From: Bacteroidia bacterium
GTDB lineage: Bacteria; Bacteroidota; Bacteroidia; SpSt-205
DNA length: 64,000 nt
Assembly: GCA_026003215.1 (NCBI GenBank)
Contig: BPGV01000001.1
Location: forward strand, 2,137,729 to 2,201,728
Reading direction: 5' to 3'
Part shown: positions 1-64,000 of the stretch, one piece after another
Numbering within the stretch: position 1 is the stretch's first letter
Layout: the number at the start of each line of letters is the position of its first letter
Position numbers and translations under genes: made by a program
Notes under the pieces: model-generated
What the model saw: only the letters and a program-made list of their open reading frames with translations
Told to the model about the DNA's origin: nothing
The model's database searches: none

Positions 1-45
1 ACTCAGGCCGGGGCAGTACCGTCACCAAAACTTGATATTCTGGCA

Positions 46-2637
46 TTAGAGCGAACGTTTCACTTGCACTTCTTCAAAGCACTCTATGGTATCTCCTACC
101 TTTACATCCTGGAAGCCTTCTACGGTCAGGCCGCACTCAAACCCTTCTGCCACTTCTCGCACATCGTCTTTGAATCTTTTCAAAGAGGCGATAGTACTGG
201 TGTAAATGACGATGCCTTCGCGGATAACGTGGGCTTTGGCGCCGCGCTGGATTTTACCTTCTATGACTTTACAGCCGGCCACGGTACCTATTTTAGGGAT
301 TTTGAAGACTTCTCGTACCTCTGCCACGCCGATAGTTTGTTCTTGGATGACGGGGGCCAGCATGCCAGAAAGCGCACTTTTTACCTCGTCTATGATATCG
401 TAAATCACGTTATAGAGCCGTATCTCTACATTTTGCTGCTTAGCCAGTTGACGGGCGGTGTGGCTTGGCCGTACTTGGAAGCCCACGATGAGGGCATTAG
501 AGGCCCGAGCTAAAAGTACATCGCTGTCAGTGATTTGGCCGACGCCCCGATGGATAACATTCACTTGGACTTCGGGGGTGGAGAGCTTAACAAGGGAGTC
601 GGTCAGAGCTTCCAAGGAACCGCTCACGTCGGCTTTGACGATGAGGTTGAGCTGTTTGGCTTGGCCAGAAGCTATACCTTCTAATACGCTGCCGGAGAGG
701 CGTCGCCGCTCATGTTCTCGCATAAGCTCAGCTCGGCGATGGGCCATATCCCGAGCGATACTTTCGTCGGGAAGCACATAGAGTTTTTCGCCGACTTCTG
801 GGACGCCATTGAGTCCCAGTACTTGCACAGGCTGAGAAGGGCCGGCTTGGTCTATGCGTTTGCCGCGTTCGTCTAAGAGGGCCCGCACGCGACCGAAGTA
901 CTGCCCGGCTAAAATAATGTCCCCTACTTTCAGCGTACCTGTCTGCACCAGTATGGTTGCAAGCGGCCCTCGTGCTTTATCCAGCTGCGCTTCAATGATA
1001 GTGCCCTTAGCTGGGCGATCGGGGTTTGCTTTGAGGTCTAAAAGCTCGGCCAAAATGAGTACTTTTTCTAAGAGTTCTTGAACACCTATACCCTTTTTGG
1101 CGGAGATCAGCTGAGAAGGATGGGGACCGCCCCATTCTTCCACGAGGAAGCCAGCTTCGGCGAGTTCCTGGCGGATGCGGTCGGGGTTAGCGGTATCTTT
1201 GTCTATCTTGTTGATAGCGAAGATAATAGGCACATTGGCGGCTTGGGCGTGGCTGAGGGCTTCTAAGGTTTGGGGGCGTACATGGTCATCGGCCGCTACG
1301 ACAATAATGGCGATGTCGGTGACTTGGGCACCTCGGGCCCGCATGGCGGTAAAGGCCTCATGGCCCGGCGTGTCCAAGAAGGTGATTCTCTGGCCAGAGG
1401 GTAAAGTTACCTCATAAGCGCCGATGTGCTGGGTTATCCCTCCTGCCTCGCCAGCTACGACATTTGTGTTGCGGATGTAGTCCAGGAGGGTGGTTTTGCC
1501 ATGATCTACATGGCCCATGACGGTCACAATAGGGGGGCGGGGAACCAAATCTTCGGGCGATTCTTCTACCGTGGTGAGCTGCTCTAAGGTATCATCTAAG
1601 GAGATAAACGCTACCTGGTAGCCAAACTCTTCCGCAATAATAGCCGCTAAATCCCTTTCCAGTCGTTGGTTGATAGAAGTGGGGTAGCCTAACTCTAAGC
1701 ATTTAGCGATTACTTGATTGACCGGCACGTTGAGGGCTTTGGCCAGCTCAGCGGCGGTGATGTATTCGGCGATTTGGATGGTAGAAGCGGCCGCTTGCGC
1801 GGTGAGCTCCTCCAGGGCGCGCTTGCGTTCCTTTTGTTTGGTTTTCTCTTGGCGGAAACGGCGTCTCGTGGCGATATCACCAGAAGCTTTGAGTTGAGAC
1901 TTGACAGGGCGTTTATGGGCTGGGGCAGAAGGAGCGGTCTGGATAGGAGCTGGTGGGGTAGAGCCTATCTCTTTACGCTTCTTACGGGCTCTTTTTCTTT
2001 TCTTCTTAGCTTCGCTGTCTTCTGCGGATTCGCCCCCTTCTTGACTGTGCTCAGGTAGTTCTGAGGCGTTTTCTGCTGCCTCAGAAGGTGTGGTAGGAAG
2101 GAGCGGAATATGTAACGAAGGCTTCCGACGGGCCCCCCCTTTGAGTTCTATTTTACCTAAAATAGGGAGAGGCGGTGTGTCTTCTTCTTGGGGGGGCAGG
2201 ACGGCGGCTTCCGGCGCTGGTTCTGCTTGTACTACTGGTGGGGCCAGCGGAGGTTCCTCCGCAGGGAGAAGGGGCGCTTTCTCTCCACTCGGGGGAGGGG
2301 GAGGGGCTGGTGGTGGTGTGGGCTTTACGGAGGGCAGGCGTCGCTTAGGAGGAGGAAGTTCGGTTTTACCTACGATGGGTAGTTGGGGAGAGGGTAGCTC
2401 TTTTTCTTCTGGAGGAAGCTCTGGCGCGGGAGAGGAAGCAGCCTTTTCGGCCGTTGAAGCACTACGGGGAAGCTTGCCATAGTGTCGTAGGAGCGCTTCA
2501 TACGCCTCCGCCGGAATGCGGGCTATGGGGCTGGCCTCCACCGCATAGCCTAACTTGTGCAGGTCTTGGGCCAGCGTTTGTGTAGAAACATTGAGCTCTG
2601 TAGCTACTTGACCTAACTTGTACGATTTGCTGCTCAT
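46..2637 (-). CDS. infB: Translation initiation factor IF-2
   Basis: Places fMet-tRNA on the 30S subunit and drives subunit joining by GTP hydrolysis in the cytoplasm. The 863-residue protein has an N-terminal IF2_N motif (about 1-50), a long proline- and Lys/Arg-rich linker (about 60-290), and a second IF2_N-like segment (about 295-350). The GTPase domain follows, with GHVDHGKT at 375-382, then the DTPGH, NKID and SAKKG motifs, and C-terminal beta-barrel and fMet-tRNA-binding domains. Length fits the family in Bacteroidota, where the N-terminal linker is often long. The ATG start overlaps the nusA stop by 4 nt (ATGA), so it is last in the rimP-nusA-infB operon and probably translationally coupled. 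No interruption is visible. Confidence 0.98.
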
Positions 2638-3971
2638 TCTTCAAACTCCGCCTGTAGGATTTCGTATATTTTTTGCAAAGTAGGAAGGTCTATTTGCGTC
2701 CGTTTTTGAAGTTCATCAATAGGAAACTGCAGTACTTGTTGAGCCGTATGGAAGCCTTCTTTTTGGAGGGTCATGAGGATGGTTTCGGGTATTTCGTCGC
2801 TAAACTCGGTGAGTTCTATATCTTCTTCTTCTCCGTATTCGGAAGCTTCACGGATATCCAGTTCGTAGCCTAAGAGGTCTTGAGCCAATCGTACATTAAT
2901 ACCCTCGCGTCCCACGGCTTTGGGGTATTCATCAGGGGCTACAAATACCTTAGCATAACGCCGATTGGGGTAGACATCCACATACATGACGGTAGCTGGG
3001 GCTAATGCTCGGGAGATCATGAGTTTTACATCGGGATTATACGGGATAATGTCTATGTATTCCCCGCGTAACTCTTCTACGACGGGCTTGATGCGGGTGC
3101 CTTTGACGCCCACACAGGCCCCTACAGGGTCAATACGGTCGTCGTAGCTCTCTACTAAGACTTTGGCGCGTTCGCCGGGGATGCGTACGACTTTCTTTAT
3201 GCTGATGATACCGTCGTATATCTCAGGAATCTCCAACTTAAGGAGGGCTTCCAAAAAGAGCGGGGAGGTGCGTGAAAGCAATATGATAGGGCGGGAGGGC
3301 GGTACGCGTCGGGGGTCTAACACTTCTCGCACTACGGCTTTAACGACGCTGGAAGCGCCTCCCCGCCGATAGGCAGGGGAGCTGTCCTTAGGCGCATATA
3401 CATCTTTTCCTGGGATAAGCTCCCGTTTGGGGAGAGAAAGCTCATTGCCCTCGTGCAAAATGATGAGTTCATCTCGGGTAACTTTGAGTACTTCGCCGGT
3501 GAGGATTTCGCCCACCATGTGTTTATACCTATCGTATAGGGCGCGCCGCTCGAGGTCACGCAGTTGTTGACGTAGGCGATTCTTGAGGTGCTCCACCTGG
3601 GTACGAGTAAGGCTTTGGAGCGGAATCTCATCATAAAAATCCTCGCCTATGGAGGCTTCCGGATCCCTTTCTAAGGCCTGGCTTAGCGGGATCTGTTGGG
3701 TTTCATCTTCTACTTCGTCATCTGCTACGATAGTACGACGGCGTAATATCTGAATATCCGCATTTTCAGGGTCTATGATGACTTCGTAGCGATTTTGGCC
3801 ATCACGTTCTTTGGGCGTTAGCACATCCAAGAACGCTCCACGAAGAACTTCTATAAAGCGGTCTCGGTCTATCCCTTGGGCTTGAATAAACTCTTGGATA
3901 GAGTTTATGAGTTTCTGTTTTTCCTGCCGCTCTTTTTCGGCAGCTTTTTTGGAGAGGCGAGCTGAGGGCAT
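2634..3971 (-). CDS. nusA: Transcription termination/antitermination protein NusA
   Basis: Binds RNA polymerase and nascent RNA and controls pausing, termination and antitermination. The 445-residue protein has the NusA N-terminal domain (about 15-140, including FLDVLTPKERDG), an S1 domain (about 145-220) and two KH domains (about 225-390, including VGVKGTRI and VGREGINVRLAQ). A short helical tail (about 395-445) resembles the helix-hairpin repeats of the family. It lies 6 nt downstream of rimP and overlaps infB by 4 nt, the conserved bacterial operon order. The acidic tail is short compared with proteobacterial NusA, as is usual outside that phylum. Confidence 0.97.
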   Translation of the reverse strand: MPSARLSKKAAEKERQEKQKLINSIQEFIQAQGIDRDRFIEVLRGAFLDVLTPKERDGQNRYEVIIDPENADIQILRRRTIVADDEVEDETQQIPLSQALERDPEASIGEDFYDEIPLQSLTRTQVEHLKNRLRQQLRDLERRALYDRYKHMVGEILTGEVLKVTRDELIILHEGNELSLPKRELIPGKDVYAPKDSSPAYRRGGASSVVKAVVREVLDPRRVPPSRPIILLSRTSPLFLEALLKLEIPEIYDGIISIKKVVRIPGERAKVLVESYDDRIDPVGACVGVKGTRIKPVVEELRGEYIDIIPYNPDVKLMISRALAPATVMYVDVYPNRRYAKVFVAPDEYPKAVGREGINVRLAQDLLGYELDIREASEYGEEEDIELTEFSDEIPETILMTLQKEGFHTAQQVLQFPIDELQKRTQIDLPTLQKIYEILQAEFEE

Positions 3972-3977
3972 ATACGC

Positions 3978-4457
3978 TTAGAATTTAGAGCGAGAGTTCC
4001 TTTGAGGTACTTCTACGCGAGCCAGGTCGATCTCTTCCCAGGCGATAGAACGAGGGTGGCGCTGTACTTGGAGGACAATCCCTTGGTCAGAGACTTCGCG
4101 CAAGACACCGCGTAGCCACCGGCGGTCTTTGAGGCGCACAGATAGGAGCCGCCCGATGTTTTGAGGATATTGGCGGGGTAGCCGTAAAGGGGCCCCTACC
4201 CCGGGTGAGCTTACACTGAGGGTAAAGTTCGCTGGTAGCCATTCTACCCCTTCTAACTTTTCCCGTAGATAGAGGTGAATCTGCACACACTGGTCTAAGG
4301 TGATACCAGTATCGGTATCTACCCGCAGGTATACTTCGGGCTCGGGGCGGTGCACCCGAAGCTTAGCTTCCACCAAAAAAGCCTGAGGAAAGCCTTCGGT
4401 CAAAAGACGCGAGACCTCCACATTCAGGCGTTCTTCTATTTCACGCAGAGCCTCCAT
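3978..4457 (-). CDS. rimP: Ribosome maturation factor RimP
   Basis: Assists maturation of the 30S ribosomal subunit. The 159-residue product has the two-domain RimP layout: an N-terminal alpha/beta domain with a DTDTGITLDQCVQIH segment, the family motif VSSPGVGAPLR, and a small C-terminal SH3-like barrel. It is first in the rimP-nusA-infB operon. A TACCTTTG -7 box lies 6 nt upstream of the ATG on the minus strand. The very short leader contains GAGGA, so a Shine-Dalgarno role cannot be excluded for this gene. It is divergent from the response regulator. Confidence 0.95.
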   Translation of the reverse strand: MEALREIEERLNVEVSRLLTEGFPQAFLVEAKLRVHRPEPEVYLRVDTDTGITLDQCVQIHLYLREKLEGVEWLPANFTLSVSSPGVGAPLRLPRQYPQNIGRLLSVRLKDRRWLRGVLREVSDQGIVLQVQRHPRSIAWEEIDLARVEVPQRNSRSKF

Positions 4458-4463
4458 TCCTCA

Positions 4464-4471
4464 CAAAGGTA
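4464..4471 (-). promoter_or_regulatory. -7 box (TACCTTTG) of the rimP-nusA-infB operon
   Basis: Exact match to the Bacteroidota -7 consensus TAnnTTTG on the minus strand, 6 nt from the rimP ATG. No clear -33 TTG was fixed. It supports the chosen start and a near-leaderless transcript. Confidence 0.6.
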
Positions 4472-4563
4472 GCGAAACTGTCGCATTCTCTCACCAAGGC
4501 CTATCTACCTCCACGGCTCACGCTATGTGTAGGCCGTTTTACCGATATTTTACACGCTTGCTT

Positions 4564-4571
4564 TACACTTG
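4564..4571 (+). promoter_or_regulatory. -7 box (TACACTTG) of the response regulator
   Basis: One mismatch to TAnnTTTG, 3 nt before the ATG at 4575. It favours ATG 4575 over the in-frame TTG at 4569, which would lie inside the box. Confidence 0.45.
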
Positions 4572-4574
4572 GGT

Positions 4575-5258
4575 ATGCCAAACCGAAAAGTCCTGGTCGT
4601 GGATGATGAGCCCGATGTGTTGGAAATCCTCGCCTACAATCTGCGCCAGGAGGGATATGAACCGCTACTGGCCGAAAATGGGGAGGAAGCCTTAGCCTTA
4701 GCGCAGCGTCATCAGCCGGCTATGGTCTTGTTGGATATCATGATGCCGGGTATAGATGGCTTAGAAGTATGCCGTCGTCTGCGGGCCCTCCCCGAAACCC
4801 GAGAAAGTTATATTATCTTCCTCACCGCACGCGCAGAGGAATACGCCGAGCTGGCGGGCTTTGAAGCTGGCGCCGATGATTATCTCGTCAAACCTATCCG
4901 CCCTAAAGCCCTCCTTAGTCGCCTAAAAGCCTTGGCTCGGCGAGCTACTCCCCTGCAAAAACTCCAGTTTATCGGCTTGGAGATCGTGCCTGAAGAATAC
5001 GCCGTCCATAAACAAGGCCAAGTCATCCCCCTCTCTAAAAAAGAGTTTGAACTGCTCTTTGCCTTAGCCAGTAAGCCCTACAAATACTTTTCTCGGGATA
5101 TGCTCCTCGACCGAATATGGGGGCCTGAAAGTTACGTGGTGCCCCGCACCGTGGATGTGCATATTAAGAAACTCCGAGAAAAAATAGGCGCCGAGTACAT
5201 AGAGACGCTCAAGGGCGTAGGGTATCGCTTCGTGCCAGACCCCCAGCCCCACAAGTAG
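4575..5258 (+). CDS. OmpR/PhoB-family response regulator
   Basis: DNA-binding transcription regulator activated by phosphotransfer. The receiver domain (about 5-120) starts KVLVVDDEPD and has the phospho-acceptor Asp at residue 54 in LLDIMMPG, the conserved Thr in FLTAR and the Lys in YLVKP. A winged-helix effector domain (about 130-225) includes LSKKEFELL and TVDVHIKKLREKIG. The 227-residue length is normal. No histidine kinase is encoded next to it, so it is an orphan here and its targets are unknown. The start was set at ATG 4575 because TTG 4569 falls in the likely -7 box. Confidence 0.95.
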   Translation: MPNRKVLVVDDEPDVLEILAYNLRQEGYEPLLAENGEEALALAQRHQPAMVLLDIMMPGIDGLEVCRRLRALPETRESYIIFLTARAEEYAELAGFEAGADDYLVKPIRPKALLSRLKALARRATPLQKLQFIGLEIVPEEYAVHKQGQVIPLSKKEFELLFALASKPYKYFSRDMLLDRIWGPESYVVPRTVDVHIKKLREKIGAEYIETLKGVGYRFVPDPQPHK

Positions 5259-5277
5259 TTTCATTCGCCATTAAAAA

Positions 5278-5285
5278 TACCTTTG
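5278..5285 (+). promoter_or_regulatory. ahpC: -7 box (TACCTTTG) upstream of the ahpC remnant
   Basis: Perfect TAnnTTTG match 37 nt before the GTG of the ahpC remnant, with a weak TTT at about 5258 in the -33 position. The promoter therefore looks better preserved than the gene it serves. Confidence 0.45.
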
Positions 5286-5322
5286 CGCCCTGTCGCCCCT
5301 TCCCATAAAGATAGGTGCGCAT

Positions 5323-5902
5323 GTGCCTTCGTTTGAAGTAGAGGTTTTCTTGCCTGCGGAGGCACGATCTGCTACGATCCGAAGTGAGGATCTCAAAGCA
5401 GCAGGAAAGTGGCGTATTCTCTTTTCCTATCTGGCTGACTTTACTTTTGTGCGTCCCACAGAGTGTGGCCGATTTAGCAGAAATATACGCACTGCTCAAG
5501 GAAAAAGGCGTAGAGGTGTGGTCGGTTTCTACCGATACGGTGTATATCCATGTGGCTTAGCGTCAGACAGAAGGGCTTTTACAAAAGGTCACATACCCCA
5601 TGGTGGCGGACCCTACCGGACGGCTTAGTCGGCTTTTTGGGGTGTATGATGAGCATACGGGATTAGCCTTGCGTGGCACCTTTATCTCTCGTCAGAAGGG
5701 CAGTTGGTAGGAAGCGAGATTACCTATTATGACGTGGGGGGGGAGTGCCGAAGAGCTTGTACACAAGGTAGAAGCTTATCTTTATGTGCGCAGCCACCCC
5801 GGCGAAGTCTGCCCGGCAAGGTGGCGCCCCGGCCAAAAGACCCTCCGACCAGGCGCTCAGTTGGTGGGGCACGTAGGAGAGGCACTGGCTGTATCTAACT
5901 GA
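5323..5902 (+). pseudogene. ahpC: AhpC-type 2-Cys peroxiredoxin, disrupted
   Basis: Conceptual joining of three reading-frame segments recovers almost a full AhpC/Prx1 peroxiredoxin (alkyl hydroperoxide reductase subunit). It runs from VFLPAEARS through FSYLADFTFV and PTEC, then EVWSVSTDT, YPMVADPTGRLSRLFGVYDE, LALRGTFI, GSEITYYDVG, and the C-terminal HPGEVCPARWRPGQKTLRPG. Damage seen: the peroxidatic Cys position (FVCPTE in the family) reads Arg (FVRPTE); a +1 shift follows at about 5466; an in-frame TAG stands at 5558 where the family has Trp; a shift lies at about 5699-5701; and another falls in a G8 run at 5736-5743. The resolving Cys (EVCP) survives. Several independent lesions argue for a real pseudogene, though the indels at G runs could be sequencing errors. 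No intact ahpC is in the window. Confidence 0.85.
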
Positions 5903-5931
5903 GGCTACCTCAGAGAGCCGAAGGGCTTTTG

Positions 5932-5939
5932 TACCTTCG
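5932..5939 (+). promoter_or_regulatory. kynU: -7 box (TACCTTCG) of kynU
   Basis: One mismatch to TAnnTTTG, 5 nt before the kynU ATG. This is the same spacing class as other short-leader genes in the window. Confidence 0.45.
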
Positions 5940-5944
5940 GCCAG

Positions 5945-7153
5945 ATGCTACGAAGCCTTTTTGCCCTACCTCGCCGGGACAAAGACCGCGAATGGGTGTA
6001 TTTCTGTGGGCATTCCTTAGGGGCGCAGCCGAAGGCCACTCTTAGTTACATACGGCGGGCTGTGGAGGCTTGGGCCTGGGAAGGCGTAGAGGCGTATTTT
6101 TCGCAGCGAGCCCGCTGGGTAGATTACGCGGACCGGCTGCGTCCCAAGCTAAGCCCGCTCTTAGGGGCTCATCCCGACCATATAGCTATCGCTCACACCC
6201 TCACCACGAACCTACACCTGCTCCTGGGCAGTTTTTATCGGCCTGCGCCTGGGCGGTATATACTCCTCACAGAAAAAAGCCCTTTTCCTTCAGACCGGTA
6301 TGCCTTGCAAAGCTGGGCTGAGCATTACGGCTACCCCGATGCTGTAAAAGAACTTCCTACGCTGGTTCCTTCCACAGAAGAGGTCATCGCCGAGATAGAG
6401 CACTGGGGCGAACGCCTGGCAGGGGTATGGATGAGTGGTGTGCATTACCTGACAGGGCAAGTCTTTGACATGCAGGCGATTACGGCGGCTGCGCACCGGG
6501 TAGGGGCCTGGGCTGGATGGGATTTAGCCCATGCGGTAGGCAATATCCCCTTAGCGATGGATGCGTGGGGCGTGGACTTTGCGGTGTGGTGCAGCTACAA
6601 ATACCTAAATGCCGGCCCGGGGGCAGTAGGAGGGCTCTACGTGCATCCGCGTCACCACGGGCGGGTTCCGTTATTGGCAGGGTGGTGGGGGAACCGTCTG
6701 GAGACCCGCTTTTTGATGCGGCCGGCGTTTGATCCTGCCCCGGGGGCACTCGCCTGGATGCATAGTAACCCTTCTCCAATACTTTTGGGCGCATTAGAAG
6801 CCAGCTTGGATATCTTCGCGCAGGTAGACCTACCTGCCTATTTTGAGGCGGTGAAAGCCCTTCATCGGCGGCTACGGGCTGGCCTCTCAGCCCTACCCCA
6901 TGTAGAAGTGGTTACCCCGCCCGAAGCACATGGTGCCCAAGTGTCTTTCCGCCTGCGCTTGCCTGAACCGAAAAAAGCATTTGAAACCCTCCTGCGTCAA
7001 GGTTTTTATGTGGACTGGCGGGAGCCCGATATAATCCGAGCGGCTCCCGTAGCTTTGTATAACCTGCCCGATGAAGTGGAGGCTTTTACCGCAGCAGTGG
7101 CTCAGCTGGGCCAAGATGAGCTTTTGGGGGATAGGTATGGCTACCCCTATTGA
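5945..7153 (+). CDS. kynU: Kynureninase
   Basis: PLP enzyme that cleaves L-kynurenine (or 3-hydroxykynurenine) to anthranilate (or 3-hydroxyanthranilate) and alanine. The 402-residue fold-type I protein shows family motifs YFCGHSLGAQPK near the N-terminus, FPSDRYALQSW, WDLAHAVGNIPL, the PLP-lysine motif WCSYKYLNAGPG (K219), and GWWGN. Length is normal. No other kynurenine, NAD or anthranilate pathway gene is adjacent, so its route here (NAD synthesis or tryptophan breakdown) cannot be decided. The start overlaps nothing and has its own -7 box; the end overlaps the M61 peptidase start by 17 nt, so the two are probably co-transcribed. Confidence 0.93.
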   Translation: MLRSLFALPRRDKDREWVYFCGHSLGAQPKATLSYIRRAVEAWAWEGVEAYFSQRARWVDYADRLRPKLSPLLGAHPDHIAIAHTLTTNLHLLLGSFYRPAPGRYILLTEKSPFPSDRYALQSWAEHYGYPDAVKELPTLVPSTEEVIAEIEHWGERLAGVWMSGVHYLTGQVFDMQAITAAAHRVGAWAGWDLAHAVGNIPLAMDAWGVDFAVWCSYKYLNAGPGAVGGLYVHPRHHGRVPLLAGWWGNRLETRFLMRPAFDPAPGALAWMHSNPSPILLGALEASLDIFAQVDLPAYFEAVKALHRRLRAGLSALPHVEVVTPPEAHGAQVSFRLRLPEPKKAFETLLRQGFYVDWREPDIIRAAPVALYNLPDEVEAFTAAVAQLGQDELLGDRYGYPY

Positions 7154-8849
7154 ATACCAAATACACTGGCAAATACCCCCTCGCTACACCTACCAAGTGG
7201 AGATTATCCTGGTTCCTTCTGCGGGGCGCTATACCGATATGGCGCTGCCGGCGTGGCGTCCTGGCCGATATATCATTCAAAACTATGCGGGGGCTGTCTC
7301 CCATTTTACGGCAGAAGATGAATCAGGCAAGCCCCTCCTCTGGCGTAAAATCACCAAGGACACTTGGCGTATCCAAAACCCCCGCCGAGGGGCCATCCGG
7401 GTACGCTATCACTTTTATGCCCGGCAGATAGATGCGGGTTCCAGCTACCTGTCTGAAGGGTTGGCCTATCTCAATCCCATAAACCTCCTTATGTATCCGG
7501 TAGGCCGCCTGCACGAACCCTGTCGGCTTACGCTCTCTTCCCTCCCCTTAGGGTGGGCCGTAGCTACGGCCTTACCTGCCCAGGGCTATGGGCGATTTCT
7601 GGCACGCGATTACCACCACTTAGTGGATTGTCCGATTGTAGCGGCTCCTTCGCTTCGTTCAGCGAGTCGTACCTGCGAAGGGATTACGCTCTATGTGCAT
7701 TTTTGGGGAAGGGTAGGCGCGCCTTCGCTGGACTCGTTTTTAGAAAAACTGTGCCGGATCGTGCAGGTACAACGCCAAATTTGGGGCAAACTGCCGCTGT
7801 CCGAATATCACTTTATCTACCTCCTGGTGCCCTTCTCTATGCGTCATGCCGTAGAACACGAAAACTCCGCCATGTTTGTCCTCCCCGAAGAAGGAGCTGC
7901 CTCAGAAGAAGCCCTCAATAGCTTCTTGGGGATTTCGGCGCATGAGTTTTTCCATGTGTGGAATGTCAAGCGTCTGCGTCCGGCGACCCTCTGGCCTTAT
8001 CGTTACGATCGTGAGTATTATACCAGCTTACACTGGTTTACAGAAGGGGTCACCGATTACTACACGAACCTTTCCCTTTTACGGGCAGGGCTCCTCTCGC
8101 CCGAAGAGTATTGGAAAAGGCTTAGTGCCGAACTTACCCAGATAGAGAACCAGTCTGTATATCGGCTTTTTTCGCCGGCGGAGCTAAGCATAGATAGTTG
8201 GCTGGCGCCCTCACCGTATCGGCCAGCGCATTTTCAAGGGTCTTTTTATGCGGCAGGGAAACGGGTAGGGTTTTTATTAGATATGGTGCTGCGGCGGGAA
8301 ACCAAAGGTCAGGTAAGCTTAGACTCCCTGCTGCGGCACTTGTATGCGACTTATTACGAACGAGGGCAGGGGATACCCGAGGATGGCATAGAAAAGGCGG
8401 CCATCAAACTGGGGGGACCTGCATTGAAAGACTTTTTTACGCAATACGTATGGGGTATATCGGCGCCGCCGTACGAAACGCTTTTGGCTGGGCTACCTTT
8501 GCAGGTGCGGCGGTATCAGCGTCCGTATGCTGCGTGGGGTCAGCTCGGTATCGCCCGCTGGCAGGTGGAAGAAGAAGGAATCCGCATCCAAGACATACTA
8601 CCTGGTAGCATAGCTGAGAGCATAGGCCTGGAAATAGGAGACTTACTTCTCACCCTAAACGACTCCTCAGTACAGGAGCTCGCTGCAGACTTCTGGGAGA
8701 AGCTCAGGCCCGGAACCAAACTGCTCTTGGGGTGGAGTCGGCAGGGCTTCCCGCTGGAAGCGGAGATTATATGGGACCCAGACCGTCAAAGCTTCCGCAC
8801 AGAGATAGAGATCGTCGCTACCGACCCCCATTTTCTTTTAGAGTTTTGA
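7137..8849 (+). CDS. M61-family metallopeptidase with PDZ domain
   Basis: Zinc aminopeptidase of the glycyl aminopeptidase (M61) family. The 570-residue protein has an N-terminal beta domain starting IEYQIHWQIP, a gluzincin catalytic core with HEFFH (H269, H273) and the third zinc ligand Glu in FTEGVTDYY (E303). A C-terminal PDZ domain (about 470-550) contains the DILPGSIAESIGLEIGD loop. No signal peptide is seen, so a cytoplasmic location is likely. An upstream in-frame start at 7071 lies in kynU coding sequence and adds non-homologous residues, so ATG 7137 is preferred. It overlaps the kynU 3' end by 17 nt. Confidence 0.92.
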   Translation: MATPIEYQIHWQIPPRYTYQVEIILVPSAGRYTDMALPAWRPGRYIIQNYAGAVSHFTAEDESGKPLLWRKITKDTWRIQNPRRGAIRVRYHFYARQIDAGSSYLSEGLAYLNPINLLMYPVGRLHEPCRLTLSSLPLGWAVATALPAQGYGRFLARDYHHLVDCPIVAAPSLRSASRTCEGITLYVHFWGRVGAPSLDSFLEKLCRIVQVQRQIWGKLPLSEYHFIYLLVPFSMRHAVEHENSAMFVLPEEGAASEEALNSFLGISAHEFFHVWNVKRLRPATLWPYRYDREYYTSLHWFTEGVTDYYTNLSLLRAGLLSPEEYWKRLSAELTQIENQSVYRLFSPAELSIDSWLAPSPYRPAHFQGSFYAAGKRVGFLLDMVLRRETKGQVSLDSLLRHLYATYYERGQGIPEDGIEKAAIKLGGPALKDFFTQYVWGISAPPYETLLAGLPLQVRRYQRPYAAWGQLGIARWQVEEEGIRIQDILPGSIAESIGLEIGDLLLTLNDSSVQELAADFWEKLRPGTKLLLGWSRQGFPLEAEIIWDPDRQSFRTEIEIVATDPHFLLEF

Positions 8850-8859
8850 CGGGGCGGCT

Positions 8860-8867
8860 TACCTTTG
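8860..8867 (+). promoter_or_regulatory. mdh: -7 box (TACCTTTG) of mdh
   Basis: Perfect TAnnTTTG match, 4 nt (CCCC) before the mdh ATG, implying a leaderless transcript. Confidence 0.6.
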
Positions 8868-8871
8868 CCCC

Positions 8872-9798
8872 ATGGCTAAAGTCTCCATCATAGGCGCTGG
8901 GAATGTAGGCGCTACGGCTGCGGATGTGATCGCCCGTTCGGGCTATTGCCATGAAGTCGTCCTCTTAGATATAAAACCTGGCCTTGCAGAAGGGAAAGCG
9001 TTGGATATTGCGCAAACCGCCCCTCTCTTGGGCTTTGATACTCAAGTGCGAGGCGTGACGAACGACTACAAAGCCGTCGCCGACTCGGATGTGGTGGTGG
9101 TTACATCGGGACGGCCGCGTAGTCCTGGTATGAGCCGTGATGACCTCGTTCATACCAATGCAGAAATCATCAAGGCGGTGATTGAGCCCGCAGTCTTTTA
9201 TGCCCCTAATGCCATTTTCATCATTGTAACTAACCCCCTGGATACGATGGCCTACTATGCCTACAAGCTCTCCCGGCTGCCTTCTCAACGGGTGATTGGG
9301 ATGGCTGGGGTGCTGGATACGGCCCGTTACCGTTACTTCCTCGCCCAAGAACTCAACTCTTCCGTCCAAGATATAGAAGCTATGCTCTTAGGCGGCCATG
9401 GCGACACGATGGTCCCTCTGCCCCGCTATACCACTGTCAGCGGGATACCTGTGGTTAACCTACTCTCCACGGAAAAGTTAGACGCTATCATCGAACGGAC
9501 CAAGTTTGGCGGGGGAGAGCTGACAAAGCTCCTGGGTACCTCGGCGTGGTACGCGCCGGGTACTGCGGTGGCCCAAATGGTGGCATCCATCCTCCTGGAC
9601 CAAAAACGAATCCTTCCCTGTAGTGCCTACCTGCAAGGGCAATATGACCTCCACGACATTTATGTAGGGGTGCCCGCCAAACTGGGACGCAACGGCGTGG
9701 AAGAGATTATTCAGCTCAGCCTTACAGAAGAGGAGAAAAAGCTTCTCCATACTTCGGCGGAGGCAGTGCGCAGCATGAATGCCGTGTTGAAGTTTTGA
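8872..9798 (+). CDS. mdh: Malate dehydrogenase
   Basis: NAD-dependent interconversion of malate and oxaloacetate in the TCA cycle. The 308-residue protein belongs to the LDH-like MDH group. It has the Rossmann motif IIGAGNVGATAAD at the N-terminus, the substrate loop GRPRSPGMSRDDL with the Arg that selects malate over lactate, VTNPLDTMAY, GMAGVLDTARYR, and the catalytic His in LGGHGDTMVPL. Length is normal. It is monocistronic by position: it starts 22 nt after the M61 gene with its own -7 box, and a small ORF follows. Confidence 0.96.
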   Translation: MAKVSIIGAGNVGATAADVIARSGYCHEVVLLDIKPGLAEGKALDIAQTAPLLGFDTQVRGVTNDYKAVADSDVVVVTSGRPRSPGMSRDDLVHTNAEIIKAVIEPAVFYAPNAIFIIVTNPLDTMAYYAYKLSRLPSQRVIGMAGVLDTARYRYFLAQELNSSVQDIEAMLLGGHGDTMVPLPRYTTVSGIPVVNLLSTEKLDAIIERTKFGGGELTKLLGTSAWYAPGTAVAQMVASILLDQKRILPCSAYLQGQYDLHDIYVGVPAKLGRNGVEEIIQLSLTEEEKKLLHTSAEAVRSMNAVLKF

Positions 9799-9876
9799 GC
9801 GAGGGATAGGGGCAGGTAGTTGAGGAGGCTGAGGTAAATGCAACCATGGGGAGGGGCTGGAGCGTATAAATGATGT

Positions 9877-10077
9877 ATGAGAAAGATAGCGTTAGCCTGG
9901 GTTCCCCTGCTGGGGGTAGCGCTGGCGAAAGCCGAAGCGCAAGTGGAAATCGCAAAAATCCAGGAACAAGTGACGGTGACTTTGGGTCCGGGGAAGAACT
10001 ATCGAGCGAAGCTGGCGCAATCGTATTTTGGGGGGCGAGGGAAGTGTCGGAACTGGAAACGTTTTTGTGGTCAGTGA
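9877..10077 (+). CDS. Small exported protein of unknown function
   Basis: A 66-residue ORF starts MRKIALAWVPLLGVALA and looks like a signal peptide with a probable cleavage after AEA. The predicted mature peptide is about 45 residues and ends with two Cys (GKCRNWKRFCGQ). It ends 4 nt before a strong terminator, which supports a transcript here. A weak -7-like TATAAATG lies 4 nt before the ATG. I recognise no family. A run of six G near 10030 could hide a frameshift, so the C-terminal part is doubtful. Confidence 0.4.
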   Translation: MRKIALAWVPLLGVALAKAEAQVEIAKIQEQVTVTLGPGKNYRAKLAQSYFGGRGKCRNWKRFCGQ

Positions 10078-10081
10078 GCGG

Positions 10082-10106
10082 AGGCCTGCTTATGCAGGCC
10101 TTTTTT
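10082..10106 (+). terminator. Rho-independent terminator
   Basis: Perfect 8-bp stem (AGGCCTGC / GCAGGCCT) with a 4-nt loop, followed by a run of T, on the plus strand just after the small exported ORF and downstream of mdh. Confidence 0.85.
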
Positions 10107-10110
10107 ATGG

Positions 10111-10145
10111 GGGCGGCGCAGCCGCCTGTGGCGGCTGCGCCGCCC
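10111..10145. repeat. GC-rich perfect hairpin, 16-bp stem, TGT loop
   Basis: Arms 10111-10126 and 10130-10145 are perfectly complementary and built of GGC/GCC units, with a 3-nt loop. No T tract follows. It is the first of a tandem pair between the convergent mdh-side genes and ahcY, and resembles hairpins at 43313 and 52389. Confidence 0.75.
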
Positions 10146-10149
10146 GCCC

Positions 10150-10182
10150 GGGCGCGCCAGCGCCACAGGCGCTGGCGCGCCC
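10150..10182. repeat. GC-rich perfect hairpin, 15-bp stem, ACA loop
   Basis: Arms 10150-10164 and 10168-10182 are perfectly complementary with a 3-nt loop. It stands 4 nt after the previous hairpin. Its role may be termination, transcript-end protection or a REP-like element; the sequence does not decide. Confidence 0.75.
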
Positions 10183-10195
10183 CCAATAATCAAAC

Positions 10196-10225
10196 AAAAA
10201 GGGGCGCCTTCCGAGAAGGCGCCCC
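10196..10225 (-). terminator. Rho-independent terminator of ahcY
   Basis: On the minus strand an 11-bp GC-rich stem (10201-10211 with 10215-10225) with a 3-nt loop is followed by TTTTT, 25 nt after the ahcY stop. Confidence 0.8.
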
Positions 10226-10250
10226 CTCCTTTTCTCCCTTCTCCTTCCGC

Positions 10251-11564
10251 TCAGTATCTGTACCATTCGGGTTTGTAGGGGCCTTCTATCGAAACGCCGA
10301 TGTAAGCGGCTTGTTCAGGCGTTAGTTCGTCCAGTTCGGCGCCCAACTTAGCCAGGTGCAGGCGAGCTACCATTTCGTCCAGGTGCTTCGGTAGGGTATA
10401 AACTTTGTTTTCGTATTGGTCGCCACGGGTCCATAGCTCTATCTGGGCCAGCACTTGGTTAGAGAAGGAGCAGGACATCACAAAGGAAGGGTGTCCTTCG
10501 GCGCAGGCCAAGTTCATCAGCCGTCCTTCTGCCAGCAGAATGATTTCCTTCCCTTCCACATTATACACATCTACATAGGGTTTGATAGTGTATTTGGTGT
10601 GGCCGTAGTGCTTATTGAGCCAAGCCACATCTATCTCTAAGTCAAAGTGGCCGATATTGCCTACGATGGTCTTGTCTTTCATAGCGAGGAAGTGGCGGCC
10701 GACCACTATGTCCCGATTACCTGTGGCGGTAATGATAATGTCGGCCAGCGGGACGGCGTTGTCCATTTTCATGACGCGGAAGCCATCCATGACAGCTTGG
10801 AGGGCGCAGATGGGGTCTATTTCGGTAACGATCACTTGGGCGCCGGCGCCAGCAAAGGCTTGGGCTGTACCTGCGCCGACGTCACCGTAGCCGGCGACCA
10901 CCACGGTCTTCCCCGCTATCATCACGCCTGTAGCGCGGCGAACCGCATCCACAGCTGATTCTCGGCAGCCGTAGATGTTGTCGAACTTAGATTTAGTCAC
11001 AGAGTCGTTGACGTTGATAGCGGGGAAGGGCAGGCGGCCTTGTGCAGCGTACTCATACAGGCGGCGTACGCCTGTGGTCGTCTCTTCCGAGACGCCTTTG
11101 ATGTTTTTAGCCAGCTCAGGGTACTTGTCTATGATTAGTTGCGTGAGGTCCCCCCCATCGTCTAAAATCATATTAAGTGGGCGGTCCGAGCTTCCGAAAA
11201 AGAGAGTTTGTTCTATGCACCACCAATATTCTTCTTCGGTTTGGCCTTTCCAAGCAAAGACCGGGATACCTGCGGCAGCGATAGCGGCAGCGGCGTGGTC
11301 CTGCGTAGAAAAGGGATTACACGAGGCCCAACGCACTTCAGCGCCTAAATCTACGAGGGTCTCAATAAGTACCGCGGTTTCTATGGTCATGTGGAGGCAT
11401 CCGGCGATACGGGCCCCTTTGAGGGGCTTACTCTCGCGGTAGCGTTCGCGGATAGCCATCAGGCCGGGCATTTCCGCTTCGGCCAAACGGATCTCTCGCC
11501 GGCCCCATTCCGCCAGGGAAAGGTCCGCTACCTTGAAGTCTTGCGTCTTTGTCAGCATAGGCAT
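10251..11564 (-). CDS. ahcY: Adenosylhomocysteinase (SAH hydrolase)
   Basis: Hydrolyses S-adenosylhomocysteine to adenosine and homocysteine in the methyl cycle; NAD-dependent. The 437-residue protein has the substrate domain motifs [25 protein letters not shown] and DDGGDLT, then the NAD-binding [11 protein letters not shown] loop. The C-terminus ends KPEWYRY, the tail expected for the family. Two closely spaced ATGs fit (11564 and 11558). A TACCTTTG box ends 4 nt upstream of the first, so ATG 11564 is chosen; the upstream in-frame TTG lies inside the box. It is divergent from the polymerase delta' gene with only 28 nt between start codons. Confidence 0.97.
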
Positions 11565-11567
11565 ACG

Positions 11568-11575
11568 CAAAGGTA
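11568..11575 (-). promoter_or_regulatory. ahcY: -7 box (TACCTTTG) of ahcY
   Basis: Perfect consensus on the minus strand, 3 nt from the ahcY ATG at 11564. Any upstream -33 element must lie at or within the start of the divergent delta' gene. Confidence 0.55.
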
Positions 11576-11592
11576 CAACCTCCCTAACAAAA

Positions 11593-12630
11593 ATGCGGCG
11601 TCTTTCCGACCTTTGGGGGGTGCGTTGGGAGTCGTGGCCTCATGGGGAAGCCTTCCTGAAGGAGTGGGAACAGCTATTGTCGCACAAGCGTATCCCTGCG
11701 GCGATGTTGTGGGTAGGGCCCGAAGGCGTAGGAAAAACACCGCTGGCCTGGACTCTGGCCCAGGCACTCCTCTGCCCAAAAGGAGACTTAGCTTATGCTT
11801 GTGGGACTTGCGGCGATTGCCAAGTCGTGGCTAAGCTGGAACATCCCTTCTTCTGGTTGTTGCCTCCCACAGGGGGGGGAAAGCCCTTAGAAGAGGCCCT
11901 GCCACTTTTTCGGCAGGCCCTCTCCCAAGACCCTTTCCTTTCCCTCTCCGAATGGGAAAAGCTCCTCTTAGGTGGGCGCGGCTCTTTGTCCATAGGCGTA
12001 GAAGAGGTGCGGCACTTGCAAGGGTTCCTCACGCTGGCGTCAACCCAAGCGGTCTGGCGGGTGGTGCTCTTCTGGCATGCCGAACTCCTTACGCGCCAAG
12101 CCGCTAACGCCCTCCTCAAGATAGTAGAAGAACCGCCGGAGCGTACGCTTTTTCTTTTCTTAGCCACTCGTGTAGAAGCCTTGCCAGCTACTTTGCGTTC
12201 CCGCTGCCAGATAAAAAAGTTTCCGCCTCTTTCTGCCCAAGTGTTAGAGAAGCTTGCAGGTACTTCCCTTTCTGTGGCTCAGCTTTCGTTGGCCCAAGGG
12301 AGTTATAGCCGGCTGCGTCGTGTGATGGACCCAGCTCAAGCTCCCTACATAGAAGCGCTCCGTGCTTGGCTCCGTGCCCTCCTTCAACCCGCAGGAGACA
12401 CAGATTGGCTACCTCTCATAGAGACTTTAGCACAGGCCCCTCAGCTTTCTGACCTTCTCCTTATGGGGGTTTCCCTTATACGAGAACACCCTCACCTTTC
12501 TCTCCCTCAAAAGAACCTGGGTATAGACACCTTTCTGCGCGTAGCCGATGAAATAGAAGCCCATCTCAATCCCCTCTTGCTCTTGGCGGAAGCTACGGTG
12601 ACTCTCCGTCAGTACTGGCAGAAGAAGTAG
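11593..12630 (+). CDS. holB: DNA polymerase III delta' subunit-like clamp-loader ATPase
   Basis: Clamp-loader subunit that helps load the beta sliding clamp. The 345-residue AAA+ protein has Walker A GPEGVGKT, a zinc-ribbon-like set of Cys (CPKG...CGTCGDC), the [11 protein letters not shown] box and sensor-type LPATLRSRC. These match delta'/DnaX-type subunits, and the size fits delta'. ATG 11593 is chosen because upstream in-frame codons belong to the divergent ahcY control region. The 3' end overlaps the convergent GT2 gene by 38 nt. Confidence 0.88.
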
Positions 12631-13390
12631 CCGTAAAGAATCGCCTCCCTCCTAACAAGGCCCTTTTTAGGTGGGCCCGCCGTAGGCGCAGCCACAGCAC
12701 GCCCCATATAGCCTCCTGAACCACCTGCCGACTCATTTTAGAACGGCCGGCCACTCGCTCTACAAAAATAATCGGAACTTCCTCTATGTGGGCGCCAGCT
12801 AAGTAGGCCTTATACTTCATCTCTATCTGGAAGGCATACCCTCTAAAGCGAATAGGCCCAATCGCTAAAATCTTTTCAAGAGTGCTTCTTCGATAGCCTA
12901 CGAAGCCGGCGGTAGGGTCCTTGACTGGTAGCCCCGTAAGCAGACGCACATACCAGCTGGCGCCATAACTCAGTAAGATGCGACTCAAAGGCCAGTTGAC
13001 CACATTGATGCCCCGCAGGTAACGAGAACCGATGGCTACATCTGCTTGTTTTAGAGCTTCTGCCAGGGCGAGAAGGTACTGCGGCGGATGACTAAAGTCG
13101 GCATCCATCTCGTAGATATAAGAGGCGGTGGTATTTTCCAGTACCCATCGAAAGCCGGCTTCGTAGGCTCGGCCCAGACCTTCTTTGGTTGGGCGGTGCA
13201 GCAAGTGTATAGGCCTTCTCGGATTTGCTGCCTGATATTTCTGCACGAGGGTGGCGGTCCCGTCAGGGGAGTTATCATCTACCACCAGCACCCCGAAAGG
13301 GATGGGCAATGCCTGAATAGCTTCTAAGAGGGGAAGGATATTTTCAGCTTCGTTATAAGTAGGGAGTACTATCCAGTGGTCAGGCTGCAT
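12593..13390 (-). CDS. GT2 glycosyltransferase, polyprenol-phosphate mannosyltransferase type
   Basis: Probably transfers a hexose from a nucleotide sugar to a polyprenyl phosphate at the cytoplasmic membrane face. The 265-residue protein has the dolichol-phosphate mannose synthase pattern: IVLPTYNEAENI, VVDDNSPDGT, the DxD-type metal site in EMDADFSHPP, and DPTAGFVGYRR. There is no C-terminal membrane anchor, as in the soluble bacterial form. Donor specificity is inferred from family only. It overlaps the upstream ABC exporter gene by 11 nt (same operon) and its 3' end overlaps delta' tail to tail. Confidence 0.88.
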   Translation of the reverse strand: MQPDHWIVLPTYNEAENILPLLEAIQALPIPFGVLVVDDNSPDGTATLVQKYQAANPRRPIHLLHRPTKEGLGRAYEAGFRWVLENTTASYIYEMDADFSHPPQYLLALAEALKQADVAIGSRYLRGINVVNWPLSRILLSYGASWYVRLLTGLPVKDPTAGFVGYRRSTLEKILAIGPIRFRGYAFQIEMKYKAYLAGAHIEEVPIIFVERVAGRSKMSRQVVQEAIWGVLWLRLRRAHLKRALLGGRRFFTATSSASTDGESP

Positions 13391-15026
13391 GAGAAGGGGC
13401 CGGTAAAGCTATGATTTCATCGCAGAAGGCATGAGCTTCTGGCCGGTGGGCTACTACGAGTACTACCGCATTTTGGGCCAGGTACTGCAGACGGCTGTAT
13501 ATAAACCGCTCGGTGGACGGATCTATGTGGGCTGTGGGTTCATCTAAGATCCACACGGCTGGCCTGCGGAGGGCTGCACGCCATAAGGCTATGAGTTGCT
13601 TTTCGCCTGCCGAGAGTCCTCCACCGCCAGCTAAAATCGGCATATCTAAGGACCATTTTTGTACGTACAGGCCGATGCCTATCTGATGTGCTGCCGCTTC
13701 TAACTCTGCATCCGAAATGGCTTCATAGAGGGTGAGATTTTCGCGGAGTGTACCTTCAAAGAGTACAGGTTCTTGGGGAATATAGGCAATCAGGGCGCGT
13801 AGTTTTTGTTTATCCCAAGCTGAGATAGGTAGGCCTCCTATGCGTATCTCGCCCGCTTGGGGGCTATAATAGCCCAAAAGAAGGTAGAAGAGGGTACTCT
13901 TCCCTCGGCCGGTGGGGGCTATTAGTCCGTACACCTGTCCAGGGCGCCAGGTAAAATGTAAGTTTTCCAGCAGCGGCTTGTCCGGGGTATAGCTAAAACG
14001 CACATCTTTTATCTCTATGGTATAGGGGGGAGGTAGCGTAGGTACTTGTCCTGTGGAGGCTTCTTCGCCGTCCAGGTCTAATAGCCGAAAGATCCGTTCT
14101 GCGCTGACTATCCCCATTTGAAGGCTATTTACTTGGTCGGCGATAATCCGAAAAGGTCGGAAAAAGAGCTGTTGATACAAAGTGAAGGCGACTAAGGCCC
14201 CAATCGTGCTTTCTCCTTTATAGATGAGGTAGCTGCCTATGAGAAGCACCGCTGCTAAGCTAAATAAAGTGACAAGCTCCATCGCGGGAAAGAATAAAGC
14301 GAAATAGCCGATTACTCGCCTATAGCTGAGGTAATAGGCGGTATTTAGGCGCAAAAATCGCTGCCATAGGGGGGTGTTTGCCCCCAGGCTTTCGGTGGTC
14401 TCTCGGCTTTGCAGGAGTTCATTTAGATAGCCGTTCATGCGGGCGATGTAGAGGCGCACCCGACCAAAACTTTCGCGGATTTTCTGAGCAAAATACCGAG
14501 AAGTGAGGAGACCCAGTGGCATTGCGACGAGAGTAGCGCTGGCCAAGATGGGGTCTACCATAAACATCAGCCCTACCAAAAACGTAAGCTGAATCAGCTC
14601 GCCGGCAATCACGAGGAGGGTTTCGGCTAAGGTATTTTGAAGGGTCTGGGTATCCGTGAGGGTTCGGGTATAGAGCATGCCGCTGGGGTATTTTTCTATG
14701 GTAGGGATGGATAAGCGCAGGACTTTCGCGAAGAGTTTTTGGCGGAGCTTTTGGGTAAGCCCCCAAGAGAGTTTTTGGGTGGTGAGGGTTTGCCAGCGGA
14801 GCGTGAGCGCATGTAGGCTTGTGAGGGCCATAAGCGCTATGCCCCATCCTATGAGGGCGGAGATATTCCCTTCTCGTAGGGGATAGTCAATCACATAGCG
14901 GTAGAGATAGGGGCGAAGCGGCTGAAATAGAGAAGCGGCGGTCACCAAGCCCAAGGCCAGCCCCAAAATCCCCCTTTCCTGCAGGAGGAGCCGTACTAAG
15001 CGAGCTACAACTACACGCTGCCTCAC
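13380..15026 (-). CDS. ABC exporter, fused membrane and ATPase domains
   Basis: Half-size ABC exporter in the inner membrane, working as a dimer. The first 310 residues or so carry six predicted transmembrane helices of the type I exporter fold. The ATPase domain (about 335-548) has Walker A APTGRGKST, the signature LSAGEKQ, Walker B VWILDEPT, and the switch His in VAHRPE. The substrate is unknown; lipid or multidrug export is typical. The start is GTG 15026, but a TTTTG stretch overlaps that codon, so translation may start a little later. It overlaps the downstream GT2 gene by 11 nt, suggesting joint expression. Confidence 0.9.
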   Translation of the reverse strand: MRQRVVVARLVRLLLQERGILGLALGLVTAASLFQPLRPYLYRYVIDYPLREGNISALIGWGIALMALTSLHALTLRWQTLTTQKLSWGLTQKLRQKLFAKVLRLSIPTIEKYPSGMLYTRTLTDTQTLQNTLAETLLVIAGELIQLTFLVGLMFMVDPILASATLVAMPLGLLTSRYFAQKIRESFGRVRLYIARMNGYLNELLQSRETTESLGANTPLWQRFLRLNTAYYLSYRRVIGYFALFFPAMELVTLFSLAAVLLIGSYLIYKGESTIGALVAFTLYQQLFFRPFRIIADQVNSLQMGIVSAERIFRLLDLDGEEASTGQVPTLPPPYTIEIKDVRFSYTPDKPLLENLHFTWRPGQVYGLIAPTGRGKSTLFYLLLGYYSPQAGEIRIGGLPISAWDKQKLRALIAYIPQEPVLFEGTLRENLTLYEAISDAELEAAAHQIGIGLYVQKWSLDMPILAGGGGLSAGEKQLIALWRAALRRPAVWILDEPTAHIDPSTERFIYSRLQYLAQNAVVLVVAHRPEAHAFCDEIIALPAPSHAA

Positions 15027-15087
15027 AAAAGTTTCTCAACATTTAAGAGCAGTCTTGGCGTGCTGGGGGCCCATAGGGGCATTCCTT

Positions 15088-16599
15088 TTAGGTTGGCAAG
15101 GGTACCGAAAGTCCTTCATAAATGAGACCTACCTTTTGGCGTATGTATTGTATAAAATGCTTCGCAGATAGAGAAGAACCGGTAGCTTTTTCGCATAATG
15201 TTTTAGAGTCGTACATTTTCCCGTGGGCATGGATATGCCGGCGCATCCAATCCAAGGGGATTTGGGCATTGCCTGAGCGAAGGTTGGATTCCCAGTCAGG
15301 GTATTGTTCGGTGAGGGCCGCGGCCAACTGGGCCGCATAAAAGCTTCCTAAGGAGTAAGTTGGGAAGTAGCCAAAGTTCCCCATAGACCAGTGGATGTCT
15401 TGGAGTACGCCTTGGGCATCGTTAGGGACGGTAAGTCCTAAGTAGGTATGCACTTTTTCGTTCCAGGCGGCGGGGAGGTCACTTATAGAGAGGTCACCAT
15501 TGATGAGGGCCCTTTCCAGTTCAAAACGTAGGAGGATGTGGAGATGATAGCTCACTTCATCTGATTGAATGCGGATCAGATGCGGTTGGATTTTATTCAC
15601 TCGGCGGGCCAGGGTAAGGGGAGAATAGGCTTGTAGCCAAGAGGGATTATACTTAGGGAATATCTGCTCATATAGGTATTCCCAGAAGGGCAGGCTTAGG
15701 CCGACGTGATTTTCCCAGAAGCGCGACTGGGACTCATGGATGCTTAGGGAGGCGGCCATCGTAATAGGCCAGCCTATGGGTTCCCGCGCAAGCCCTTGTT
15801 CATAAAGTGCGTGGCCCATCTCGTGCATGGCAGAGCCTAAAGCCATGGTAAGGTCTTCCTCAAAAATGCGGATAGTAATGCGCACATCATCGGGGTTGAA
15901 GCCGCTGCAGAAAGGATGAGCGGAAATATCTATCCGTCCTCGTCGGAGGTCATAGCCCAGCTGGCGGAGGACGGTCTCTACCAGGTCGCGCTGTTGTGGG
16001 GCCGATAAACTCAGCGCGGGGCCCTGAAGGCCCTCAAGGATACTTCCTTCACAGGCTCGGATAGTTTCTATGAGGAAAGGACGTACCTCCGCAAAGAGGG
16101 TTTCTACTTCGGCAGGGGTGACGCTTCGCTCGTATAAGCGCAAGAGTGCTTCGTAGGGCTCTTCTGCGTAAGTAAGGGCAGCGGCTTTTTCTCGACCCAG
16201 CTGGACAAGCTTTTCTAAATGCGGGGCAAATACACTGAAATCCGACTTTTCACGGGCTTCTACCCAAGCGGCTTGGGCCAGGCTGCTGGCTTCCGAGAAT
16301 GCTTGTACCAGCTTAGGGGGGACCTTTTCGGCAGGTTCAGCTTCCTCCAAAAGAATGCGAACGCTGTGCTTTTGTTCTTCAGAAAGTTCAGCGCTCTCTT
16401 GGGCTTCTCGTAGCAGGGGTAGTACTTCTTCTATGAGTTTTTTATGCAGTAGGCCGACGATTGTACCCACGATGGCTGCTCGGTGGGGCACGCCGGCTCG
16501 GGGCATGCATACCTCTTGATCCCAGGTGAGGATTTCTACGGTATTGCCTAAAAGAGCTTGGGTGCGCAGGACTTCGTTCAGTTTTTCCAGCAAGGCCAT
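15088..16599 (-). CDS. M32 carboxypeptidase (Taq type)
   Basis: Metallo-carboxypeptidase acting on peptide C-termini in the cytoplasm. The 503-residue all-helical protein carries HEMGHALYEQG with the zinc HExxH at 259-263, the HPFCSGFNPDDVRIT stretch, and the IRIQSDEVSYHLHI and ESQSRFWEN motifs of family M32. Start set at ATG 16599 (MALLEKLNEVL): a TATCTTTG box ends 4 nt upstream, and the longer reading with 13 extra residues would begin in or before the promoter. Length is typical. Confidence 0.96.
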   Translation of the reverse strand: MALLEKLNEVLRTQALLGNTVEILTWDQEVCMPRAGVPHRAAIVGTIVGLLHKKLIEEVLPLLREAQESAELSEEQKHSVRILLEEAEPAEKVPPKLVQAFSEASSLAQAAWVEAREKSDFSVFAPHLEKLVQLGREKAAALTYAEEPYEALLRLYERSVTPAEVETLFAEVRPFLIETIRACEGSILEGLQGPALSLSAPQQRDLVETVLRQLGYDLRRGRIDISAHPFCSGFNPDDVRITIRIFEEDLTMALGSAMHEMGHALYEQGLAREPIGWPITMAASLSIHESQSRFWENHVGLSLPFWEYLYEQIFPKYNPSWLQAYSPLTLARRVNKIQPHLIRIQSDEVSYHLHILLRFELERALINGDLSISDLPAAWNEKVHTYLGLTVPNDAQGVLQDIHWSMGNFGYFPTYSLGSFYAAQLAAALTEQYPDWESNLRSGNAQIPLDWMRRHIHAHGKMYDSKTLCEKATGSSLSAKHFIQYIRQKVGLIYEGLSVPLPT

Positions 16600-16603
16600 G
16601 GGG

Positions 16604-16611
16604 CAAAGATA
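16604..16611 (-). promoter_or_regulatory. -7 box (TATCTTTG) of the M32 gene
   Basis: Perfect TAnnTTTG on the minus strand, 4 nt before ATG 16599. It decides the start. Confidence 0.6.
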
Positions 16612-16619
16612 TCCAAATT

Positions 16620-17240
16620 TTAGCGGGTTTTTCCCCACATCACATGCACTTCTATGAGGAGGCGGCGCAGCTTGCTTCCTTCGTAAGCGCCGGAGGCGTT
16701 AGGCGGGCGATACAAAATATTGGTCAAACCTATCTCGTAATAGGCACTTACACCTGTGGTACCAAACTGTACAGGTAGCTCAAGAGTAACGCCCAAAGGA
16801 AGGAAGGCATACCACCGCTGGGCGTGACGCGTAGTATCTAAGGAAAGCCCCTGCTGCTGATAACGGTAGCCTATGGCTATCCCTGTTTTGGGGTAAAAGA
16901 TCTGCCAGCGGGGACCGAAGCGGAAGGCACCTTCTACGGCTTTGTAGGCGGTTACTTGTCCCTGCTTGAAATCCTGGGTTACCAAGGGGAGGCGTACTTC
17001 GCTGGGGCTGCCTTTATAAACCCAGAGGAGGGAAGCTTCCCAACCAGCCCCCCACCAATAGCTCTTGCCATGCACCCCTATCGCGGCATCGGAAAACCAC
17101 CCCGAGGGTACAGGTTCTCCGCGGTCTGTCGCATAATTAAAGCGCCCTTGAAAGAGCAGTCCTATACCTTTTTGGGCATACAGGAGGCTATAGAGCCACA
17201 CCCATAGTGCGAAGCAGCGTATTGAGGGCCAGTTTTTCAT
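16620..17240 (-). CDS. Exported, probable outer-membrane beta-barrel protein
   Basis: A 206-residue protein with an N-terminal signal-like segment (CFALWVWLYSLLYAQ, cleavage likely after YAQ). It is followed by alternating aromatic strands such as SYWWGAGWEASLLWV and GIAIGYRYQQQG, consistent with a small 8- to 10-stranded barrel or PorT/OMP_b-brl-like protein. No family is recognised with certainty. Its start lies 53 nt inside the 3' end of dapD, so it belongs to the thioesterase-dapD transcription unit. The function is unknown. Confidence 0.65.
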   Translation of the reverse strand: MKNWPSIRCFALWVWLYSLLYAQKGIGLLFQGRFNYATDRGEPVPSGWFSDAAIGVHGKSYWWGAGWEASLLWVYKGSPSEVRLPLVTQDFKQGQVTAYKAVEGAFRFGPRWQIFYPKTGIAIGYRYQQQGLSLDTTRHAQRWYAFLPLGVTLELPVQFGTTGVSAYYEIGLTNILYRPPNASGAYEGSKLRRLLIEVHVMWGKTR

Positions 17241-18015
17241 CGTGTTTGGGTTCTCGCCAGCCGATAATCAAGGCGCAGGGCACACCATAGGTGCCGCCAG
17301 GGAAGGTTTTTTCCCGCATGCCGTTTATGACTATGGCACGGGGAGGAACCCAGCCGCGGTACTCTTGTACAGGGTGCTGGGTCACATCTATAATAGGCAT
17401 ACTGGCGGTGAGGGTGGTACCGGCGCCGATTACGGCTTTTTCGCCTATGCGTACCCCCTCTACAATGATGGCACGACTGCCGATGAAAGCGCCATCTTCT
17501 ATGATTACGGGTCGGGCTTGGGGCGGCTCTAAGACACCGCCGATACCTACCCCTCCGCTTAGGTGCACGTCACGGCCTACCTGGGCGCATGAACCCACGG
17601 TAGCCCAGGTATCTACCATGCTACCTTCGCCTACGTAGGCCCCGATATTGACATAGCCAGGCATGAGAATGACTCCTTTGCCCAAATAGCTGCCATACCG
17701 AGCGGTGCCGGGCGGTACGACGCGCACACCTTCGGCAAAATGCCGCTTTACCGGGATCTTGTCTTGAAAGCATAGCGGCCCTGCCTCCCTAATTTCTACT
17801 TGACGCAAACGAAAGTACAGGAGCACCGCTTGTTTTATCCAGGCATGCACGATCCACTCGCCGTTAGGGAGGGGTTCTGCACACCGTAGCGTGCCGGCAT
17901 CCAAGGCCGCAATAACTTTCTCTACGGCTTGCGCGTAGGAAGGGTCTTGGAGCTTCTGAGGTTGCGCCCATGCTTCTTCTATTGAAGCGCTGAGTTGAGC
18001 CACCTCTTCGCTCAT
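17188..18015 (-). CDS. dapD: Tetrahydrodipicolinate N-succinyltransferase
   Basis: Transfers succinyl from succinyl-CoA to tetrahydrodipicolinate in the lysine/diaminopimelate pathway, needed for peptidoglycan. The 275-residue protein has a helical N-domain (about 1-105) and a left-handed beta-helix of hexapeptide repeats (about 110-240), with GSMVDTWATVGSCAQVG, GVGIGGVLEP and EDGAFIGSRAIIVEG as in DapD. It overlaps the upstream thioesterase gene by 4 nt and the downstream barrel gene by 53 nt. Confidence 0.95.
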   Translation of the reverse strand: MSEEVAQLSASIEEAWAQPQKLQDPSYAQAVEKVIAALDAGTLRCAEPLPNGEWIVHAWIKQAVLLYFRLRQVEIREAGPLCFQDKIPVKRHFAEGVRVVPPGTARYGSYLGKGVILMPGYVNIGAYVGEGSMVDTWATVGSCAQVGRDVHLSGGVGIGGVLEPPQARPVIIEDGAFIGSRAIIVEGVRIGEKAVIGAGTTLTASMPIIDVTQHPVQEYRGWVPPRAIVINGMREKTFPGGTYGVPCALIIGWREPKHDEKLALNTLLRTMGVAL

Positions 18016-18515
18016 GTCAATTTCAGGGTAGAGGCCTTCGCGGGGTCTAACTTGCCTGCCATGATAAGGCGCATTTCGCGCCGTCGTAGGGCTTCTTCAT
18101 ATTGGCGCTTTTCTTCGTCGGTCTCAGGCGCAATCGGCGGCACAGGGATAGGGCAGCCGCTTTGGTCTATCGCTACGAAGGTGTAATAGGCTTCGTTGGA
18201 GAGCCGCTTTTCGTTGGTAGGCAGGCTTTGGGCATACACGCGCAAATACACTTCCATGGAAGTGTGGAAGGCCCGAGTGACATAAGCTTCTATCGTGAGG
18301 AGTTCTCCTACCCGGATAGCGGAACGAAAACTTACGTAATCCACGGCGGCTGTTACACAGACCCGTTGAGAGTGCCGATAGGCGGCAATAGCGGCGGCTA
18401 TATCCATCCAGTACAAGAGCTGGCCTCCCATGAGATTGCCCAGTGCGTTGGCGTGGTTAGGGAAAACCATCTCGGTCAGCACCGTAAAAGAGGTGCGGGG
18501 GGGTTTCGGTTCCAT
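18012..18515 (-). CDS. Acyl-CoA thioesterase, hotdog fold
   Basis: Hydrolyses acyl-CoA thioesters. The 167-residue single-hotdog protein matches the YciA/BFIT-type group: MVFPNHANALGNLMGGQLLYWMD near the N-terminus carries the conserved Asn/Gly and Asp positions, followed by AVDYVSFRSAIRVGE. It is the first gene of a unit with dapD (4-nt overlap). TACCTTTG lies 4 nt before the ATG. The acyl chain preference cannot be read from sequence. Confidence 0.92.
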   Translation of the reverse strand: MEPKPPRTSFTVLTEMVFPNHANALGNLMGGQLLYWMDIAAAIAAYRHSQRVCVTAAVDYVSFRSAIRVGELLTIEAYVTRAFHTSMEVYLRVYAQSLPTNEKRLSNEAYYTFVAIDQSGCPIPVPPIAPETDEEKRQYEEALRRREMRLIMAGKLDPAKASTLKLT

Positions 18516-18519
18516 GCTG

Positions 18520-18527
18520 CAAAGGTA
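18520..18527 (-). promoter_or_regulatory. -7 box (TACCTTTG) of the thioesterase-dapD unit
   Basis: Perfect consensus on the minus strand, 4 nt from the thioesterase ATG; back to back with the plus-strand box at 18554. Confidence 0.6.
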
Positions 18528-18553
18528 AGCCAGCGTCTTTGAGAAGTTTTTTG

Positions 18554-18561
18554 TAGTTTCG
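18554..18561 (+). promoter_or_regulatory. -7 box (TAGTTTCG) of the coiled-coil gene
   Basis: One mismatch to TAnnTTTG, 4 nt before the GTG at 18566. It supports that GTG as the start. Confidence 0.45.
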
Positions 18562-18565
18562 TTTT

Positions 18566-19804
18566 GTGGCAGAGCCCTTGCCGTATGAGATACGCACCAT
18601 AGAGGACTTGGTGCGTCTTTTGCAGACGGAGCCGCAGTGGGTGGAGCGGCTGCGTCAAATACTATTTACTAAGCAGCTTTTACAGCTGCCCGAGGTCTTA
18701 GAGCGCTACATTGCCGCTAACGAAGAGCGGATAGCTCAACTGGATGAGCTTCTGAGGGAGAGTCGGCAACGCTCGGCGCGGTTAGACGAACTTCAAGCGG
18801 AGAGTCACCAGCGCTTGGCGCGATTAGAGGAACTTCAGGCAGAGAATCAGCGGCTATTGGCAGCGAGTCAGCAGCGATTGGCATGGCTGGAAGAGCTACT
18901 GGCGGAGAGTCAGCAGCGGTTAGCCCGGCTGGAGGAGCTACAAGCGGAGAGTCAGCAGCGATTGGCGCGGTTAGAGGAGCTGCAGGCGGAGAGTCAGCAG
19001 CGGTTAGCCCGGCTGGAGGAGCTACAAGCGGAGAGTCAGCAGCGATTGGCGCGGTTAGAGGAGCTGCAGGCAGAAAGTCAGCAGCGGTTAGCCCGGCTGG
19101 AGGAGCTACAAGCGGAGAGTCAGCAGCGATTGGCGCGGTTAGAGGAGCTGCAGGCAGAGAGTCAGCAGCGGTTAGCCCGGCTGGAGGAGCTACAAGCAGC
19201 GAGTCAGCAACGATTGGCGCGGTTAGAGGAGTTATATGCTCAAGGTCAAGAGCGCCTGAATCGTTTAGAAGAGCTCCTCCTCCAAATGCAGCAGCGGCAA
19301 GATAGCTTTGAGGAGCGGCTGGATAACATGACCCGCATTCTCAATGAGCTGGCCGAGCGGGTCACTAAGTTGGAGATAGATGTGGCCTACCTCAAAGGCG
19401 GCTTTATGGAAATACGGGCGATGCTTCGGGCAGGGGCGCTCTTCGGCCGTAACCTACGCAAAGCCCGAGCCGTGGACATGGGCGAGCTGGCCGACCAGCT
19501 GTATGAAGCCATGGAGGCTGGTCGTATCACCGACGAAGACCTCTCTATCCTTCTGGAAACCGACCTTATCGTCCATGGCTTCTCGCGGGATAAAGAAGCC
19601 CGTCCTATGTACCTTACCGTAGAAGTTTCGTATGTCATAGATGAGTACGATGTGGAGCGAGCTGCAGCACGTGCCCGCCTCTTACAAAAGGCTCTCTCCG
19701 TGGATACCATCCCTGTAGTCATAGGTAATCGCCTCACCGCCGAGGCCCATAGCTTGTCCCAAACCTACAAAGCGCAGTGGATACTCGTCAAAAAACCTAC
19801 TTAA
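18566..19804 (+). CDS. Long coiled-coil protein with DUF3782/PD-(D/E)XK-like C-terminus
   Basis: A 412-residue protein in three parts. Residues 1-50 are a short helical head; about 50-265 are a continuous predicted coiled coil; about 270-412 are an alpha/beta domain with VTKLEIDVAYLKG, LVRAG-like helices and LTVEVSYVIDEYDVERA. The last part resembles the DUF3782/restriction-endonuclease-like family, seen mainly in cyanobacteria and thermophiles. That assignment is from memory of the family pattern, and nuclease activity is not shown. The coiled coil contains six identical 14-residue units (LEELQAESQQRLAR, residues 122-205) plus variants. Start GTG. The 3' end overlaps the convergent ubiA-like gene by 4 nt. 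Confidence 0.8.
   Translation: MAEPLPYEIRTIEDLVRLLQTEPQWVERLRQILFTKQLLQLPEVLERYIAANEERIAQLDELLRESRQRSARLDELQAESHQRLARLEELQAENQRLLAASQQRLAWLEELLAESQQRLARLEELQAESQQRLARLEELQAESQQRLARLEELQAESQQRLARLEELQAESQQRLARLEELQAESQQRLARLEELQAESQQRLARLEELQAASQQRLARLEELYAQGQERLNRLEELLLQMQQRQDSFEERLDNMTRILNELAERVTKLEIDVAYLKGGFMEIRAMLRAGALFGRNLRKARAVDMGELADQLYEAMEAGRITDEDLSILLETDLIVHGFSRDKEARPMYLTVEVSYVIDEYDVERAAARARLLQKALSVDTIPVVIGNRLTAEAHSLSQTYKAQWILVKKPT
18929..19222 (+). repeat. Seven tandem 42-bp units inside a coiled-coil gene
   Basis: Units of 42 bp begin at 18929, 18971, 19013, 19055, 19097, 19139 and 19181. They alternate between two synonymous-rich versions (ctggaggagctacaag... and ttagaggagctgcagg...), so the real period is 84 bp. 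The first six encode identical 14-residue peptides. This suggests recent expansion by unequal exchange of an 84-bp pair, always keeping frame. Confidence 0.9.
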
Positions 19805-20700
19805 AATCCCTCTACCCCCACGGCGCCTATTGCACATAATCCAAATACCACTGATGCTATCCCGTTATGCGTAAAGAAGGTACGGGTAATGCGTGAAATA
19901 TCTCGGCTTACCTGGTGCTGGCGTAGGACAAAAATCCCAAATCCAAGCCACCCAATCCCATAGAGGGCCCGAGCTAAAAGAGTGGAGTATAACATATAGC
20001 CCACGGCCGCCAGTAGGCTAATCGCCACATAATGATTCAGGCGCGCGATAAGCCGCGCTTTCGCTTCGCCTATGCGGGCTGGTAGGCTGTGGAGCCCTAC
20101 TGCCTGGTCAAAGGCCATGTCTTGAAGTGCATACAAAATATCAAATCCCCCTACCCATAAGAGCACGGCTATCCCTATCAGGACGGTGGACCAGGAAAAA
20201 TACCCTGTGACAGCCAAATAACTCCCCACAGGTGCCAGTCCTAAGGCTAACCCCAGCACATAATGCGATAAAGCCGTGAAGCGCTTGGTATAGGAATAAC
20301 CCAGCAAAACCCCGAGCGCCACTGGGGCTAAGATGCCACATAAAGGGTTGAGTAGCCAAGCCGCCAACATAAATACCCCACTGGCTATGAAGGTGAGCCA
20401 TAAAGCTTCCTGAGGGGACACGATGCCTCGGGGAATCTCTCTATCAGCGGTGCGGGGATTTTGGGCATCTATGTGGCGGTCAGCATACCTATTGAAAGCC
20501 ATCGCCGCGGTACGAGCGCTTACGACGGCTATTATGGCCCATAGCAACCGCCATGACCAATCTTGAGGTTGGACTTCCCGTATCCCCAAGGTCAGCCCCC
20601 ACAGCGCAAACGGTAGCGCAAACACAGAGTGAGCCAGCACCACTAAACGAGCATATTTCCCTACCACACAACAAAGGAAAATGATTTTCTTGGGCTCCAT
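19801..20700 (-). CDS. UbiA-family prenyltransferase
   Basis: Integral-membrane aromatic prenyltransferase of 299 residues with about eight predicted helices. The first Asp-rich motif is NRYADRHID and the second is YALQDMAFDQ, with FALPFALWG near the N-terminus. The closest group is 4-hydroxybenzoate polyprenyltransferase-like proteins. In Bacteroidota this type often serves menaquinone synthesis through the futalosine route (MqnP), which I infer but cannot prove here. TACCTTTT stands 4 nt before ATG 20700. Its 5' part is overlapped for 212 nt by the upstream nuclease-like reading frame. Confidence 0.88.
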   Translation of the reverse strand: MEPKKIIFLCCVVGKYARLVVLAHSVFALPFALWGLTLGIREVQPQDWSWRLLWAIIAVVSARTAAMAFNRYADRHIDAQNPRTADREIPRGIVSPQEALWLTFIASGVFMLAAWLLNPLCGILAPVALGVLLGYSYTKRFTALSHYVLGLALGLAPVGSYLAVTGYFSWSTVLIGIAVLLWVGGFDILYALQDMAFDQAVGLHSLPARIGEAKARLIARLNHYVAISLLAAVGYMLYSTLLARALYGIGWLGFGIFVLRQHQVSRDISRITRTFFTHNGIASVVFGLCAIGAVGVEGF

Positions 20701-21679
20701 AGAGAAAAGGTAGGGGGGCTGAGGGGATAAAGCGCTTTTTATCTGGCAGCGGATTCAGGAGACCTATTTCTCCGCAGCGGGGGTCAGGTAAGAGGGTGTC
20801 GGGTCCTTTTTCCTCAGGTAGATGCTCTTCTTGGGGCGGAGCAGGTAAAGGCGGACGGCCCGCTATGTGCCAAGCGGTATACCATAAGCTGGCCAATCGT
20901 TGGATAGCCCGACGAAGACGGGTCTCTACCATCCCTTCCAAAAGCGCATGATATACCGTGATAAACGCTTCCGAATAGGTGCGCACTGTCTGGGCACCGC
21001 GCGGACGATAGACATATTTGCGTTCGGGGCCGACTTTCTGTGTAGCTTCGCGTTCGGCCGCTAAGACGGTCTCCACCAAAGCATGGCTTTCGTGCACAAT
21101 CGCCCATATGGTATCTTTTACGCTGCGCCAGAGGCGGGCTCGGCCTACCCAATAGTCGTATCCGTCGCCAAACCGTTCAGGGATGACCGACTCCCACAGG
21201 CCGTGAATGCCGTACTGTCCTGTCAGTTGCCCATTGTAGTTAGCGGTGGTGTGGAGGGGAACATGGGCATCGCCCAAGTAGTGGCCTATTTCGGCGGAGA
21301 GTTTCAGGATGCGGGGGGCATCTTGGGCGCGGAAGGCTTCTACCAAGTCCCAAAAGGCTTTTTCCAAGTGCCACGGGAGGATTCCGTGTGCATTCAGGGT
21401 GTCTTGGGTGAGCAGGTGCACGGCTTCCTGCCAGCGACGGGGCAGTTCAGCTGGGTACCGATCCAGGTCTATATAGTGCCGGGGTGCTTCCCACGGAAAC
21501 GCCCCTCTACGTTCGTCCGGTTTGGTAGCTTGGCGCGTCAGGTATTCTATATGTGGGCGGTAAAAGGCAAAAAGTGTCTCTGGCAGCGCAAATACCGCCA
21601 GCCGGTTGATGCGCCGGTGGGCCCAAAAACCCCAAGCCCATGCTTGACTGGCTAAAAGGAGAAGCAGTAGGCCTCGCAC
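20489..21679 (-). CDS. Exported zinc-dependent nuclease/phospholipase C-like protein
   Basis: Resembles the S1/P1 nuclease-zinc phospholipase C fold found as a secreted protein in many Bacteroidota. After a short signal peptide (RGLLLLLLASQA) the mature chain begins near a Trp (WGFWAHRRINRLAV), as required for the trinuclear zinc site. Further ligands are in PRHYIDLDRY, IGHYLGDAHVPLHTT and GIHGLWES. The first start candidate is GTG 21679; TTG 21688 is also possible. The 5' end is antisense to the first 40 nt of the divergent glycosyltransferase. The last about 70 codons overlap the ubiA-like gene and are low-complexity, so the true C-terminus is uncertain. Confidence 0.78.
   Translation of the reverse strand: MRGLLLLLLASQAWAWGFWAHRRINRLAVFALPETLFAFYRPHIEYLTRQATKPDERRGAFPWEAPRHYIDLDRYPAELPRRWQEAVHLLTQDTLNAHGILPWHLEKAFWDLVEAFRAQDAPRILKLSAEIGHYLGDAHVPLHTTANYNGQLTGQYGIHGLWESVIPERFGDGYDYWVGRARLWRSVKDTIWAIVHESHALVETVLAAEREATQKVGPERKYVYRPRGAQTVRTYSEAFITVYHALLEGMVETRLRRAIQRLASLWYTAWHIAGRPPLPAPPQEEHLPEEKGPDTLLPDPRCGEIGLLNPLPDKKRFIPSAPLPFLYGAQENHFPLLCGREICSFSGAGSLCVCATVCAVGADLGDTGSPTSRLVMAVAMGHNSRRKRSYRGDGFQ
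20705..20712 (-). promoter_or_regulatory. -7 box (TACCTTTT) of the ubiA-like gene
   Basis: One mismatch at the last base of TAnnTTTG, 4 nt from ATG 20700. It lies inside the 3' coding part of the upstream gene. Confidence 0.45.
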
Positions 21680-22728
21680 CTCAAGCAATATACGCCATTT
21701 TTGCGATAGTAGCGCTGTATTGGTTTCTTTTGGGGCTGCGATGGCGTTTTTACCTGTGGAAGGAAAAGCTGGCGGAGCTTTCAGGCATTTCCTACCCACC
21801 GGTATCTATTCTGATTGCGGCACACAATGCGGCTCGTACCCTGCGTCCTCTTCTTTTGCAGCTTGAGGAGCAGCGGTACCCCGCCCTGTGGGAAGTTATC
21901 GTTGCAGCCGATAGGTGTACCGATGAAACGGAAGCCCTCCTCCAAGAAATGCAAGGACGCCTGCCCTTGCGGTATGTGGCTATAAAGGCGGTGCCTACGG
22001 GTTGGCAGCCCAAGAAGTATGCCCTTTGGCGGGCTTCCGCGCTGGCGCAGTATGCGTGGTGTGTGTGTATAGATGCAGATGTGGTTCTCTCGCTGGACTG
22101 GCTTCGGGGGGTAATGGGTGTGGCATCAGGCCATGTAGCGGTAATAGCGCCGGCTTGGCTTGTTTCAGGGGGAAGTTTAGGGGGCCGCTTGGCTGCGTAT
22201 GAAGCCGCGCTGGTCCAAGTAGAAGCCATAGGGCGTGCGGCATGGGGAAGGCCCTATATGGCTACGGGGCGGGGATGGGGGGTGCGACGGGCTTGGCTGC
22301 GGGCAGGGCTCTCCCCCTGGCGCACCGAACTCTCCGGCGATGATGATCTCACCTTCCAGCTTATCCCTCCTCGCCAAGTAAGCCTAAGTTCGGCGGCTAC
22401 TTTCTCACCGGCGCCTGCCTCTTTCCGCGAGGCCTTTCACCGTAAATGGCGCCACCTCCAGACGGCTCGTCACTTCTCGCTGGGCCTCCGACTCTCGTTG
22501 GCGTGTATCCCTCTACTCCAAGCCGTAGGGGGGATAAGTGTGGTGGCTTTGGCTCCTATGGCTTGGCCGGCGCTTCTGATACCTCCCTTGGCTAAGGGGA
22601 TCGCCTTGTACCTCTTCCGAGCGCCCGGAGCTGCGGTGGCCCTATGGGCAGATTGGATTCTACTGCTCCTTCAAGCCCTCTATCCTTTGGGCGTTTATCT
22701 CCGGAAAGCCCGCTGGTCTTTCCCTTAG
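21640..22728 (+). CDS. Membrane-associated GT2 glycosyltransferase
   Basis: Family 2 glycosyltransferase of 362 residues. One N-terminal membrane helix (AIYAIFAIVALYWFLLGL) is followed by the GT-A domain with VSILIAAHNAARTLRPLL, VIVAADRCTDETE, a DAD motif in CIDADVVLS, and GDDDLTFQL as the catalytic-loop acidic patch. Two or three C-terminal membrane helices follow. It probably builds a glycan or glycolipid on the cytoplasmic membrane; the acceptor is unknown. The first 40 nt overlap, antisense, the start of the nuclease-like gene. Confidence 0.88.
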   Translation: MLDWLKGEAVGLAPQAIYAIFAIVALYWFLLGLRWRFYLWKEKLAELSGISYPPVSILIAAHNAARTLRPLLLQLEEQRYPALWEVIVAADRCTDETEALLQEMQGRLPLRYVAIKAVPTGWQPKKYALWRASALAQYAWCVCIDADVVLSLDWLRGVMGVASGHVAVIAPAWLVSGGSLGGRLAAYEAALVQVEAIGRAAWGRPYMATGRGWGVRRAWLRAGLSPWRTELSGDDDLTFQLIPPRQVSLSSAATFSPAPASFREAFHRKWRHLQTARHFSLGLRLSLACIPLLQAVGGISVVALAPMAWPALLIPPLAKGIALYLFRAPGAAVALWADWILLLLQALYPLGVYLRKARWSFP

Positions 22729-22734
22729 ATGGCC

Positions 22735-22742
22735 TATCTTTG
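22735..22742 (+). promoter_or_regulatory. -7 box (TATCTTTG) of the sigma factor gene
   Basis: Perfect TAnnTTTG with an 11-nt leader before ATG 22754. Confidence 0.5.
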
Positions 22743-22753
22743 TTATAGCTGCC

Positions 22754-23389
22754 ATGCTTTCTCACCTCTCTGATGAAGAGTTAGTCACGGCCTATCAACA
22801 AAATTCCTCCATGGCTGATGAGGCCTACAATGAGCTGATAAATCGCTATTATATGTATGTCATCCAGAGCTCTCGCTCTACGCTCTACAGGCATAGTAAC
22901 GCCCGTATTTTTCAAGAAGGATTAGATACGCTGGCCCGGGATATTGCCCATGATTTCATGGTAGAGCAAATGCCCCGGGTACTTAGCGCTTACATACCCC
23001 AGAAAAGTAGCCTTAAGACTTGGATTAACCGATGCGTTTCTAACTTCACTATCAGTGCCCTCCGCCGCAGAGAAAATGTACAAAGCTTTGAAGTAGAGGA
23101 TGAAGAGTGGAAAAGTTTTTACATAATCAAAGATGTGTTAGGTGAGGACCTCCATGATAGAGTGCATGACTTAAGAGATATTCAGGCGGTTATTGTTAAA
23201 TATGTGGAAGCTTTGCCTGACCACTATCGCCGGCCGATAGAGCTGCGGTTTTGGCATGAAATGAGTATAGAAGAAATAGCTAAGGCGCTTCGGCTGCCGG
23301 TGGGTACAATTAAGTCGCAACTCAGTCGGGCGATTACCCTCCTGCGACAGCGTCTGAGCGCCGAAGGCCTGGACCAAGAGCTACGCTGA
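22754..23389 (+). CDS. RNA polymerase sigma-70 family factor, ECF-like
   Basis: Alternative sigma factor of 211 residues. Region 2 spans about 5-95 (DEAYNELINRYYMYVIQSS...). Region 4 spans about 150-205 with the helix-turn-helix MSIEEIAKALRLPVGTIKSQLSRAITLLRQRL. There is no anti-sigma gene beside it. It shares a transcriptional direction with the GH3 gene 26 nt downstream. Regulon unknown. Confidence 0.9.
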   Translation: MLSHLSDEELVTAYQQNSSMADEAYNELINRYYMYVIQSSRSTLYRHSNARIFQEGLDTLARDIAHDFMVEQMPRVLSAYIPQKSSLKTWINRCVSNFTISALRRRENVQSFEVEDEEWKSFYIIKDVLGEDLHDRVHDLRDIQAVIVKYVEALPDHYRRPIELRFWHEMSIEEIAKALRLPVGTIKSQLSRAITLLRQRLSAEGLDQELR

Positions 23390-23415
23390 GCGGCTTTTCT
23401 CCATATTTGCCGAAG

Positions 23416-24972
23416 ATGACCGGTGGGCCGCGTACCCCTTTCTGGCTAAGTCCCTTATATGCGCTCTTACGGCTGCCTTATAACCGGGTGCGTTCTATAC
23501 GACAGGCGCCCTTCTTGGCCCAACAAAAATGGTTTCGCTATCTCCTCCGGCGAGGCAGTAGTACCGCTTACGGTCGTACCGTAGGGTTGGCCCCCCACCT
23601 CTCCTATGCAGACTTCCAAAAGCGGGTGCCTATCGTCTCTTACGAGGAGCTTTACCCCTGCATTGAACAAGCGCTGCGGGGCGAAGAAAATATACTTTGG
23701 CCTGGGCAAGTGCGCTGGTTTGCCAAATCTTCAGGGACGACCAACGACCGTAGTAAATTTATTCCTATAACTCGGGAAAGTTTGCACTATACACACTTTC
23801 GCGCGGCCCGGGATATGTTTGCCACCTATCTGGTGCTGTATAGAGGGCAGACGCAGCTACTCCAAGGTAAGATTATAAGCATTGGTGGGAGCCATCAGAT
23901 AAGCCCGCTCGGTGCCCATGCGCGGGCAGGAGACCTCAGCGCCGTACTGCTGGCCAATATGCCGCGCTTTTACCGCTTTTTTCGGGCGCCCTCGTTGGAG
24001 ATCGCCCTTTTGCCCCACTGGGAAGAAAAGGTTCCTCGTATGGCTCAAGCCCTCTTGCGCGAGCGTACTTCTATCGTGGGCCTTGCGGGTGTGCCTACCT
24101 GGACAGTTGTTCTTTTTGATGAGCTGCTCCGACGCACAGGCGCAGCCCATATCTTGGAAGTATTCCCGCGTTTTGAGGTCTTTTTCCACGGCGCTGTGAG
24201 CTTTACCCCGTATGAAGCACTCTTCCAAAAATACCTGCCCGCGCCTTATATCCGCTACATGGAAGTATATAACGCTTCCGAGGGGTTTTTTGCCTTTCAG
24301 GATACCTCCAAATATAAAGATATGCTCTTGCTCACAGACCATGGAGTATTTTATGAGTTTATCCCCTTCGCTTCGTGGGAACGCGGATATTTAGAGGCTA
24401 TTCCTTTAGAAGAAGTACAAGTGGGGGAAACCTATGCTTTAGTGATTACCACTGTGGGAGGGCTGTGGCGGTATCTGATTGGCGATACGGTACGATTTGT
24501 GCAGAAGGACCCCTATAGGCTGCGGATCGTAGGGCGTACGCGTCATTATATCAATGCTTTTGGCGAGGAGGTGATGGTAGAGCAGGCCGAAGCGGCTATA
24601 CGTGAGGCGTGCGCGGCGACAGGGGCGCAGATACAAGATTTTACCGTGGCGCCCATTTACTTGCAGGCAGGGCAGCGCGGCGCCCATCAGTGGCTAATAG
24701 AGTTTATTCAGCTGCCGCAGGACATGGACCAGTTTGTGACTGTTTTAGATACGACCTTGAAGCGGCTTAACTCTGACTACGAGGCTAAGCGTGAAGGGGA
24801 TTTAGCGCTGGGGCCTCCACGAGTAGTGGCCCTTCCCCTGGGTACTTTCCATCGCTGGCTCAAAAACAAAGGACGCCTGGGGGGGCAAAACAAGGTGCCT
24901 CGGCTTTCTAACGACCGTACCTATGTGGAGGAAATATTGGCTTTGGGGACTGGCACTGCTACTAAGTTGTAA
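23416..24972 (+). CDS. GH3 family acyl-adenylating protein
   Basis: A 518-residue member of the GH3 family, which in plants conjugates amino acids to acyl substrates through an adenylate. The bacterial role is not established. Visible motifs: the ATP-binding SSGTTNDRSKFIPIT (about 105-120), YNASEGFFAFQD, and YRLRIVGRTRHYINAFGEEV before the C-terminal domain. ATG 23416 is preferred over TTG 23407, which falls in a CATATTTG -7-like box ending 6 nt upstream of the ATG. The 3' end overlaps the next gene by 50 nt, indicating an operon. Confidence 0.9.
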   Translation: MTGGPRTPFWLSPLYALLRLPYNRVRSIRQAPFLAQQKWFRYLLRRGSSTAYGRTVGLAPHLSYADFQKRVPIVSYEELYPCIEQALRGEENILWPGQVRWFAKSSGTTNDRSKFIPITRESLHYTHFRAARDMFATYLVLYRGQTQLLQGKIISIGGSHQISPLGAHARAGDLSAVLLANMPRFYRFFRAPSLEIALLPHWEEKVPRMAQALLRERTSIVGLAGVPTWTVVLFDELLRRTGAAHILEVFPRFEVFFHGAVSFTPYEALFQKYLPAPYIRYMEVYNASEGFFAFQDTSKYKDMLLLTDHGVFYEFIPFASWERGYLEAIPLEEVQVGETYALVITTVGGLWRYLIGDTVRFVQKDPYRLRIVGRTRHYINAFGEEVMVEQAEAAIREACAATGAQIQDFTVAPIYLQAGQRGAHQWLIEFIQLPQDMDQFVTVLDTTLKRLNSDYEAKREGDLALGPPRVVALPLGTFHRWLKNKGRLGGQNKVPRLSNDRTYVEEILALGTGTATKL

Positions 24973-25237
24973 CACCACATCGCCTGCTCCCCCTATCCCC
25001 GAAGAAAAGCTCTTACCCATGGTGCGCGACTGGTATGCTTTTAGGGCCAGCCTCCAAGCCCAAAATAGGCCTCCCCCCGTCACTGATAGTTTGATGCAGC
25101 TGTATACAGCTCAGCTCCTCAGACAGAACCATATATCGCCTGCTGAGTGGGATAGCCTCAAAAGTTATTTCGTTCAATATCCGAATGCTTGGAAAAACCT
25201 CTTAGAGCAAGCGCTCCAATCTCCTCCCTCTCCCTGA
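24923..25237 (+). CDS. DUF4296-type small lipoprotein
   Basis: A 104-residue protein with a lipoprotein signal: hydrophobic WLWGLALLL followed by the lipobox LLSC (Cys at 16). The mature part has PIPEEKLLPMVRDWY and a TDSLMQLYTAQLLRQNHISPAEWDSLKSYF-like stretch, read here in parts, which matches the Bacteroidota DUF4296 pattern. Function unknown; predicted to sit in the envelope. It overlaps GH3 by 50 nt and converges on the YbjN gene with a 2-nt gap. Confidence 0.75.
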   Translation: MWRKYWLWGLALLLSCNTTSPAPPIPEEKLLPMVRDWYAFRASLQAQNRPPPVTDSLMQLYTAQLLRQNHISPAEWDSLKSYFVQYPNAWKNLLEQALQSPPSP

Positions 25238-25239
25238 GA

Positions 25240-25719
25240 TTAGTTGAGACTGAAAAACCCGGGAAGCTGTTTTTTGATTTCTTCTAAGAAGTCTTTCTCT
25301 TGGTGTGTGATATGCAAAAGAAACTGGGCAGTTCCCATAAAAAGGTGGTGGAGCGTCTGCTCTAATAAACGCTGAGAAAAGCCCGGCTCCAGATCTAAGT
25401 GAAAGTCTCCGAAAAAGTGGTTGTTTTGCCAGTATATACGAGGCCAGCGTCGTTGAGCGTTCCAGCTGTTAGCTATTTGGAGAGCTTCTGCTTCATTGGG
25501 CAGGGGGGGGATTTCTTCAAATCGTATCATGACGGTAAGGAGTTCGCCTAAGGTCCCTTGACGCATCAGCACGATGTGAGCTCTGCCCGGAAGGTGGTCG
25601 AAAGCGAAGATGAGATGAAAGTCGCCGTCTTCATCTACGGCGTGCTTGAGGTGCCGTTTCTGTAAGAAGCGGCTGATACCTTGGCTGATTTTTTCTGAGA
25701 TGGTCGGCTTTTCTTTCAT
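25240..25719 (-). CDS. YbjN domain protein, cytoplasmic
   Basis: A 159-residue protein of the YbjN family, whose fold resembles type III secretion chaperones. It shows HAVDEDGDFHLIF, EALQIANSWNAQRRWPRIY and a final helix pair. There is no signal peptide, unlike the four YbjN-like exported proteins at 36.0-43.3 kb. The gene stands alone on the minus strand and has no obvious -7 box. Role unknown; the family is loosely linked with stress and motility regulation in enterobacteria. Confidence 0.8.
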   Translation of the reverse strand: MKEKPTISEKISQGISRFLQKRHLKHAVDEDGDFHLIFAFDHLPGRAHIVLMRQGTLGELLTVMIRFEEIPPLPNEAEALQIANSWNAQRRWPRIYWQNNHFFGDFHLDLEPGFSQRLLEQTLHHLFMGTAQFLLHITHQEKDFLEEIKKQLPGFFSLN

Positions 25720-25827
25720 ACGTAGGGCAGTTTAGATGAAGCTGGGCTTGTTCCTTGCTCAGGGCTAAGGGTACCACCCGAGCCTCATAGTCAAATATAC
25801 GAAGAAATCCGGTCTTGGTGTTGCACC

Positions 25828-27030
25828 TTAGTCTATACGAGGGGGGATAAACCACAGTTCTCGGAAAAGCACCGCCACACTTACTTGGGTGTAGCGTTCG
25901 GCGACTTGGGGGTGGGGAAGCCAGCCTTGTTCTATGCTCAGAAATACTACATTTGGGGAGCGGGGAAACTGCCATCCTATACCGGCGGTGAGCGCATAAC
26001 TCGTAAGGTTGGCGTAGGGCATGGTACCTATCCAGCCCCCTGCCTGATAGCGAAACCGCTTGTAAAAGGCCGGGCTGCGGGGGTCAGGCACCCATTCCCC
26101 GCCTATTCGCACCTCCCAGGTCGGGTGCGCGGGGGCTGAGGGGAGGCCAGGGCCTGTCCATGGTGCTGGGGCCGGGGTATAGCGCCCTTCGGCCCCTATG
26201 CTCCCCCGAGGGAAGCCTATCATCAGACCCGCTCCCAGCATGCCTGCATAGGACCATTTGTCCTGCTGGAGGGCAAAAGTGTCTATCAGGATATTTGTTA
26301 GAGAGAAGTTTTTTTGGAGGGTATAGAGGATTTCTCGGCGGAGCGGGGTGGAGAGGGCATAGCTTAGGCTTAGTTGCCAGGCGGTAGAGCCTAAAGTATC
26401 CTGCCAGAGGAGTCCAAGGCGGTGTTGGGTGCCATATAGACGACTCTGGGTGATTAGATAATCCGGGTAAGTCTGGGTGGAGGAGAGGAGGTTACGTTGG
26501 CGGTCATAGCTGCCCCACAGATACCCGAAGTGATAGCCTAAGGCGAGGGCCTTCCACCGAAAAGCCAGTTGGGCATACGCTTGGGTAAGTAGGCCTTCGG
26601 CTTTTTCCGAAAAAGTAAAGGGGACTGGAGTGGATTGGCTTAAGGAGCTTTGATATCCCTGCAGGGCTTGGGGCATGAGACCTATGGAGAAGCCCCAACC
26701 TTTCCCTCGGGCGAAGCTGAGTTGGAGGCTTTGGAGCCCCCCTGTGCCAAAGTAGGCTTTTTGGGTAGGGGTCGTGAGGATAGCTCGGCGGCCCCAGCCA
26801 CTGAAATCGGCTTCCATAGCGGTGAGGTGGGCACTGTGGGCGGGCTGTTCTGGCAGCGGCGTCTGAAAGCCTATCAGGCTGAGGCGTCCCATGCCTAAAC
26901 CCGCCCCACTGCTGGTGCGGTGGGGCAGGCCTATCCCGTACCCGCTGTGCGGATTGAAGGTAAGCTGTGCCCAGAGGGGGGTTAGCCACCAGAGGCTGAA
27001 CCGTCGTGTAAGTAATGCCACCAAAGCCAC
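25828..27030 (-). CDS. Exported outer-membrane beta-barrel protein next to coaX
   Basis: About 400 residues: a signal-like start (LLTRRFSLWWLTPLWA, cleavage near WAQ) followed by many alternating strands such as WGFSIGLMPQAL and WKALALGYHFGYLWGSY, and a C-terminal aromatic strand (VSVAVLFRELWFIP). It resembles FadL- or porin-like barrels that often lie downstream of coaX in Bacteroidota. GTG 27030 is the likely start, inside the coaX 3' end by 49 nt; GTG 27021 is possible. Substrate unknown. Confidence 0.7.
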   Translation of the reverse strand: MALVALLTRRFSLWWLTPLWAQLTFNPHSGYGIGLPHRTSSGAGLGMGRLSLIGFQTPLPEQPAHSAHLTAMEADFSGWGRRAILTTPTQKAYFGTGGLQSLQLSFARGKGWGFSIGLMPQALQGYQSSLSQSTPVPFTFSEKAEGLLTQAYAQLAFRWKALALGYHFGYLWGSYDRQRNLLSSTQTYPDYLITQSRLYGTQHRLGLLWQDTLGSTAWQLSLSYALSTPLRREILYTLQKNFSLTNILIDTFALQQDKWSYAGMLGAGLMIGFPRGSIGAEGRYTPAPAPWTGPGLPSAPAHPTWEVRIGGEWVPDPRSPAFYKRFRYQAGGWIGTMPYANLTSYALTAGIGWQFPRSPNVVFLSIEQGWLPHPQVAERYTQVSVAVLFRELWFIPPRID

Positions 27031-27686
27031 ACGCCTTTGAGAGTCAGGTCGGGCGCAAAGATAGCGTTTGAGGGGAGGTATCGCGCCAAAAGCGCATATT
27101 CCCCTCCGCACACCCATAACGTCGTATGGGCCGGAAGAAGGGAGAGCCATCCTTGTAGCTCAAATCCCAAGCCATGCAAGGCGCCGGCCCGCAGCGCCGA
27201 AGCAGTATCTCGTCCGAGGTGCGCTTCTACGGGCGTGAGTGAGAGTCGCGGAAGCCGGCCGGTATTTTCCGCTAAGGCCCGCAGGCGCAGGTGCGCTCCA
27301 GGCGAAATGATTCCCCCGACATGCGTTCCCTGTTCATCCAAGTAATCCAGCACAAAGGCTGTTCCTAAGCTCACTACGGCAGCAGGGAAGCGTTGGGCTG
27401 CCCACGCCGCTATCAGCTGCGCTGCGCGGTCTGCGCCCAGTTCTTGGCTATACAGGGTGGGGAAAGGGAGGGGCCGCGCCCGCGTAAGCTCTTCTGCCTC
27501 CAAAGCAGCTAAAACGGCTCGCCAGTGCTTATCGCCCCGGGTGTCTATGAAGATTACCTGATACCCTTGCCATTGCGTGAGCTCCTCAGGGGAGGCTACC
27601 AAAAAGCTTTCTTGGAGGGCCCCTTCTTCCACGAGGCCGGCCTTGACGCGGCTATTGCCAATATCTATTACGAGCTGGGCGGCCAT
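26982..27686 (-). CDS. coaX: Type III pantothenate kinase
   Basis: Phosphorylates pantothenate in the first step of coenzyme A synthesis. The 234-residue ASKHA-fold protein has the phosphate-1 motif LVIDIGNSRVK at the N-terminus, the family GADR motif, SLGTAFVLDYL, and GGIISPGAHLRLRAL, followed by the LGRDTASALRAG adenosine-side motif. It overlaps birA by 19 nt and the barrel gene by 49 nt, an arrangement common in Bacteroidota. Confidence 0.95.
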   Translation of the reverse strand: MAAQLVIDIGNSRVKAGLVEEGALQESFLVASPEELTQWQGYQVIFIDTRGDKHWRAVLAALEAEELTRARPLPFPTLYSQELGADRAAQLIAAWAAQRFPAAVVSLGTAFVLDYLDEQGTHVGGIISPGAHLRLRALAENTGRLPRLSLTPVEAHLGRDTASALRAGALHGLGFELQGWLSLLPAHTTLWVCGGEYALLARYLPSNAIFAPDLTLKGVWLWWHYLHDGSASGG

Positions 27687-28384
27687 ACCACCTGCACAGC
27701 CGAAGCCGGGTACCGGTGAGTTCCCGTAGCCGTTTCTATCCTCAAGAAACCCTCCGTTTCCCAGGCAGTGATAGTCCCTTCTATCAGGTTCTCGTGAATA
27801 AGAAACTGTCCTTTGCGTAGCAAGCGCTCCATAAAGCGTTTTTGAACTTTAGGCACTGGCGCTTCGTACCAGTAAAAGAAATGGGCTTCAAAGACTTCTA
27901 AAAGGCTTTCTACTTGGGTGGGAGGGGTTCCGGACAAAGCTATACTTGTAGCGCGTAAGGAGGGCGGAAAGCTGCGCTGATAGACGTTGATACCGATACC
28001 TATGCAGGCGAAGCGGAGCTTTGACCCCTGCCAGACGGCTTCGGTGAGGAGACCGGCGAGTTTTCCTGTGGGAGTCCACAGGTCATTAGGCCATTTGAGG
28101 AAAAGCGGTTCATGCAGATGAGGGGCAAGGGTATCATATACGGCTAAGGCGGTCCGTACGGTGAGGGTGTCTGTGCCTTCTGCGGGAGAAACAAGGAAGC
28201 TGAAAGTGAGGCTTTCGCCGGGGGTAGCATGCCAAGGGGTGCCTTTGCGGCCATAGCCGGCGGTTTGGTGGCGTGTCCATACCAGGGTGCCCTGCGGCAC
28301 TGCTTCCCTTTCAGCCCATGCTTTCAGGTACGCCTGGGTAGAGGGCAGCTCCTCAAAAAAATACCGCCTAAATCTCAGGGCCAC
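27668..28384 (-). CDS. birA: Biotin-[acetyl-CoA-carboxylase] ligase
   Basis: Activates biotin and attaches it to carboxylase BCCP domains. The 238-residue protein has the catalytic GYGRKGTPWHATPGESL motif, FLKWPNDLW, and ACIGIGINVY. There is no N-terminal helix-turn-helix, so this is the class I, non-regulatory form. It overlaps the lytic transglycosylase by 10 nt and coaX by 19 nt in one unit. Confidence 0.95.
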   Translation of the reverse strand: MALRFRRYFFEELPSTQAYLKAWAEREAVPQGTLVWTRHQTAGYGRKGTPWHATPGESLTFSFLVSPAEGTDTLTVRTALAVYDTLAPHLHEPLFLKWPNDLWTPTGKLAGLLTEAVWQGSKLRFACIGIGINVYQRSFPPSLRATSIALSGTPPTQVESLLEVFEAHFFYWYEAPVPKVQKRFMERLLRKGQFLIHENLIEGTITAWETEGFLRIETATGTHRYPASAVQVVWPPSS

Positions 28385-29691
28385 CGATATAGAATAGGTC
28401 TTTCGTCGTAGGGGCGTGCCTCTCGTAGATATACACGCAGGCCTACGGGTAGCGTAGAGTCGGGATTGGCAGTACTATTGTACCCCTGTAAGCGCGCCAG
28501 CGAGCGCCCATAATGAGCTGCAATCTCGCGCAGGCTTTCGCCCCGCTGCACAATATGAATATGGGCTTTGGCTGGCGGGACAATAAGCACAGGCGCGTCT
28601 TTTTCATAAAAAGGATTCCATCTGCGGAGTTTTTCTGTCAGCGGTGGGGGGGGATAGGCCCATTCATGGTGGAGGTACGGCTCCTTGTAAATAGAGAGTA
28701 CCGCTGGCGTAGAAGGGTTAAGGGAAGGGGGAGAAGCTTTCTCCTTGGGTAAGGGGAACGGAGGCGGAGATACCTCCTCGGGCGGAGCAGGGGAATCGGC
28801 TGTGGCTGTAGTATCGCTTGGAAAACTAAGACCCGCCGGTACCGAGGCGATCGCAAAAGGGAGTGTATTAGGCGCAAAAAGGGATTTTAGGGGTTCTTGG
28901 GGGGCCTCAAAGGGCACTTCTTCCCGCACCAGAAGGTAATAGGTGCTTGGACGCCTTGCAGGCAAAATGGGTTGCACGAGCCAAGGATTCAAAAGTAAAA
29001 AAGTATCTACGGAAATACCATGTTCCTGGGCAATGGCCCAGGCGGGCCGAGCAGGTCCTTGGTAAGCCACAGGCTTGAGAGCGTATATACGCTTTTTTAT
29101 CAGGGACTCAAACACCAGCTTATGCGCTAAGGCGCGCAGGGCATACCAGTGGGTATTGGCGCGGATGCATACTTCATCTTTGCCGACGTATGCGGTGTCT
29201 ATGTAGGGGATGGCACCGGTGCCTCCCTCGTAGTAAGCGATAATCGCGAAGAGCCAGTTACGGTGCCGGTTGTACTGCTTGGTGAGGTAGAGGGCGGCCG
29301 CTGCGCTGGAACGAAACAGGTGCTTGCGTTCATCTATGGTGTCGTTGATGATGAGTCCTACTTCCCGGGCGGTATAATCCTTAAACTGCCAATAGCCCAC
29401 GGCACCCGAGCGAGAAACCGCATAGGGATTGAGGCGGCTTTCTTGGATAGCCAAGTATTTGAGGTCTTCCGGTACGCCGATGTAGCGGAGGGCTTCTTCT
29501 ATATAGGGGAGGAGGGTCTCCGCCCGGGCCACTACCGCTTGGAGGGTGGGCATGTGCTCATATAGCTTGACCACATACTGCTGGAGGGCTTGGCGGGCTT
29601 CGGGGGTGATTTGGGTGCGCATGCCACAAAAAGTCATTTGCTCGGGTATCGCTGGCAGCCCCGAGAGCCACAAAAGGAGCCCTATGCCCAT
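28375..29691 (-). CDS. Exported LysM lytic transglycosylase, MltD-like
   Basis: Cleaves peptidoglycan glycan strands in the periplasm. The 438-residue protein has an N-terminal signal-like helix (GIGLLLWLSGLPA), an SLT domain with the catalytic Glu84 in LAIQESRLNPYAVSRSG and GYWQF, and the AIIAYYEGGTG motif. A degenerate LysM-like segment lies at about 220-260, followed by a proline-rich linker and a C-terminal LysM (HIVQRGESLREIAAHYG). ATG 29691 shares its A with the recQ stop (TGATG), so it is translationally linked to recQ. Confidence 0.9.
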   Translation of the reverse strand: MGIGLLLWLSGLPAIPEQMTFCGMRTQITPEARQALQQYVVKLYEHMPTLQAVVARAETLLPYIEEALRYIGVPEDLKYLAIQESRLNPYAVSRSGAVGYWQFKDYTAREVGLIINDTIDERKHLFRSSAAAALYLTKQYNRHRNWLFAIIAYYEGGTGAIPYIDTAYVGKDEVCIRANTHWYALRALAHKLVFESLIKKRIYALKPVAYQGPARPAWAIAQEHGISVDTFLLLNPWLVQPILPARRPSTYYLLVREEVPFEAPQEPLKSLFAPNTLPFAIASVPAGLSFPSDTTATADSPAPPEEVSPPPFPLPKEKASPPSLNPSTPAVLSIYKEPYLHHEWAYPPPPLTEKLRRWNPFYEKDAPVLIVPPAKAHIHIVQRGESLREIAAHYGRSLARLQGYNSTANPDSTLPVGLRVYLREARPYDERPILYRWP

Positions 29692-31874
29692 CAACTTACC
29701 GAGAGATGAAAGTGAAGCCGCAGCAGTCGGAGTTCTTCATAGGTGTACTCGCCGCGTAGGGCACGCATCGCTTTTTCTATGTCGTCATCTTCGGCTTCGT
29801 AGAAATAGTCAAAGACTTCTTCTACGCGGTCAGGGTCCAGCATGGTACGCACCGCATAATCCAGCTTAAGGCGTACTCCCGCCTGGAAGACAATCTGCTC
29901 TATTTTGGTAAGAAGCTCTTCTAAGGTGAGGTTGAGCCGCTGGGCGATAGTCGGGAGCGGCACGCGGTGATCTATGGACTGAATGATTTCGGCCCAATCC
30001 GCTTGTTTTTTAGGCTGGCTGGGTACGATAAGTTCCACAGGACGCTCAATATCATTTTCCTCCACATACTGCTGTATGAGTTCTACAAAGGGTCGGCCAA
30101 ACTTTTGGGCTTTTACCGGTCCTACCCCTGGGATGCGTTCCAGCTCTTCTGAAGTGATGGGGTATTGGGTGGCCATTTCTATGAGCGTAGGCTCTTGAAA
30201 GATAACATACGGGGGGACGCGCCGTTCATCCGCTATGCGCTTGCGTAAGGCTTTGAGTTTCTCCAAAAGGACCTCGTCGTGTAGGGTGAGCTCTTCTATA
30301 AGGCCTTCTTCATCAGCTGTGGCTGGGGTTCTATCATAAGGAGGGTATAGCGTGATAGGGTGCGGATTTTCTAAAAATGCCTTGCCTTTTTCTGTAAGCT
30401 GTACTAAGGTGTAGTCGCTCGGATCCCGCTGAAGGTAACCTTCTACCATGAGCTGCGCTACATACGATTTGATTTCATCTAAACTGTGCCCCTTAAGTTT
30501 GCCGAAAGTAGGTAGGGTACGTCCCGCGATCTCGCCCTGTAGCCCTACTACATGGTCCAAAACCGGGATGAGCGGGAAGCGCTCCAAATGCGCAATAGTT
30601 TCTAAGATAGGTTTAGCTATCTCTTGCCCGTCAAAGCTTTTCTTGGGGTAGCGACAGTTGTCACACATGCCCCCACATTTATCGGCTTCGTACGATTCGC
30701 CAAAGTACTGTAAGAGGAACTTTCGGCGGCATTGGCCCGTCTCACAGAAATACGCCATCTCTTGTAGAAGGAAAACTATCGCTTCGCGTTCGCTGGCGGG
30801 CTTATCTTTGAGGAAGCGGTCCAGCTTCAAAATGTCGTTGTAGTCATAGTATAAAATGCAATCGGAAGGTAGGCCATCCCTACCGGCTCGTCCTGTTTCT
30901 TGGTAGTAGTTTTCAATACTTTTCGGTACATCGTAGTGAATCACAAAGCGCACATCCGGCTTGTCTATGCCCATACCGAAGGCTATGGTGGCTACAATCA
31001 CTTGGATTTCTTCATTGAGGAAGGCGTCTTGGTTGCGGTTTCGGGTGGCCGCGTCCATGCCGGCATGGTAGGGGAGTGCTTTTATACCATTGGCTTGAAG
31101 CGTTTGGGCTACCTCTTCTACCCGTCGCCGGGAATGGCAATACACAATACCCGATTGCCCCGGCCGAGAACGAATGTACTGTACAATCTCCTTGAGGGTC
31201 GTCTGCTGTGAACGCTTAGGGGTGATTTGATAGTACAGATTGGGCCGGTTGAAGCTGGTACGAAAAATCACTGCGTCCGGAATCTCTAAGTTTTCCAATA
31301 TATCTCGTTGGACGCGGGGTGTGGCCGTAGCGGTCAGCGCGATAAAAGGCACCGGTTCTAAGCCCCGGAACGCATGCCGGATCCGCCGATATTCTGGGCG
31401 GAAGTCATGGCCCCATTCCGAGATACAGTGCGCTTCATCCACTGCTACGAAACTTATTTTGAGTTGATGAAGGGTATCTGCGAAGTTCTCGCTCAAAAGA
31501 GTCTCTGGGGCCACATATAAAAGCTTGACTTCGCCTCGGAGGCACTTTTGTTTTACTTCTTCATATTCGCGTCTGGAGAGGCTGCTATTCAAAAACTCTG
31601 CGGGGATGTCATAGGCCTGCATTTGGTCTACTTGGTTTTTCATGAGGGCGATAAGCGGAGAAATGACGATAGCCGTGCCCGGCATGAGGAGGGCTGGGAG
31701 CTGATAACAAAGCGACTTGCCGGCCCCCGTGGGCATGATAACCATTACATTTTTCCCGGAGAGCAAGGTGCGAATAATCTCCTCCTGCGGCCCCCGAAAA
31801 GCAGCGTAGCCAAAGTACTGCTGCAGGGCCTCTTTCAGGTCCAAAGTAGTCGCCGACATATCCTCCATAGCCAT
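29691..31874 (-). CDS. recQ: ATP-dependent DNA helicase RecQ
   Basis: 3'-5' DNA helicase of recombination and repair. The 727-residue protein has helicase motifs with Walker A MPTGAGKSLCYQLP, the DEAH box in VAVDEAHCISEWGHDFR, QETGRAGRDG (motif VI), a four-Cys zinc site (CRRKFLLQYFGE...CGMCDNC), an RQC winged helix and an HRDC domain (about 505-585). A further C-terminal helical extension is usual for the Bacteroidota form. ATG 31874 is taken, with TATCTTTG 13 nt upstream; ATG 31868 and 31859 remain possible. It is divergent from the kpsF-like gene with interlocked promoters. Confidence 0.96.
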   Translation of the reverse strand: MAMEDMSATTLDLKEALQQYFGYAAFRGPQEEIIRTLLSGKNVMVIMPTGAGKSLCYQLPALLMPGTAIVISPLIALMKNQVDQMQAYDIPAEFLNSSLSRREYEEVKQKCLRGEVKLLYVAPETLLSENFADTLHQLKISFVAVDEAHCISEWGHDFRPEYRRIRHAFRGLEPVPFIALTATATPRVQRDILENLEIPDAVIFRTSFNRPNLYYQITPKRSQQTTLKEIVQYIRSRPGQSGIVYCHSRRRVEEVAQTLQANGIKALPYHAGMDAATRNRNQDAFLNEEIQVIVATIAFGMGIDKPDVRFVIHYDVPKSIENYYQETGRAGRDGLPSDCILYYDYNDILKLDRFLKDKPASEREAIVFLLQEMAYFCETGQCRRKFLLQYFGESYEADKCGGMCDNCRYPKKSFDGQEIAKPILETIAHLERFPLIPVLDHVVGLQGEIAGRTLPTFGKLKGHSLDEIKSYVAQLMVEGYLQRDPSDYTLVQLTEKGKAFLENPHPITLYPPYDRTPATADEEGLIEELTLHDEVLLEKLKALRKRIADERRVPPYVIFQEPTLIEMATQYPITSEELERIPGVGPVKAQKFGRPFVELIQQYVEENDIERPVELIVPSQPKKQADWAEIIQSIDHRVPLPTIAQRLNLTLEELLTKIEQIVFQAGVRLKLDYAVRTMLDPDRVEEVFDYFYEAEDDDIEKAMRALRGEYTYEELRLLRLHFHLSVS

Positions 31875-31878
31875 TTCG

Positions 31879-31895
31879 TACCTTTGTCAAAGATA
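31879..31895. promoter_or_regulatory. Face-to-face -7 boxes of recQ and the kpsF-like gene
   Basis: The 17-bp stretch TACCTTTGTCAAAGATA holds a plus-strand -7 box (31879-31886, TACCTTTG) and a minus-strand -7 box (31888-31895, TATCTTTG) with a 1-nt gap, pointing at each other. The plus box would serve kpsF (23-nt leader) and the minus box recQ (13-nt leader). Both polymerases could not open this DNA at once, so mutual exclusion is expected. Confidence 0.6.
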
Positions 31896-31909
31896 AGCAA
31901 AAACTCTCC

Positions 31910-32869
31910 ATGCATAGCGAACTGGGGCGATGGGTCATCCGTACCGAAGCGGAAGCCCTCCTGTCCATAGCCGACAAAATAGACTCCCACTTTGACACCT
32001 TGGTAGATAAGATTTTACAGAGCACCGGTAAGGTGGTTCTCACCGGCGTAGGGAAAAGTGCCCATATTGCAGCCAAGATTACGGCTACCCTAAACTCGGT
32101 GGGTACGCCCGCGGTGTGGCTGCATGCTACCGAGGCGGTGCATGGGGATGTAGGGATTGTTCAACCGGGGGATGTAGTGCTCATTTTCTCTAAGAGTGGG
32201 GAGACCCCCGAGGTCCGAGCGCTTCTGCCGGTGTTACGGGAGCGGGGCGCTTACTTAGTGGCTTGTGTGGGGCAGCCCGAAAGTGCTGTCGCACGGGCAG
32301 CCGACTTGGTGATAGACCTCTCCGTAGCAAAAGAAGCTTGTCCCCATAACCTTACGCCTACGGCTTCCACGACGGTAGCGCTGGCGTTTGGGGATGCCTT
32401 AGCTATCGCGCTTATGCAAGCCCGGCGCTTCGGCCCAGAGGACTTCGCTGCGACCCATCCCGCCGGCACCCTCGGGAAAAGGCTCCTCCTGCGCGTCCGT
32501 GACATTGCCGAACCCACCCTGCCCGCTGTGCCCGAAAATGCCTCTTTTAAAGAAACCCTTATCGCCATTACCGCTGGACGAAAAGGCGCTGTGGCTGTCC
32601 TTGCCTCCGATAGCACCCTCCTACGCGGAATCATTACAGACGGAGATATTCGTCGTACCCTGGAAAAGTATCCCCCTGAAGCTCTGCTTGCCTTGCGCGC
32701 CGTAGATATGGCTACCTCTTCTCCCAAAACCATAGACCTGAATCAAAAAGCCTACGAAGCCCTCCACCTCATGCGCACCCACAAAGTCTCCCAACTCATC
32801 GTATTAGAAGAAGGACAGCCGTGGGGTATGATTCACTTCCATGACCTTATACGAGAAGGCCTCCAATGA
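31910..32869 (+). CDS. KpsF/GutQ-family arabinose-5-phosphate isomerase
   Basis: Interconverts ribulose 5-phosphate and arabinose 5-phosphate, the first step to Kdo for lipopolysaccharide. The 319-residue protein has an SIS domain (about 35-180, with TGVGKSAHIAAKI, LIFSKSGETPEV and TASTTVALAFGDALAI). A CBS pair follows (about 200-319, IITDGDIRRTL and KVSQLIVLE). It overlaps the next gene manC by 4 nt (ATGA), linking two sugar-phosphate enzymes. Confidence 0.94.
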   Translation: MHSELGRWVIRTEAEALLSIADKIDSHFDTLVDKILQSTGKVVLTGVGKSAHIAAKITATLNSVGTPAVWLHATEAVHGDVGIVQPGDVVLIFSKSGETPEVRALLPVLRERGAYLVACVGQPESAVARAADLVIDLSVAKEACPHNLTPTASTTVALAFGDALAIALMQARRFGPEDFAATHPAGTLGKRLLLRVRDIAEPTLPAVPENASFKETLIAITAGRKGAVAVLASDSTLLRGIITDGDIRRTLEKYPPEALLALRAVDMATSSPKTIDLNQKAYEALHLMRTHKVSQLIVLEEGQPWGMIHFHDLIREGLQ

Positions 32870-33930
32870 TAGCACGCACGCATGCTGTACTCTTAGCCGG
32901 CGGGAGTGGTACCCGCTTCTGGCCTGTCAGTAGGGCCGCCCATCCTAAGCAGTTTTTAGACATCTTAGGCACTGGCCGCTCCCTCCTCCAATCTACCGTA
33001 GCGCGAGTCCAACAGCTCATCCCTCCCGAACATCTCTGGATAGTTGGCAGCCAAGCCCATGCCGCCTTGATTGCCCAGCAAGTGCCCCATCTCCTGGAAG
33101 ACCATCGCCTCTTAGAACCCCTCCAACGCAATACCGCTTTTAGTATCCTTTGGGCTACGCAGGTGATTGCAGCCCAGGAGCCAGACGCCATCCTGTGGAT
33201 ACTTCCCGCTGACCATTATATCCCTGATGAAAAAACTTTCCTCGCCCTTGTACAGCGTGTCCTCACCGAATGCGACTTTTCCGAAGCTATCCTTACCGTG
33301 GGCATCCGTCCCCGCTATCCGCATACGGGGTATGGGTATATCCAGTTTATCCCCACGGCAGGGCGTCTCTGCCAGCCTGTCAAGACCTTCACGGAAAAAC
33401 CCTCCAAAGAGCTGGCGCAGCTCTTCGTCCAAAGCGGGGACTTTCTCTGGAATAGCGGCATGTTTATTGCTTCTGCAGCAGTGATCAAGAGAGCTTTCCA
33501 GACACATGCACCAGATATGTACGAGCTTCTTCCTGAAGGGGGGGAGTATACGCCAGAGGTTCTTCAACGGGCTTTTCAGCAAGCGCCTTCCATTTCATTT
33601 GACTATGCCATCATGGAGAAATACCAGCCTGTGTTGGTGGTGGAAGGGGATTTTGCTTGGTGGGATTTAGGTGGGTGGAATGCTGTCCATGAAGTCTCTC
33701 CCCAAGATGCCCATGGCAATACGGCGCTGGGCCAGGTGCTTATGGAGGGAGTAAAAAATACCCTGTTTTTTGCTTCACGTTCGGATAAACTGATTATTGC
33801 GCAGGGGCTCGAGGGGTATTTGGTCATAGATACAGACGATGTGCTGTTGATTGTACCGAAAAATGCAGAACAAGACATCCGGGAGTGGGTGCAGCGCCTG
33901 CGCGCCGAAGGGCGCCCCCGCTACTTGTGA
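32866..33930 (+). CDS. manC: Mannose-1-phosphate guanylyltransferase
   Basis: Makes GDP-mannose for surface glycans. The 354-residue single-domain nucleotidyltransferase has LLAGGSGTRFWPVSRAAHPKQ at the N-terminus (signature GGxGTR plus Lys), LPADHYI, VKTFTEKPS, FLWNSGMF, and DFAWWDLGGWNAVHE. It lacks the C-terminal isomerase domain of the bifunctional AlgA type. It begins on the 4-nt overlap with the kpsF-like gene. Confidence 0.93.
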   Translation: MIARTHAVLLAGGSGTRFWPVSRAAHPKQFLDILGTGRSLLQSTVARVQQLIPPEHLWIVGSQAHAALIAQQVPHLLEDHRLLEPLQRNTAFSILWATQVIAAQEPDAILWILPADHYIPDEKTFLALVQRVLTECDFSEAILTVGIRPRYPHTGYGYIQFIPTAGRLCQPVKTFTEKPSKELAQLFVQSGDFLWNSGMFIASAAVIKRAFQTHAPDMYELLPEGGEYTPEVLQRAFQQAPSISFDYAIMEKYQPVLVVEGDFAWWDLGGWNAVHEVSPQDAHGNTALGQVLMEGVKNTLFFASRSDKLIIAQGLEGYLVIDTDDVLLIVPKNAEQDIREWVQRLRAEGRPRYL

Positions 33931-34162
33931 TGTCCTGGGTAGCTCCTATGGAGCCGCGCATGCTTACAGACCTTCTGGGGAACTCGCGCCTTTTATGCAA
34001 CCCATAGCCAGGAAAATGCGTATATATCCATGGTAGCCTACTTGTACGGAAGCACTCATTTTTTTGGCTCCCCAGCGAAAAGGTGAGGCTTTTTTACAAG
34101 GTGCCTACTCTCCTGTAAAGAAGGAGGAGTAAGCTCTCAGGTTGCCTCTCTCTTTTCGCTAT
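33931..34162. other. Intergenic region with a degenerate copy of a 42.1-kb element
   Basis: 232 nt without a gene. Positions about 33940-34027 resemble about 42143-42250 upstream of the third YbjN-like paralogue. The best shared piece is CGCC(T)TTTATGCAACC...GGAAAATGCGTATATAT (33987-34027, shown in part). Both contain an ATGCGTATATA that resembles the start of the paralogue at 36012. A purine-rich AAGAAGGAGGAG lies near 34120. Confidence 0.5.
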
Positions 34163-34954
34163 ATGGAGCAAAGAAGCAATACCATATTTTTTCAGAACCT
34201 TGGAGGGTTGGGGGTTCTCCTCTTTTTTCTGGGAGACCTCCAAGCGCAGGTGGAATTCGTAAAAACCCCACAAAAGGTTTCTGACTCAGTCAGGTATTGC
34301 CTAAATGTCGGTAACCGTTTTTTGGATTCCAGCCGGTACCAGGAAGCCTTAGAGTGGTATAACCAAGCTTTGGCCCTAATGCCTGATTATGCCCCTGCTT
34401 TATACAACCGGGGCTTGGCGCTCCTCAGCATAGGCCGCTATCGGGAAGCCATAGCAGACTTTGATGCAGTCGAAACTACTTTTTCGGATGATCCTTACCT
34501 GTATCTGTGGCGTGGTTTAGCGTACATGGAAGTTGGTCGTCATGAAGCAGGTATAGAAGACTTTGGCCGGGCCATAGCCCTCAACCCCAAGTTTATCTAC
34601 GCCTATATTTCCCGAGGCAACGCCCGAGTCGAACGAGACCAGTACGACCAAGCCGAGCAAGATTTTGCGGCTGCTGGCCGCATAGACCCTATCAACCTGG
34701 CGCTCTTCTATGGGCGTGGGGCTCTCGCCATGGCCAGAGAACGCTACTTAGAGGCTATTGAGATCTATACCAGAGGCATAACTTTCTATCCTAATGCACT
34801 GGACCTGTACCTTATGCGGGGTGTTGCTTACAACAAAATAGGACTCTATGCAGAAGCTTTGGCTGATTTTCAAACTATCCTCCAGAAGGACCCTACCCAT
34901 ATTCCGGCTAGGGACCTTCTCGAGGCCATTCGTCGGCAGTATGACCTTGAGTGA
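34163..34954 (+). CDS. Exported TPR protein
   Basis: A 263-residue protein with an N-terminal signal peptide (LGGLGVLLFFLGDLQA, cleavage near LQAQ). About six tetratricopeptide repeats follow (about 45-255), including YQEALEWYNQALALMPDYA, YREAIADFDAVET and YAEALADFQTILQKDP. Predicted periplasmic scaffold for protein-protein contacts. ATG 34163 is chosen over the in-frame TTG 34142 since it places the signal peptide correctly. It opens the 34-43 kb run of exported proteins. No enzyme motif. Confidence 0.85.
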   Translation: MEQRSNTIFFQNLGGLGVLLFFLGDLQAQVEFVKTPQKVSDSVRYCLNVGNRFLDSSRYQEALEWYNQALALMPDYAPALYNRGLALLSIGRYREAIADFDAVETTFSDDPYLYLWRGLAYMEVGRHEAGIEDFGRAIALNPKFIYAYISRGNARVERDQYDQAEQDFAAAGRIDPINLALFYGRGALAMARERYLEAIEIYTRGITFYPNALDLYLMRGVAYNKIGLYAEALADFQTILQKDPTHIPARDLLEAIRRQYDLE

Positions 34955-35131
34955 TATACAACCGTATTCCTTCCTCTTTGGGAAGGCGCATCCGATGAAA
35001 GGCCGCGTGGTTTCGGCCTTTTGGGTCACAGTAGCTTCTCATGGTGTTTTTTCGGCTGAGCAGCTCTATCCTTCCTTTCGGCACAAAGAACCCCCTAAAA
35101 TCCCTCCCGGCGGCGGAGGCATGAGAATACT

Positions 35132-35749
35132 ATGATGCGAGATAAAAACCATATACCTACAAATGCTATGACTAAGGTAGATATGTCCTTCTGGAAGGTT
35201 TACCGTTTCGTCTCTTTGATGGTTTTGGTGTTGTTTGTAGTATTGGTATTGTCGGTGCTGGCACTGCCGATCTTATTCTTTGGGGTCCTTGATATCGACC
35301 CTTCCTCTGAGGTATCTTTGATTTTATGGCTATTTATCGCAGTTATTGGTTTTATTTCATGGTTTCTTTATTACAAATATTTGGCTCCTGCAGGGAGTGC
35401 TCATAAGATAATTCAATATGCTTCAGAGAATGGTCGGTGGGTGGAGGCTAAGTTCGTACGCATACAGGATAGGCGCGTTCGAACTTCCCGTTCCTTCCTC
35501 TGGTATGAATATGCTTCTGTGTTAGAGTTCGAGGTAGAGGGGGAGCGGGTGGTTTTTCATGTACATAAACATGCCGATGAGGTTTCGGCTTTCCCCCAAA
35601 AAGGCGAATCTATAACGTTTTGGCAGGTGCCCGCTTTGCCTTCCATAAATGACAAGATTCTTTCTAACATTAGATATAACTACTTCTGGTTCAGTTATAC
35701 AAGTCGGTTTTACTACCTCTGGATTTCTGCCGCAAATAAGAAAAAATAA
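35132..35749 (+). CDS. Integral membrane protein, DUF3592-like
   Basis: A 205-residue protein with two membrane helices near the N-terminus (about 25-60 and 65-90: LMVLVLFVVLVLSVLALPILFF and LILWLFIAVIGFISWFLYY, read in parts). A soluble beta-rich domain follows (GRWVEAKFVRIQDRR ... VLEFEVEGERVVFHVHKHADEVSAFPQ, in parts) that resembles DUF3592-type proteins. Base composition is visibly AT-richer than the flanking genes, a hint of transfer. ATG 35132 is the first; ATG 35168 is also possible. Function unknown. Confidence 0.65.
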   Translation: MMRDKNHIPTNAMTKVDMSFWKVYRFVSLMVLVLFVVLVLSVLALPILFFGVLDIDPSSEVSLILWLFIAVIGFISWFLYYKYLAPAGSAHKIIQYASENGRWVEAKFVRIQDRRVRTSRSFLWYEYASVLEFEVEGERVVFHVHKHADEVSAFPQKGESITFWQVPALPSINDKILSNIRYNYFWFSYTSRFYYLWISAANKKK

Positions 35750-36011
35750 AGTTGTACTTGTGTCTCCTTGTCAGGGCTATTGTTTTTTGACAGGCTGTCG
35801 TGCGGGATGCGCAGGCGAGGTAAAGATAGAGGGGATATGCACTCTCTGAGGGTGCAACCTTTTGTAAGGCTAAAGCGTATTTACTCTATCATGACCCAGA
35901 TGTATAGGAAGGTCCTATCTTTTTGCACAGGCGAAGGGAGAGAGCCTTTCTTTACTTCAAGAGGACCTTTGTATAAGAGGTCCGGGGGTCTGGCACTCTT
36001 TCCCGTAGCCT
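35750..36011 (+). other. Intergenic region before the YbjN-like pair
   Basis: 262 nt with no convincing gene or -7 box. A small inverted repeat GGACCT...AGGTCC lies near 35963-35983. It separates the membrane protein from the first exported YbjN-like gene. Confidence 0.4.
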
Positions 36012-36488
36012 ATGCGTACTTATACTCATATAGGGGTCCTCTTCATAGTAGGAGCGCTTAGTTTGGATAGGGCCTATAGCCAGCATCAGCGGCTCAAAAG
36101 CCTCTTAGAGGAAACGGGTCTCAAGTATTCCTTGGATAATGCCAAGAACTTTAAGCTACGTTTTTCGCTGGAAGAGAGCCGCTCGCAGGAAGTTATCATC
36201 ATAAATCCTACGGATCAAATACAAGAGGAGCCCATAGTGCACATTTTTTCGGTAGGGTTTGAGGGCACTGAGGTTCCGTCAGACTTAATGCAAAAAATGC
36301 TTTCCGAAAATCGCTCCCGCAAAATAGGTAACTGGGAACTCATGCTGGTGGGTAATACTATTTATGGATTTTTTAGTATAAAAGCGCCTCTTTCTGCTTT
36401 GGATGCCAATCTACTTAGGATACTCTGTCAGGTAGCGGCTCTAACTGCAGATGAGTTTGAAAAAGAGGTTATGGGCGTGGATAACTAA
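36012..36488 (+). CDS. Exported YbjN-like protein, paralogue A
   Basis: A 158-residue protein with a signal peptide (HIGVLFIVGALSL, cleavage near AYSQ). The domain of about 130 residues has the pattern LKYSLDNAKNFKLRFSLEE, IVHIFSVGFEG, RKIGNWELM and FFSIKAPLSALDANLLR. The order DGDF-like strand, long edge strand, W-containing strand and C-terminal helix fits a YbjN-type chaperone fold. It is the first of four paralogues in this cluster; the next starts 16 nt after its stop. No catalytic residues are apparent. YbjN membership is my inference from pattern. Confidence 0.7.
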   Translation: MRTYTHIGVLFIVGALSLDRAYSQHQRLKSLLEETGLKYSLDNAKNFKLRFSLEESRSQEVIIINPTDQIQEEPIVHIFSVGFEGTEVPSDLMQKMLSENRSRKIGNWELMLVGNTIYGFFSIKAPLSALDANLLRILCQVAALTADEFEKEVMGVDN

Positions 36489-36504
36489 TACAATCGTATA
36501 GCCT

Positions 36505-36987
36505 ATGTTTTCTCTCAAAAGTAGCCATGTAGGGGCACTGGCTTTCGTCGGTGCTATAAGCATGGGATGGGCCCAAGAAGCCCAGATAAAACGCGTACTC
36601 TCCCAAGCTCAGCTGGAATATAAAGTGTTGAACTCAGGCAACTTCGCCTTAGTTTTCCAGACAGAGGGTGGCCGTACGCAAATAGTCTTTATAAACAGCC
36701 AGATGGAGGACCTAAAAGGATACCCCATTATAAAGCTCTGGTCTGTGGTCTATCAAGGTAAAACCCTGGATAAACTGGTATTAGGACGCCTGCTCTTGTA
36801 TCCTGCCCAATATAAAATCGTAGGCTCCGAGATAACGGAAGAAGAGGGACAGGTATTTGGCGTCTATACCATAAAGATACCGTTTTCTGCTTTCACACCG
36901 AATATGGCTAAGGCACTATGCGAGATGTTAGCGAATATGTCAGACAAATCAGAAGCTGAGTTGCGGAAAGGGGCGAACGATTTTTAG
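36505..36987 (+). CDS. Exported YbjN-like protein, paralogue B
   Basis: A 160-residue protein with a signal peptide (HVGALAFVGAISMGWA, cleavage after WAQ). It shares with A, C and D the core LEYKVLNSGNFALVF, TQIVFINSQME, PIIKLWSVVYQGK, and the C-terminal KIPFSAFTPNMAKALCEMLA. It is the most divergent of the four in its middle (LYPAQYKIVGSEI). It lies 7 nt before the PorE-like gene, so co-transcription is likely. Confidence 0.7.
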   Translation: MFSLKSSHVGALAFVGAISMGWAQEAQIKRVLSQAQLEYKVLNSGNFALVFQTEGGRTQIVFINSQMEDLKGYPIIKLWSVVYQGKTLDKLVLGRLLLYPAQYKIVGSEITEEEGQVFGVYTIKIPFSAFTPNMAKALCEMLANMSDKSEAELRKGANDF

Positions 36988-36994
36988 GGGTAAT

Positions 36995-38947
36995 ATGAAA
37001 ATTATTGGCTGGATAGTTTTACAGGGTCTGGTCTGGGCGCAGGTAGGGAGCCCGCCGCACGAGAAGTACCTTTCAGCGGTGGCTGCGGCTCGGCGTCGGG
37101 ATACGGTGCAAGCTATACAGCTTCTCAGAGAGGTGCTGACAGCCCAGCCGTCGCACCTACGAGCGGCGGTGTATCTCGGTCGCTTGTACTTGGATAAGCG
37201 ACAATATAGCGCTTTGCGGGCAATAGGCTGGTCACTTGTACAGCAGGGGCCTTCTGCGGCTGTGGCACAAGGGTGGGGGGTATTTTTCTTGGGGTCAGCG
37301 TACACTGCTGCACAGCAGGAAGACTCGCTGGATATGCTGTGGCGACGTTTTGTACTGCCATACCGGCGCGACTCGTTGTATATTCTTAGGAGCGTTTCAA
37401 AAGCTGCTGAAAAAGGCAAGATCTCTGCAGCCGCTTTACAGGGGATAGCTTCAAGCGGTTTACTCGTCTCGGATACGGGGCTCCTGCCAGTGCCTGTGCC
37501 GTTTTTCCCCAGCAACCTGGGACCAAATGTAAATACTCCGTACTCGGAATACTTCCCCAGCCTCACTGCAGATAGTCGCCGGCTCTACTTTACTACGACG
37601 CGGCCTAAGCCAGGGCGTGCCCTTCCCTCTGGAGAACAGTCTGATGAAGACATTTACTGGTGTGAGGGGGAGGCTCGTGCGGTTACTTGGGGACCTCCTA
37701 CCGCGCTCCCCATCAACACAGATAAACATGAAGGGGCTTCATTCTTCTCTTCTGATGGCCAGACGGTTATTTTTGGCATGTGCCATCTCCCGGAGGGGTA
37801 TGGGGATTGTGATATGTATGTGTCTCGGCTACATGGTACGGTTTGGTCTAAACCGGTTAACCTGGGTCCGGTCATAAATACGAAGTACTGGGATACGCAA
37901 CCTTGCCTTTCTGCGGATGGAAAACGACTCTATTTTGCATCGGATAGACCTGGCGGCATGGGAGGGGCAGATATTTGGTACAGCGATTGGAAGGATGGGC
38001 AGTGGCAGCCTCCCGTCAATCTCGGTCCCCCTATCAATACGAGAGAGGACGAGTATAATCCCTTTATAGCGGCGGATGGCAAAACGTTGTACTTTGGGTC
38101 TACAGGACATCCCGGCTATGGCGGAAGAGATATGTTCTTCTCGGTGCTTACCTCCTTGGGTTGGTCGGAGCCTAAAAACTTAGGATATCCTTTCAATACA
38201 GAGAAAGATGAGAAGTCCTTATTCGTGGATACTCGGGGAGAATATGCGTATGTAGCCTTGGAGCGGCCAGAAGGGAAAGGGCGTGAAGATATTTATGTGT
38301 TTCGGCTGTGGCCGGAGATAAAGCCTGTGGGATTAGCGACCTATGTACGGGGCCAGGTGATAGATGCTAAGTCGCGTGCGCCCTTGGGCGCAACCATTAA
38401 GGTGGTAGATATAGAGAGCCGAGATACGGTTCGTTCGCTCACTTCTAATCAGGCAACCGGAGAGTTTATATTATCGCTGCCGTTGGGGCGGCGGTATGCT
38501 TGTTTTGCCGAAAGTCCAGGGTATCTTTTTTATAGTGGGCATTTTGATCTGAGCCACACCGATACGGTGTATAACTTGCTCATACCGCTGCAGAAGGTAG
38601 AGAAGGGCGCATCCCTTACGCTGCGGAATGTATTCTTTGATTTTGACAAGGCGACCTTACGGCCGGAGTCAGAAGTAGAGCTGCGGGAAGTGGCTCGCCT
38701 CCTGCGAGAGAACCCTCGTTGGCGCGTAGAAGTACAAGGCCATACCGATAGCATAGGTACGGCTTCGTATAACCAGACTTTGTCTCAACGGCGGGCGGAG
38801 GCGGTGCGAACCTACCTTATCGAGCAAGGGATAGCCGCTGAACGCATTACAGCTCGGGGCTACGGTTTTACTCGTCCAGTGGCTACCAACCGCACCGGAG
38901 AAGGACGAGCTCTGAATCGTCGTACAGAGATTGTATTTGTAGAATGA
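36995..38947 (+). CDS. PorE-like TPR/beta-propeller/OmpA envelope protein
   Basis: A 650-residue exported protein (signal IIGWIVLQGLVWA). A TPR-like helical part lies at about 20-150. A WD40/PD40-type propeller spans about 165-435 with repeated YFPSLTADSRRLYF, QPCLSADGKRLYFASDRP and YNPFIAADGKTLYFGS. A carboxypeptidase-regulatory-like domain follows (about 445-530, VRGQVIDAKSRAPLGATI). The C-terminus is an OmpA peptidoglycan-binding domain (about 540-650, FDFDKATL, EVQGHTDSIG, NRRTEIVF). This order equals that of PorE of type IX secretion, but without a lipobox Cys. It starts 7 nt after paralogue B and ends 3 nt before the CHAT gene. Confidence 0.85.
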   Translation: MKIIGWIVLQGLVWAQVGSPPHEKYLSAVAAARRRDTVQAIQLLREVLTAQPSHLRAAVYLGRLYLDKRQYSALRAIGWSLVQQGPSAAVAQGWGVFFLGSAYTAAQQEDSLDMLWRRFVLPYRRDSLYILRSVSKAAEKGKISAAALQGIASSGLLVSDTGLLPVPVPFFPSNLGPNVNTPYSEYFPSLTADSRRLYFTTTRPKPGRALPSGEQSDEDIYWCEGEARAVTWGPPTALPINTDKHEGASFFSSDGQTVIFGMCHLPEGYGDCDMYVSRLHGTVWSKPVNLGPVINTKYWDTQPCLSADGKRLYFASDRPGGMGGADIWYSDWKDGQWQPPVNLGPPINTREDEYNPFIAADGKTLYFGSTGHPGYGGRDMFFSVLTSLGWSEPKNLGYPFNTEKDEKSLFVDTRGEYAYVALERPEGKGREDIYVFRLWPEIKPVGLATYVRGQVIDAKSRAPLGATIKVVDIESRDTVRSLTSNQATGEFILSLPLGRRYACFAESPGYLFYSGHFDLSHTDTVYNLLIPLQKVEKGASLTLRNVFFDFDKATLRPESEVELREVARLLRENPRWRVEVQGHTDSIGTASYNQTLSQRRAEAVRTYLIEQGIAAERITARGYGFTRPVATNRTGEGRALNRRTEIVFVE

Positions 38948-38950
38948 GCT

Positions 38951-41900
38951 ATGTTACGGTGTAAGTATGTATATCAGATCGTAAGCTTGGTGGGGCTAAG
39001 CTCCTTATGGGCGCAAGGGCTTTGGGCAGAAGCAGAGAAGGCTTTTTTCCAAGGCGAGTATGCGCAGGCGCTTAGTTTGTACGACTCCTTGGGGCGCACG
39101 GCAGAAGGGCGTCGTGTGCCGGCCCTGCGACTTCTATCGCGACAGGCGGAATGTCATGTGCAGTTAGCGCACTATGAGGTGGCCCAGCGCCTCTGCGACG
39201 AAGGTCTGCAAAAAGCCCAAAGTGCTCGGGATACTATCAGCCAGGGATTATTTCTGCGCGCACAAGGACTCCTTTACACGAAACTAAACCAGTTTGAGGA
39301 GGGCTTGAAAACGCTCTCCGAGGCTGTGTCCTTACTCGGTAGAGATACGGTATTTCGCTATATGACCCTCCTCACGATAGCTACGGTTTACCATGAAACA
39401 GCTCAGTACGCCATTGCAGAGAGTCTTTATAGAGCAGTGGCAGATTTCTATAAGCTACACTTTGGAGATAAAAGCTTACAATATAGTAAGGTACTGCATA
39501 ATCTTGGAGTTTTATATCTTTATCAAGAAAAGTACGATATGGGCATGGATGTTCTTGGTGAGTCGGCAGATATATTCAAAGAAGTGGTTGGAGAATATTC
39601 ATTCTATTATGGCAGTACCATTATGAACTTAGCCATAGCTTTTGGGGGTAAAGGGCGGCTATATGAGTCGGACTCGCTGTATCGGATAAGCATAGAGGTG
39701 TTTAGACGCGTGTTGGGAGAAAGGCATCCACTGTATATTGCCGGGTTAGCGGGCTTAGCCACTGCGCGAATGAATCAAGGGCGGCTCGGAGAGGCAGAGC
39801 AGCTCTACCTACAAGCCATACAACTATGGGAAGCCGCTTCTCTGCCCCTCACGCATTCCTCTTACCTTACCCTTTGGATGAACTTAGCGGGCATCTATGA
39901 ACAAAAAGGTCAATATACACAAGCTGAAAATATATATCTCAAAGTATTAGATGGTAGAAAAAAGATATTTGGGGATTCGCACCCTCTTTTAGCGTCTATT
40001 TATCTAAATATCGCTCATAACTACGCGAATCAGGGTTACTTAGATGAAGCGAGCAAACTCTGCTATATGGCAGAGGCTATACTTAGACAAAATGAAGCTA
40101 CGGCGACGCCTGATTATGGTCTTGTACTGCTCAATTTAGCCCAACTGAATGAACAAACAGGGCGTTTATCGGTGGCTGACTCCTTCGCCAGTTACGCGCA
40201 GGCGATATTTTCTATGAGCTTAAGCCCCCAACATCGGTACGTTCGTTCCGCTTGGCTATATCGGAGCGAGCTGGCACATAAACTTGGACGAGAATCCGAG
40301 GCGGACTCGCTCTACGCCTTGGCCGAAGAGGCTTATAGGCAAGCTACTGGCGTGACTTCTCTGGCCTATGCAGCGGTGCTGCTCCATCGTACCCTAATGG
40401 AGATAGATAGAGGAAGGTATGCTCAGGCCGAGTCTCTTATGCATAAAATCCAAAGTATTTATAATACATTCCAGCTTATACCTACACATGACAACTATTT
40501 ACAATTTAGGTACTTACAAGCTAAGATGTACGCCCGACAGGGGAAGTTTTCCCTTTCAGACTCAGCTTATATGAGTCTCATAAACCAGACTTTTAATCGC
40601 ATAGCATCAGATTTTCCTGCTCTTTCAGCTCAGCAACGCATCGGTTTGTTGAATAGTTTGTTGGGATTTATTCTTCCTGTACAGCTATATTGTATTCGAC
40701 AGTCGGCACGGAATCCTGTTCTTGTTGAGATAGGGTATTTTCTGGCTCGGAGTATAAAAGGGTTAGTACTTACTTCTACGGAGCAGCTGCGGCATGCGGT
40801 GGAGCTGTCTGGGGATAGTGTGGCTTTGGGGCTTCTGGCCGAGTGGCGTACCCTGAATGACATGTATGCCTATTATTTGAGCACAGAAGCCTATGAAGCA
40901 GCTGACTCTATCCGACGTATAGCGTATAGGGTAGAAAAAAAGATTGCGGAACGGGTTCCTGCGGCGCAGTTACAGTTACCGCATCCCCTCAAGGACCAGG
41001 CTATGCCTACCTTGCGTAAGGGGCAAGCTGTCGTGGAGGTGGCTCGGGTGCCTTATGGAGACTCGGTAGTGTATGCGTTTTACCTGCTTACGCCGCAGCG
41101 GAAGGACGTGCGTCTGCAGCTTTTCACACGCTGGGTGGATCCCGATTGGGAAGCGCGCATGAATACCGCCTATGAGATATTTCGTTCGCCGGGGGCCGAA
41201 GTGACAGGCTATACCTATAAAAATCTGTGGGCTTTCATAGATAGTCTGCTACCTAAGGGCACGAAGGAGGTCTTTTTTGCCCCAGATGGCGTGTATTATC
41301 GGGTGAATGTGGCTTCCCTGTATGATGCGGATAGCCGTGCCTATGTAGCGGATAAGTATGCGGTTCGGTATGTAGCGACGAGTCGGCGGCTCTTAGACAC
41401 GCGTCCGAAGCCTGCTTCTCGAGGGCCGGTGGTGATAGGGAATCCCGCTTTTGGCAGTGAGCCGTCCTCAGGGGAGCAACGTTCGGTGCGGAGTTTTCGG
41501 GCATTTCCCTATGGGATACCTGCGCTGCCGGGGGCTGAGGCTGAAGCGCAAGCGGTCGCGACGCTTTTGGGGACGCAGCCGGTTATCGGTGCAGCTGCTA
41601 CCGAAGCTTATGTGAAGGGAATAACTTCCCCGAGGGTCCTCCATATAGCTACCCATGGATACTTTTTGGGGGAAGGCCTGCATGTGGCTACGCAGGCGGG
41701 CTTGCTCTTTGCCCAAGCGCAGCTGTGGGATAGCTTAGCCCCAGCCTTAGGTGAGGAGGATGGCCGCCTCACCCTCCAAGAAGTACTCAGCTTGAACCTT
41801 CTGGGTACGGACTTGGTGGTGCTCTCGGCCTGTGAGACGGGCTTAGGTGCCGTACATGCCGAAGGCCTATATGGCTTGCAACGGGCCTTCTTAGAGGCAG

Positions 41901-42100
41901 GCGCTCAAGCGGTTATAAGTACCCTCTGGCAAATAGACGATATGGCTACCAAGGCGCTAATGGAAAAGTTTTATGCTTACTGGCTTCAGGAAGAGCAAAA
42001 ATCTGAGCTAATCTACCAAGCTTTTGGTAAAGCTGTGGATGACCTACGTAAGAAGTATGCGTCTCCGTATTACTGGGGAGCATTTATCCTAATGGAATAG
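38951..42100 (+). CDS. Exported TPR-CHAT caspase-like protein
   Basis: A 1049-residue protein with a signal peptide (IVSLVGLSSLWA). Residues about 25-620 are TPR repeats (e.g. AEQLYLQAIQLWEAA, AENIYLKVLDGRKKIFGDSHP), a superhelix for partner binding. The C-terminal CHAT domain (about 690-1049) has the caspase-like dyad intact: His902 in LHIATHGYF and Cys961 in VVLSACETGLG, then ISTLWQIDD and the terminal YYWGAFILME. CHAT domains are cysteine proteases of clan CD; gasdermin and Craspase partners are known examples in other systems. Here the signal peptide puts it in the periplasm or outside. It is tightly linked to the PorE-like gene (3-nt gap). Confidence 0.9.
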   Translation: MLRCKYVYQIVSLVGLSSLWAQGLWAEAEKAFFQGEYAQALSLYDSLGRTAEGRRVPALRLLSRQAECHVQLAHYEVAQRLCDEGLQKAQSARDTISQGLFLRAQGLLYTKLNQFEEGLKTLSEAVSLLGRDTVFRYMTLLTIATVYHETAQYAIAESLYRAVADFYKLHFGDKSLQYSKVLHNLGVLYLYQEKYDMGMDVLGESADIFKEVVGEYSFYYGSTIMNLAIAFGGKGRLYESDSLYRISIEVFRRVLGERHPLYIAGLAGLATARMNQGRLGEAEQLYLQAIQLWEAASLPLTHSSYLTLWMNLAGIYEQKGQYTQAENIYLKVLDGRKKIFGDSHPLLASIYLNIAHNYANQGYLDEASKLCYMAEAILRQNEATATPDYGLVLLNLAQLNEQTGRLSVADSFASYAQAIFSMSLSPQHRYVRSAWLYRSELAHKLGRESEADSLYALAEEAYRQATGVTSLAYAAVLLHRTLMEIDRGRYAQAESLMHKIQSIYNTFQLIPTHDNYLQFRYLQAKMYARQGKFSLSDSAYMSLINQTFNRIASDFPALSAQQRIGLLNSLLGFILPVQLYCIRQSARNPVLVEIGYFLARSIKGLVLTSTEQLRHAVELSGDSVALGLLAEWRTLNDMYAYYLSTEAYEAADSIRRIAYRVEKKIAERVPAAQLQLPHPLKDQAMPTLRKGQAVVEVARVPYGDSVVYAFYLLTPQRKDVRLQLFTRWVDPDWEARMNTAYEIFRSPGAEVTGYTYKNLWAFIDSLLPKGTKEVFFAPDGVYYRVNVASLYDADSRAYVADKYAVRYVATSRRLLDTRPKPASRGPVVIGNPAFGSEPSSGEQRSVRSFRAFPYGIPALPGAEAEAQAVATLLGTQPVIGAAATEAYVKGITSPRVLHIATHGYFLGEGLHVATQAGLLFAQAQLWDSLAPALGEEDGRLTLQEVLSLNLLGTDLVVLSACETGLGAVHAEGLYGLQRAFLEAGAQAVISTLWQIDDMATKALMEKFYAYWLQEEQKSELIYQAFGKAVDDLRKKYASPYYWGAFILME

Positions 42101-42330
42101 CGTATGCGGGGTGATGGTCAATCGGGTCGCAGGTTGTGGGCTCTCCTACGAGCCGAGCTTGGTCAAGATATCAGGAGAACAGGCCAAGAAAGTAGGCTTA
42201 TAAGAAGTGGCGCCCTTATGCAACCTTGTAGGGAAGTTATGCGTATATATTTGGTTACTCTTGCTATCTTATTCCTTTTCCTTCATCGGGAAAGGAGGGG
42301 GTGGAAGGGTGCAATTGCTGCGTTATGCTT
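42101..42330 (+). other. Intergenic region, possible paralogue 5' remnant
   Basis: 230 nt between the CHAT gene and paralogue C. It holds the second copy of the element seen at 33940-34027. From 42239 an open stretch encodes MRIYLVTLAILFLFLH, which looks like a signal peptide without a mature domain. This could be the 5' remnant of a further duplicated copy. Confidence 0.4.
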
Positions 42331-42810
42331 ATGAGTACCTACTCATACCTTAGGACCCTCCTCATAGTAGGAGGCACATTTCTGAGCCCGCTTGTGGCAC
42401 AGAATCAGCAGATTAAAAAGCTTTTGGACAAAGCCGGATTGAAGTATGAGGTAACCGAAGGCGGTGACTTCAAGCTTACCTTTAACATCGGAGATGGGCG
42501 GTCTCAGCTTGTATTTATTGAGGGCTCTATGGAAGAGATGGGGGGCCAGTCTATTGTAGAGATTTGGTCACCAGGCTACAAGGGAGCGGAGATATCCGAA
42601 AAGACACTCGCCTATCTTTTAGTAGAAAGTGGTAAAAAGAAGGTAGGTGCATGGGAGGTTATGTCCGATAATGACAACATATATGCGGTTTTCATGGTGA
42701 AGGTTCCTCTGGCTTCTCTCTCGCCAGGCTTTTTGAGGTCAGCTTGTGAAGGGGCCGCACTTACGGCAGATAATGCAGAAAAAACATTCTTGCAAAGCGA
42801 TGAACTCTGA
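42331..42810 (+). CDS. Exported YbjN-like protein, paralogue C
   Basis: A 159-residue protein with a signal peptide (LRTLLIVGGTFLSPLVA, cleavage after VAQ). Core: LKYEVTEGGDFKLTF, RSQLVFIEGSMEEM, SIVEIWSPGYKGAEIS, KKVGAWEV, VKVPLASLSP. Closest to D; both share IVEIWSP.YKGAEIS. The DNA around the signal peptide (CTCATAGTAGGAG) is near-identical to that of paralogue A, showing recent shared ancestry of the 5' ends. ATG 42331 is used; the upstream in-frame codon at 42301 is an artefact of the leader. Confidence 0.72.
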   Translation: MSTYSYLRTLLIVGGTFLSPLVAQNQQIKKLLDKAGLKYEVTEGGDFKLTFNIGDGRSQLVFIEGSMEEMGGQSIVEIWSPGYKGAEISEKTLAYLLVESGKKKVGAWEVMSDNDNIYAVFMVKVPLASLSPGFLRSACEGAALTADNAEKTFLQSDEL

Positions 42811-42817
42811 AAATATT

Positions 42818-43306
42818 ATGCGTATGAATACGAGAGCTTTTTCGATTTTAGGTGTCGTTTTACTGATTGGTGGAGGGCTTTTTGCCCAGAGTCCTAATCC
42901 CAAAATTAAGCGTATTCTGGATCAGGCGCAGCTTAAGTACCAAGTGGATAAAGATGGGGACTTCAAGATGACCTTTGGGTTGGAGAATGAGCGTTCTCAG
43001 TTGGTCTATGTGATGTCCGGTACGGAGGAGTTTTCGGGGGAGCCCATAGTAGAGATATGGTCTCCTGCGTACAAAGGAGCGGAGATTTCCCAAGAGACGT
43101 TGGTGCAATTAGCGGTGGATGGCCAGAAGCGGAAGATTGGGGGGTGGCAGCTTACGACCGGCTCGGAGACTATTTATGCGGTGTTTAAGGCGAAGGTGCC
43201 GCTTGCTGCGCTCACGCCTGAGTTTATGCGGGCGGTATGTGGGGGAGTAGCGAGCGTAGCCGATGAGATGGAGCAAGCGGTGATGCATGGGTCGGATGAC
43301 TTTTGA
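42818..43306 (+). CDS. Exported YbjN-like protein, paralogue D
   Basis: A 162-residue protein, signal peptide FSILGVVLLIGGGLFA (cleavage after FAQ). Core: LKYQVDKDGDFKMTF, RSQLVYVMSGTEEF, PIVEIWSPAYKGAEIS, RKIGGWQL, FKAKVPLAALTPEFMRAVC. The DKDGDF loop matches the EDGDF of the cytoplasmic YbjN protein at 25.2 kb, the best internal support for the fold assignment. It starts 8 nt after C; ATG 42824 is an alternative. It ends the cluster, followed by a GC-rich hairpin. Confidence 0.72.
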   Translation: MRMNTRAFSILGVVLLIGGGLFAQSPNPKIKRILDQAQLKYQVDKDGDFKMTFGLENERSQLVYVMSGTEEFSGEPIVEIWSPAYKGAEISQETLVQLAVDGQKRKIGGWQLTTGSETIYAVFKAKVPLAALTPEFMRAVCGGVASVADEMEQAVMHGSDDF

Positions 43307-43312
43307 GGGGGA

Positions 43313-43343
43313 GGGGCGGCCACCCCGTAGGGGTGGCCGCCCC
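43313..43343. repeat. GC-rich perfect hairpin, 14-bp stem, GTA loop
   Basis: Arms 43313-43326 and 43330-43343 are perfectly complementary (GGGGCGGCCACCCC) with a 3-nt loop, beginning 7 nt after the paralogue D stop. No T run follows. Same style as the hairpins at 10111, 10150 and 52389. Confidence 0.75.
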
Positions 43344-43398
43344 ATGTGTTGCCCTGACCCCCGCTAAGGGATAGACCCAGGGCAAAAGCTCCCTGCCC

Positions 43399-43427
43399 TT
43401 GACAATCTCAAAATCTTTGTACCTTTG
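43399..43427 (+). promoter_or_regulatory. Promoter of tRNA-Gln and prs
   Basis: TTG at 43399-43401, 18 nt spacer, TACCTTTG at 43420-43427: both Bacteroidota promoter elements with good spacing. The tRNA begins 8 nt after the box. This is the cleanest complete promoter in the window. Confidence 0.8.
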
Positions 43428-43434
43428 CGGTGCT

Positions 43435-43505
43435 TGCCCGGTCGTCTAACGGTAGGACAGCAGATTTTGGGTCTGCGTGTGGGGGTTCGAATCCTCCCCG
43501 GGCAA
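43435..43505 (+). tRNA. tRNA-Gln (anticodon UUG)
   Basis: 71-nt cloverleaf. The acceptor arms TGCCCGG and CCGGGCA pair over 7 bp with discriminator A. The anticodon stem GCAGA/TCTGC encloses TTTTGGG with TTG in the anticodon positions. The T arm has GGTTCGAAT. The CCA tail is not encoded. The prs GTG follows 4 nt after the 3' end. Confidence 0.93.
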
Positions 43506-43509
43506 CAGG

Positions 43510-44448
43510 GTGCCTGCCGATACCCCCGTCAAGCTATTTGCTGGATCAGCTTCGCTCTCCTTTGCAGAAAAAGTCGCCCAGCAGTACGGCCAGTCCTTAG
43601 GTAAGCTCACCTTGCATCGCTTCTCAGATGGGGAGATGATGCCCAAGTACGAGGAGTCCATCCGTGGCGCGCATGTGTGCCTCATCCAATCTACCGCTGC
43701 CCCCGCCGATAACCTCATGGAACTCCTTCTCCTGATAGATGCGGCGCGCAGGGCCTCGGCAGAGACTATCACGGCGGTTATTCCTTACTACGGCTATGCC
43801 CGTCAAGACCGCAAAGAAGAAGGCCGCGTCTCCATCGGCGCTAAGCTCGTAGCTAACCTGCTGCAAGCCGCTGGAGCCTCACGTATCGTTACGATGGACC
43901 TCCATGCTGGGCAGATACAGGGTTTTTTTGATATCCCGCTGGATAACTTAGAAGCCTCCGTAGTGCATATTCCTTATGTGCAAAAACTGGGACTGGAACC
44001 GCTGGTGATTGTGTCGCCGGATGCCGGTGGAACAGCCCGAGCCCGTAAATACGCTCGTCACCTCCATGCCGACCTCGCACTGGTGGATAAATACCGCGCC
44101 CAAGCCAACCAAGTGCATTCGATGCGCCTCATCGGTGAGGTGCGGGGGAAGCATGCCCTTATCGTGGATGACTTGGTAGATACCGCCGGCACGCTCGTCA
44201 AAGCCGCTACCCTGCTCATGGAAGAAGGCGCCCTGTCCGTGCGTGCGTGCGTAACCCACCCTGTCCTTTCTGGCCCTGCTTACGAACGCATCGCTACCTC
44301 CCCCCTCGCCGAACTCATCGTTACCGATACCCTCCCCCTGCGCCAAGGCCTGGACAAGATTACAGTGCTTTCGGTGGCGTCCATCTTTGCTCAAGCTCTC
44401 CACAATATACACCACCACGAGTCCGTGAGTGCTTTGTTTTATGCATGA
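43510..44448 (+). CDS. prs: Ribose-phosphate pyrophosphokinase
   Basis: Makes PRPP from ribose 5-phosphate and ATP for nucleotide, His and NAD synthesis. The 312-residue protein starts VKLFAGSASLSFAEKVA, has HRFSDGEMMPKYEES, YYGYARQDRK, the metal/ATP loop MDLHAGQIQGFF, and the PRPP-binding VDDLVDTAGT. GTG 43510 is chosen by alignment of the KLFAG start; longer readings enter the tRNA. It shares the tRNA-Gln promoter, so the mRNA 5' end is probably made by tRNA 3' processing. Confidence 0.95.
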   Translation: MPADTPVKLFAGSASLSFAEKVAQQYGQSLGKLTLHRFSDGEMMPKYEESIRGAHVCLIQSTAAPADNLMELLLLIDAARRASAETITAVIPYYGYARQDRKEEGRVSIGAKLVANLLQAAGASRIVTMDLHAGQIQGFFDIPLDNLEASVVHIPYVQKLGLEPLVIVSPDAGGTARARKYARHLHADLALVDKYRAQANQVHSMRLIGEVRGKHALIVDDLVDTAGTLVKAATLLMEEGALSVRACVTHPVLSGPAYERIATSPLAELIVTDTLPLRQGLDKITVLSVASIFAQALHNIHHHESVSALFYA

Positions 44449-44787
44449 TAGGGTATGTAACGCTTACTGCAAAGAGTCTCTCTCGGATATGGCTTGGGTC
44501 TCTGGCGGTGCTACCTTCTATCAGACGCCCCTTTATAGGATGCAGGCTGGACAACCATCCTCTTGTTGCGGTGTTGCTTTTCTTTCGGAGCTACCGCGTG
44601 CCTTTCTTTATAGCACGCCTGAGCTGCGCCTCGCGTAAAGAACACAGGTATAGGTAAGGCGAAGTCAAAGGTTTATCTTGCTATCTCTCTTGGTTTCGTT
44701 GCATGCCCTTGTCAGGGTACTCTTCATCGGAAAGCAAGCATGAGGTTAGGATCTCTTAGGGGGGGCATTACCTGCTGGCACACAAGC
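44449..44787. other. Non-coding gap between convergent genes
   Basis: 339 nt between prs and the convergent TonB receptor. Short ORFs here have no family look or start signals. A weak inverted repeat GCGTGC...GCACGC lies at 44596-44618. I see no RNA gene or clear terminator. Confidence 0.5.
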
Positions 44788-46827
44788 CTACCACTGCGTC
44801 CGGAGCGCCAGCGTGACCGTTCGCCCTAAGAAAGGCATGTTACCCACGCTTAGGTGGTCCCAGCCGTAGGTATTTAGGAGATTTTCCACGGACATATCCA
44901 GAAAAACAGCAAGGTTTTCGGTCTGAGAAAAGCGGTGTAACGGTAGGTGATAGCTATACCGCAGGTGTACGAGGGCATAAGCGGGGGTAAAGTCCTCTAT
45001 GTATATCGTACGGGACAAGCGCTTTTGGGCGGCTGCGGCGTAAACCTCTGTGGTAAAGCGATGGCTTTTATACAGCTGAGTGAAGCGCAAGCGTCCCCAT
45101 AAAGGGTATATCCATGGGAGCGGTTCGTGGAGGGAGACATGCCAGCCGTAGGTATAGCCGGCCCAGCCTTCTATGAGCTGACCTGAAGCCAAGTGCCCCC
45201 TACTGGTAAGCGTAAATCCTGTCGTGAGGGCTTCCCCCGTATTGCGGAGGAGGCGCCACGCTTGTAGTGTGGCGTTGGTGAGGCTGCCCGCCCGCAAAAA
45301 AGTTATAGGTGCGATATACGCCCAAAGGTAGTTGTAAAATCCCCGAATCTCTATGTGAAAGGCCTCTCGCTGATAACGATAGCTCGTCTCGGTGCGTAAG
45401 AGTTTTTCGGGTACCAGGGCAGAGTTGCCCATCTGTATGCTATTGTCCATGGGCACATACAAGTAGTAAGCATAGAGTTCGGTGTGGGTGGGGGGGCGTG
45501 TCCCTATCTGGGTGCTTAGTTGGAAGGTGTGGGCTTTGCGCGTGTAGCCTAAAGAAAGTTTGCCTTGGTAAGTCCAAAATGCGCTGCGGGTGTAGCTTTG
45601 CCCGGCATAGTATTCCTGGTAGACGCGTAAGGGGGCAAAGTGGAGGGTATCGCCCACCGCATACTGCAAGTAAGTCACGCCTGCTTCGGGGTGGATTTGC
45701 CAGGGGGGCTTTTGGTAGCGTAGGCTCAGGTGAGTAGAAGCCTGCTGGAACCGAATGTCGGACAGATTACGCAGGAACATCGGCGTGCCGCCACTCAAGG
45801 GGTACATGGTCATGTCAGCGCTGGCCGTGCTGTAGCTGTACTCGGCGTGGTGGTGTAGCGTAAAAGGGCCTTGCTGCCACCAGCGTATCTCCGAGGAAGC
45901 ACCGGCGGTGCGTGTGAGCCCCTTCATCGGCATGTGCATCCCCGGCATGACGATGCGCTGGCGTATCTCGCTTTCGGAACGGCCCTCATCCGTCATGTCG
46001 TGAAAGACGGTATTGCCATACACTTGGACGGCTACACGTTCGCCCCACAAATAGCGCAGCCGTGCTAAGTGCATCGCCGAATGGCGCGTATCCATAATGA
46101 GAGCAGGATATGCTACATCGTACAAGTAATCGCCTAAGTATGAAAGTTCTACGCGGCTTTGAGGGCTTATCTGGTAGGAGGCAGTAGCGTAAAGGTGAGC
46201 TTTTTTGAAGGGATTTAGGTCAAATAGTGTATCTTTTGCCCATGCAGGAACATCCCAGGCCACACCGGGGGTGCGGGTGTTTCCGGTGCGATAGCTCCCT
46301 CCATAACGCAGGGTTAGGCCTGAGGCGAAAGCCCAGCGTTTAGAAGTCTGCCGGTGCCGTGCCGTGCAAAAGAAACGATTATAGTTGTCGCTGACAGCTA
46401 TGGTGGCGTTGCCGCCGGAGGGGCCCGTGGCTGAGAGAAGCTGTGCGGATAAAGTGGGTGTTGCGCCCCAGGCTTGTCGATTTTCCCAAGAGGCGCCCGC
46501 TATGCTGGAAGCTTCTGTAAAGGTGAGTACAGGGTCCATCTTATCCACGCAGGCAGGGACCACGCGCATGCCCTCTATGGTAACCTGCATTTGCTGAGGG
46601 AGGAAGCCCTGATATACTACTTCTTGCGCAAAGGGTACGCTGCGATATACGAGCTTGAGGTCGGGCAAGAGCTGAGCTACTTTCTCGGGGCCTGACTGAG
46701 TGGAGGCAGCGCTTATGGCTTGGGGACTCATGCTTACGATGGGCACACTGTCCAAGAAGTACTCCGGCAAGCTATCCCGGTCTTGTGCCCACACCCACCC
46801 CAAGAGTAGCCAAAAGCCCCTCTTCAT
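44788..46827 (-). CDS. TonB-dependent receptor, copper-receptor type
   Basis: Outer-membrane active transporter of 679 residues: signal peptide (GFWLLLGWVWA), a plug domain (about 30-150), then a 22-strand barrel ending in a C-terminal aromatic strand (TVTLALRTQW). The plug has PACVDKMDP with C93 and M97, the CxxxM spacing reported for the copper receptor OprC. A Met/His-rich loop MPGMHMPM supports copper. It is also unusually short of a CarboxypepD_reg extension common in Bacteroidota. Copper specificity is inference. ATG 46827 is the start; a longer frame reads into the adjacent membrane-protein gene. Confidence 0.85.
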   Translation of the reverse strand: MKRGFWLLLGWVWAQDRDSLPEYFLDSVPIVSMSPQAISAASTQSGPEKVAQLLPDLKLVYRSVPFAQEVVYQGFLPQQMQVTIEGMRVVPACVDKMDPVLTFTEASSIAGASWENRQAWGATPTLSAQLLSATGPSGGNATIAVSDNYNRFFCTARHRQTSKRWAFASGLTLRYGGSYRTGNTRTPGVAWDVPAWAKDTLFDLNPFKKAHLYATASYQISPQSRVELSYLGDYLYDVAYPALIMDTRHSAMHLARLRYLWGERVAVQVYGNTVFHDMTDEGRSESEIRQRIVMPGMHMPMKGLTRTAGASSEIRWWQQGPFTLHHHAEYSYSTASADMTMYPLSGGTPMFLRNLSDIRFQQASTHLSLRYQKPPWQIHPEAGVTYLQYAVGDTLHFAPLRVYQEYYAGQSYTRSAFWTYQGKLSLGYTRKAHTFQLSTQIGTRPPTHTELYAYYLYVPMDNSIQMGNSALVPEKLLRTETSYRYQREAFHIEIRGFYNYLWAYIAPITFLRAGSLTNATLQAWRLLRNTGEALTTGFTLTSRGHLASGQLIEGWAGYTYGWHVSLHEPLPWIYPLWGRLRFTQLYKSHRFTTEVYAAAAQKRLSRTIYIEDFTPAYALVHLRYSYHLPLHRFSQTENLAVFLDMSVENLLNTYGWDHLSVGNMPFLGRTVTLALRTQW

Positions 46828-46828
46828 T

Positions 46829-47290
46829 TCAGGGAAGTACTTGGAGGAGCAGGGGTCGAACGGTTTGCCATACGGAGGCAAAGAAGAGGCCCCAGCATAC
46901 CATAGCTATGGTCATGCGCTGTCCGATGAGGTGCCTTGGGCTGCCAAAGGCTAAGGCGATAGCGGTACCGATAGGCGGGCTGAGGATGGGGGGGGTGAGG
47001 AAGGCTACGCCCCATAGCCCGTACTTAGCCCAGAGGCGGGCCCATTTTTCCGAGGGGGTGAAGTGGGCCGGGCGTCCTCTGCGTTGAGCTATCCACGCTC
47101 GGATTTTATCCCCAAAGTAGGTAAAGAGCCATACGCCGAGAATACCCCCGACCGTGGTGCTCAAAAACTGCTCCCAAAAGCTTAGCTTAAGAGCCATGCT
47201 CATGCCTACCCCTACCATGAATTTCAGGGCGCTCATGAGGGCAATAGAGAGGTAGGAAAGCCAGGACACCTCAGCTGTGAAGGGCGCCAT
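46829..47290 (-). CDS. Small integral membrane protein
   Basis: 153 residues with three or four predicted helices (LSYLSIALMSALKFMVGVG, FLSTTVGGILGVWLFTYFG, LWGVAFLTPPILSPPIGTAIALAFG in parts, and a last helix WGLFFASVW). A positively charged loop (IRAWIAQRRGRP) separates the first two from the rest. The pattern weakly recalls small multidrug-export-like or DedA-like proteins, but I do not recognise the family. It overlaps upp by 20 nt and ends 1 nt before the TonB receptor start, so one transcript is likely. Confidence 0.6.
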   Translation of the reverse strand: MAPFTAEVSWLSYLSIALMSALKFMVGVGMSMALKLSFWEQFLSTTVGGILGVWLFTYFGDKIRAWIAQRRGRPAHFTPSEKWARLWAKYGLWGVAFLTPPILSPPIGTAIALAFGSPRHLIGQRMTIAMVCWGLFFASVWQTVRPLLLQVLP

Positions 47291-47921
47291 ACGCTAAGTC
47301 ACCTGCATCCCCCAGCCCGGGTACGATATACGCACGGGCGGTGAGCTCTTTGTCCACGGCCCCTACGTATAAATGAGCCTGGGGCAGCTTTTTTTGCACG
47401 GCTTTGATGCCGTATTCCGAAGCAATGAGGGCCATGATGAAAAGATTTTTGGGTTGGCCCCGCAGGAGGAGGGCTTCGTACGAGAGGAGGAGGCTATTAC
47501 CGGTAGCCAGCATGGGGTCCATAAGAATGACGATTCGTCCAGTGAGGGAGGGCACCGCTAAGTAATCTACCTGTACTTGCACTTCACGGTTGGTGAGTTC
47601 GGTGCGGTAGGCGGCGACAAAGCCCACATCGGCAAAGTCAAAGGCTTCTAAGGCCCCCTCTAAGAAGGCATTGCCGGCCCGTAGGATGCTTACAAGCACT
47701 GGCGGTTCGGCCAAGACCGCACAGGTAGCCTGGCCAAGGGGAGTGGTAATCTCGGCTTGCATATAAGGCAGCTCTCGGCTAATCTCATACGCTAAGAGAA
47801 AACCGGCTCGTTTGAGGTTCCAACGGAAGCGGTGGCGGTCTTTTTGGAGTTTTTGGTTGCGCAGTTCGGCCAGCACTTGGCTAAACACAGAGGGCGTCTC
47901 AGTCAGTACGCGTAAGGGCAT
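47271..47921 (-). CDS. upp: Uracil phosphoribosyltransferase
   Basis: Salvages uracil with PRPP to UMP. The 216-residue protein has VSILRAGNAFLEG, the PRPP loop ILMDPMLATGNS, and the uracil-binding C-terminal YIVPGLGDAGDLAYG. TAACTTCG lies 4 nt before the ATG. It is first of a unit with the small membrane protein and the TonB receptor. Confidence 0.95.
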   Translation of the reverse strand: MPLRVLTETPSVFSQVLAELRNQKLQKDRHRFRWNLKRAGFLLAYEISRELPYMQAEITTPLGQATCAVLAEPPVLVSILRAGNAFLEGALEAFDFADVGFVAAYRTELTNREVQVQVDYLAVPSLTGRIVILMDPMLATGNSLLLSYEALLLRGQPKNLFIMALIASEYGIKAVQKKLPQAHLYVGAVDKELTARAYIVPGLGDAGDLAYGALHS

Positions 47922-47925
47922 GCGG

Positions 47926-47933
47926 CGAAGTTA
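47926..47933 (-). promoter_or_regulatory. upp: -7 box (TAACTTCG) of upp
   Basis: One mismatch to TAnnTTTG on the minus strand, 4 nt before the upp ATG. Confidence 0.45.
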
Positions 47934-48794
47934 TCACAAGCGCCAAGTTGAAAAGCGATAGCGCTTCTCCCAGTGGGGACAAAAGGAGAGAAAGAATCGC
48001 TCTATGCCTGGCAGGATAGAGCCGCTAAAGTCAAAGGTTTTTTGGGCGGCATGGGTGTGGTGTATAGCTTCGGAGAGGAGGCGGGTCATGGCTTGGGGAT
48101 GGGCTTCGGGGAGGCGCGCGCTGGCTATGTACCATACCCGCTTTTCTCCGATGAGGAAAAACCCCACGGCTTGGGGTGGGTGGCCCACCGTTAAGACTTG
48201 CCAGGGCTGAGGCCACCGGAGCAATCGCCGGAGTACTTCTACAAAGCGTTTCTTGAGGCCTGGGGGATAGTGGGCTTCCCAAAAAGCAAAAGCTTCGGAA
48301 GGGTGGATACGAGAGATAGGCAGGTTTTCGGCCTGGCGGAGCTTGCGCCGTAACTCTCTGTCTGGCTCAAACTCGCCTGGGGCCAGAACAAAGCTCCCGT
48401 CGGCGTGCAAGCGCAGGCCGGCTTGCGCAAAAGGGGGGAGATAGCTCCACGCTGGACTTAGGCTCCCGGCCCACAGAGAGCGGTGCGTGCGTTGGATATG
48501 TTCCACAAGTACGCGTAAATAAGGGGCGCGTTGGGCGTCTGTGGTGAGGGGAGCATAGAGTCTCGGACTAAGCCAGGGCATTCCCAAGGGGTGTCGGTGC
48601 AAGCGCAGCGGTCCCACGATGCGTACCGCAAAAGGCCAGGCTGCCTGCGGCGTGCTGCCTGCTTCTATGACCACAGCCCCCCACGGAAGGCCCAAGCTTT
48701 CCCACCATTCCCAGGCTAAAAATGGCTCTTCCGCATAGGGAAGGCTACCCCATACCTGCTTGAGCAGGCAACCCTCTGCCCAGTAGGCCTTCAC
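47934..48794 (-). CDS. FemAB/GNAT-like acyltransferase
   Basis: A 286-residue protein. The C-terminal half has the acyltransferase pattern KTFDFSGSILPGIERFFLSFC, common to FemAB-like and GNAT proteins of Bacteroidota, with a central VLTVGHPPQAVGFFLIGEKRVWYIAS (given in parts) resembling an acetyl-CoA-binding core. Substrate unknown. GTG 48794 overlaps the DUF5686 stop by 4 nt (GTGA), which fixes the start; the longer frame inside the neighbour is not used. Confidence 0.7.
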   Translation of the reverse strand: MKAYWAEGCLLKQVWGSLPYAEEPFLAWEWWESLGLPWGAVVIEAGSTPQAAWPFAVRIVGPLRLHRHPLGMPWLSPRLYAPLTTDAQRAPYLRVLVEHIQRTHRSLWAGSLSPAWSYLPPFAQAGLRLHADGSFVLAPGEFEPDRELRRKLRQAENLPISRIHPSEAFAFWEAHYPPGLKKRFVEVLRRLLRWPQPWQVLTVGHPPQAVGFFLIGEKRVWYIASARLPEAHPQAMTRLLSEAIHHTHAAQKTFDFSGSILPGIERFFLSFCPHWEKRYRFSTWRL

Positions 48795-51301
48795 GGGAAG
48801 GTGCGCTTGAAAGGAGAAAACTCGCCCGTGGGGACACCCAGCCCAAAGCTTAGTGCCCCTGCGCGATAAGGCCCCCATAATCCCGTATGTATGCCTATGC
48901 TTGGCGGGGGTAATAGGCCCGTACGTTTTAGCCGTAAGGAAAGGTAGAAGCTTCCTTCGGCGTGCCAGCCATCTTGGTGGGTATAAAGTACCCGCAGGGT
49001 AAAGTTTTCGTCCCAGGGGAGCTGTCGCACCAGGGGGATGAGGCGAACTAAAGCGCCTTTGGGGAGCCAAGAAAGCGCGTTTTGCACCAGGAAGGGCCCA
49101 CCCGCTTGGTACAACGGCCAGCGCATGAGAGCCGTATAGCTCTTGTGTAGGTAAAAGGGCAGCGTGACGGGATAAAGCGCATCTGCCCAAGGGGCAGGCC
49201 TATTTTGCCAGCCTAAGGTAGAAAAGAACTGGAGCTTGCCTGCGGGGCTAATCGAGAGTTGGAGTTCGGGGCCGGCGGTAAGGGAGAGGAGCTGTCCCCA
49301 AGGAAGGAAAGCCACTTCGGCGCCTGCATGCAGGCGCAGCTCAAAGAGGCCTTCTGGAGGGAGGAGTTCGGTCCGGGCCGGTGTGGTGAAGGTGTAGGTT
49401 CCGGGGGCCCACTGGACCCTTACGCCTATACGCTTGGATTCGTAAAAAGTTTCTTGTTTTTCGGTGGCGGGGCGTCTATCCCACATAAGCTGCAGCGTGG
49501 TGCGGAGGGTACGGTGCCAGTGCCGTCCCACCTGAATAGCGGCCAGTGGGTGGGCGTATCCCTGCCAGGGCGCCTCCCGTAGTAAAAGCCAGCCCAACGC
49601 ATTCCACAGAAGAGGGAAGCGTATGCCCTCCGGAGGCTCTCGTACTTCTACTCCCCCTGCTATATCTACTCGCCAGAGCGGATACACCGCCTGCGTCCAG
49701 GATAGGCGTAGCAGCGGGGCTACCCGCCGCCATCCAAACCCATACCGGAAATACGCCTGTGCTTGGTAGCGGGCGCCCTTTGGCCGGAGGCTCTTCTCCC
49801 AGCCCGTCTGGAGGGTTATACCCCATCCCTCTAAGTGCGTATAAAAGGGCCAGCCTACCCGCACATATAGCTCTTGGCGACTCTCACTGCCCCGCCAGGT
49901 TCTTGACCATGTCAGCCCTTCGGCGGCAAGGCTAACCCCTCCAGTGACTCGCTTGCCAAGGGAGTCCCGTACAGCGACTACGCTGTCGTGCTGCTGGATA
50001 TAGACCCACTGGCTACTGTCCAGCGGCGCCGAACGCACACTATCCCAAAAGGCAGAAGAGGGTCTCTCTGCGCCGGGAAACACCCGTACCCGTTCTCCAA
50101 AATCTATCTGCTCTACCCGAAAGGTATCTATGGGTGCTTGGGGTGCTTTCCGGGGGGGGGTAGGTTGTGCCTGGGGAGGAGAGGACCGGGCAGAAGGTTG
50201 GCGCTGGGTAGTTGTGTCTTCTTTCTTTTTTTTAGAGGCCACGGCCAAAACCTGATATTTTTTATAGGAGGCGTACCCTTCGCCCCATAGTTGGATTTTG
50301 CCTATGGGAACATCTACGCGGAACCTTCCTTTGAAGTTGAGTTCGCCGATTTGGTAGCAGGTACCTACGGGGAGGAAGGTCACCCGCACACCCAGCGACT
50401 CCGCATACTGGATAGGTCGAGGAGCTTTTATAGCCCATTCCAGCCCTGCCAAAGCATAACTTTCATCCCCCAGCACCAAATATCCTTCTATGCAGGGGGA
50501 GAAGCGGCTTTTGGGTTCTACGGCAATCTTGTAGAAAAAGCCTTCCTCATCCCAGTAGCTGCCTATGAGCCGATAACGATAGTGCATGAGGGCATCCCGC
50601 GCTAAGGGGAGGATAAGCGGGGAAGGCGTCAGCTCCTCTAAACTCAGCCGTTCTCCATACGGGTCAAACCCTTGAAAAATCCAGCTGCCCAAAAAGCTAT
50701 ATTGTCTGGTGCCTACCACACGGGAATGGATGATTTCTTCTCGGTATTTGTCTGGGGGTTGAAAGTACAGCACAGAGGTAGCCTCACTCATGAAGAGAAT
50801 ATCGCCTTTTATACCCGCTTGGGTTAAGAGCTTGCGGATAGCTCCACTTGCATGGCTATCTATCCGTGCGGTGAAAAGCGTATAGGTTTCTGTGCGGAAA
50901 GCCGATAGGCAGGAACGGTTTTGGTCTTTGGCGGCGATGGCTTTGCGTATAAGGAGGAGGGCGGGATCTTCGTTTCCTTCGGTAATGGTCACGGCTGGTA
51001 GCCGTACCTCCTGCGGGTAAAGCTTAAAGACAAGGGTGTGGGGGGCTTCCCTCAAGGTGACCGTGTCCCTTCGGGTGCGATAGCCTAAGTGCCGCAGTTC
51101 TATTACCAGCTGGTCCCCGACGTAGGCGAGAGTGAAGCGCCCATCTTTGCCCGCTACCGTCTGAAAGCCCGTCTCCGGCAGGCGAATCATCGTGTAGGGC
51201 AGCGGTTGTCCTTGGGGATCAACTACTTGGCCGGAGAGGGACGCAGTTTGTGTCCAGCCTGCCGTTATCATACCCAAGCCGAAGACCCAGCTTCGCCCCA
51301 C
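48791..51301 (-). CDS. DUF5686 outer-membrane protein with regulatory-like domain
   Basis: An 836-residue exported protein. The signal peptide (VFGLGMITAGWTQ) is followed by a carboxypeptidase-regulatory-like beta-sandwich (about 20-105, LSGQVVDPQGQPLPYTMIRLPE). The DUF5686 region comes next (about 110-390, with AIAAKDQNR). A charged, disordered segment (about 395-470) leads to a C-terminal beta-barrel with many aromatic strands. Typical Bacteroidota outer-membrane protein of unknown function. GTG 51301 is chosen since a CATCTTTG box ends 4 nt upstream and upstream codons would destroy the signal peptide. Confidence 0.85.
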   Translation of the reverse strand: MGRSWVFGLGMITAGWTQTASLSGQVVDPQGQPLPYTMIRLPETGFQTVAGKDGRFTLAYVGDQLVIELRHLGYRTRRDTVTLREAPHTLVFKLYPQEVRLPAVTITEGNEDPALLLIRKAIAAKDQNRSCLSAFRTETYTLFTARIDSHASGAIRKLLTQAGIKGDILFMSEATSVLYFQPPDKYREEIIHSRVVGTRQYSFLGSWIFQGFDPYGERLSLEELTPSPLILPLARDALMHYRYRLIGSYWDEEGFFYKIAVEPKSRFSPCIEGYLVLGDESYALAGLEWAIKAPRPIQYAESLGVRVTFLPVGTCYQIGELNFKGRFRVDVPIGKIQLWGEGYASYKKYQVLAVASKKKKEDTTTQRQPSARSSPPQAQPTPPRKAPQAPIDTFRVEQIDFGERVRVFPGAERPSSAFWDSVRSAPLDSSQWVYIQQHDSVVAVRDSLGKRVTGGVSLAAEGLTWSRTWRGSESRQELYVRVGWPFYTHLEGWGITLQTGWEKSLRPKGARYQAQAYFRYGFGWRRVAPLLRLSWTQAVYPLWRVDIAGGVEVREPPEGIRFPLLWNALGWLLLREAPWQGYAHPLAAIQVGRHWHRTLRTTLQLMWDRRPATEKQETFYESKRIGVRVQWAPGTYTFTTPARTELLPPEGLFELRLHAGAEVAFLPWGQLLSLTAGPELQLSISPAGKLQFFSTLGWQNRPAPWADALYPVTLPFYLHKSYTALMRWPLYQAGGPFLVQNALSWLPKGALVRLIPLVRQLPWDENFTLRVLYTHQDGWHAEGSFYLSLRLKRTGLLPPPSIGIHTGLWGPYRAGALSFGLGVPTGEFSPFKRTFP

Positions 51302-51305
51302 CAGA

Positions 51306-51313
51306 CAAAGATG
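51306..51313 (-). promoter_or_regulatory. -7 box (CATCTTTG) of the DUF5686 gene
   Basis: One mismatch (first base) to TAnnTTTG, 4 nt before GTG 51301. It decides a start that would otherwise be placed far upstream. Confidence 0.4.
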
Positions 51314-51375
51314 AGGGTTTCGCCGTAGAGTAGACGGGAACCTTTGAACAAGCGTTTTTGGTTTGCAAACTAAAT

Positions 51376-52161
51376 ATGCGCATGCGAATAGCTGTATTTT
51401 GGCTTGCTGTGGGGGTATGGGCCTTGGTTGCATTTAGAGAGGCCAACTCTAATCAACCGCCTGTGGGCTATACGGGCGCTCCAGGCGATAACGGCACCTG
51501 CCGAAGCTGCCATGGCGGAGGAACAGGCGCTCCTACTATCTCCCTCACCATGAATGGACAGACTCCTACCACTTACATCCCCGGCGGCCCTTCAGTACCT
51601 GTGCAAGTGACGGTAAGCCATCCTTCTGCCAGCATGTATGGTTTTCAGGTCACGGTGCTTAGCAGCCAGGCAGGACAAGAAAATACCCCTAATCAAGGGC
51701 TGAGCACTACGGGCGCCACAGGCGTTGTCCTCCAGACGGGTACAGGCGGACGCAAGTATGTAGGACATAATCCCGCGTCGGCCACAGGTAGTTGGACATT
51801 CAATTGGACGCCGCCCGCTACGAATGTGGGGCCTATCACCTGGTATATCGCCGCTAACGCTGCGAATGGAAACAGTACTACCAGCGGTGATGCGACCGGC
51901 ACCCTTACGGTGACCCTTCAGCCGGATGTCTCAGCTGCCCTCTCCGATATAAAGCGAGAAAAGCTTTTTACGCAGGTGGGCGGCATGGTTTCTTTCTTGG
52001 CTGAGGTGGAAGAGGTGGTTTTATACACTTTGGATGGGCGGCGGGTAGGTCGGTGGGAGAGGCCTGCTGCGCTGGGGCTGCCGGGGCCTGGGCTATACTT
52101 TTTGCGCTTGCGCAGGGGAGGAGAAGAGACGATACACCGCCTCGTCTGGCTGGGCGAGTGA
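51376..52161 (+). CDS. T9SS cargo with CxxCH and choice-of-anchor-V-like domain
   Basis: 261-residue exported protein. After the signal (IAVFWLAVGVWALVA) comes PVGYTGAPGDNGTCRSCHGGG, given in parts: a CxxCH site at CRSCH that could bind c-type heme. A beta-sandwich follows with GYQV-like strands and WTFNWTPPATNVGPITWYIAANA (in parts), which matches the choice-of-anchor V/Reeler-like family. The last 75 residues (VVLYTLDGRRVGRWE...GPGLYFLRLRRGGE) match a type A T9SS sorting domain. So it should pass the outer membrane through type IX secretion and be surface-bound or released. ATG 51376 or 51382. Confidence 0.8.
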   Translation: MRMRIAVFWLAVGVWALVAFREANSNQPPVGYTGAPGDNGTCRSCHGGGTGAPTISLTMNGQTPTTYIPGGPSVPVQVTVSHPSASMYGFQVTVLSSQAGQENTPNQGLSTTGATGVVLQTGTGGRKYVGHNPASATGSWTFNWTPPATNVGPITWYIAANAANGNSTTSGDATGTLTVTLQPDVSAALSDIKREKLFTQVGGMVSFLAEVEEVVLYTLDGRRVGRWERPAALGLPGPGLYFLRLRRGGEETIHRLVWLGE

Positions 52162-52556
52162 CCCCCCGCTCTAAGAGAGGGGTTAGCGGGTAGGGTTAGC
52201 CGGTAGGGGGCTTACTCTATCTCTTTTCGCATGGGATTGCCGCTTGGCGGGGTGGGGGGGTATTTAGTGCCACTGTAAGTCAGGGAAAGGATACTGCTAC
52301 GCGAAACTTATTTTCCGCAGTTTTTGCATTGCCACTTAGCTATGGGTTTTTGGGTTTAGGGGGAAAAGAAGGAGAGTTTTTTACATCAGGGGGCGGCGGC
52401 CCCCCGCAGGGGGGCCGCCGCCCCCCACCTCCCCACCTCCCAGAAGGGCTGGACTCCAGACCTACTGAACCCTTACTGGGGCCGCCGCCCCCACCGCTCT
52501 CCCACACCTGCGCCCCTACTTTCTGCTCGTGCCCTTTCCTCCGCCAATCCGTCTAT
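52162..52556. other. Non-coding gap with a GC-rich hairpin
   Basis: 395 nt between the T9SS cargo gene and the convergent uvrB. It holds the hairpin at 52389-52425 and low-complexity G- and C-rich stretches on both sides, but no convincing gene, promoter or T-tract terminator. Confidence 0.5.
52389..52425. repeat. GC-rich perfect hairpin, 17-bp stem, GCA loop
   Basis: Arms 52389-52405 and 52409-52425 are perfectly complementary (GGGGGCGGCGGCCCCCC) with a 3-nt loop. It lies between convergent genes, like the pair at 10.1 kb. Confidence 0.75.
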
Positions 52557-54551
52557 TTACCGCACCGCCGAAGGCGCCCGTTGCGCTAAGAGCGCTTCTA
52601 AGGCCCGCATCTCATCGCGGTAGCGCGCGGCGGTAAGATACTCTTCCGCCTCGGCAGCGGCCAACATCCGTTGCCGCGTTTCTTCAATCAGGGCCTGCAA
52701 CTCGGGGAGGGACAGCTTTTCTACATGGGGCGGTAGGACTGCCGCGGGGGCCTCTATGCGTTCGGCCACAGGCACTTCGCGCGCTCGGCCCGCACTGCGA
52801 GGAATAATCCCATGTTTGGCGTTGTAGGCCAGCTGCTTTTGGCGGCGCCGCTCCGACTCCCGAATAAACCGTTCCATGGACTCCGTCATCCTATCGGCAT
52901 ACAAGATAACCTCTCCTTGCACATTGCGGGCGGCCCGGCCCGCTATTTGGATGAGCGAGGTCTCCGAGCGTAAGAAGCCCTCTTTATCGGCTTCTAAGAT
53001 AGCCACGAGGGAGACCTCGGGTAGGTCTAAGCCCTCCCGAAGGAGATTCACCCCTACAATCACCTGTATTTCTCCTTGCCGGAGCTTGTCTATAATCTCC
53101 ACGCGCTGGATAGCGTTGAGGTCGGAGTGGAGGTACGCTGCGGGTATATGCATACGGTTCAGGAACTGGGCTACTTCTTCGGCGAGCTTTTTGGTGAGGG
53201 TAATCACCAGGGTGCGCCCATCCCAGCTGCGATGCCGTTGGATAGCTTCTAAGAGGTGGTCAATGGCTCCTTCCATCGGATGCACAAAGACAGGGGGATC
53301 CACTAAGCCCGTCGGCCGCACCACCTGTTCGACAAAGGCACCGCCTGTCTGAGAGAGCTCATAGGGACCGGGCGTGGCACTTACATAAATCACCTGCTCC
53401 ACGAGCTGCTCAAACTCTTCAAAACGCAACGGCCGGTTATCCAGCGCCGAAGGCAGCCTAAACCCATATTCTACCAGTACGAGCTTACGCGATTGGTCGC
53501 CCCCAATCATGGCCTTAAGCTGGGGTATGGTCACGTGGCTTTCATCAATCACTGTGAGGAAAGGCCTCGGGAAGTAATCCAAGAGGGTATAGGGTTTTTC
53601 GCCGGGGGCTCGTCCGGTGAGGTGCCGAGAATAGTTTTCTATGCCGTTACAGTAGCCCAAACTGCGCAGCTGCTCTATATCGTAGAGGGTGCGTTTTTGC
53701 AGTCTTTCGGCTTCCAGCTGCTTGCCTGAGGAAAGGAGGTAGCGCACCTGTTCTTGGAGTTCGGCTTGGATGCTGGCGATGGCGGCTTCCAGGCGTTGGG
53801 GCGATACAGCAAACATATTGGCTGCATAGAGAGTGAGTTCTTGTAAGCGTGCTATGGGCTTACGGGTAGAAGGGTCTATTTCTTCTAAGCCTTCGATCGC
53901 CGGGCCTAAAAAGCTAATCCGATAAGCCTTTTTGCCGTAGGGCGGGAAGACATACAGTCGGTCGCCTTTTCCGTAGATGGTGCCGGGTTCGTTCCACACC
54001 TCCGAACGGCGGTACATGAGGTTAGTGAGATCTTGGATGACGGCTTGTTGGGGGAGGTATTGGCCTATGCGAAGGGTGAGACACTGCTGGGCAAACTCCG
54101 TGGGGTCAGATAGGCCGTAAATCGCTGACACAGAAGCCACCACCACAATATCCCGACGCCCACTTACGAGCGCAGTTAGGGTTTCTAAACGATACCGTTC
54201 AATCTCCTCCAGGATACTGAGCTCTTTTTCAATGTAGGTGTCGGTGGCGGGGAGGTAGGCTTCGGGTTGGTAGTAGTCGTAGTGGGATATCCAGTAGCAG
54301 ACGAGGTTATGGGGGAAAAAGCTCTTAAACTCGGTGTAGAGCTGCCAAGCCAGGGTTTTGTTGTGGCTCAGGATGAGGGTAGGCAGTTGGACCTGGGCAA
54401 TCACATTCGCTACTGTGAAGGTTTTCCCGGAGCCCGTCACGCCTAAGAGGACTTGGTGCTTTTCGCCCCGCCGAACCCCTTCTACGAGTTCGGCGATGGC
54501 TTGGGGCTGGTCGCCCCGGGGCGTGAGGTCCGTCACAAGCCGAAACTGCAT
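52557..54551 (-). CDS. uvrB: Excinuclease ABC subunit B
   Basis: DNA-damage-verifying helicase-like subunit of nucleotide excision repair. The 664-residue protein has Walker A LGVTGSGKTFT, the beta-hairpin YYQPEAYLPATDTYIEKE, DESHVTIPQLKAM, helicase motifs V and VI (GVNLLREGLDLPEV, QIAGRAARN), and a C-terminal UVR motif (LIEETRQRMLAAAEAEEY). ATG 54551 (MQFRLVTDL) is set by a TATATTTC box 4 nt upstream with a TTG 18 nt further up; the longer frame starts inside that promoter. Confidence 0.97.
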   Translation of the reverse strand: MQFRLVTDLTPRGDQPQAIAELVEGVRRGEKHQVLLGVTGSGKTFTVANVIAQVQLPTLILSHNKTLAWQLYTEFKSFFPHNLVCYWISHYDYYQPEAYLPATDTYIEKELSILEEIERYRLETLTALVSGRRDIVVVASVSAIYGLSDPTEFAQQCLTLRIGQYLPQQAVIQDLTNLMYRRSEVWNEPGTIYGKGDRLYVFPPYGKKAYRISFLGPAIEGLEEIDPSTRKPIARLQELTLYAANMFAVSPQRLEAAIASIQAELQEQVRYLLSSGKQLEAERLQKRTLYDIEQLRSLGYCNGIENYSRHLTGRAPGEKPYTLLDYFPRPFLTVIDESHVTIPQLKAMIGGDQSRKLVLVEYGFRLPSALDNRPLRFEEFEQLVEQVIYVSATPGPYELSQTGGAFVEQVVRPTGLVDPPVFVHPMEGAIDHLLEAIQRHRSWDGRTLVITLTKKLAEEVAQFLNRMHIPAAYLHSDLNAIQRVEIIDKLRQGEIQVIVGVNLLREGLDLPEVSLVAILEADKEGFLRSETSLIQIAGRAARNVQGEVILYADRMTESMERFIRESERRRQKQLAYNAKHGIIPRSAGRAREVPVAERIEAPAAVLPPHVEKLSLPELQALIEETRQRMLAAAEAEEYLTAARYRDEMRALEALLAQRAPSAVR

Positions 54552-54555
54552 AGGG

Positions 54556-54584
54556 GAAATATAACACTTTACGCTGACAGACAA
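54556..54584 (-). promoter_or_regulatory. uvrB: Promoter of uvrB (TTG-N18-TATATTTC)
   Basis: On the minus strand TTG (54584-54582), 18 nt spacer and TATATTTC (54563-54556) stand 4 nt before the uvrB ATG. The last base of the -7 box differs from consensus. No LexA-like palindrome was seen. Confidence 0.6.
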
Positions 54585-54596
54585 GGAGGGCCAATC

Positions 54597-55649
54597 TCAC
54601 TCCCAGAGAGCGGTCGCAACCCCCAACCGCTCTTGAAGCCACTCGTTATGCTCCCCTAAGTCGGGTACTTTAGGCGGCTGCGCTGCTGGGGTGAAATACA
54701 AAAACCCCTCGCGCCAAATCTCTGCGGCCCAAGGCTCTTGGAGGGCCTCTTCAAAAGTATAGACGGGGCTTGCGCAAAAGGTATTTCCGCGTAGGGCTTC
54801 CCGCCATTCTGCCCAGGTCTTACTTCGGAAAATAGCTTCTATCTCCTTATGAGGATAGGGGTCCCCCAGGCTCTTGCCGTAGGGCATAAGGTCGAGTCTT
54901 CCCAGAAACTCGCAAAAGGCTTTCCAGAATTTCTCCTCCAAGGCTGCTAAGGCAATATAGCGGCCATCTGCGGTAGGATAGAGCCGATAACAGGACATTT
55001 GGCCCGAGAGGAACTCCTGGCCGGGCGATGGCAGCTGTCCCCCAAAAAGATGGTACTGGTGCGCCGCACTGTAGCTCCAGCGCAGCATCTCTTCGCGAAT
55101 AGCTACGGAAAGGAAGGTACCCCGTTGGGTACGAGTGCGTTCATACAGAGCGGCCAGCAGCCGAATAGTGGCGGAGGCCGTGCCCCCTAAAATGTCCCCG
55201 AACAGAAAAGTGGGGAGTACAGGCGGGGCCTCTGGGGCGGGCCGCAGCCGGTCTAATACCCCACTTTCGGCCAAGAAGTTGAGGTCATGGCCGGGGCGAC
55301 CTTCTCTGTTGCCTATCAGGTTGAGGGCAATCAAACGAGGAAATCGGGCTGACAGCTGCTCCGGCGAAAGGCCTATTTCAGTGAGGGTCTCGGGCCGGTA
55401 GTTCATGAGGAGGATGTCTGCCCGAGGGAGAAGGGCCTCTAAAAGAGCGGGAAGCTTTTCTGGGGCGCAGCTGACGCTGTACTTACCTCGGTGGAGAAGT
55501 GGAAAGAGCGCGGTGCCTCGCAGCGAGTCTCCCCGCGGGAGCAGCTCTACTTTGATGACAGTGGCGCCTAAGTCACGCAGGAAGGTCCCTATCAGCGGCG
55601 CGGGGAGCAGTCGCGCCAGTTCTACTACGAGAATGCCATCCAAAGGCAT
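54597..55649 (-). CDS. CaiB/BaiF family CoA-transferase
   Basis: Class III CoA-transferase or alpha-methylacyl-CoA racemase-like enzyme. The 350-residue protein starts LDGILVVELARLLPAPLIGTFLRDLGATVIKVE (in parts), typical of the family. It keeps the nucleophile position Asp in GREGRPGHDLNFLAESG and GDILGGTASATIRLLAAL. Substrate pair unknown. ATG 55649 lies 77 nt inside the symporter 3' end and has a TACCTTTT box 6 nt upstream, so it may have its own promoter as well as read-through. Confidence 0.85.
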   Translation of the reverse strand: MPLDGILVVELARLLPAPLIGTFLRDLGATVIKVELLPRGDSLRGTALFPLLHRGKYSVSCAPEKLPALLEALLPRADILLMNYRPETLTEIGLSPEQLSARFPRLIALNLIGNREGRPGHDLNFLAESGVLDRLRPAPEAPPVLPTFLFGDILGGTASATIRLLAALYERTRTQRGTFLSVAIREEMLRWSYSAAHQYHLFGGQLPSPGQEFLSGQMSCYRLYPTADGRYIALAALEEKFWKAFCEFLGRLDLMPYGKSLGDPYPHKEIEAIFRSKTWAEWREALRGNTFCASPVYTFEEALQEPWAAEIWREGFLYFTPAAQPPKVPDLGEHNEWLQERLGVATALWE

Positions 55650-56973
55650 CGCGCCAAAAGGTAAAGGTTTTCTCGCCAACTGTGCCGGCGATGTAGCCGA
55701 GGAGAGAGGCACCAAAGCCGTACCACAAGGGCGGTATCGCTACCTCCACTGCTTGGGCTAAGTAATAGGCGACTATGCCACCTATCATAGAGACGATGGC
55801 GCCGGTGGCGCTCCGCCAGCGGGGAGCGTGAAGCCCCACCACCATCGGCCAAAAAAGCGTCACCAGGCTAAATATAGACGACTCGCCCACGAGCTTGTAG
55901 ATGTTTTGCTCATATAGGGTCATGAGGTAGCAGAAGAAAGCCACTACTATGACGGCAAGGCGCGCCTTCCAGAGGGTTCTGAGGCGATGCCACCGCGCTA
56001 AAAGGTTTTCTGATAGGAGGGCTGCTGGGGCCAAGATGCCGCCGCTGGCCGAGCTCATAATCGCAGCAATGAGCGCGCCCCAGAAAAGAAACTGTACCCC
56101 TGGCGGCATGTACCCTTCTACCAAGCGGAGGATAGGCGCGGTAGCTTCCCCTTCGGTGCGGAGCCATTCGGGGTGGTGCATGCGAATGAATAGGCCCGCC
56201 GTCAGGGGCAATAACCCCACCGATACATACAGGAATGCTGCTGCTATCCCTGCTTGCCGAGCGACCTTTTCGCTACGCGCAGAGACCACCCGCTGATACA
56301 TATCCTGCTGCGGCAGCGACCCTAACCCTATCACCATCCACGCTGCCAAATACTCTAACCACGCATGCGGTTCCGGTTTAGGCCAAAAATCTAAAAAACC
56401 CGTGGGAAGCTGGGATAAACCCGCTGTCCACCCCTCCGGTAAAAAACCTATCAAGACAATCAGTCCGGCGATGATAAAAACGTTTTGCATAAGGTCTACC
56501 GCTGCCACGGACCACATACCGCCCCAAGTGGTGTAGGAGAGGATAAGTGCTGTGGCCAGCGCCGTCATGAGGGGTAAGGTTCCCCCCAAAAAGTGCCGCA
56601 GGACCTGACCCAATGCCACCAGCTGGGCCGCTATCCACCCGAAATACGAGATAATCATAAGCACCGTGGCTACCCTCTCCGTCAGCCGGCCGAAGTGCAG
56701 GGCATAAAAGTCGCCAAAGGTTCGCACGGGTAGCCGATAAAAAGGCCGAGCTAACCATATCCCTACTAAAAAAAGACACAATGCGCTTCCGAAGGGGTCT
56801 TCTATCACGGCCAGGAGGCCGCCGCGGGCAAAGGTCTCTGAGGCGCCTAAGATGCTCTCGGACCCAAACCAGGTAGAAAAAAGCAGCGAAGTGGCCCATA
56901 AGAAGGGCAGCCGCCGTCCCGCAACCAAGAAATCTTGGCTATTGCGTACTCGCCGTGCAGCCCATATGCCCAA
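55573..56973 (-). CDS. Sodium:solute symporter, 5' end shifted by a G run
   Basis: Member of the SSS family with about 12 remaining membrane helices, including RRLPFLWATSLLFSTWFGSES, read in parts, and GGMWSVAAVDLMQNVFIIAG, and the QDMYQRVVSARSE loop. Substrate unknown. The printed frame lacks a good start (TTG 56973) and misses helix 1. One base fewer in the G7 run at 57003-57009 would join ATG 57017, which overlaps the upstream stop as TAATG, to MVWGVLLYLLGSVALGIWAA, a proper first helix. The real gene therefore probably spans 55573-57017. Confidence 0.85.
   Translation of the reverse strand: MGIWAARRVRNSQDFLVAGRRLPFLWATSLLFSTWFGSESILGASETFARGGLLAVIEDPFGSALCLFLVGIWLARPFYRLPVRTFGDFYALHFGRLTERVATVLMIISYFGWIAAQLVALGQVLRHFLGGTLPLMTALATALILSYTTWGGMWSVAAVDLMQNVFIIAGLIVLIGFLPEGWTAGLSQLPTGFLDFWPKPEPHAWLEYLAAWMVIGLGSLPQQDMYQRVVSARSEKVARQAGIAAAFLYVSVGLLPLTAGLFIRMHHPEWLRTEGEATAPILRLVEGYMPPGVQFLFWGALIAAIMSSASGGILAPAALLSENLLARWHRLRTLWKARLAVIVVAFFCYLMTLYEQNIYKLVGESSIFSLVTLFWPMVVGLHAPRWRSATGAIVSMIGGIVAYYLAQAVEVAIPPLWYGFGASLLGYIAGTVGEKTFTFWRDAFGWHSRSRTGATAPRAADRDLPA
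55656..55663 (-). promoter_or_regulatory. -7 box (TACCTTTT) internal to the symporter gene
   Basis: One mismatch to TAnnTTTG, 6 nt before the CoA-transferase ATG and inside the symporter coding region. Confidence 0.35.
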
Positions 56974-57002
56974 CGCTACCGATCCTAAGAGGTACAGTAA
57001 AA

Positions 57003-57009
57003 CCCCCCC
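57003..57009 (-). other. G7 run with apparent frameshift at the symporter start
   Basis: Plus-strand C7, read as G7 on the coding strand. A 1-nt difference decides whether ATG 57017 is in frame with the symporter. Either a sequencing or assembly indel or a phase-variable tract. Confidence 0.7.
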
Positions 57010-57015
57010 AGACCA

Positions 57016-58143
57016 TTACCGGAAAAAGGCTCGCACAGTTTCGGCGATGTAGGCGATCTGGTCTTCGCTAAGGAAGGGATGCATGGGGAGGGAAATCACT
57101 TCCTTGGCCAGGCGCTCGGCGTTAGGGAAGCTGCCGGCCGGATATTCTGGGCGGAAGTACGCCGGCTGGAGGTGGAGCGGCTTGGGATAGTACACCATAG
57201 CAGGGATGCCCTTCTCATGGAGATAGGCGCGTAAGGCATCCCGCCGCCCATCCAAAACCCGTAAGGTGTACTGATGGAAAATATGCGTACTCCACGAAAT
57301 CCTTATAGGCGTTTGCAGGGCCGCAATCCCAGCGAAATAGCTGTCATACATATCTGCTACGGCTCGGCGCCGCTCGTTAAACGCATCCAAGTAGGGAAGC
57401 TTGAGCCGAAGGATAGCGGCTTGGAGGGAGTCTAAGCGGGAGTTTACGCCTACTTCGGCAAACTCGTACAGGGTGTCTTGCCCGTGATTGGCTATGCGGG
57501 CTAACCGTTTGGCTCGGGCAGGGTCACGGGTAAAAATGGCGCCGCCATCGCCATAACAGCCTAAGTTCTTGGACGGGAAAAAGGAGGTGCAGCCTATGTC
57601 GCCCAGGGTGCCTAATTTCTGGGTGCGTCCGTCCGGGAAAATATACGAAGCACCTAAGGCCTGGGCAGCGTCTTCTATGACATATAAGTGCTTTTCTTGG
57701 GCAAAGGATAGAATTCCCTGCATGGGGGCGGCTTGCCCGAAAAGGTGTACAGGTACTATGGCTTTGACTTCTGGACGCCAGGCGGCCTCCAGCTGCTCGG
57801 GAAGCAGATTGAAGTGGTCCAAAGACACATCTACCCAGTACACGTTGAGACGCAGGAGGGCAGCTACTTCGGCGGTGGCTACGTAGGTGAAGGCCGGCAC
57901 AATCACGCCATCCCCTGGCTTGAGGTCCAACGCCATCAAGGCCAGCTGCAGGGCGTCGGTTCCGTTGGCACAGGGGACCACCTCAACCCCTCCTAAGTAG
58001 GCGCCTAATTCTTCCGCAAACCGACTGACTTCGGGGCCTTTGATGTACTGGGTGTGTTCGAGCACCTCTTGGAGGGCAGCTTCCAGGCGCGGGCCTAAAA
58101 AGGTGCGTTCCAAGCCTAAATCTACCATCTTAATCGGCCTCAT
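57016..58143 (-). CDS. DegT/DnrJ/EryC1/StrS sugar aminotransferase
   Basis: PLP aminotransferase acting on a keto-sugar nucleotide. The 375-residue protein has ANGTDALQLALMAL, DVILPAFTY-like VIVPAFTYVATAE, VIEDAAQALGASY, the PLP Lys192 in FFPSKNLGCYGDGGA, and NSRLDSLQAAIL. It resembles WbpE-like enzymes that aminate the 3-keto UDP-sugar uronate. It overlaps the nucleotide-sugar dehydrogenase by 4 nt (ATGA), giving a two-gene step in an O-antigen- or capsule-type sugar path. The oxidase or acetyltransferase partners are not in view. Confidence 0.9.
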   Translation of the reverse strand: MRPIKMVDLGLERTFLGPRLEAALQEVLEHTQYIKGPEVSRFAEELGAYLGGVEVVPCANGTDALQLALMALDLKPGDGVIVPAFTYVATAEVAALLRLNVYWVDVSLDHFNLLPEQLEAAWRPEVKAIVPVHLFGQAAPMQGILSFAQEKHLYVIEDAAQALGASYIFPDGRTQKLGTLGDIGCTSFFPSKNLGCYGDGGAIFTRDPARAKRLARIANHGQDTLYEFAEVGVNSRLDSLQAAILRLKLPYLDAFNERRRAVADMYDSYFAGIAALQTPIRISWSTHIFHQYTLRVLDGRRDALRAYLHEKGIPAMVYYPKPLHLQPAYFRPEYPAGSFPNAERLAKEVISLPMHPFLSEDQIAYIAETVRAFFR

Positions 58144-59417
58144 AGCGTCCAATAATGCACATTTTGCCAGTTTTGGTTTCTGTACAATCCCTTTATATCT
58201 ACGACCAAGGGGTTAGGCTTTCCCCAGCGTAGGAAGTCGGCTTCTTTGAGGGTACGATAGGACGTGTGGGCGACAGCTACGACGATAGCGTCATACGCGC
58301 CTTCTTCGGGGTGAGTGAGGGTGAGGCTGTATTCTGCAGCAACTTCGTCCGGGTGGGCTAAGGGGTCGGCGATATCCACCTGAGCTCCATGGGCTTTGAG
58401 GGTCAACACCAGATCATATACTTTTGTATTGCGAATATCGGGCACATTTTCTTTGAAGGTAAAGCCCAAAACTAAAACCCTCAGCGGAGGATAGCGGTGG
58501 AGCTGGCTAAGCTTTTGTAAGATTCGCTCAGCCAGGTAGCGGGGGAAGTGGTCATTTATGTGCCTTCCCGCCAAAATCACTTGGGGATAGAAGCCCAAAG
58601 CGGTCGCTTTATAAGTGAGGTAATAGGGGTCTACGCCGATACAGTGCCCTCCTACCAAGCCTGGGGTATATTTGTGGAAGTTCCATTTAGTTCCGGCAGC
58701 TTCTAAAACATCATGTACGCTAAAGCCCATTTCTTGGAAGAGCATGGCTAACTCATTTACGAGAGCGATATTGAGGTCACGCTGGGTATTTTCTATGACT
58801 TTGGCGGCTTCGGCGACGCGGATAGAAGGGGCTTTATGGAGGCCGGCGGTTATCACTTGGCCGTACACTTCTGCGATATGGTGTAAAGCCTCGGGCGTGA
58901 GGCCGGAGACGATTTTAGTGATTTTTTCCAGGGGATGCTCGGGGTCGCCCGGATTGATTCGCTCGGGAGAATAGCCTAAATGGAAGTCTTTTCCGGCTTT
59001 TAGGCCGCTTTTTTCTAAGATAGGTAAGCATACCTCTTCGGTGCAGCCGGGATAGACGGTGCTCTCATATACGACGGTGTCGCCATGTTTGAGGATTCGG
59101 GCTAAGGTTTCGCTGGCTGTGCGGAGGGGTTCTAAGTCGGGGACCTTATACACATCTATGGGGGTCGGTACAGCGACAATATAGAAGTTTGCCCGCTGCA
59201 GGTCTTCTTCAGAAGCGGTGAAGCTTAAGCCTTCTACTTGTAAGGTGCTTGGCGGAAACTCTCCATTCCGGTCATGACCTCTTTGGAGTTCTTCAATCCG
59301 CGTAGGGGAAATGTCAAATCCAATAACGCGATACTTTCGGGCAAATGCCACTGCCACGGGTAAGCCTACATACCCTAATCCTACTACCCCAATTGTCGGG
59401 GGAAATGGCGAGTTCAT
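58140..59417 (-). CDS. Nucleotide-sugar 6-dehydrogenase (WbpO/TviB-like)
   Basis: Oxidises the C6 of a UDP-HexNAc to the uronate with 2 NAD. The 425-residue protein has the Rossmann start IGVVGLGYVGLPVA, VPTPID, ESTVYPGCTEEV, NTQRDLNIALVNELA and the catalytic Cys259 in GGHCIGVDPYYL. The C-terminal domain has LGFTFKENVPDIRNTK. It resembles WbpO/TviB rather than Ugd by VPTPIDVYKVPDL and length. TACCTTTG lies 6 nt before ATG 59417. It heads the pair with the aminotransferase. Confidence 0.92.
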   Translation of the reverse strand: MNSPFPPTIGVVGLGYVGLPVAVAFARKYRVIGFDISPTRIEELQRGHDRNGEFPPSTLQVEGLSFTASEEDLQRANFYIVAVPTPIDVYKVPDLEPLRTASETLARILKHGDTVVYESTVYPGCTEEVCLPILEKSGLKAGKDFHLGYSPERINPGDPEHPLEKITKIVSGLTPEALHHIAEVYGQVITAGLHKAPSIRVAEAAKVIENTQRDLNIALVNELAMLFQEMGFSVHDVLEAAGTKWNFHKYTPGLVGGHCIGVDPYYLTYKATALGFYPQVILAGRHINDHFPRYLAERILQKLSQLHRYPPLRVLVLGFTFKENVPDIRNTKVYDLVLTLKAHGAQVDIADPLAHPDEVAAEYSLTLTHPEEGAYDAIVVAVAHTSYRTLKEADFLRWGKPNPLVVDIKGLYRNQNWQNVHYWTL

Positions 59418-59423
59418 GCCCTG

Positions 59424-59431
59424 CAAAGGTA
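59424..59431 (-). promoter_or_regulatory. -7 box (TACCTTTG) of the sugar dehydrogenase unit
   Basis: Perfect consensus on the minus strand, 6 nt before ATG 59417; a TTG stands 22 nt upstream of the box. It decides ATG 59417 over the codon 9 nt upstream. Confidence 0.6.
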
Positions 59432-59489
59432 GATAGCTGCGGAGATAGCCTTACAATGGCTACGTAAGTATTTTTTGGGGGCGACGAGA

Positions 59490-61827
59490 TTACTCTTCTT
59501 GGATGGGAAGTTCGCGTCGTTTTTTCTTTTTGGGTGTTTTCGGTGGGCTGTCCGTGGGGGGCACGGCTTTAGATGTAGTACCTGCGGTTTTCCAAGAAAA
59601 TACCGGATTTTCGGGGGTTCCGTGTACTTTGATAGCTAAGCGGGCGCGCTCGCCTTCGGTTTCTTCTATTAGGTTTTCCACGCGGGTAGGGCTTTTATCT
59701 AAGAGTACTCGGGGTACTTCTATGAGGAGGTCATAGGCTATTTCGCCTCGGAGCGTGTGACTGCCAGCTATCCGCATACGCCAGCGATTCGCCGAAAGCC
59801 ATGTCGTATCCAAACGAACCACCCCCTCGGAGATATGCAGACGAGCCTGTGCATTGCCCACTTCTATCCTTTTGAAATCTGTTAGAGGAATAAGCGAAAA
59901 GAGCTTGTATGTATAAGGGCATTCAGATACAACGAGATTTTTTACAGAAAGTTGCACCTCTCCTTTGATTTCTGTCCAGGACATACCTTTGGGCGTGCGG
60001 GGTAAGTGCCCTTGTACTTCGCCGGAGAGGGTGCCAGCGAGGTGAGGTAGGAGGGGGAAAAGTGTATCTAAGCCGGGCCATGCTGTTCTGAGCTGCCTGA
60101 GGTCCATAGCTTGTCCCCGGAGCGCTATTTCCCACTCCTCGCGGCTTCCTATGGCTTTATAGGCTATTTCGCCGCTAAGGGTGCCGCGGGCTATCCCTTC
60201 GGCATGCAGATTGGTTATGCGAAAGCTGTCTCTATGCCAGGAGAGATCGGCTCGGAGCGGCCCATAACGGCTCTCATTCCATACGAGCGTATCTACCTGT
60301 AAGCGAAGCCTTGCCCTAAAAGGGGGCACTTGCACCCCTTCCTTTGAAGCCCCCCCATAAGTCCACCTGTTTATATGCAGGGTGCCTGCTATAGAGAGGG
60401 GCGAAGCAGTGCTATCCCATAGCCGCTGGTAGTGCCGCACTTCTAAAAAAAGTCGTTGTCAAACGGCTGCCCTGAAAGAAAAAAACACTCTCTCGTAAGG
60501 TAAGCACCTCTGGAGTCAGACCTATGTGGGCTTTTTCTACTTGTGCGTCTCGCCAGGTCACTCCTTCTAAGAAAATATTTCCGTTAAGGAGCCACTGTTT
60601 TTTGTATAAGGTCAAAGAAAGCGTTCCTCTGGTTATGCCAGAGAGCGATTCGGCTGGGGCTATGCCTAAGGCTTTCAAGGTGCCGAGGTCCCACTGGAAT
60701 GTAAATGTACCTTTGCCCAGTTCTTGCCTAAAGTCATAAGTTAAGCACCCGCTTAAGGTATCGTTTTCCTCTCCTCTGATGAAGAGGCTATCTATGTTGA
60801 CGGATTTCTTCCCCCCCTTTTGTAGGTCAAAGGCCAGGCGAGCTTGGAGATAGGCTTGTTGTAAGGTGTAAGTTTCAATGGGGAAGGGCACTTTTGTATG
60901 CAGGCTTACGGCCAGCTGGAGTCGAGGCAAATGTCCTCGGCCGATAGGACCTGTGATTTCGCCTTGCCCTTCTATGAAGGCGTTTAGTTTTGCTAAGGGC
61001 TTGGGGTAGGCAGGCCACAGGTTTTTTAGGTAGGTCCAATCTACGCTGAAATTTTTTAGCCGTAGTGAGAGTAGGGGGATAGGGTCTAAGCGAATCCCTC
61101 CTTCTACGTGGGTCATAAAGCTGGCTATCTGAAGCCGGAGGCCCTTACTTAGCAACCAGGGGGAGTCGTGGAGCAGCTCCCCTTCCAATAAGAAGGGCTG
61201 GTGTTTGAGGTGGAGGTGCTTTTGTAGGCGTAACTCTTCTACGGTGCCTGCGCCTTTTCCGGAAATAAAAAGCTTGTCGGCTTGGTATTGTACTGCGGCG
61301 GAGAGCTTTTTTATTGAGAGGCTGAGGGTAGCGTCGGCTTCCTTGTCGCTATAGTGAAAGATACAGTTTTCTAAGAGGAGCTTTTCTATGGCCCAGGGCG
61401 AAGCTTGGCCGGTGTCTTTTCGCAAAATGTTTTGCCAAGGCGAGTACCCCTGCGCATCATAAGGTAGGAAGAAAGAGGCTTCTTTGAGGGATAAGCCTAT
61501 GATGCGGTAGTTTTTTTCTACGAGGGCTTCCCAGAGGTTCAGGTGTAAGGAGGCTTCCTTCGCCTGGAAAAGGGTATCCCCCTTGAAACTTTGCAGGAGA
61601 AATCCCCGTAAGCTTAGGGAAAGGGCGGGAAGGTCACGTAGATTGCCTATCTGAATGTCTCTGACGGTGATACGCGCAGAAAAAGAGTGACTGAGTAGCT
61701 CTTTGAGCCAGCTAAACAGCGTATCTCGGGAGAGGTAGAGGGCTATGGCAAGTCCCATTAAAGCTATGCCTAACCCGAGCAGAAGGCCTATGAGGAACCG
61801 TAAGGCTTTTTTTAGAAGGATTTTCAT
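59490..61827 (-). pseudogene. AsmA-like envelope protein split by a T-run frameshift
   Basis: One AsmA/TamB-like protein appears in two frames. The 5' part (61827 to about 60450) has an N-terminal membrane anchor (FLIGLLLGLGIALMGLAIALYL, read in parts) and the AsmA pattern of beta-strands. The 3' part (to 59490) continues the same fold and ends in a Lys-rich tail (PPKTPKKKKRRELP). At the junction the first frame reads TTTFFRSAALPA and stops at 60412. Removing one T from the T7 run (plus 60445-60451) gives TTFLEVRHYQRLWD and runs on into the 3' frame, for about 778 residues. Predicted role is lipid or outer-membrane homeostasis across the periplasm. ATG 61827 overlaps the transglycosylase stop by 4 nt. 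A sequencing indel cannot be excluded. Confidence 0.8.
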
Positions 61828-63575
61828 GGGAGCTCCGGCGGAAAGGAAGGGAGGGTATCGGGGCGCCAAGCCGGACCACGCAAACACACCCGTTCCGGAG
61901 ATAGGGCTTCCAGGGTATCAGAAGGTAAGTAGTTTTGCCATACGAGGAAGTGGGCTATTTTTCGGAAGTGAGGTGCTAAGGAGGAAGCAGCGCAGCCGGT
62001 TTCGCGGTTTAGGAAATATTTGTAGGCCTTCGGAGCAGGTAGCAGCACACCTAAGAAGATGGCCTCGGGTATCGTAAGCTCGTGGGGCTCTTTAGAGAAG
62101 TAGAAGCGGCTGGCTTCGGTGAGGCCATAGACTTCGGGGCCCCATTCCACCATGTTGAAGTATAGCTCAGCTATTCGCTCTTTGGAAAGGAGACGAAACC
62201 GTTCAATAATCGCTGTAAGGAGGATTTCTTCTACTTTGCGGGCGAGGGTTTTTTCTCGGGTAAGGAGGAGATTCCGTACAAGCTGCATGGTAATCGTACC
62301 TGCCCCGCGACGGAAGCACCGACAGCGCCAGTTTTCTAAGATCGCCTTTATAAAGTGTTCTTTTTGGAAGCCGTTATGGTAAAAAAAGATTCCATCTTCG
62401 CTGTGGAGGACTGCATGGAGGACGTAAGGCGTGATTTGGGCGAAGGTGAGGTAATCAGGGTTTTCGGGGCTTAGCCAGAGGCGTCGGGTAGAACCGTAGG
62501 GGGTATAATAGAGGGGCTCGCGGAGCGAAAGTGGACTCAAGCCAGGCCAAGTGATAATCCCAAAGTTGTGGGGCTGCCATTTGACTTGGAGGGCTAAGGT
62601 TTCTGGCAGGGCAGGGTCATAGGTCAGTTCCAAGGCTAAGGAAGAGCTGCCCCCAAGCTGCGCGCGGGAAAGGCAGGTAAAAAAGCCTTCGGGGAAAGCC
62701 TGTATAAAAGCCGCATGCGGTTGCTCGGGAATCAGCAGCTGGAGAAGGACTTTCCCGGTGCGGGGGTAGCTGCGCAGGTGGGCTTCTGCCTGTAAGGGAA
62801 TGTCCCGCGGCGAGAGGGATATAGCTGTACTTTCGGCGGAGGCACGGTAGGTGAGGGTGAGCCCGGCTTGCCTGTAGCGCAGGGGCCGCCGAGCTATGCG
62901 CTTGTGGAAGGCTTCCCAGCCCCACCCTGAGAAGGTCACCGTGAGCGCATTTTCACTGAGGGTAAAGGTTCCAGCCAGACTATCCCAACGCAAGTAGGCT
63001 CCTCCCTGTGAAACGCTGGTACAGGGGAAGCTAAAACTTCCTCCCCCCTCATGAAGGTGTCCCTGGCCCATGATTTTCAATGAGTCGCCCTCTACCGAAA
63101 CCACCCAAAAAGCACCTTTTTTATAGAAAGACACAAATAAATTCTCCTCAATAGCTAATTTTTTTATCAAAAGTGTATCTACCTGGGCAAGCTCGTGTAA
63201 AATTATTTGTATAGGCGATAGAGAAATAAGATATGAATGAATATTTTTTCCTTGGGAGATTGGGGAGATTGTGGATGTATCTTTATGGAGGTGCCCTTGG
63301 GCTATTTTGACCACGGTGGCGGGCCAGAGCGTGACCCATAAGGAGTCAACTTGTACATGCCAGGGCTCCTTTTTTAGGATAATCTTATGGAAGAGGATAC
63401 TTGTAGGGCTATTCCATATGACCGATTCATAACGCAAATAAGCTATCCCGTGTTTTTGCAAGACCGTACGCAACAGAAAGGGAAGCCAACTCAAACGCGT
63501 AAGCCAAACTACTCCCAGGCTGAGGAGAAGGACCAGCGAGCTAAGGAGCAGGAGTGTTTTTAGGCTGTGCCGCAT
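61824..63575 (-). CDS. Monofunctional GT51 peptidoglycan glycosyltransferase with AsmA-like head
   Basis: A 583-residue membrane-anchored protein (helix LLLLSSLVLLLSLGVVWL). Residues about 40-345 form an AsmA-like beta region with no catalytic motif. Residues about 370-540 are a GT51 domain: catalytic Glu393 in SEDGIFFYHNGF, RGAGTITMQLVRNLLL, KVEEILLTAIIERF, and ELYFNMVEWGPEVYGLTEA. There is no transpeptidase domain, so it polymerises glycan without crosslinking. The family STITQQL reads TITMQL here. The gene overlaps the methyltransferase by 16 nt and the AsmA-like gene by 4 nt. Confidence 0.88.
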   Translation of the reverse strand: MRHSLKTLLLLSSLVLLLSLGVVWLTRLSWLPFLLRTVLQKHGIAYLRYESVIWNSPTSILFHKIILKKEPWHVQVDSLWVTLWPATVVKIAQGHLHKDTSTISPISQGKNIHSYLISLSPIQIILHELAQVDTLLIKKLAIEENLFVSFYKKGAFWVVSVEGDSLKIMGQGHLHEGGGSFSFPCTSVSQGGAYLRWDSLAGTFTLSENALTVTFSGWGWEAFHKRIARRPLRYRQAGLTLTYRASAESTAISLSPRDIPLQAEAHLRSYPRTGKVLLQLLIPEQPHAAFIQAFPEGFFTCLSRAQLGGSSSLALELTYDPALPETLALQVKWQPHNFGIITWPGLSPLSLREPLYYTPYGSTRRLWLSPENPDYLTFAQITPYVLHAVLHSEDGIFFYHNGFQKEHFIKAILENWRCRCFRRGAGTITMQLVRNLLLTREKTLARKVEEILLTAIIERFRLLSKERIAELYFNMVEWGPEVYGLTEASRFYFSKEPHELTIPEAIFLGVLLPAPKAYKYFLNRETGCAASSLAPHFRKIAHFLVWQNYLPSDTLEALSPERVCLRGPAWRPDTLPSFPPELP

Positions 63576-64000
63576 CGTCGGAGCACCCCAAACGGTCCTA
63601 TAATCTGGCGAGTTATCCTAAGAGGGATAGCTAAATTTTGCCAGGCTTTGTACATCGCTCGGCTCCAAAAGATGTCGTCACATACCACCATACCGTTGGG
63701 AGAAAGCTTCGGAAAAAGAAGCTGCAAATACGTGTGGAGGGCTTCTGCGCGGTGGTCTCCATCTATGTAGACTAAGTCCCAGGGGCCTGTTAGGGTAGGG
63801 AGCACTTCGGCGAAGGTACCTATGTGGAGGTGGGGCTTAGCGCCAAAGAGACGAAAGTGTTTTTGAGCTTGGCGAGCCAAGGTAGGGGAAGCTTCAATCG
63901 TGTGGATTTGGGCTTGGGGGGCAGCTGCCCACAAGTAGAGGGTACCAAAGCCGAGATGGGTACCCAGCTCTAAGAGCGTGGAAGGGCCTGCATCCCGCAC
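63560..64000 (-). CDS. SAM-dependent methyltransferase, partial
   Basis: The 5' end runs past the window edge. The 146 visible residues have a class I SAM site (STLLELGTHLGFGTLYL), IHTIEAS, and LVYIDGDHRAEALHTYLQLL. The latter is a methyltransferase_24-type motif with the metal-like YIDGDH, then VVCDDIFWS. This resembles small O-methyltransferase-like proteins of surface-glycan or cofactor loci. Substrate unknown. Confidence 0.8.
   Translation of the reverse strand: MRDAGPSTLLELGTHLGFGTLYLWAAAPQAQIHTIEASPTLARQAQKHFRLFGAKPHLHIGTFAEVLPTLTGPWDLVYIDGDHRAEALHTYLQLLFPKLSPNGMVVCDDIFWSRAMYKAWQNLAIPLRITRQIIGPFGVLRRCGTA

Follow-up and report, generated by a model that had tools for sequence, protein, structure and literature searches.

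TPR-CHAT peptidases, such as Csx29 and separase-like proteins, have N-terminal TPRs and a C-terminal CHAT domain with a His/Cys dyad. PorE (PG1058) and CHU_0125 combine TPR, PD40 propeller, carboxypeptidase-regulatory, and OmpA domains. The YbjN/TY-chaperone superfamily comprises E. coli YbjN, AmyR, DR_1245, and the T3SS class I chaperones. Among ECF-type promoters, the SigW promoter of B. subtilis reads TGAAAC-N16-CGTA. In Craspase, the CHAT peptidase acts in defence on a dedicated substrate, Csx30 (PMC9729208). A CGT-box ECF motif controls secretion genes in Flavobacterium psychrophilum (PMC9723704), and T9SS genes are under ECF control in both P. gingivalis and F. psychrophilum (PMC4800418, PMC9723704).

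The window analysed here, a whole stretch of 64,000 nucleotides from a Bacteroidia bacterium, has a locus that resembles each of these. One protein has the TPR-CHAT arrangement and its His/Cys dyad, another has the four domain types of PorE and CHU_0125, and small proteins are similar in predicted fold to the YbjN/TY-chaperone superfamily. An element before these genes has an AAC-type -35, a CGT-type -10, and a 16-17 nt spacer, as in SigW and the F. psychrophilum SM6 CGT box (PMC9723704).

Gene layout and protein families

The original prediction described eight genes in one direction, in the order TPR, membrane protein (MEM), YA, YB, PorE-like, CHAT, YC, and YD. This order and direction are borne out by the open reading frames at 34163-43306 (Table 1). 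Seven of the eight N-termini are signal-peptide-like, with a hydrophobic stretch and an A-Q type cleavage site, in agreement with the prediction, and the remaining product, MEM, is a membrane protein. These calls are based on hydropathy only, and "exported" is used in this predicted sense.

Table 1. Positions of the features of the locus within the window.
Feature	Coordinates	Strand	Basis or score
Candidate sigma gene	22754-23389		
Cytoplasmic YbjN, retained in most relatives	25240..25719	-	over Pfam YbjN cut-off
Element TGCAACC-N16-CGTATATAT, about 135 nt upstream of TPR gene	33996..34027	+	PWM 27.0 of 28.8
Exported TPR-repeat protein, 263 aa	34163..34954	+	ORF list, domain search, hydropathy
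MEM, membrane protein, 205 aa	35132..35749	+	weak DUF3592-like match (E 0.2)
Element TGCAACC-N16-CGTATTTAC, upstream of YA-YB-PorE-CHAT run	35853..35884	+	PWM 21.8
YA, exported YbjN/T3SS-chaperone-like protein, fast-evolving extra copy	36012..36488	+	
YB, exported YbjN/T3SS-chaperone-like protein, fast-evolving extra copy	36505..36987	+	
PorE-like exported TPR-PD40-CarboxypepD_reg-OmpA protein, 650 aa	36995..38947	+	domains, tree
Exported TPR-CHAT protein, 1049 aa, CHAT domain residues 757-1048	38951..42100	+	Pfam, alignment, structure model
Predicted catalytic His902 codon (IATHG)	41654..41656	+	invariant in 21 homologues
Predicted catalytic Cys961 codon (LSACETG)	41831..41833	+	invariant in 21 homologues
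Element TGCAACC-N16-CGTATATAT, upstream of YC-YD	42219..42250	+	PWM 28.8 (maximum)
YC, exported YbjN/T3SS-chaperone-like, first of pair also carried by relatives	42325..42810	+	
YD, exported YbjN/T3SS-chaperone-fold, second of pair	42818..43306	+	structure predicted

The stop-to-start gaps are 177 nt (TPR to MEM), 262 nt (MEM to YA), 16 nt (YA to YB), 7 nt (YB to PorE-like), 3 nt (PorE-like to CHAT), 224 nt (CHAT to YC), and 7 nt (YC to YD). The core spacing of 3-16 nt that had been claimed is therefore limited to the YA-YB-PorE-CHAT run, with YC-YD as a second tight pair. The three gaps of 177-262 nt split the stretch, which is at least three transcription units and the membrane protein gene. 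Co-transcription would be expected within the tight runs. The sole Rfam match is a tRNA at 43435.

The CHAT domain scores far above its Pfam cut-off (204 vs 24 bits, PF12770). The His902/Cys961 dyad is intact, and both residues are unchanged across the aligned homologues. The structure model is similar to separase and to the TPR-CHAT of Craspase (PDB 7zoq). By domain and dyad, the protein is a predicted cysteine peptidase, and the score, the dyad, and the signal-peptide-like N-terminus agree with the exported caspase-like protein first proposed. Its gene is one of seven TPR-CHAT genes in the source genome. A limited literature search found no paper on an exported TPR-CHAT protein, and PADLOC gives no match for CHAT, YC, or TPR, and OmpA/MotB-type matches only for the PorE-like protein.

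The name PorE-like fits the domain architecture and not the family score, since the protein reaches 290 bits vs the NCBIfam PorE cut-off of 600. No gene passes this cut-off in 13 genomes of the group. The source genome has 15 matches to the PorE model, and another gene outscores the window copy. In the tree, the window protein lies on a long branch, as an additional copy of a gene that relatives have only once. The idea that a PorE-like extra copy always lies beside CHAT was dropped because the tree separates two copies near CHAT remnants (G004:C6 and G008:C210) from the window copy; the G008 piece clusters with the ordinary orthologue.

For the window copies, sequence alone does not establish the YbjN-like label. 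None of YA-YD has a significant Pfam match (YC, YbjN at E 0.22; YD, TY-Chap1 at E 0.0056; YA and YB, none), and against the YbjN cut-off of 22 bits (PF10722) they reach 12.2 bits or have no match. The predicted fold supports the label, as do a profile alignment of the small family with cytoplasmic YbjN (25.2 kb) and a distant exported homologue (G376) that is narrowly over the cut-off at 22.1 bits. The AF2 model of YD has a pLDDT of 88 and a predicted order of helix, three strands, helix, two strands, and helix. Its best Foldseek matches are DR_1245, AmyR, YbjN, ExsC, and SycT, with a PDB match probability of about 1.00. This model supports a class I T3SS-chaperone/YbjN fold of the partner- or peptide-binding type for the family. 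Cytoplasmic YbjN is the outgroup of the exported family, in which YA and YB are on long branches. Solved structures searched by sequence with the family gave nothing, and a single-protein scan of genome contigs gave matches only in two Bacteroidia MAGs, SKW103 and SKW77.

An ECF-sigma-type promoter element

The element TGCAACC-N16-CGTAT, common to the TPR gene, the YA operon, and YC-YD with a constant spacer of 16 nt, is new here. None was found before MEM. Its sequence points to a putative ECF-sigma-type promoter. The three units carry related elements rather than separate, unrelated promoters, which agrees with the grouping in the original prediction.

The search pattern was defined on the window before it was applied to relatives. 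Across seven genomes of the genus it is enriched, with 48 matches vs 14 in a reversed control, and most matches lie just 5' of exported-protein genes. The flanks outside the search pattern are also conserved, with T before 17 and A after 18 of the 20 training sites. The element is found upstream of YbjN-like genes in two relatives (G009 and G007) and directly before a TPR-CHAT gene in G007. In relatives alone, it occurs at 2 of 5 exported-YbjN units vs 3 of 464 other genes (Fisher p 9e-4). Many unrelated exported-protein genes also have it, as does only 1 of 26 CHAT genes examined, and a common promoter therefore does not imply a common function. A scan for sigma-70 consensus promoters and terminators shows no excess over shuffles.

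Self-regulation of the sigma gene at 22754 via the element was considered and dropped; in its place, both the window sigma gene and that of G002 carry TATCTTTG/TATATTTG housekeeping -7 boxes. Cytoplasmic YbjN was considered as a possible member of the same regulon; the site upstream of it scores 20.8, but most of its orthologues have only TATATTTG-type boxes.

Distribution in relatives and competing explanations

Of 11 genomes of the genus, 6 carry exported YbjN-like genes, as do two genomes outside it, and the surroundings of these genes are unrelated. Beyond the source genome, no CHAT or PorE-like gene lies near an exported YbjN-like gene, and the window gene order is absent from all other genomes searched. 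Among 395 Bacteroidia genomes, the exported YbjN-like family is present only in this bacterial family and one distant genome, and TPR-CHAT proteins are present in 141. Exported YbjN is absent from one genome with eight CHAT matches and from several with multiple CHATs, and another genome has it without any CHAT. Elsewhere in the genus, CHAT genes have no exported YbjN partners and usually lie among housekeeping genes. A conserved neighbourhood was not found in related genomes, and a conserved CHAT-PorE-YbjN module is not supported because the YbjN-like neighbourhoods are unrelated and exported YbjN is decoupled from CHAT in both occurrence and location.

The explanation that the genes are chance neighbours has somewhat less than an even chance, about the same as the preferred reading given below. 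An ECF-type promoter would be common for exported genes in the genus, three units would have become adjacent after duplication, and CHAT, PorE-like, and YbjN-like proteins would not cooperate. The missing synteny, the phyletic decoupling, the element before many unrelated exported genes, and the CHAT paralogues without such partners fit this, whereas the tight spacing of the YA-YB-PorE-CHAT run argues against it, as does the independent presence of the element in relatives before both YbjN-like and CHAT genes.

A Type IX secretion accessory, with PorE-like and CHAT proteins processing T9SS cargo and YbjN-like proteins as cargo chaperones, is improbable. It would account for the PorE-like architecture and has a precedent in the ECF control of T9SS genes (PMC4800418, PMC9723704), but the score far under the PorE cut-off and under another gene of the same genome, the many PorE-model matches, and the lack of a recognised T9SS core component within the cluster speak against it. 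A toxin-antidote or regulated suicide system, in which a toxic exported CHAT would have YbjN-like proteins as inhibitors or substrates, is very improbable, since the multiplied small partner beside the peptidase and the defence role of CHAT peptidases with dedicated substrates (Craspase/Csx30, PMC9729208) are outweighed by the missing PADLOC match for CHAT, the many CHAT copies without any such neighbour, and the genomes that have only one of the two families.

Proposed mechanism and comparison with known systems

The exported CHAT, the chaperone fold, the tight YA-to-CHAT run, and the related promoters of the original interpretation are retained; the conserved module and the toxin-antidote reading are not. 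The preferred reading, held tentatively, is a lineage-specific envelope cluster built from duplicated genes, probably co-induced by one ECF sigma factor, and forming a periplasmic chaperone/protease set. With a stress-type promoter common to three units, the locus looks more like a quality-control set for the cell envelope, specific to this lineage, than like a conserved new system.

In this lineage-specific cluster, YC-YD would be the ancestral exported YbjN-like pair, and YA, YB, and PorE-like are fast-evolving duplicates now in a tight run 5' of one of the TPR-CHAT genes. On an envelope stress or secretion signal, the sigma factor would transcribe the TPR gene, YA-YB-PorE-CHAT, and YC-YD. 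In the periplasm, the YbjN-like proteins, with their partner-binding chaperone fold, would keep hold of exported polypeptides that are still unfolded, and the PorE-like protein could tether the assembly to peptidoglycan through its OmpA domain. The TPR-CHAT peptidase would then cut the captured clients, so that surface proteins are matured or checked for quality. That this is a new kind of periplasmic chaperone-protease system, in which exported T3SS-chaperone-fold proteins bring clients to a peptidoglycan-tethered exported TPR-CHAT and a single ECF sigma factor controls the whole in one Bacteroidia lineage, is unlikely. The cluster of CHAT and exported chaperone-fold proteins, and the promoter motif at both families in relatives, give concrete candidate substrates or partners and candidates for the inducing stress.

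Compared with Csx29 of Craspase, the window CHAT has a signal-peptide-like N-terminus and no CRISPR partner, and it matches the Csx29 model only marginally (21.8 vs 300 bits). The PorE-like protein differs from PorE and CHU_0125 as a lineage-specific extra copy under both family cut-offs (315 of 620 bits for CHU_0125). Unlike SigW and the F. psychrophilum SM6 CGT box, the window element has a fixed TGCAACC -35. In contrast to the YbjN/TY-chaperone superfamily, the window copies score under the Pfam cut-off and carry an N-terminal signal sequence, and the locus points to a use of the type III chaperone/YbjN fold outside the cytoplasm.

Cluster layout and predicted proteins

All eight open reading frames of the cluster were confirmed on the plus strand, in the order TPR, membrane protein, YbjN-like proteins YA and YB, PorE-like protein, TPR-CHAT protein (CHAT), and YbjN-like proteins YC and YD. 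The stop-to-start gaps are 177, 262, 16, 7, 3, 224, and 7 nt. The core spacing of 3-16 nt in the original prediction holds from YA to CHAT, but not for the remainder, where YC-YD (7 nt) stands apart from the three wide gaps. The gap sizes therefore define YA-YB-PorE-CHAT as the core and YC-YD as a second pair; genes within such a run may be co-transcribed. Seven of the eight products have an N-terminal hydrophobic stretch and a cleavage-like site, both of which the window's cytoplasmic YbjN lacks in the same check; the eighth is a membrane protein. Judged by this hydropathy test, the seven are probably exported.

YC, YB, and YA are 45%, 31%, and 34% identical to YD. The AlphaFold2 model from 12 homologues (pLDDT 88) comprises a helix, three strands, a helix, two strands, and a helix. 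Its top Foldseek matches in the PDB are DR_1245, SycT, the HopA1 chaperone SchA, AmyR, ExsC, CesT, and YbjN, with probability of about 1 and moderate TM-scores of 0.4-0.7. The name YbjN-like is supported by this predicted fold and by a profile link to the cytoplasmic YbjN, but not by Pfam YbjN membership, as none of the four proteins passes any Pfam cut-off; their homologue in G376, a distant genome, barely passes that of YbjN. The fold is described in the AmyR paper as acting via protein-protein interaction (PMC5398634), and TY-chaperones have been described (PMC9503650). Given the fold matches, the profile link, the G376 homologue, and this literature, it is reasonable that YA-YD may work as partner- or peptide-binding chaperones, with peptide binding putative.

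The 650-aa PorE-like protein contains PD40, CarboxypepD_reg, and OmpA domains, and may act as a tether through the last. It scores under the family cut-offs of PorE (290 vs 600) and CHU_0125 (315 vs 620), and the top one of 15 PorE-model matches in its own genome lies elsewhere. The 1049-aa CHAT protein has TPRs followed by a C-terminal CHAT domain (Pfam, 204 bits vs a cut-off of 24). H902 and C961 are unchanged across 21 aligned full-length homologues. Similar structures to its model (pLDDT 82) are kinesin-light-chain-type TPRs, separase, and the TPR-CHAT protein of Craspase (7zoq). CHAT is a putative cleaving enzyme.

Coordinates of features (window positions unless a handle is given; G000, own genome; L, loci)
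Feature	Position	Strand	Remarks
Eight-gene cluster	34163-43306	+	
Membrane protein of the cluster	35132-35749	+	
Cytoplasmic YbjN	25240-25719	-	
Sigma-70-family protein	22754-23389	+	region 4, 49 bits
Exported peptide	9839-10077	+	no Pfam/NCBIfam match over cut-off
Exported peptide, further member	L125:7326-7538		
Tandem repeat protein	18566-19804	+	long; LEELQAESQQRLAR units, overlapping frames open
Choice-of-anchor V domain protein	51358-52161	+	88 vs 42 bits; C-terminus resembles T9SS sorting domain by eye
TPR-CHAT protein, ~1350 aa	L102:8075-12130	-	
TPR-CHAT protein, ~1350 aa	L124:4897-8958	-	
Three exported YbjN-like genes, genome G007	L095:5913-7902		701-nt tandem units
Top PorE-model match	G000:C1:1806964		
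Own-genome copy of the single gene related to PorE-like	G000:C1:1408976		

Distribution and origin of the parts

Among 395 Bacteroidia genomes, the exported YbjN-like family occurs in 6 of 11 genus genomes (own included), one sister-genus genome, and G376; the remaining matches are cytoplasmic YbjN. CHAT is present in 141 of the 395; the own genome contains seven copies, and CHAT counts take in fragments. G003 has eight CHAT matches (some possibly fragments) and no exported YbjN, and G376 has exported YbjN and no CHAT. In G009, G002, G008, G007, G001 (at a contig end), G011, and G376, the neighbours of the exported YbjN-like genes, from mechanical ORF calls in relatives that include several fragmented MAGs, have no CHAT or PorE-like relation. 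With unrelated neighbours and decoupled presence, a conserved CHAT-PorE-YbjN neighbourhood, the lack of which was to count against the module, is therefore absent from these genomes. G009 and G007 have in common a neighbourhood of an exported lipoprotein, a YbjN-like gene, and a short-chain dehydrogenase. The last two units of the G007 tandem array are identical at 697 of 701 positions, and each unit carries the promoter element.

The own genome's other CHAT paralogues adjoin housekeeping genes and include one tandem pair. Split or broken CHAT copies with stops and frame changes lie alongside intact ones (G003:C68, G004:C12, G008:C210, G009:C2), which indicates rapid CHAT gain and loss. The ~1350-aa TPR-CHAT protein occurs about once per genome across the genus, next to ribosomal protein bL9-like and ExbD/TonB-like genes in both the own genome and G004; for a conserved CHAT function it is a stronger candidate than the cluster CHAT.

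A gene that is single in nearly every relative has 52-56% identity to the PorE-like protein, which is the longest branch inside that gene's group. In the small-family tree, where most forks are weak, YD clusters with the second member of the pairs in G009 and G002 (88/85), and branch lengths are 2.0 for YA and 2.3 for YB vs 0.3-0.9 for YC, YD, and other genus members. Frames and key residues are intact in the YA-YB-PorE-CHAT run. With its long branches and the PorE-like extra copy, the run appears to have been assembled from diverged extra copies.

Promoter element

The TPR gene, YA, and YC are preceded by intergenic stretches that can be aligned and that have in common GCAACC-N15-GCGTAT with identical spacing. 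Separate, unrelated promoters were to count against the cluster; these are separate yet related. The pattern also lies upstream of YbjN-like genes in G009, and at the start of one G007 TPR-CHAT gene. Matches to GCAACC-N16/17-CGTAT in seven genus genomes number 48, vs 14 for the reversed pattern. A weight matrix was trained on 20 sites picked outside the cluster, mostly ~10 nt upstream of exported-protein start codons; T precedes in 17/20 and A follows in 18/20, neither position being part of the search pattern. At 16 bits or more it finds 5/13 YbjN-like genes, 1/26 CHAT genes, and 3/464 others, one of them the window TPR gene. For relatives alone, the result is 2/5 YbjN-like units vs 3/464 (p = 9e-4, from small numbers and mutually non-independent relatives). 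The element also serves many further exported proteins, and therefore points to shared conditions, not a shared machine.

With the short core gaps and related promoters on one side and the unrelated neighbours and many other users of the element on the other, it is about equally likely that the cluster is a lineage-specific periplasmic chaperone/protease set under ECF control or that these exported genes are neighbours by chance. The suggested toxin-antidote function falls well behind both.

Genus-wide, TGCAACC-N16/17-CGTATA lies mostly upstream of exported-protein genes (seven genomes, e.g., L138-L174), and in G002 it precedes an rpoD-like gene (L159). A family of exported ~66-76-aa peptides (MRKIAL..VPLLGV.LAKAEA...GKCR.W.RFCGR, two conserved Cys) includes the window peptide, the L125 member, L147, L149, L155, L162, L166, and L167; each gene is ~10 nt downstream of a TGCAACC/CGTAT element. 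The sigma-70-family protein of the window has orthologues in all genus genomes and only one further match in its own, and is therefore a candidate reader of the motif.

ECF control of the cluster would agree with the form of the element, whose AAC-type -35 and CGT-type -10 are those of ECF sigma factor promoters. Published cases are a CGT-box motif for T9SS and envelope genes in Flavobacterium psychrophilum (PMC9723704), and SigP control of T9SS genes in P. gingivalis (PMC4800418).
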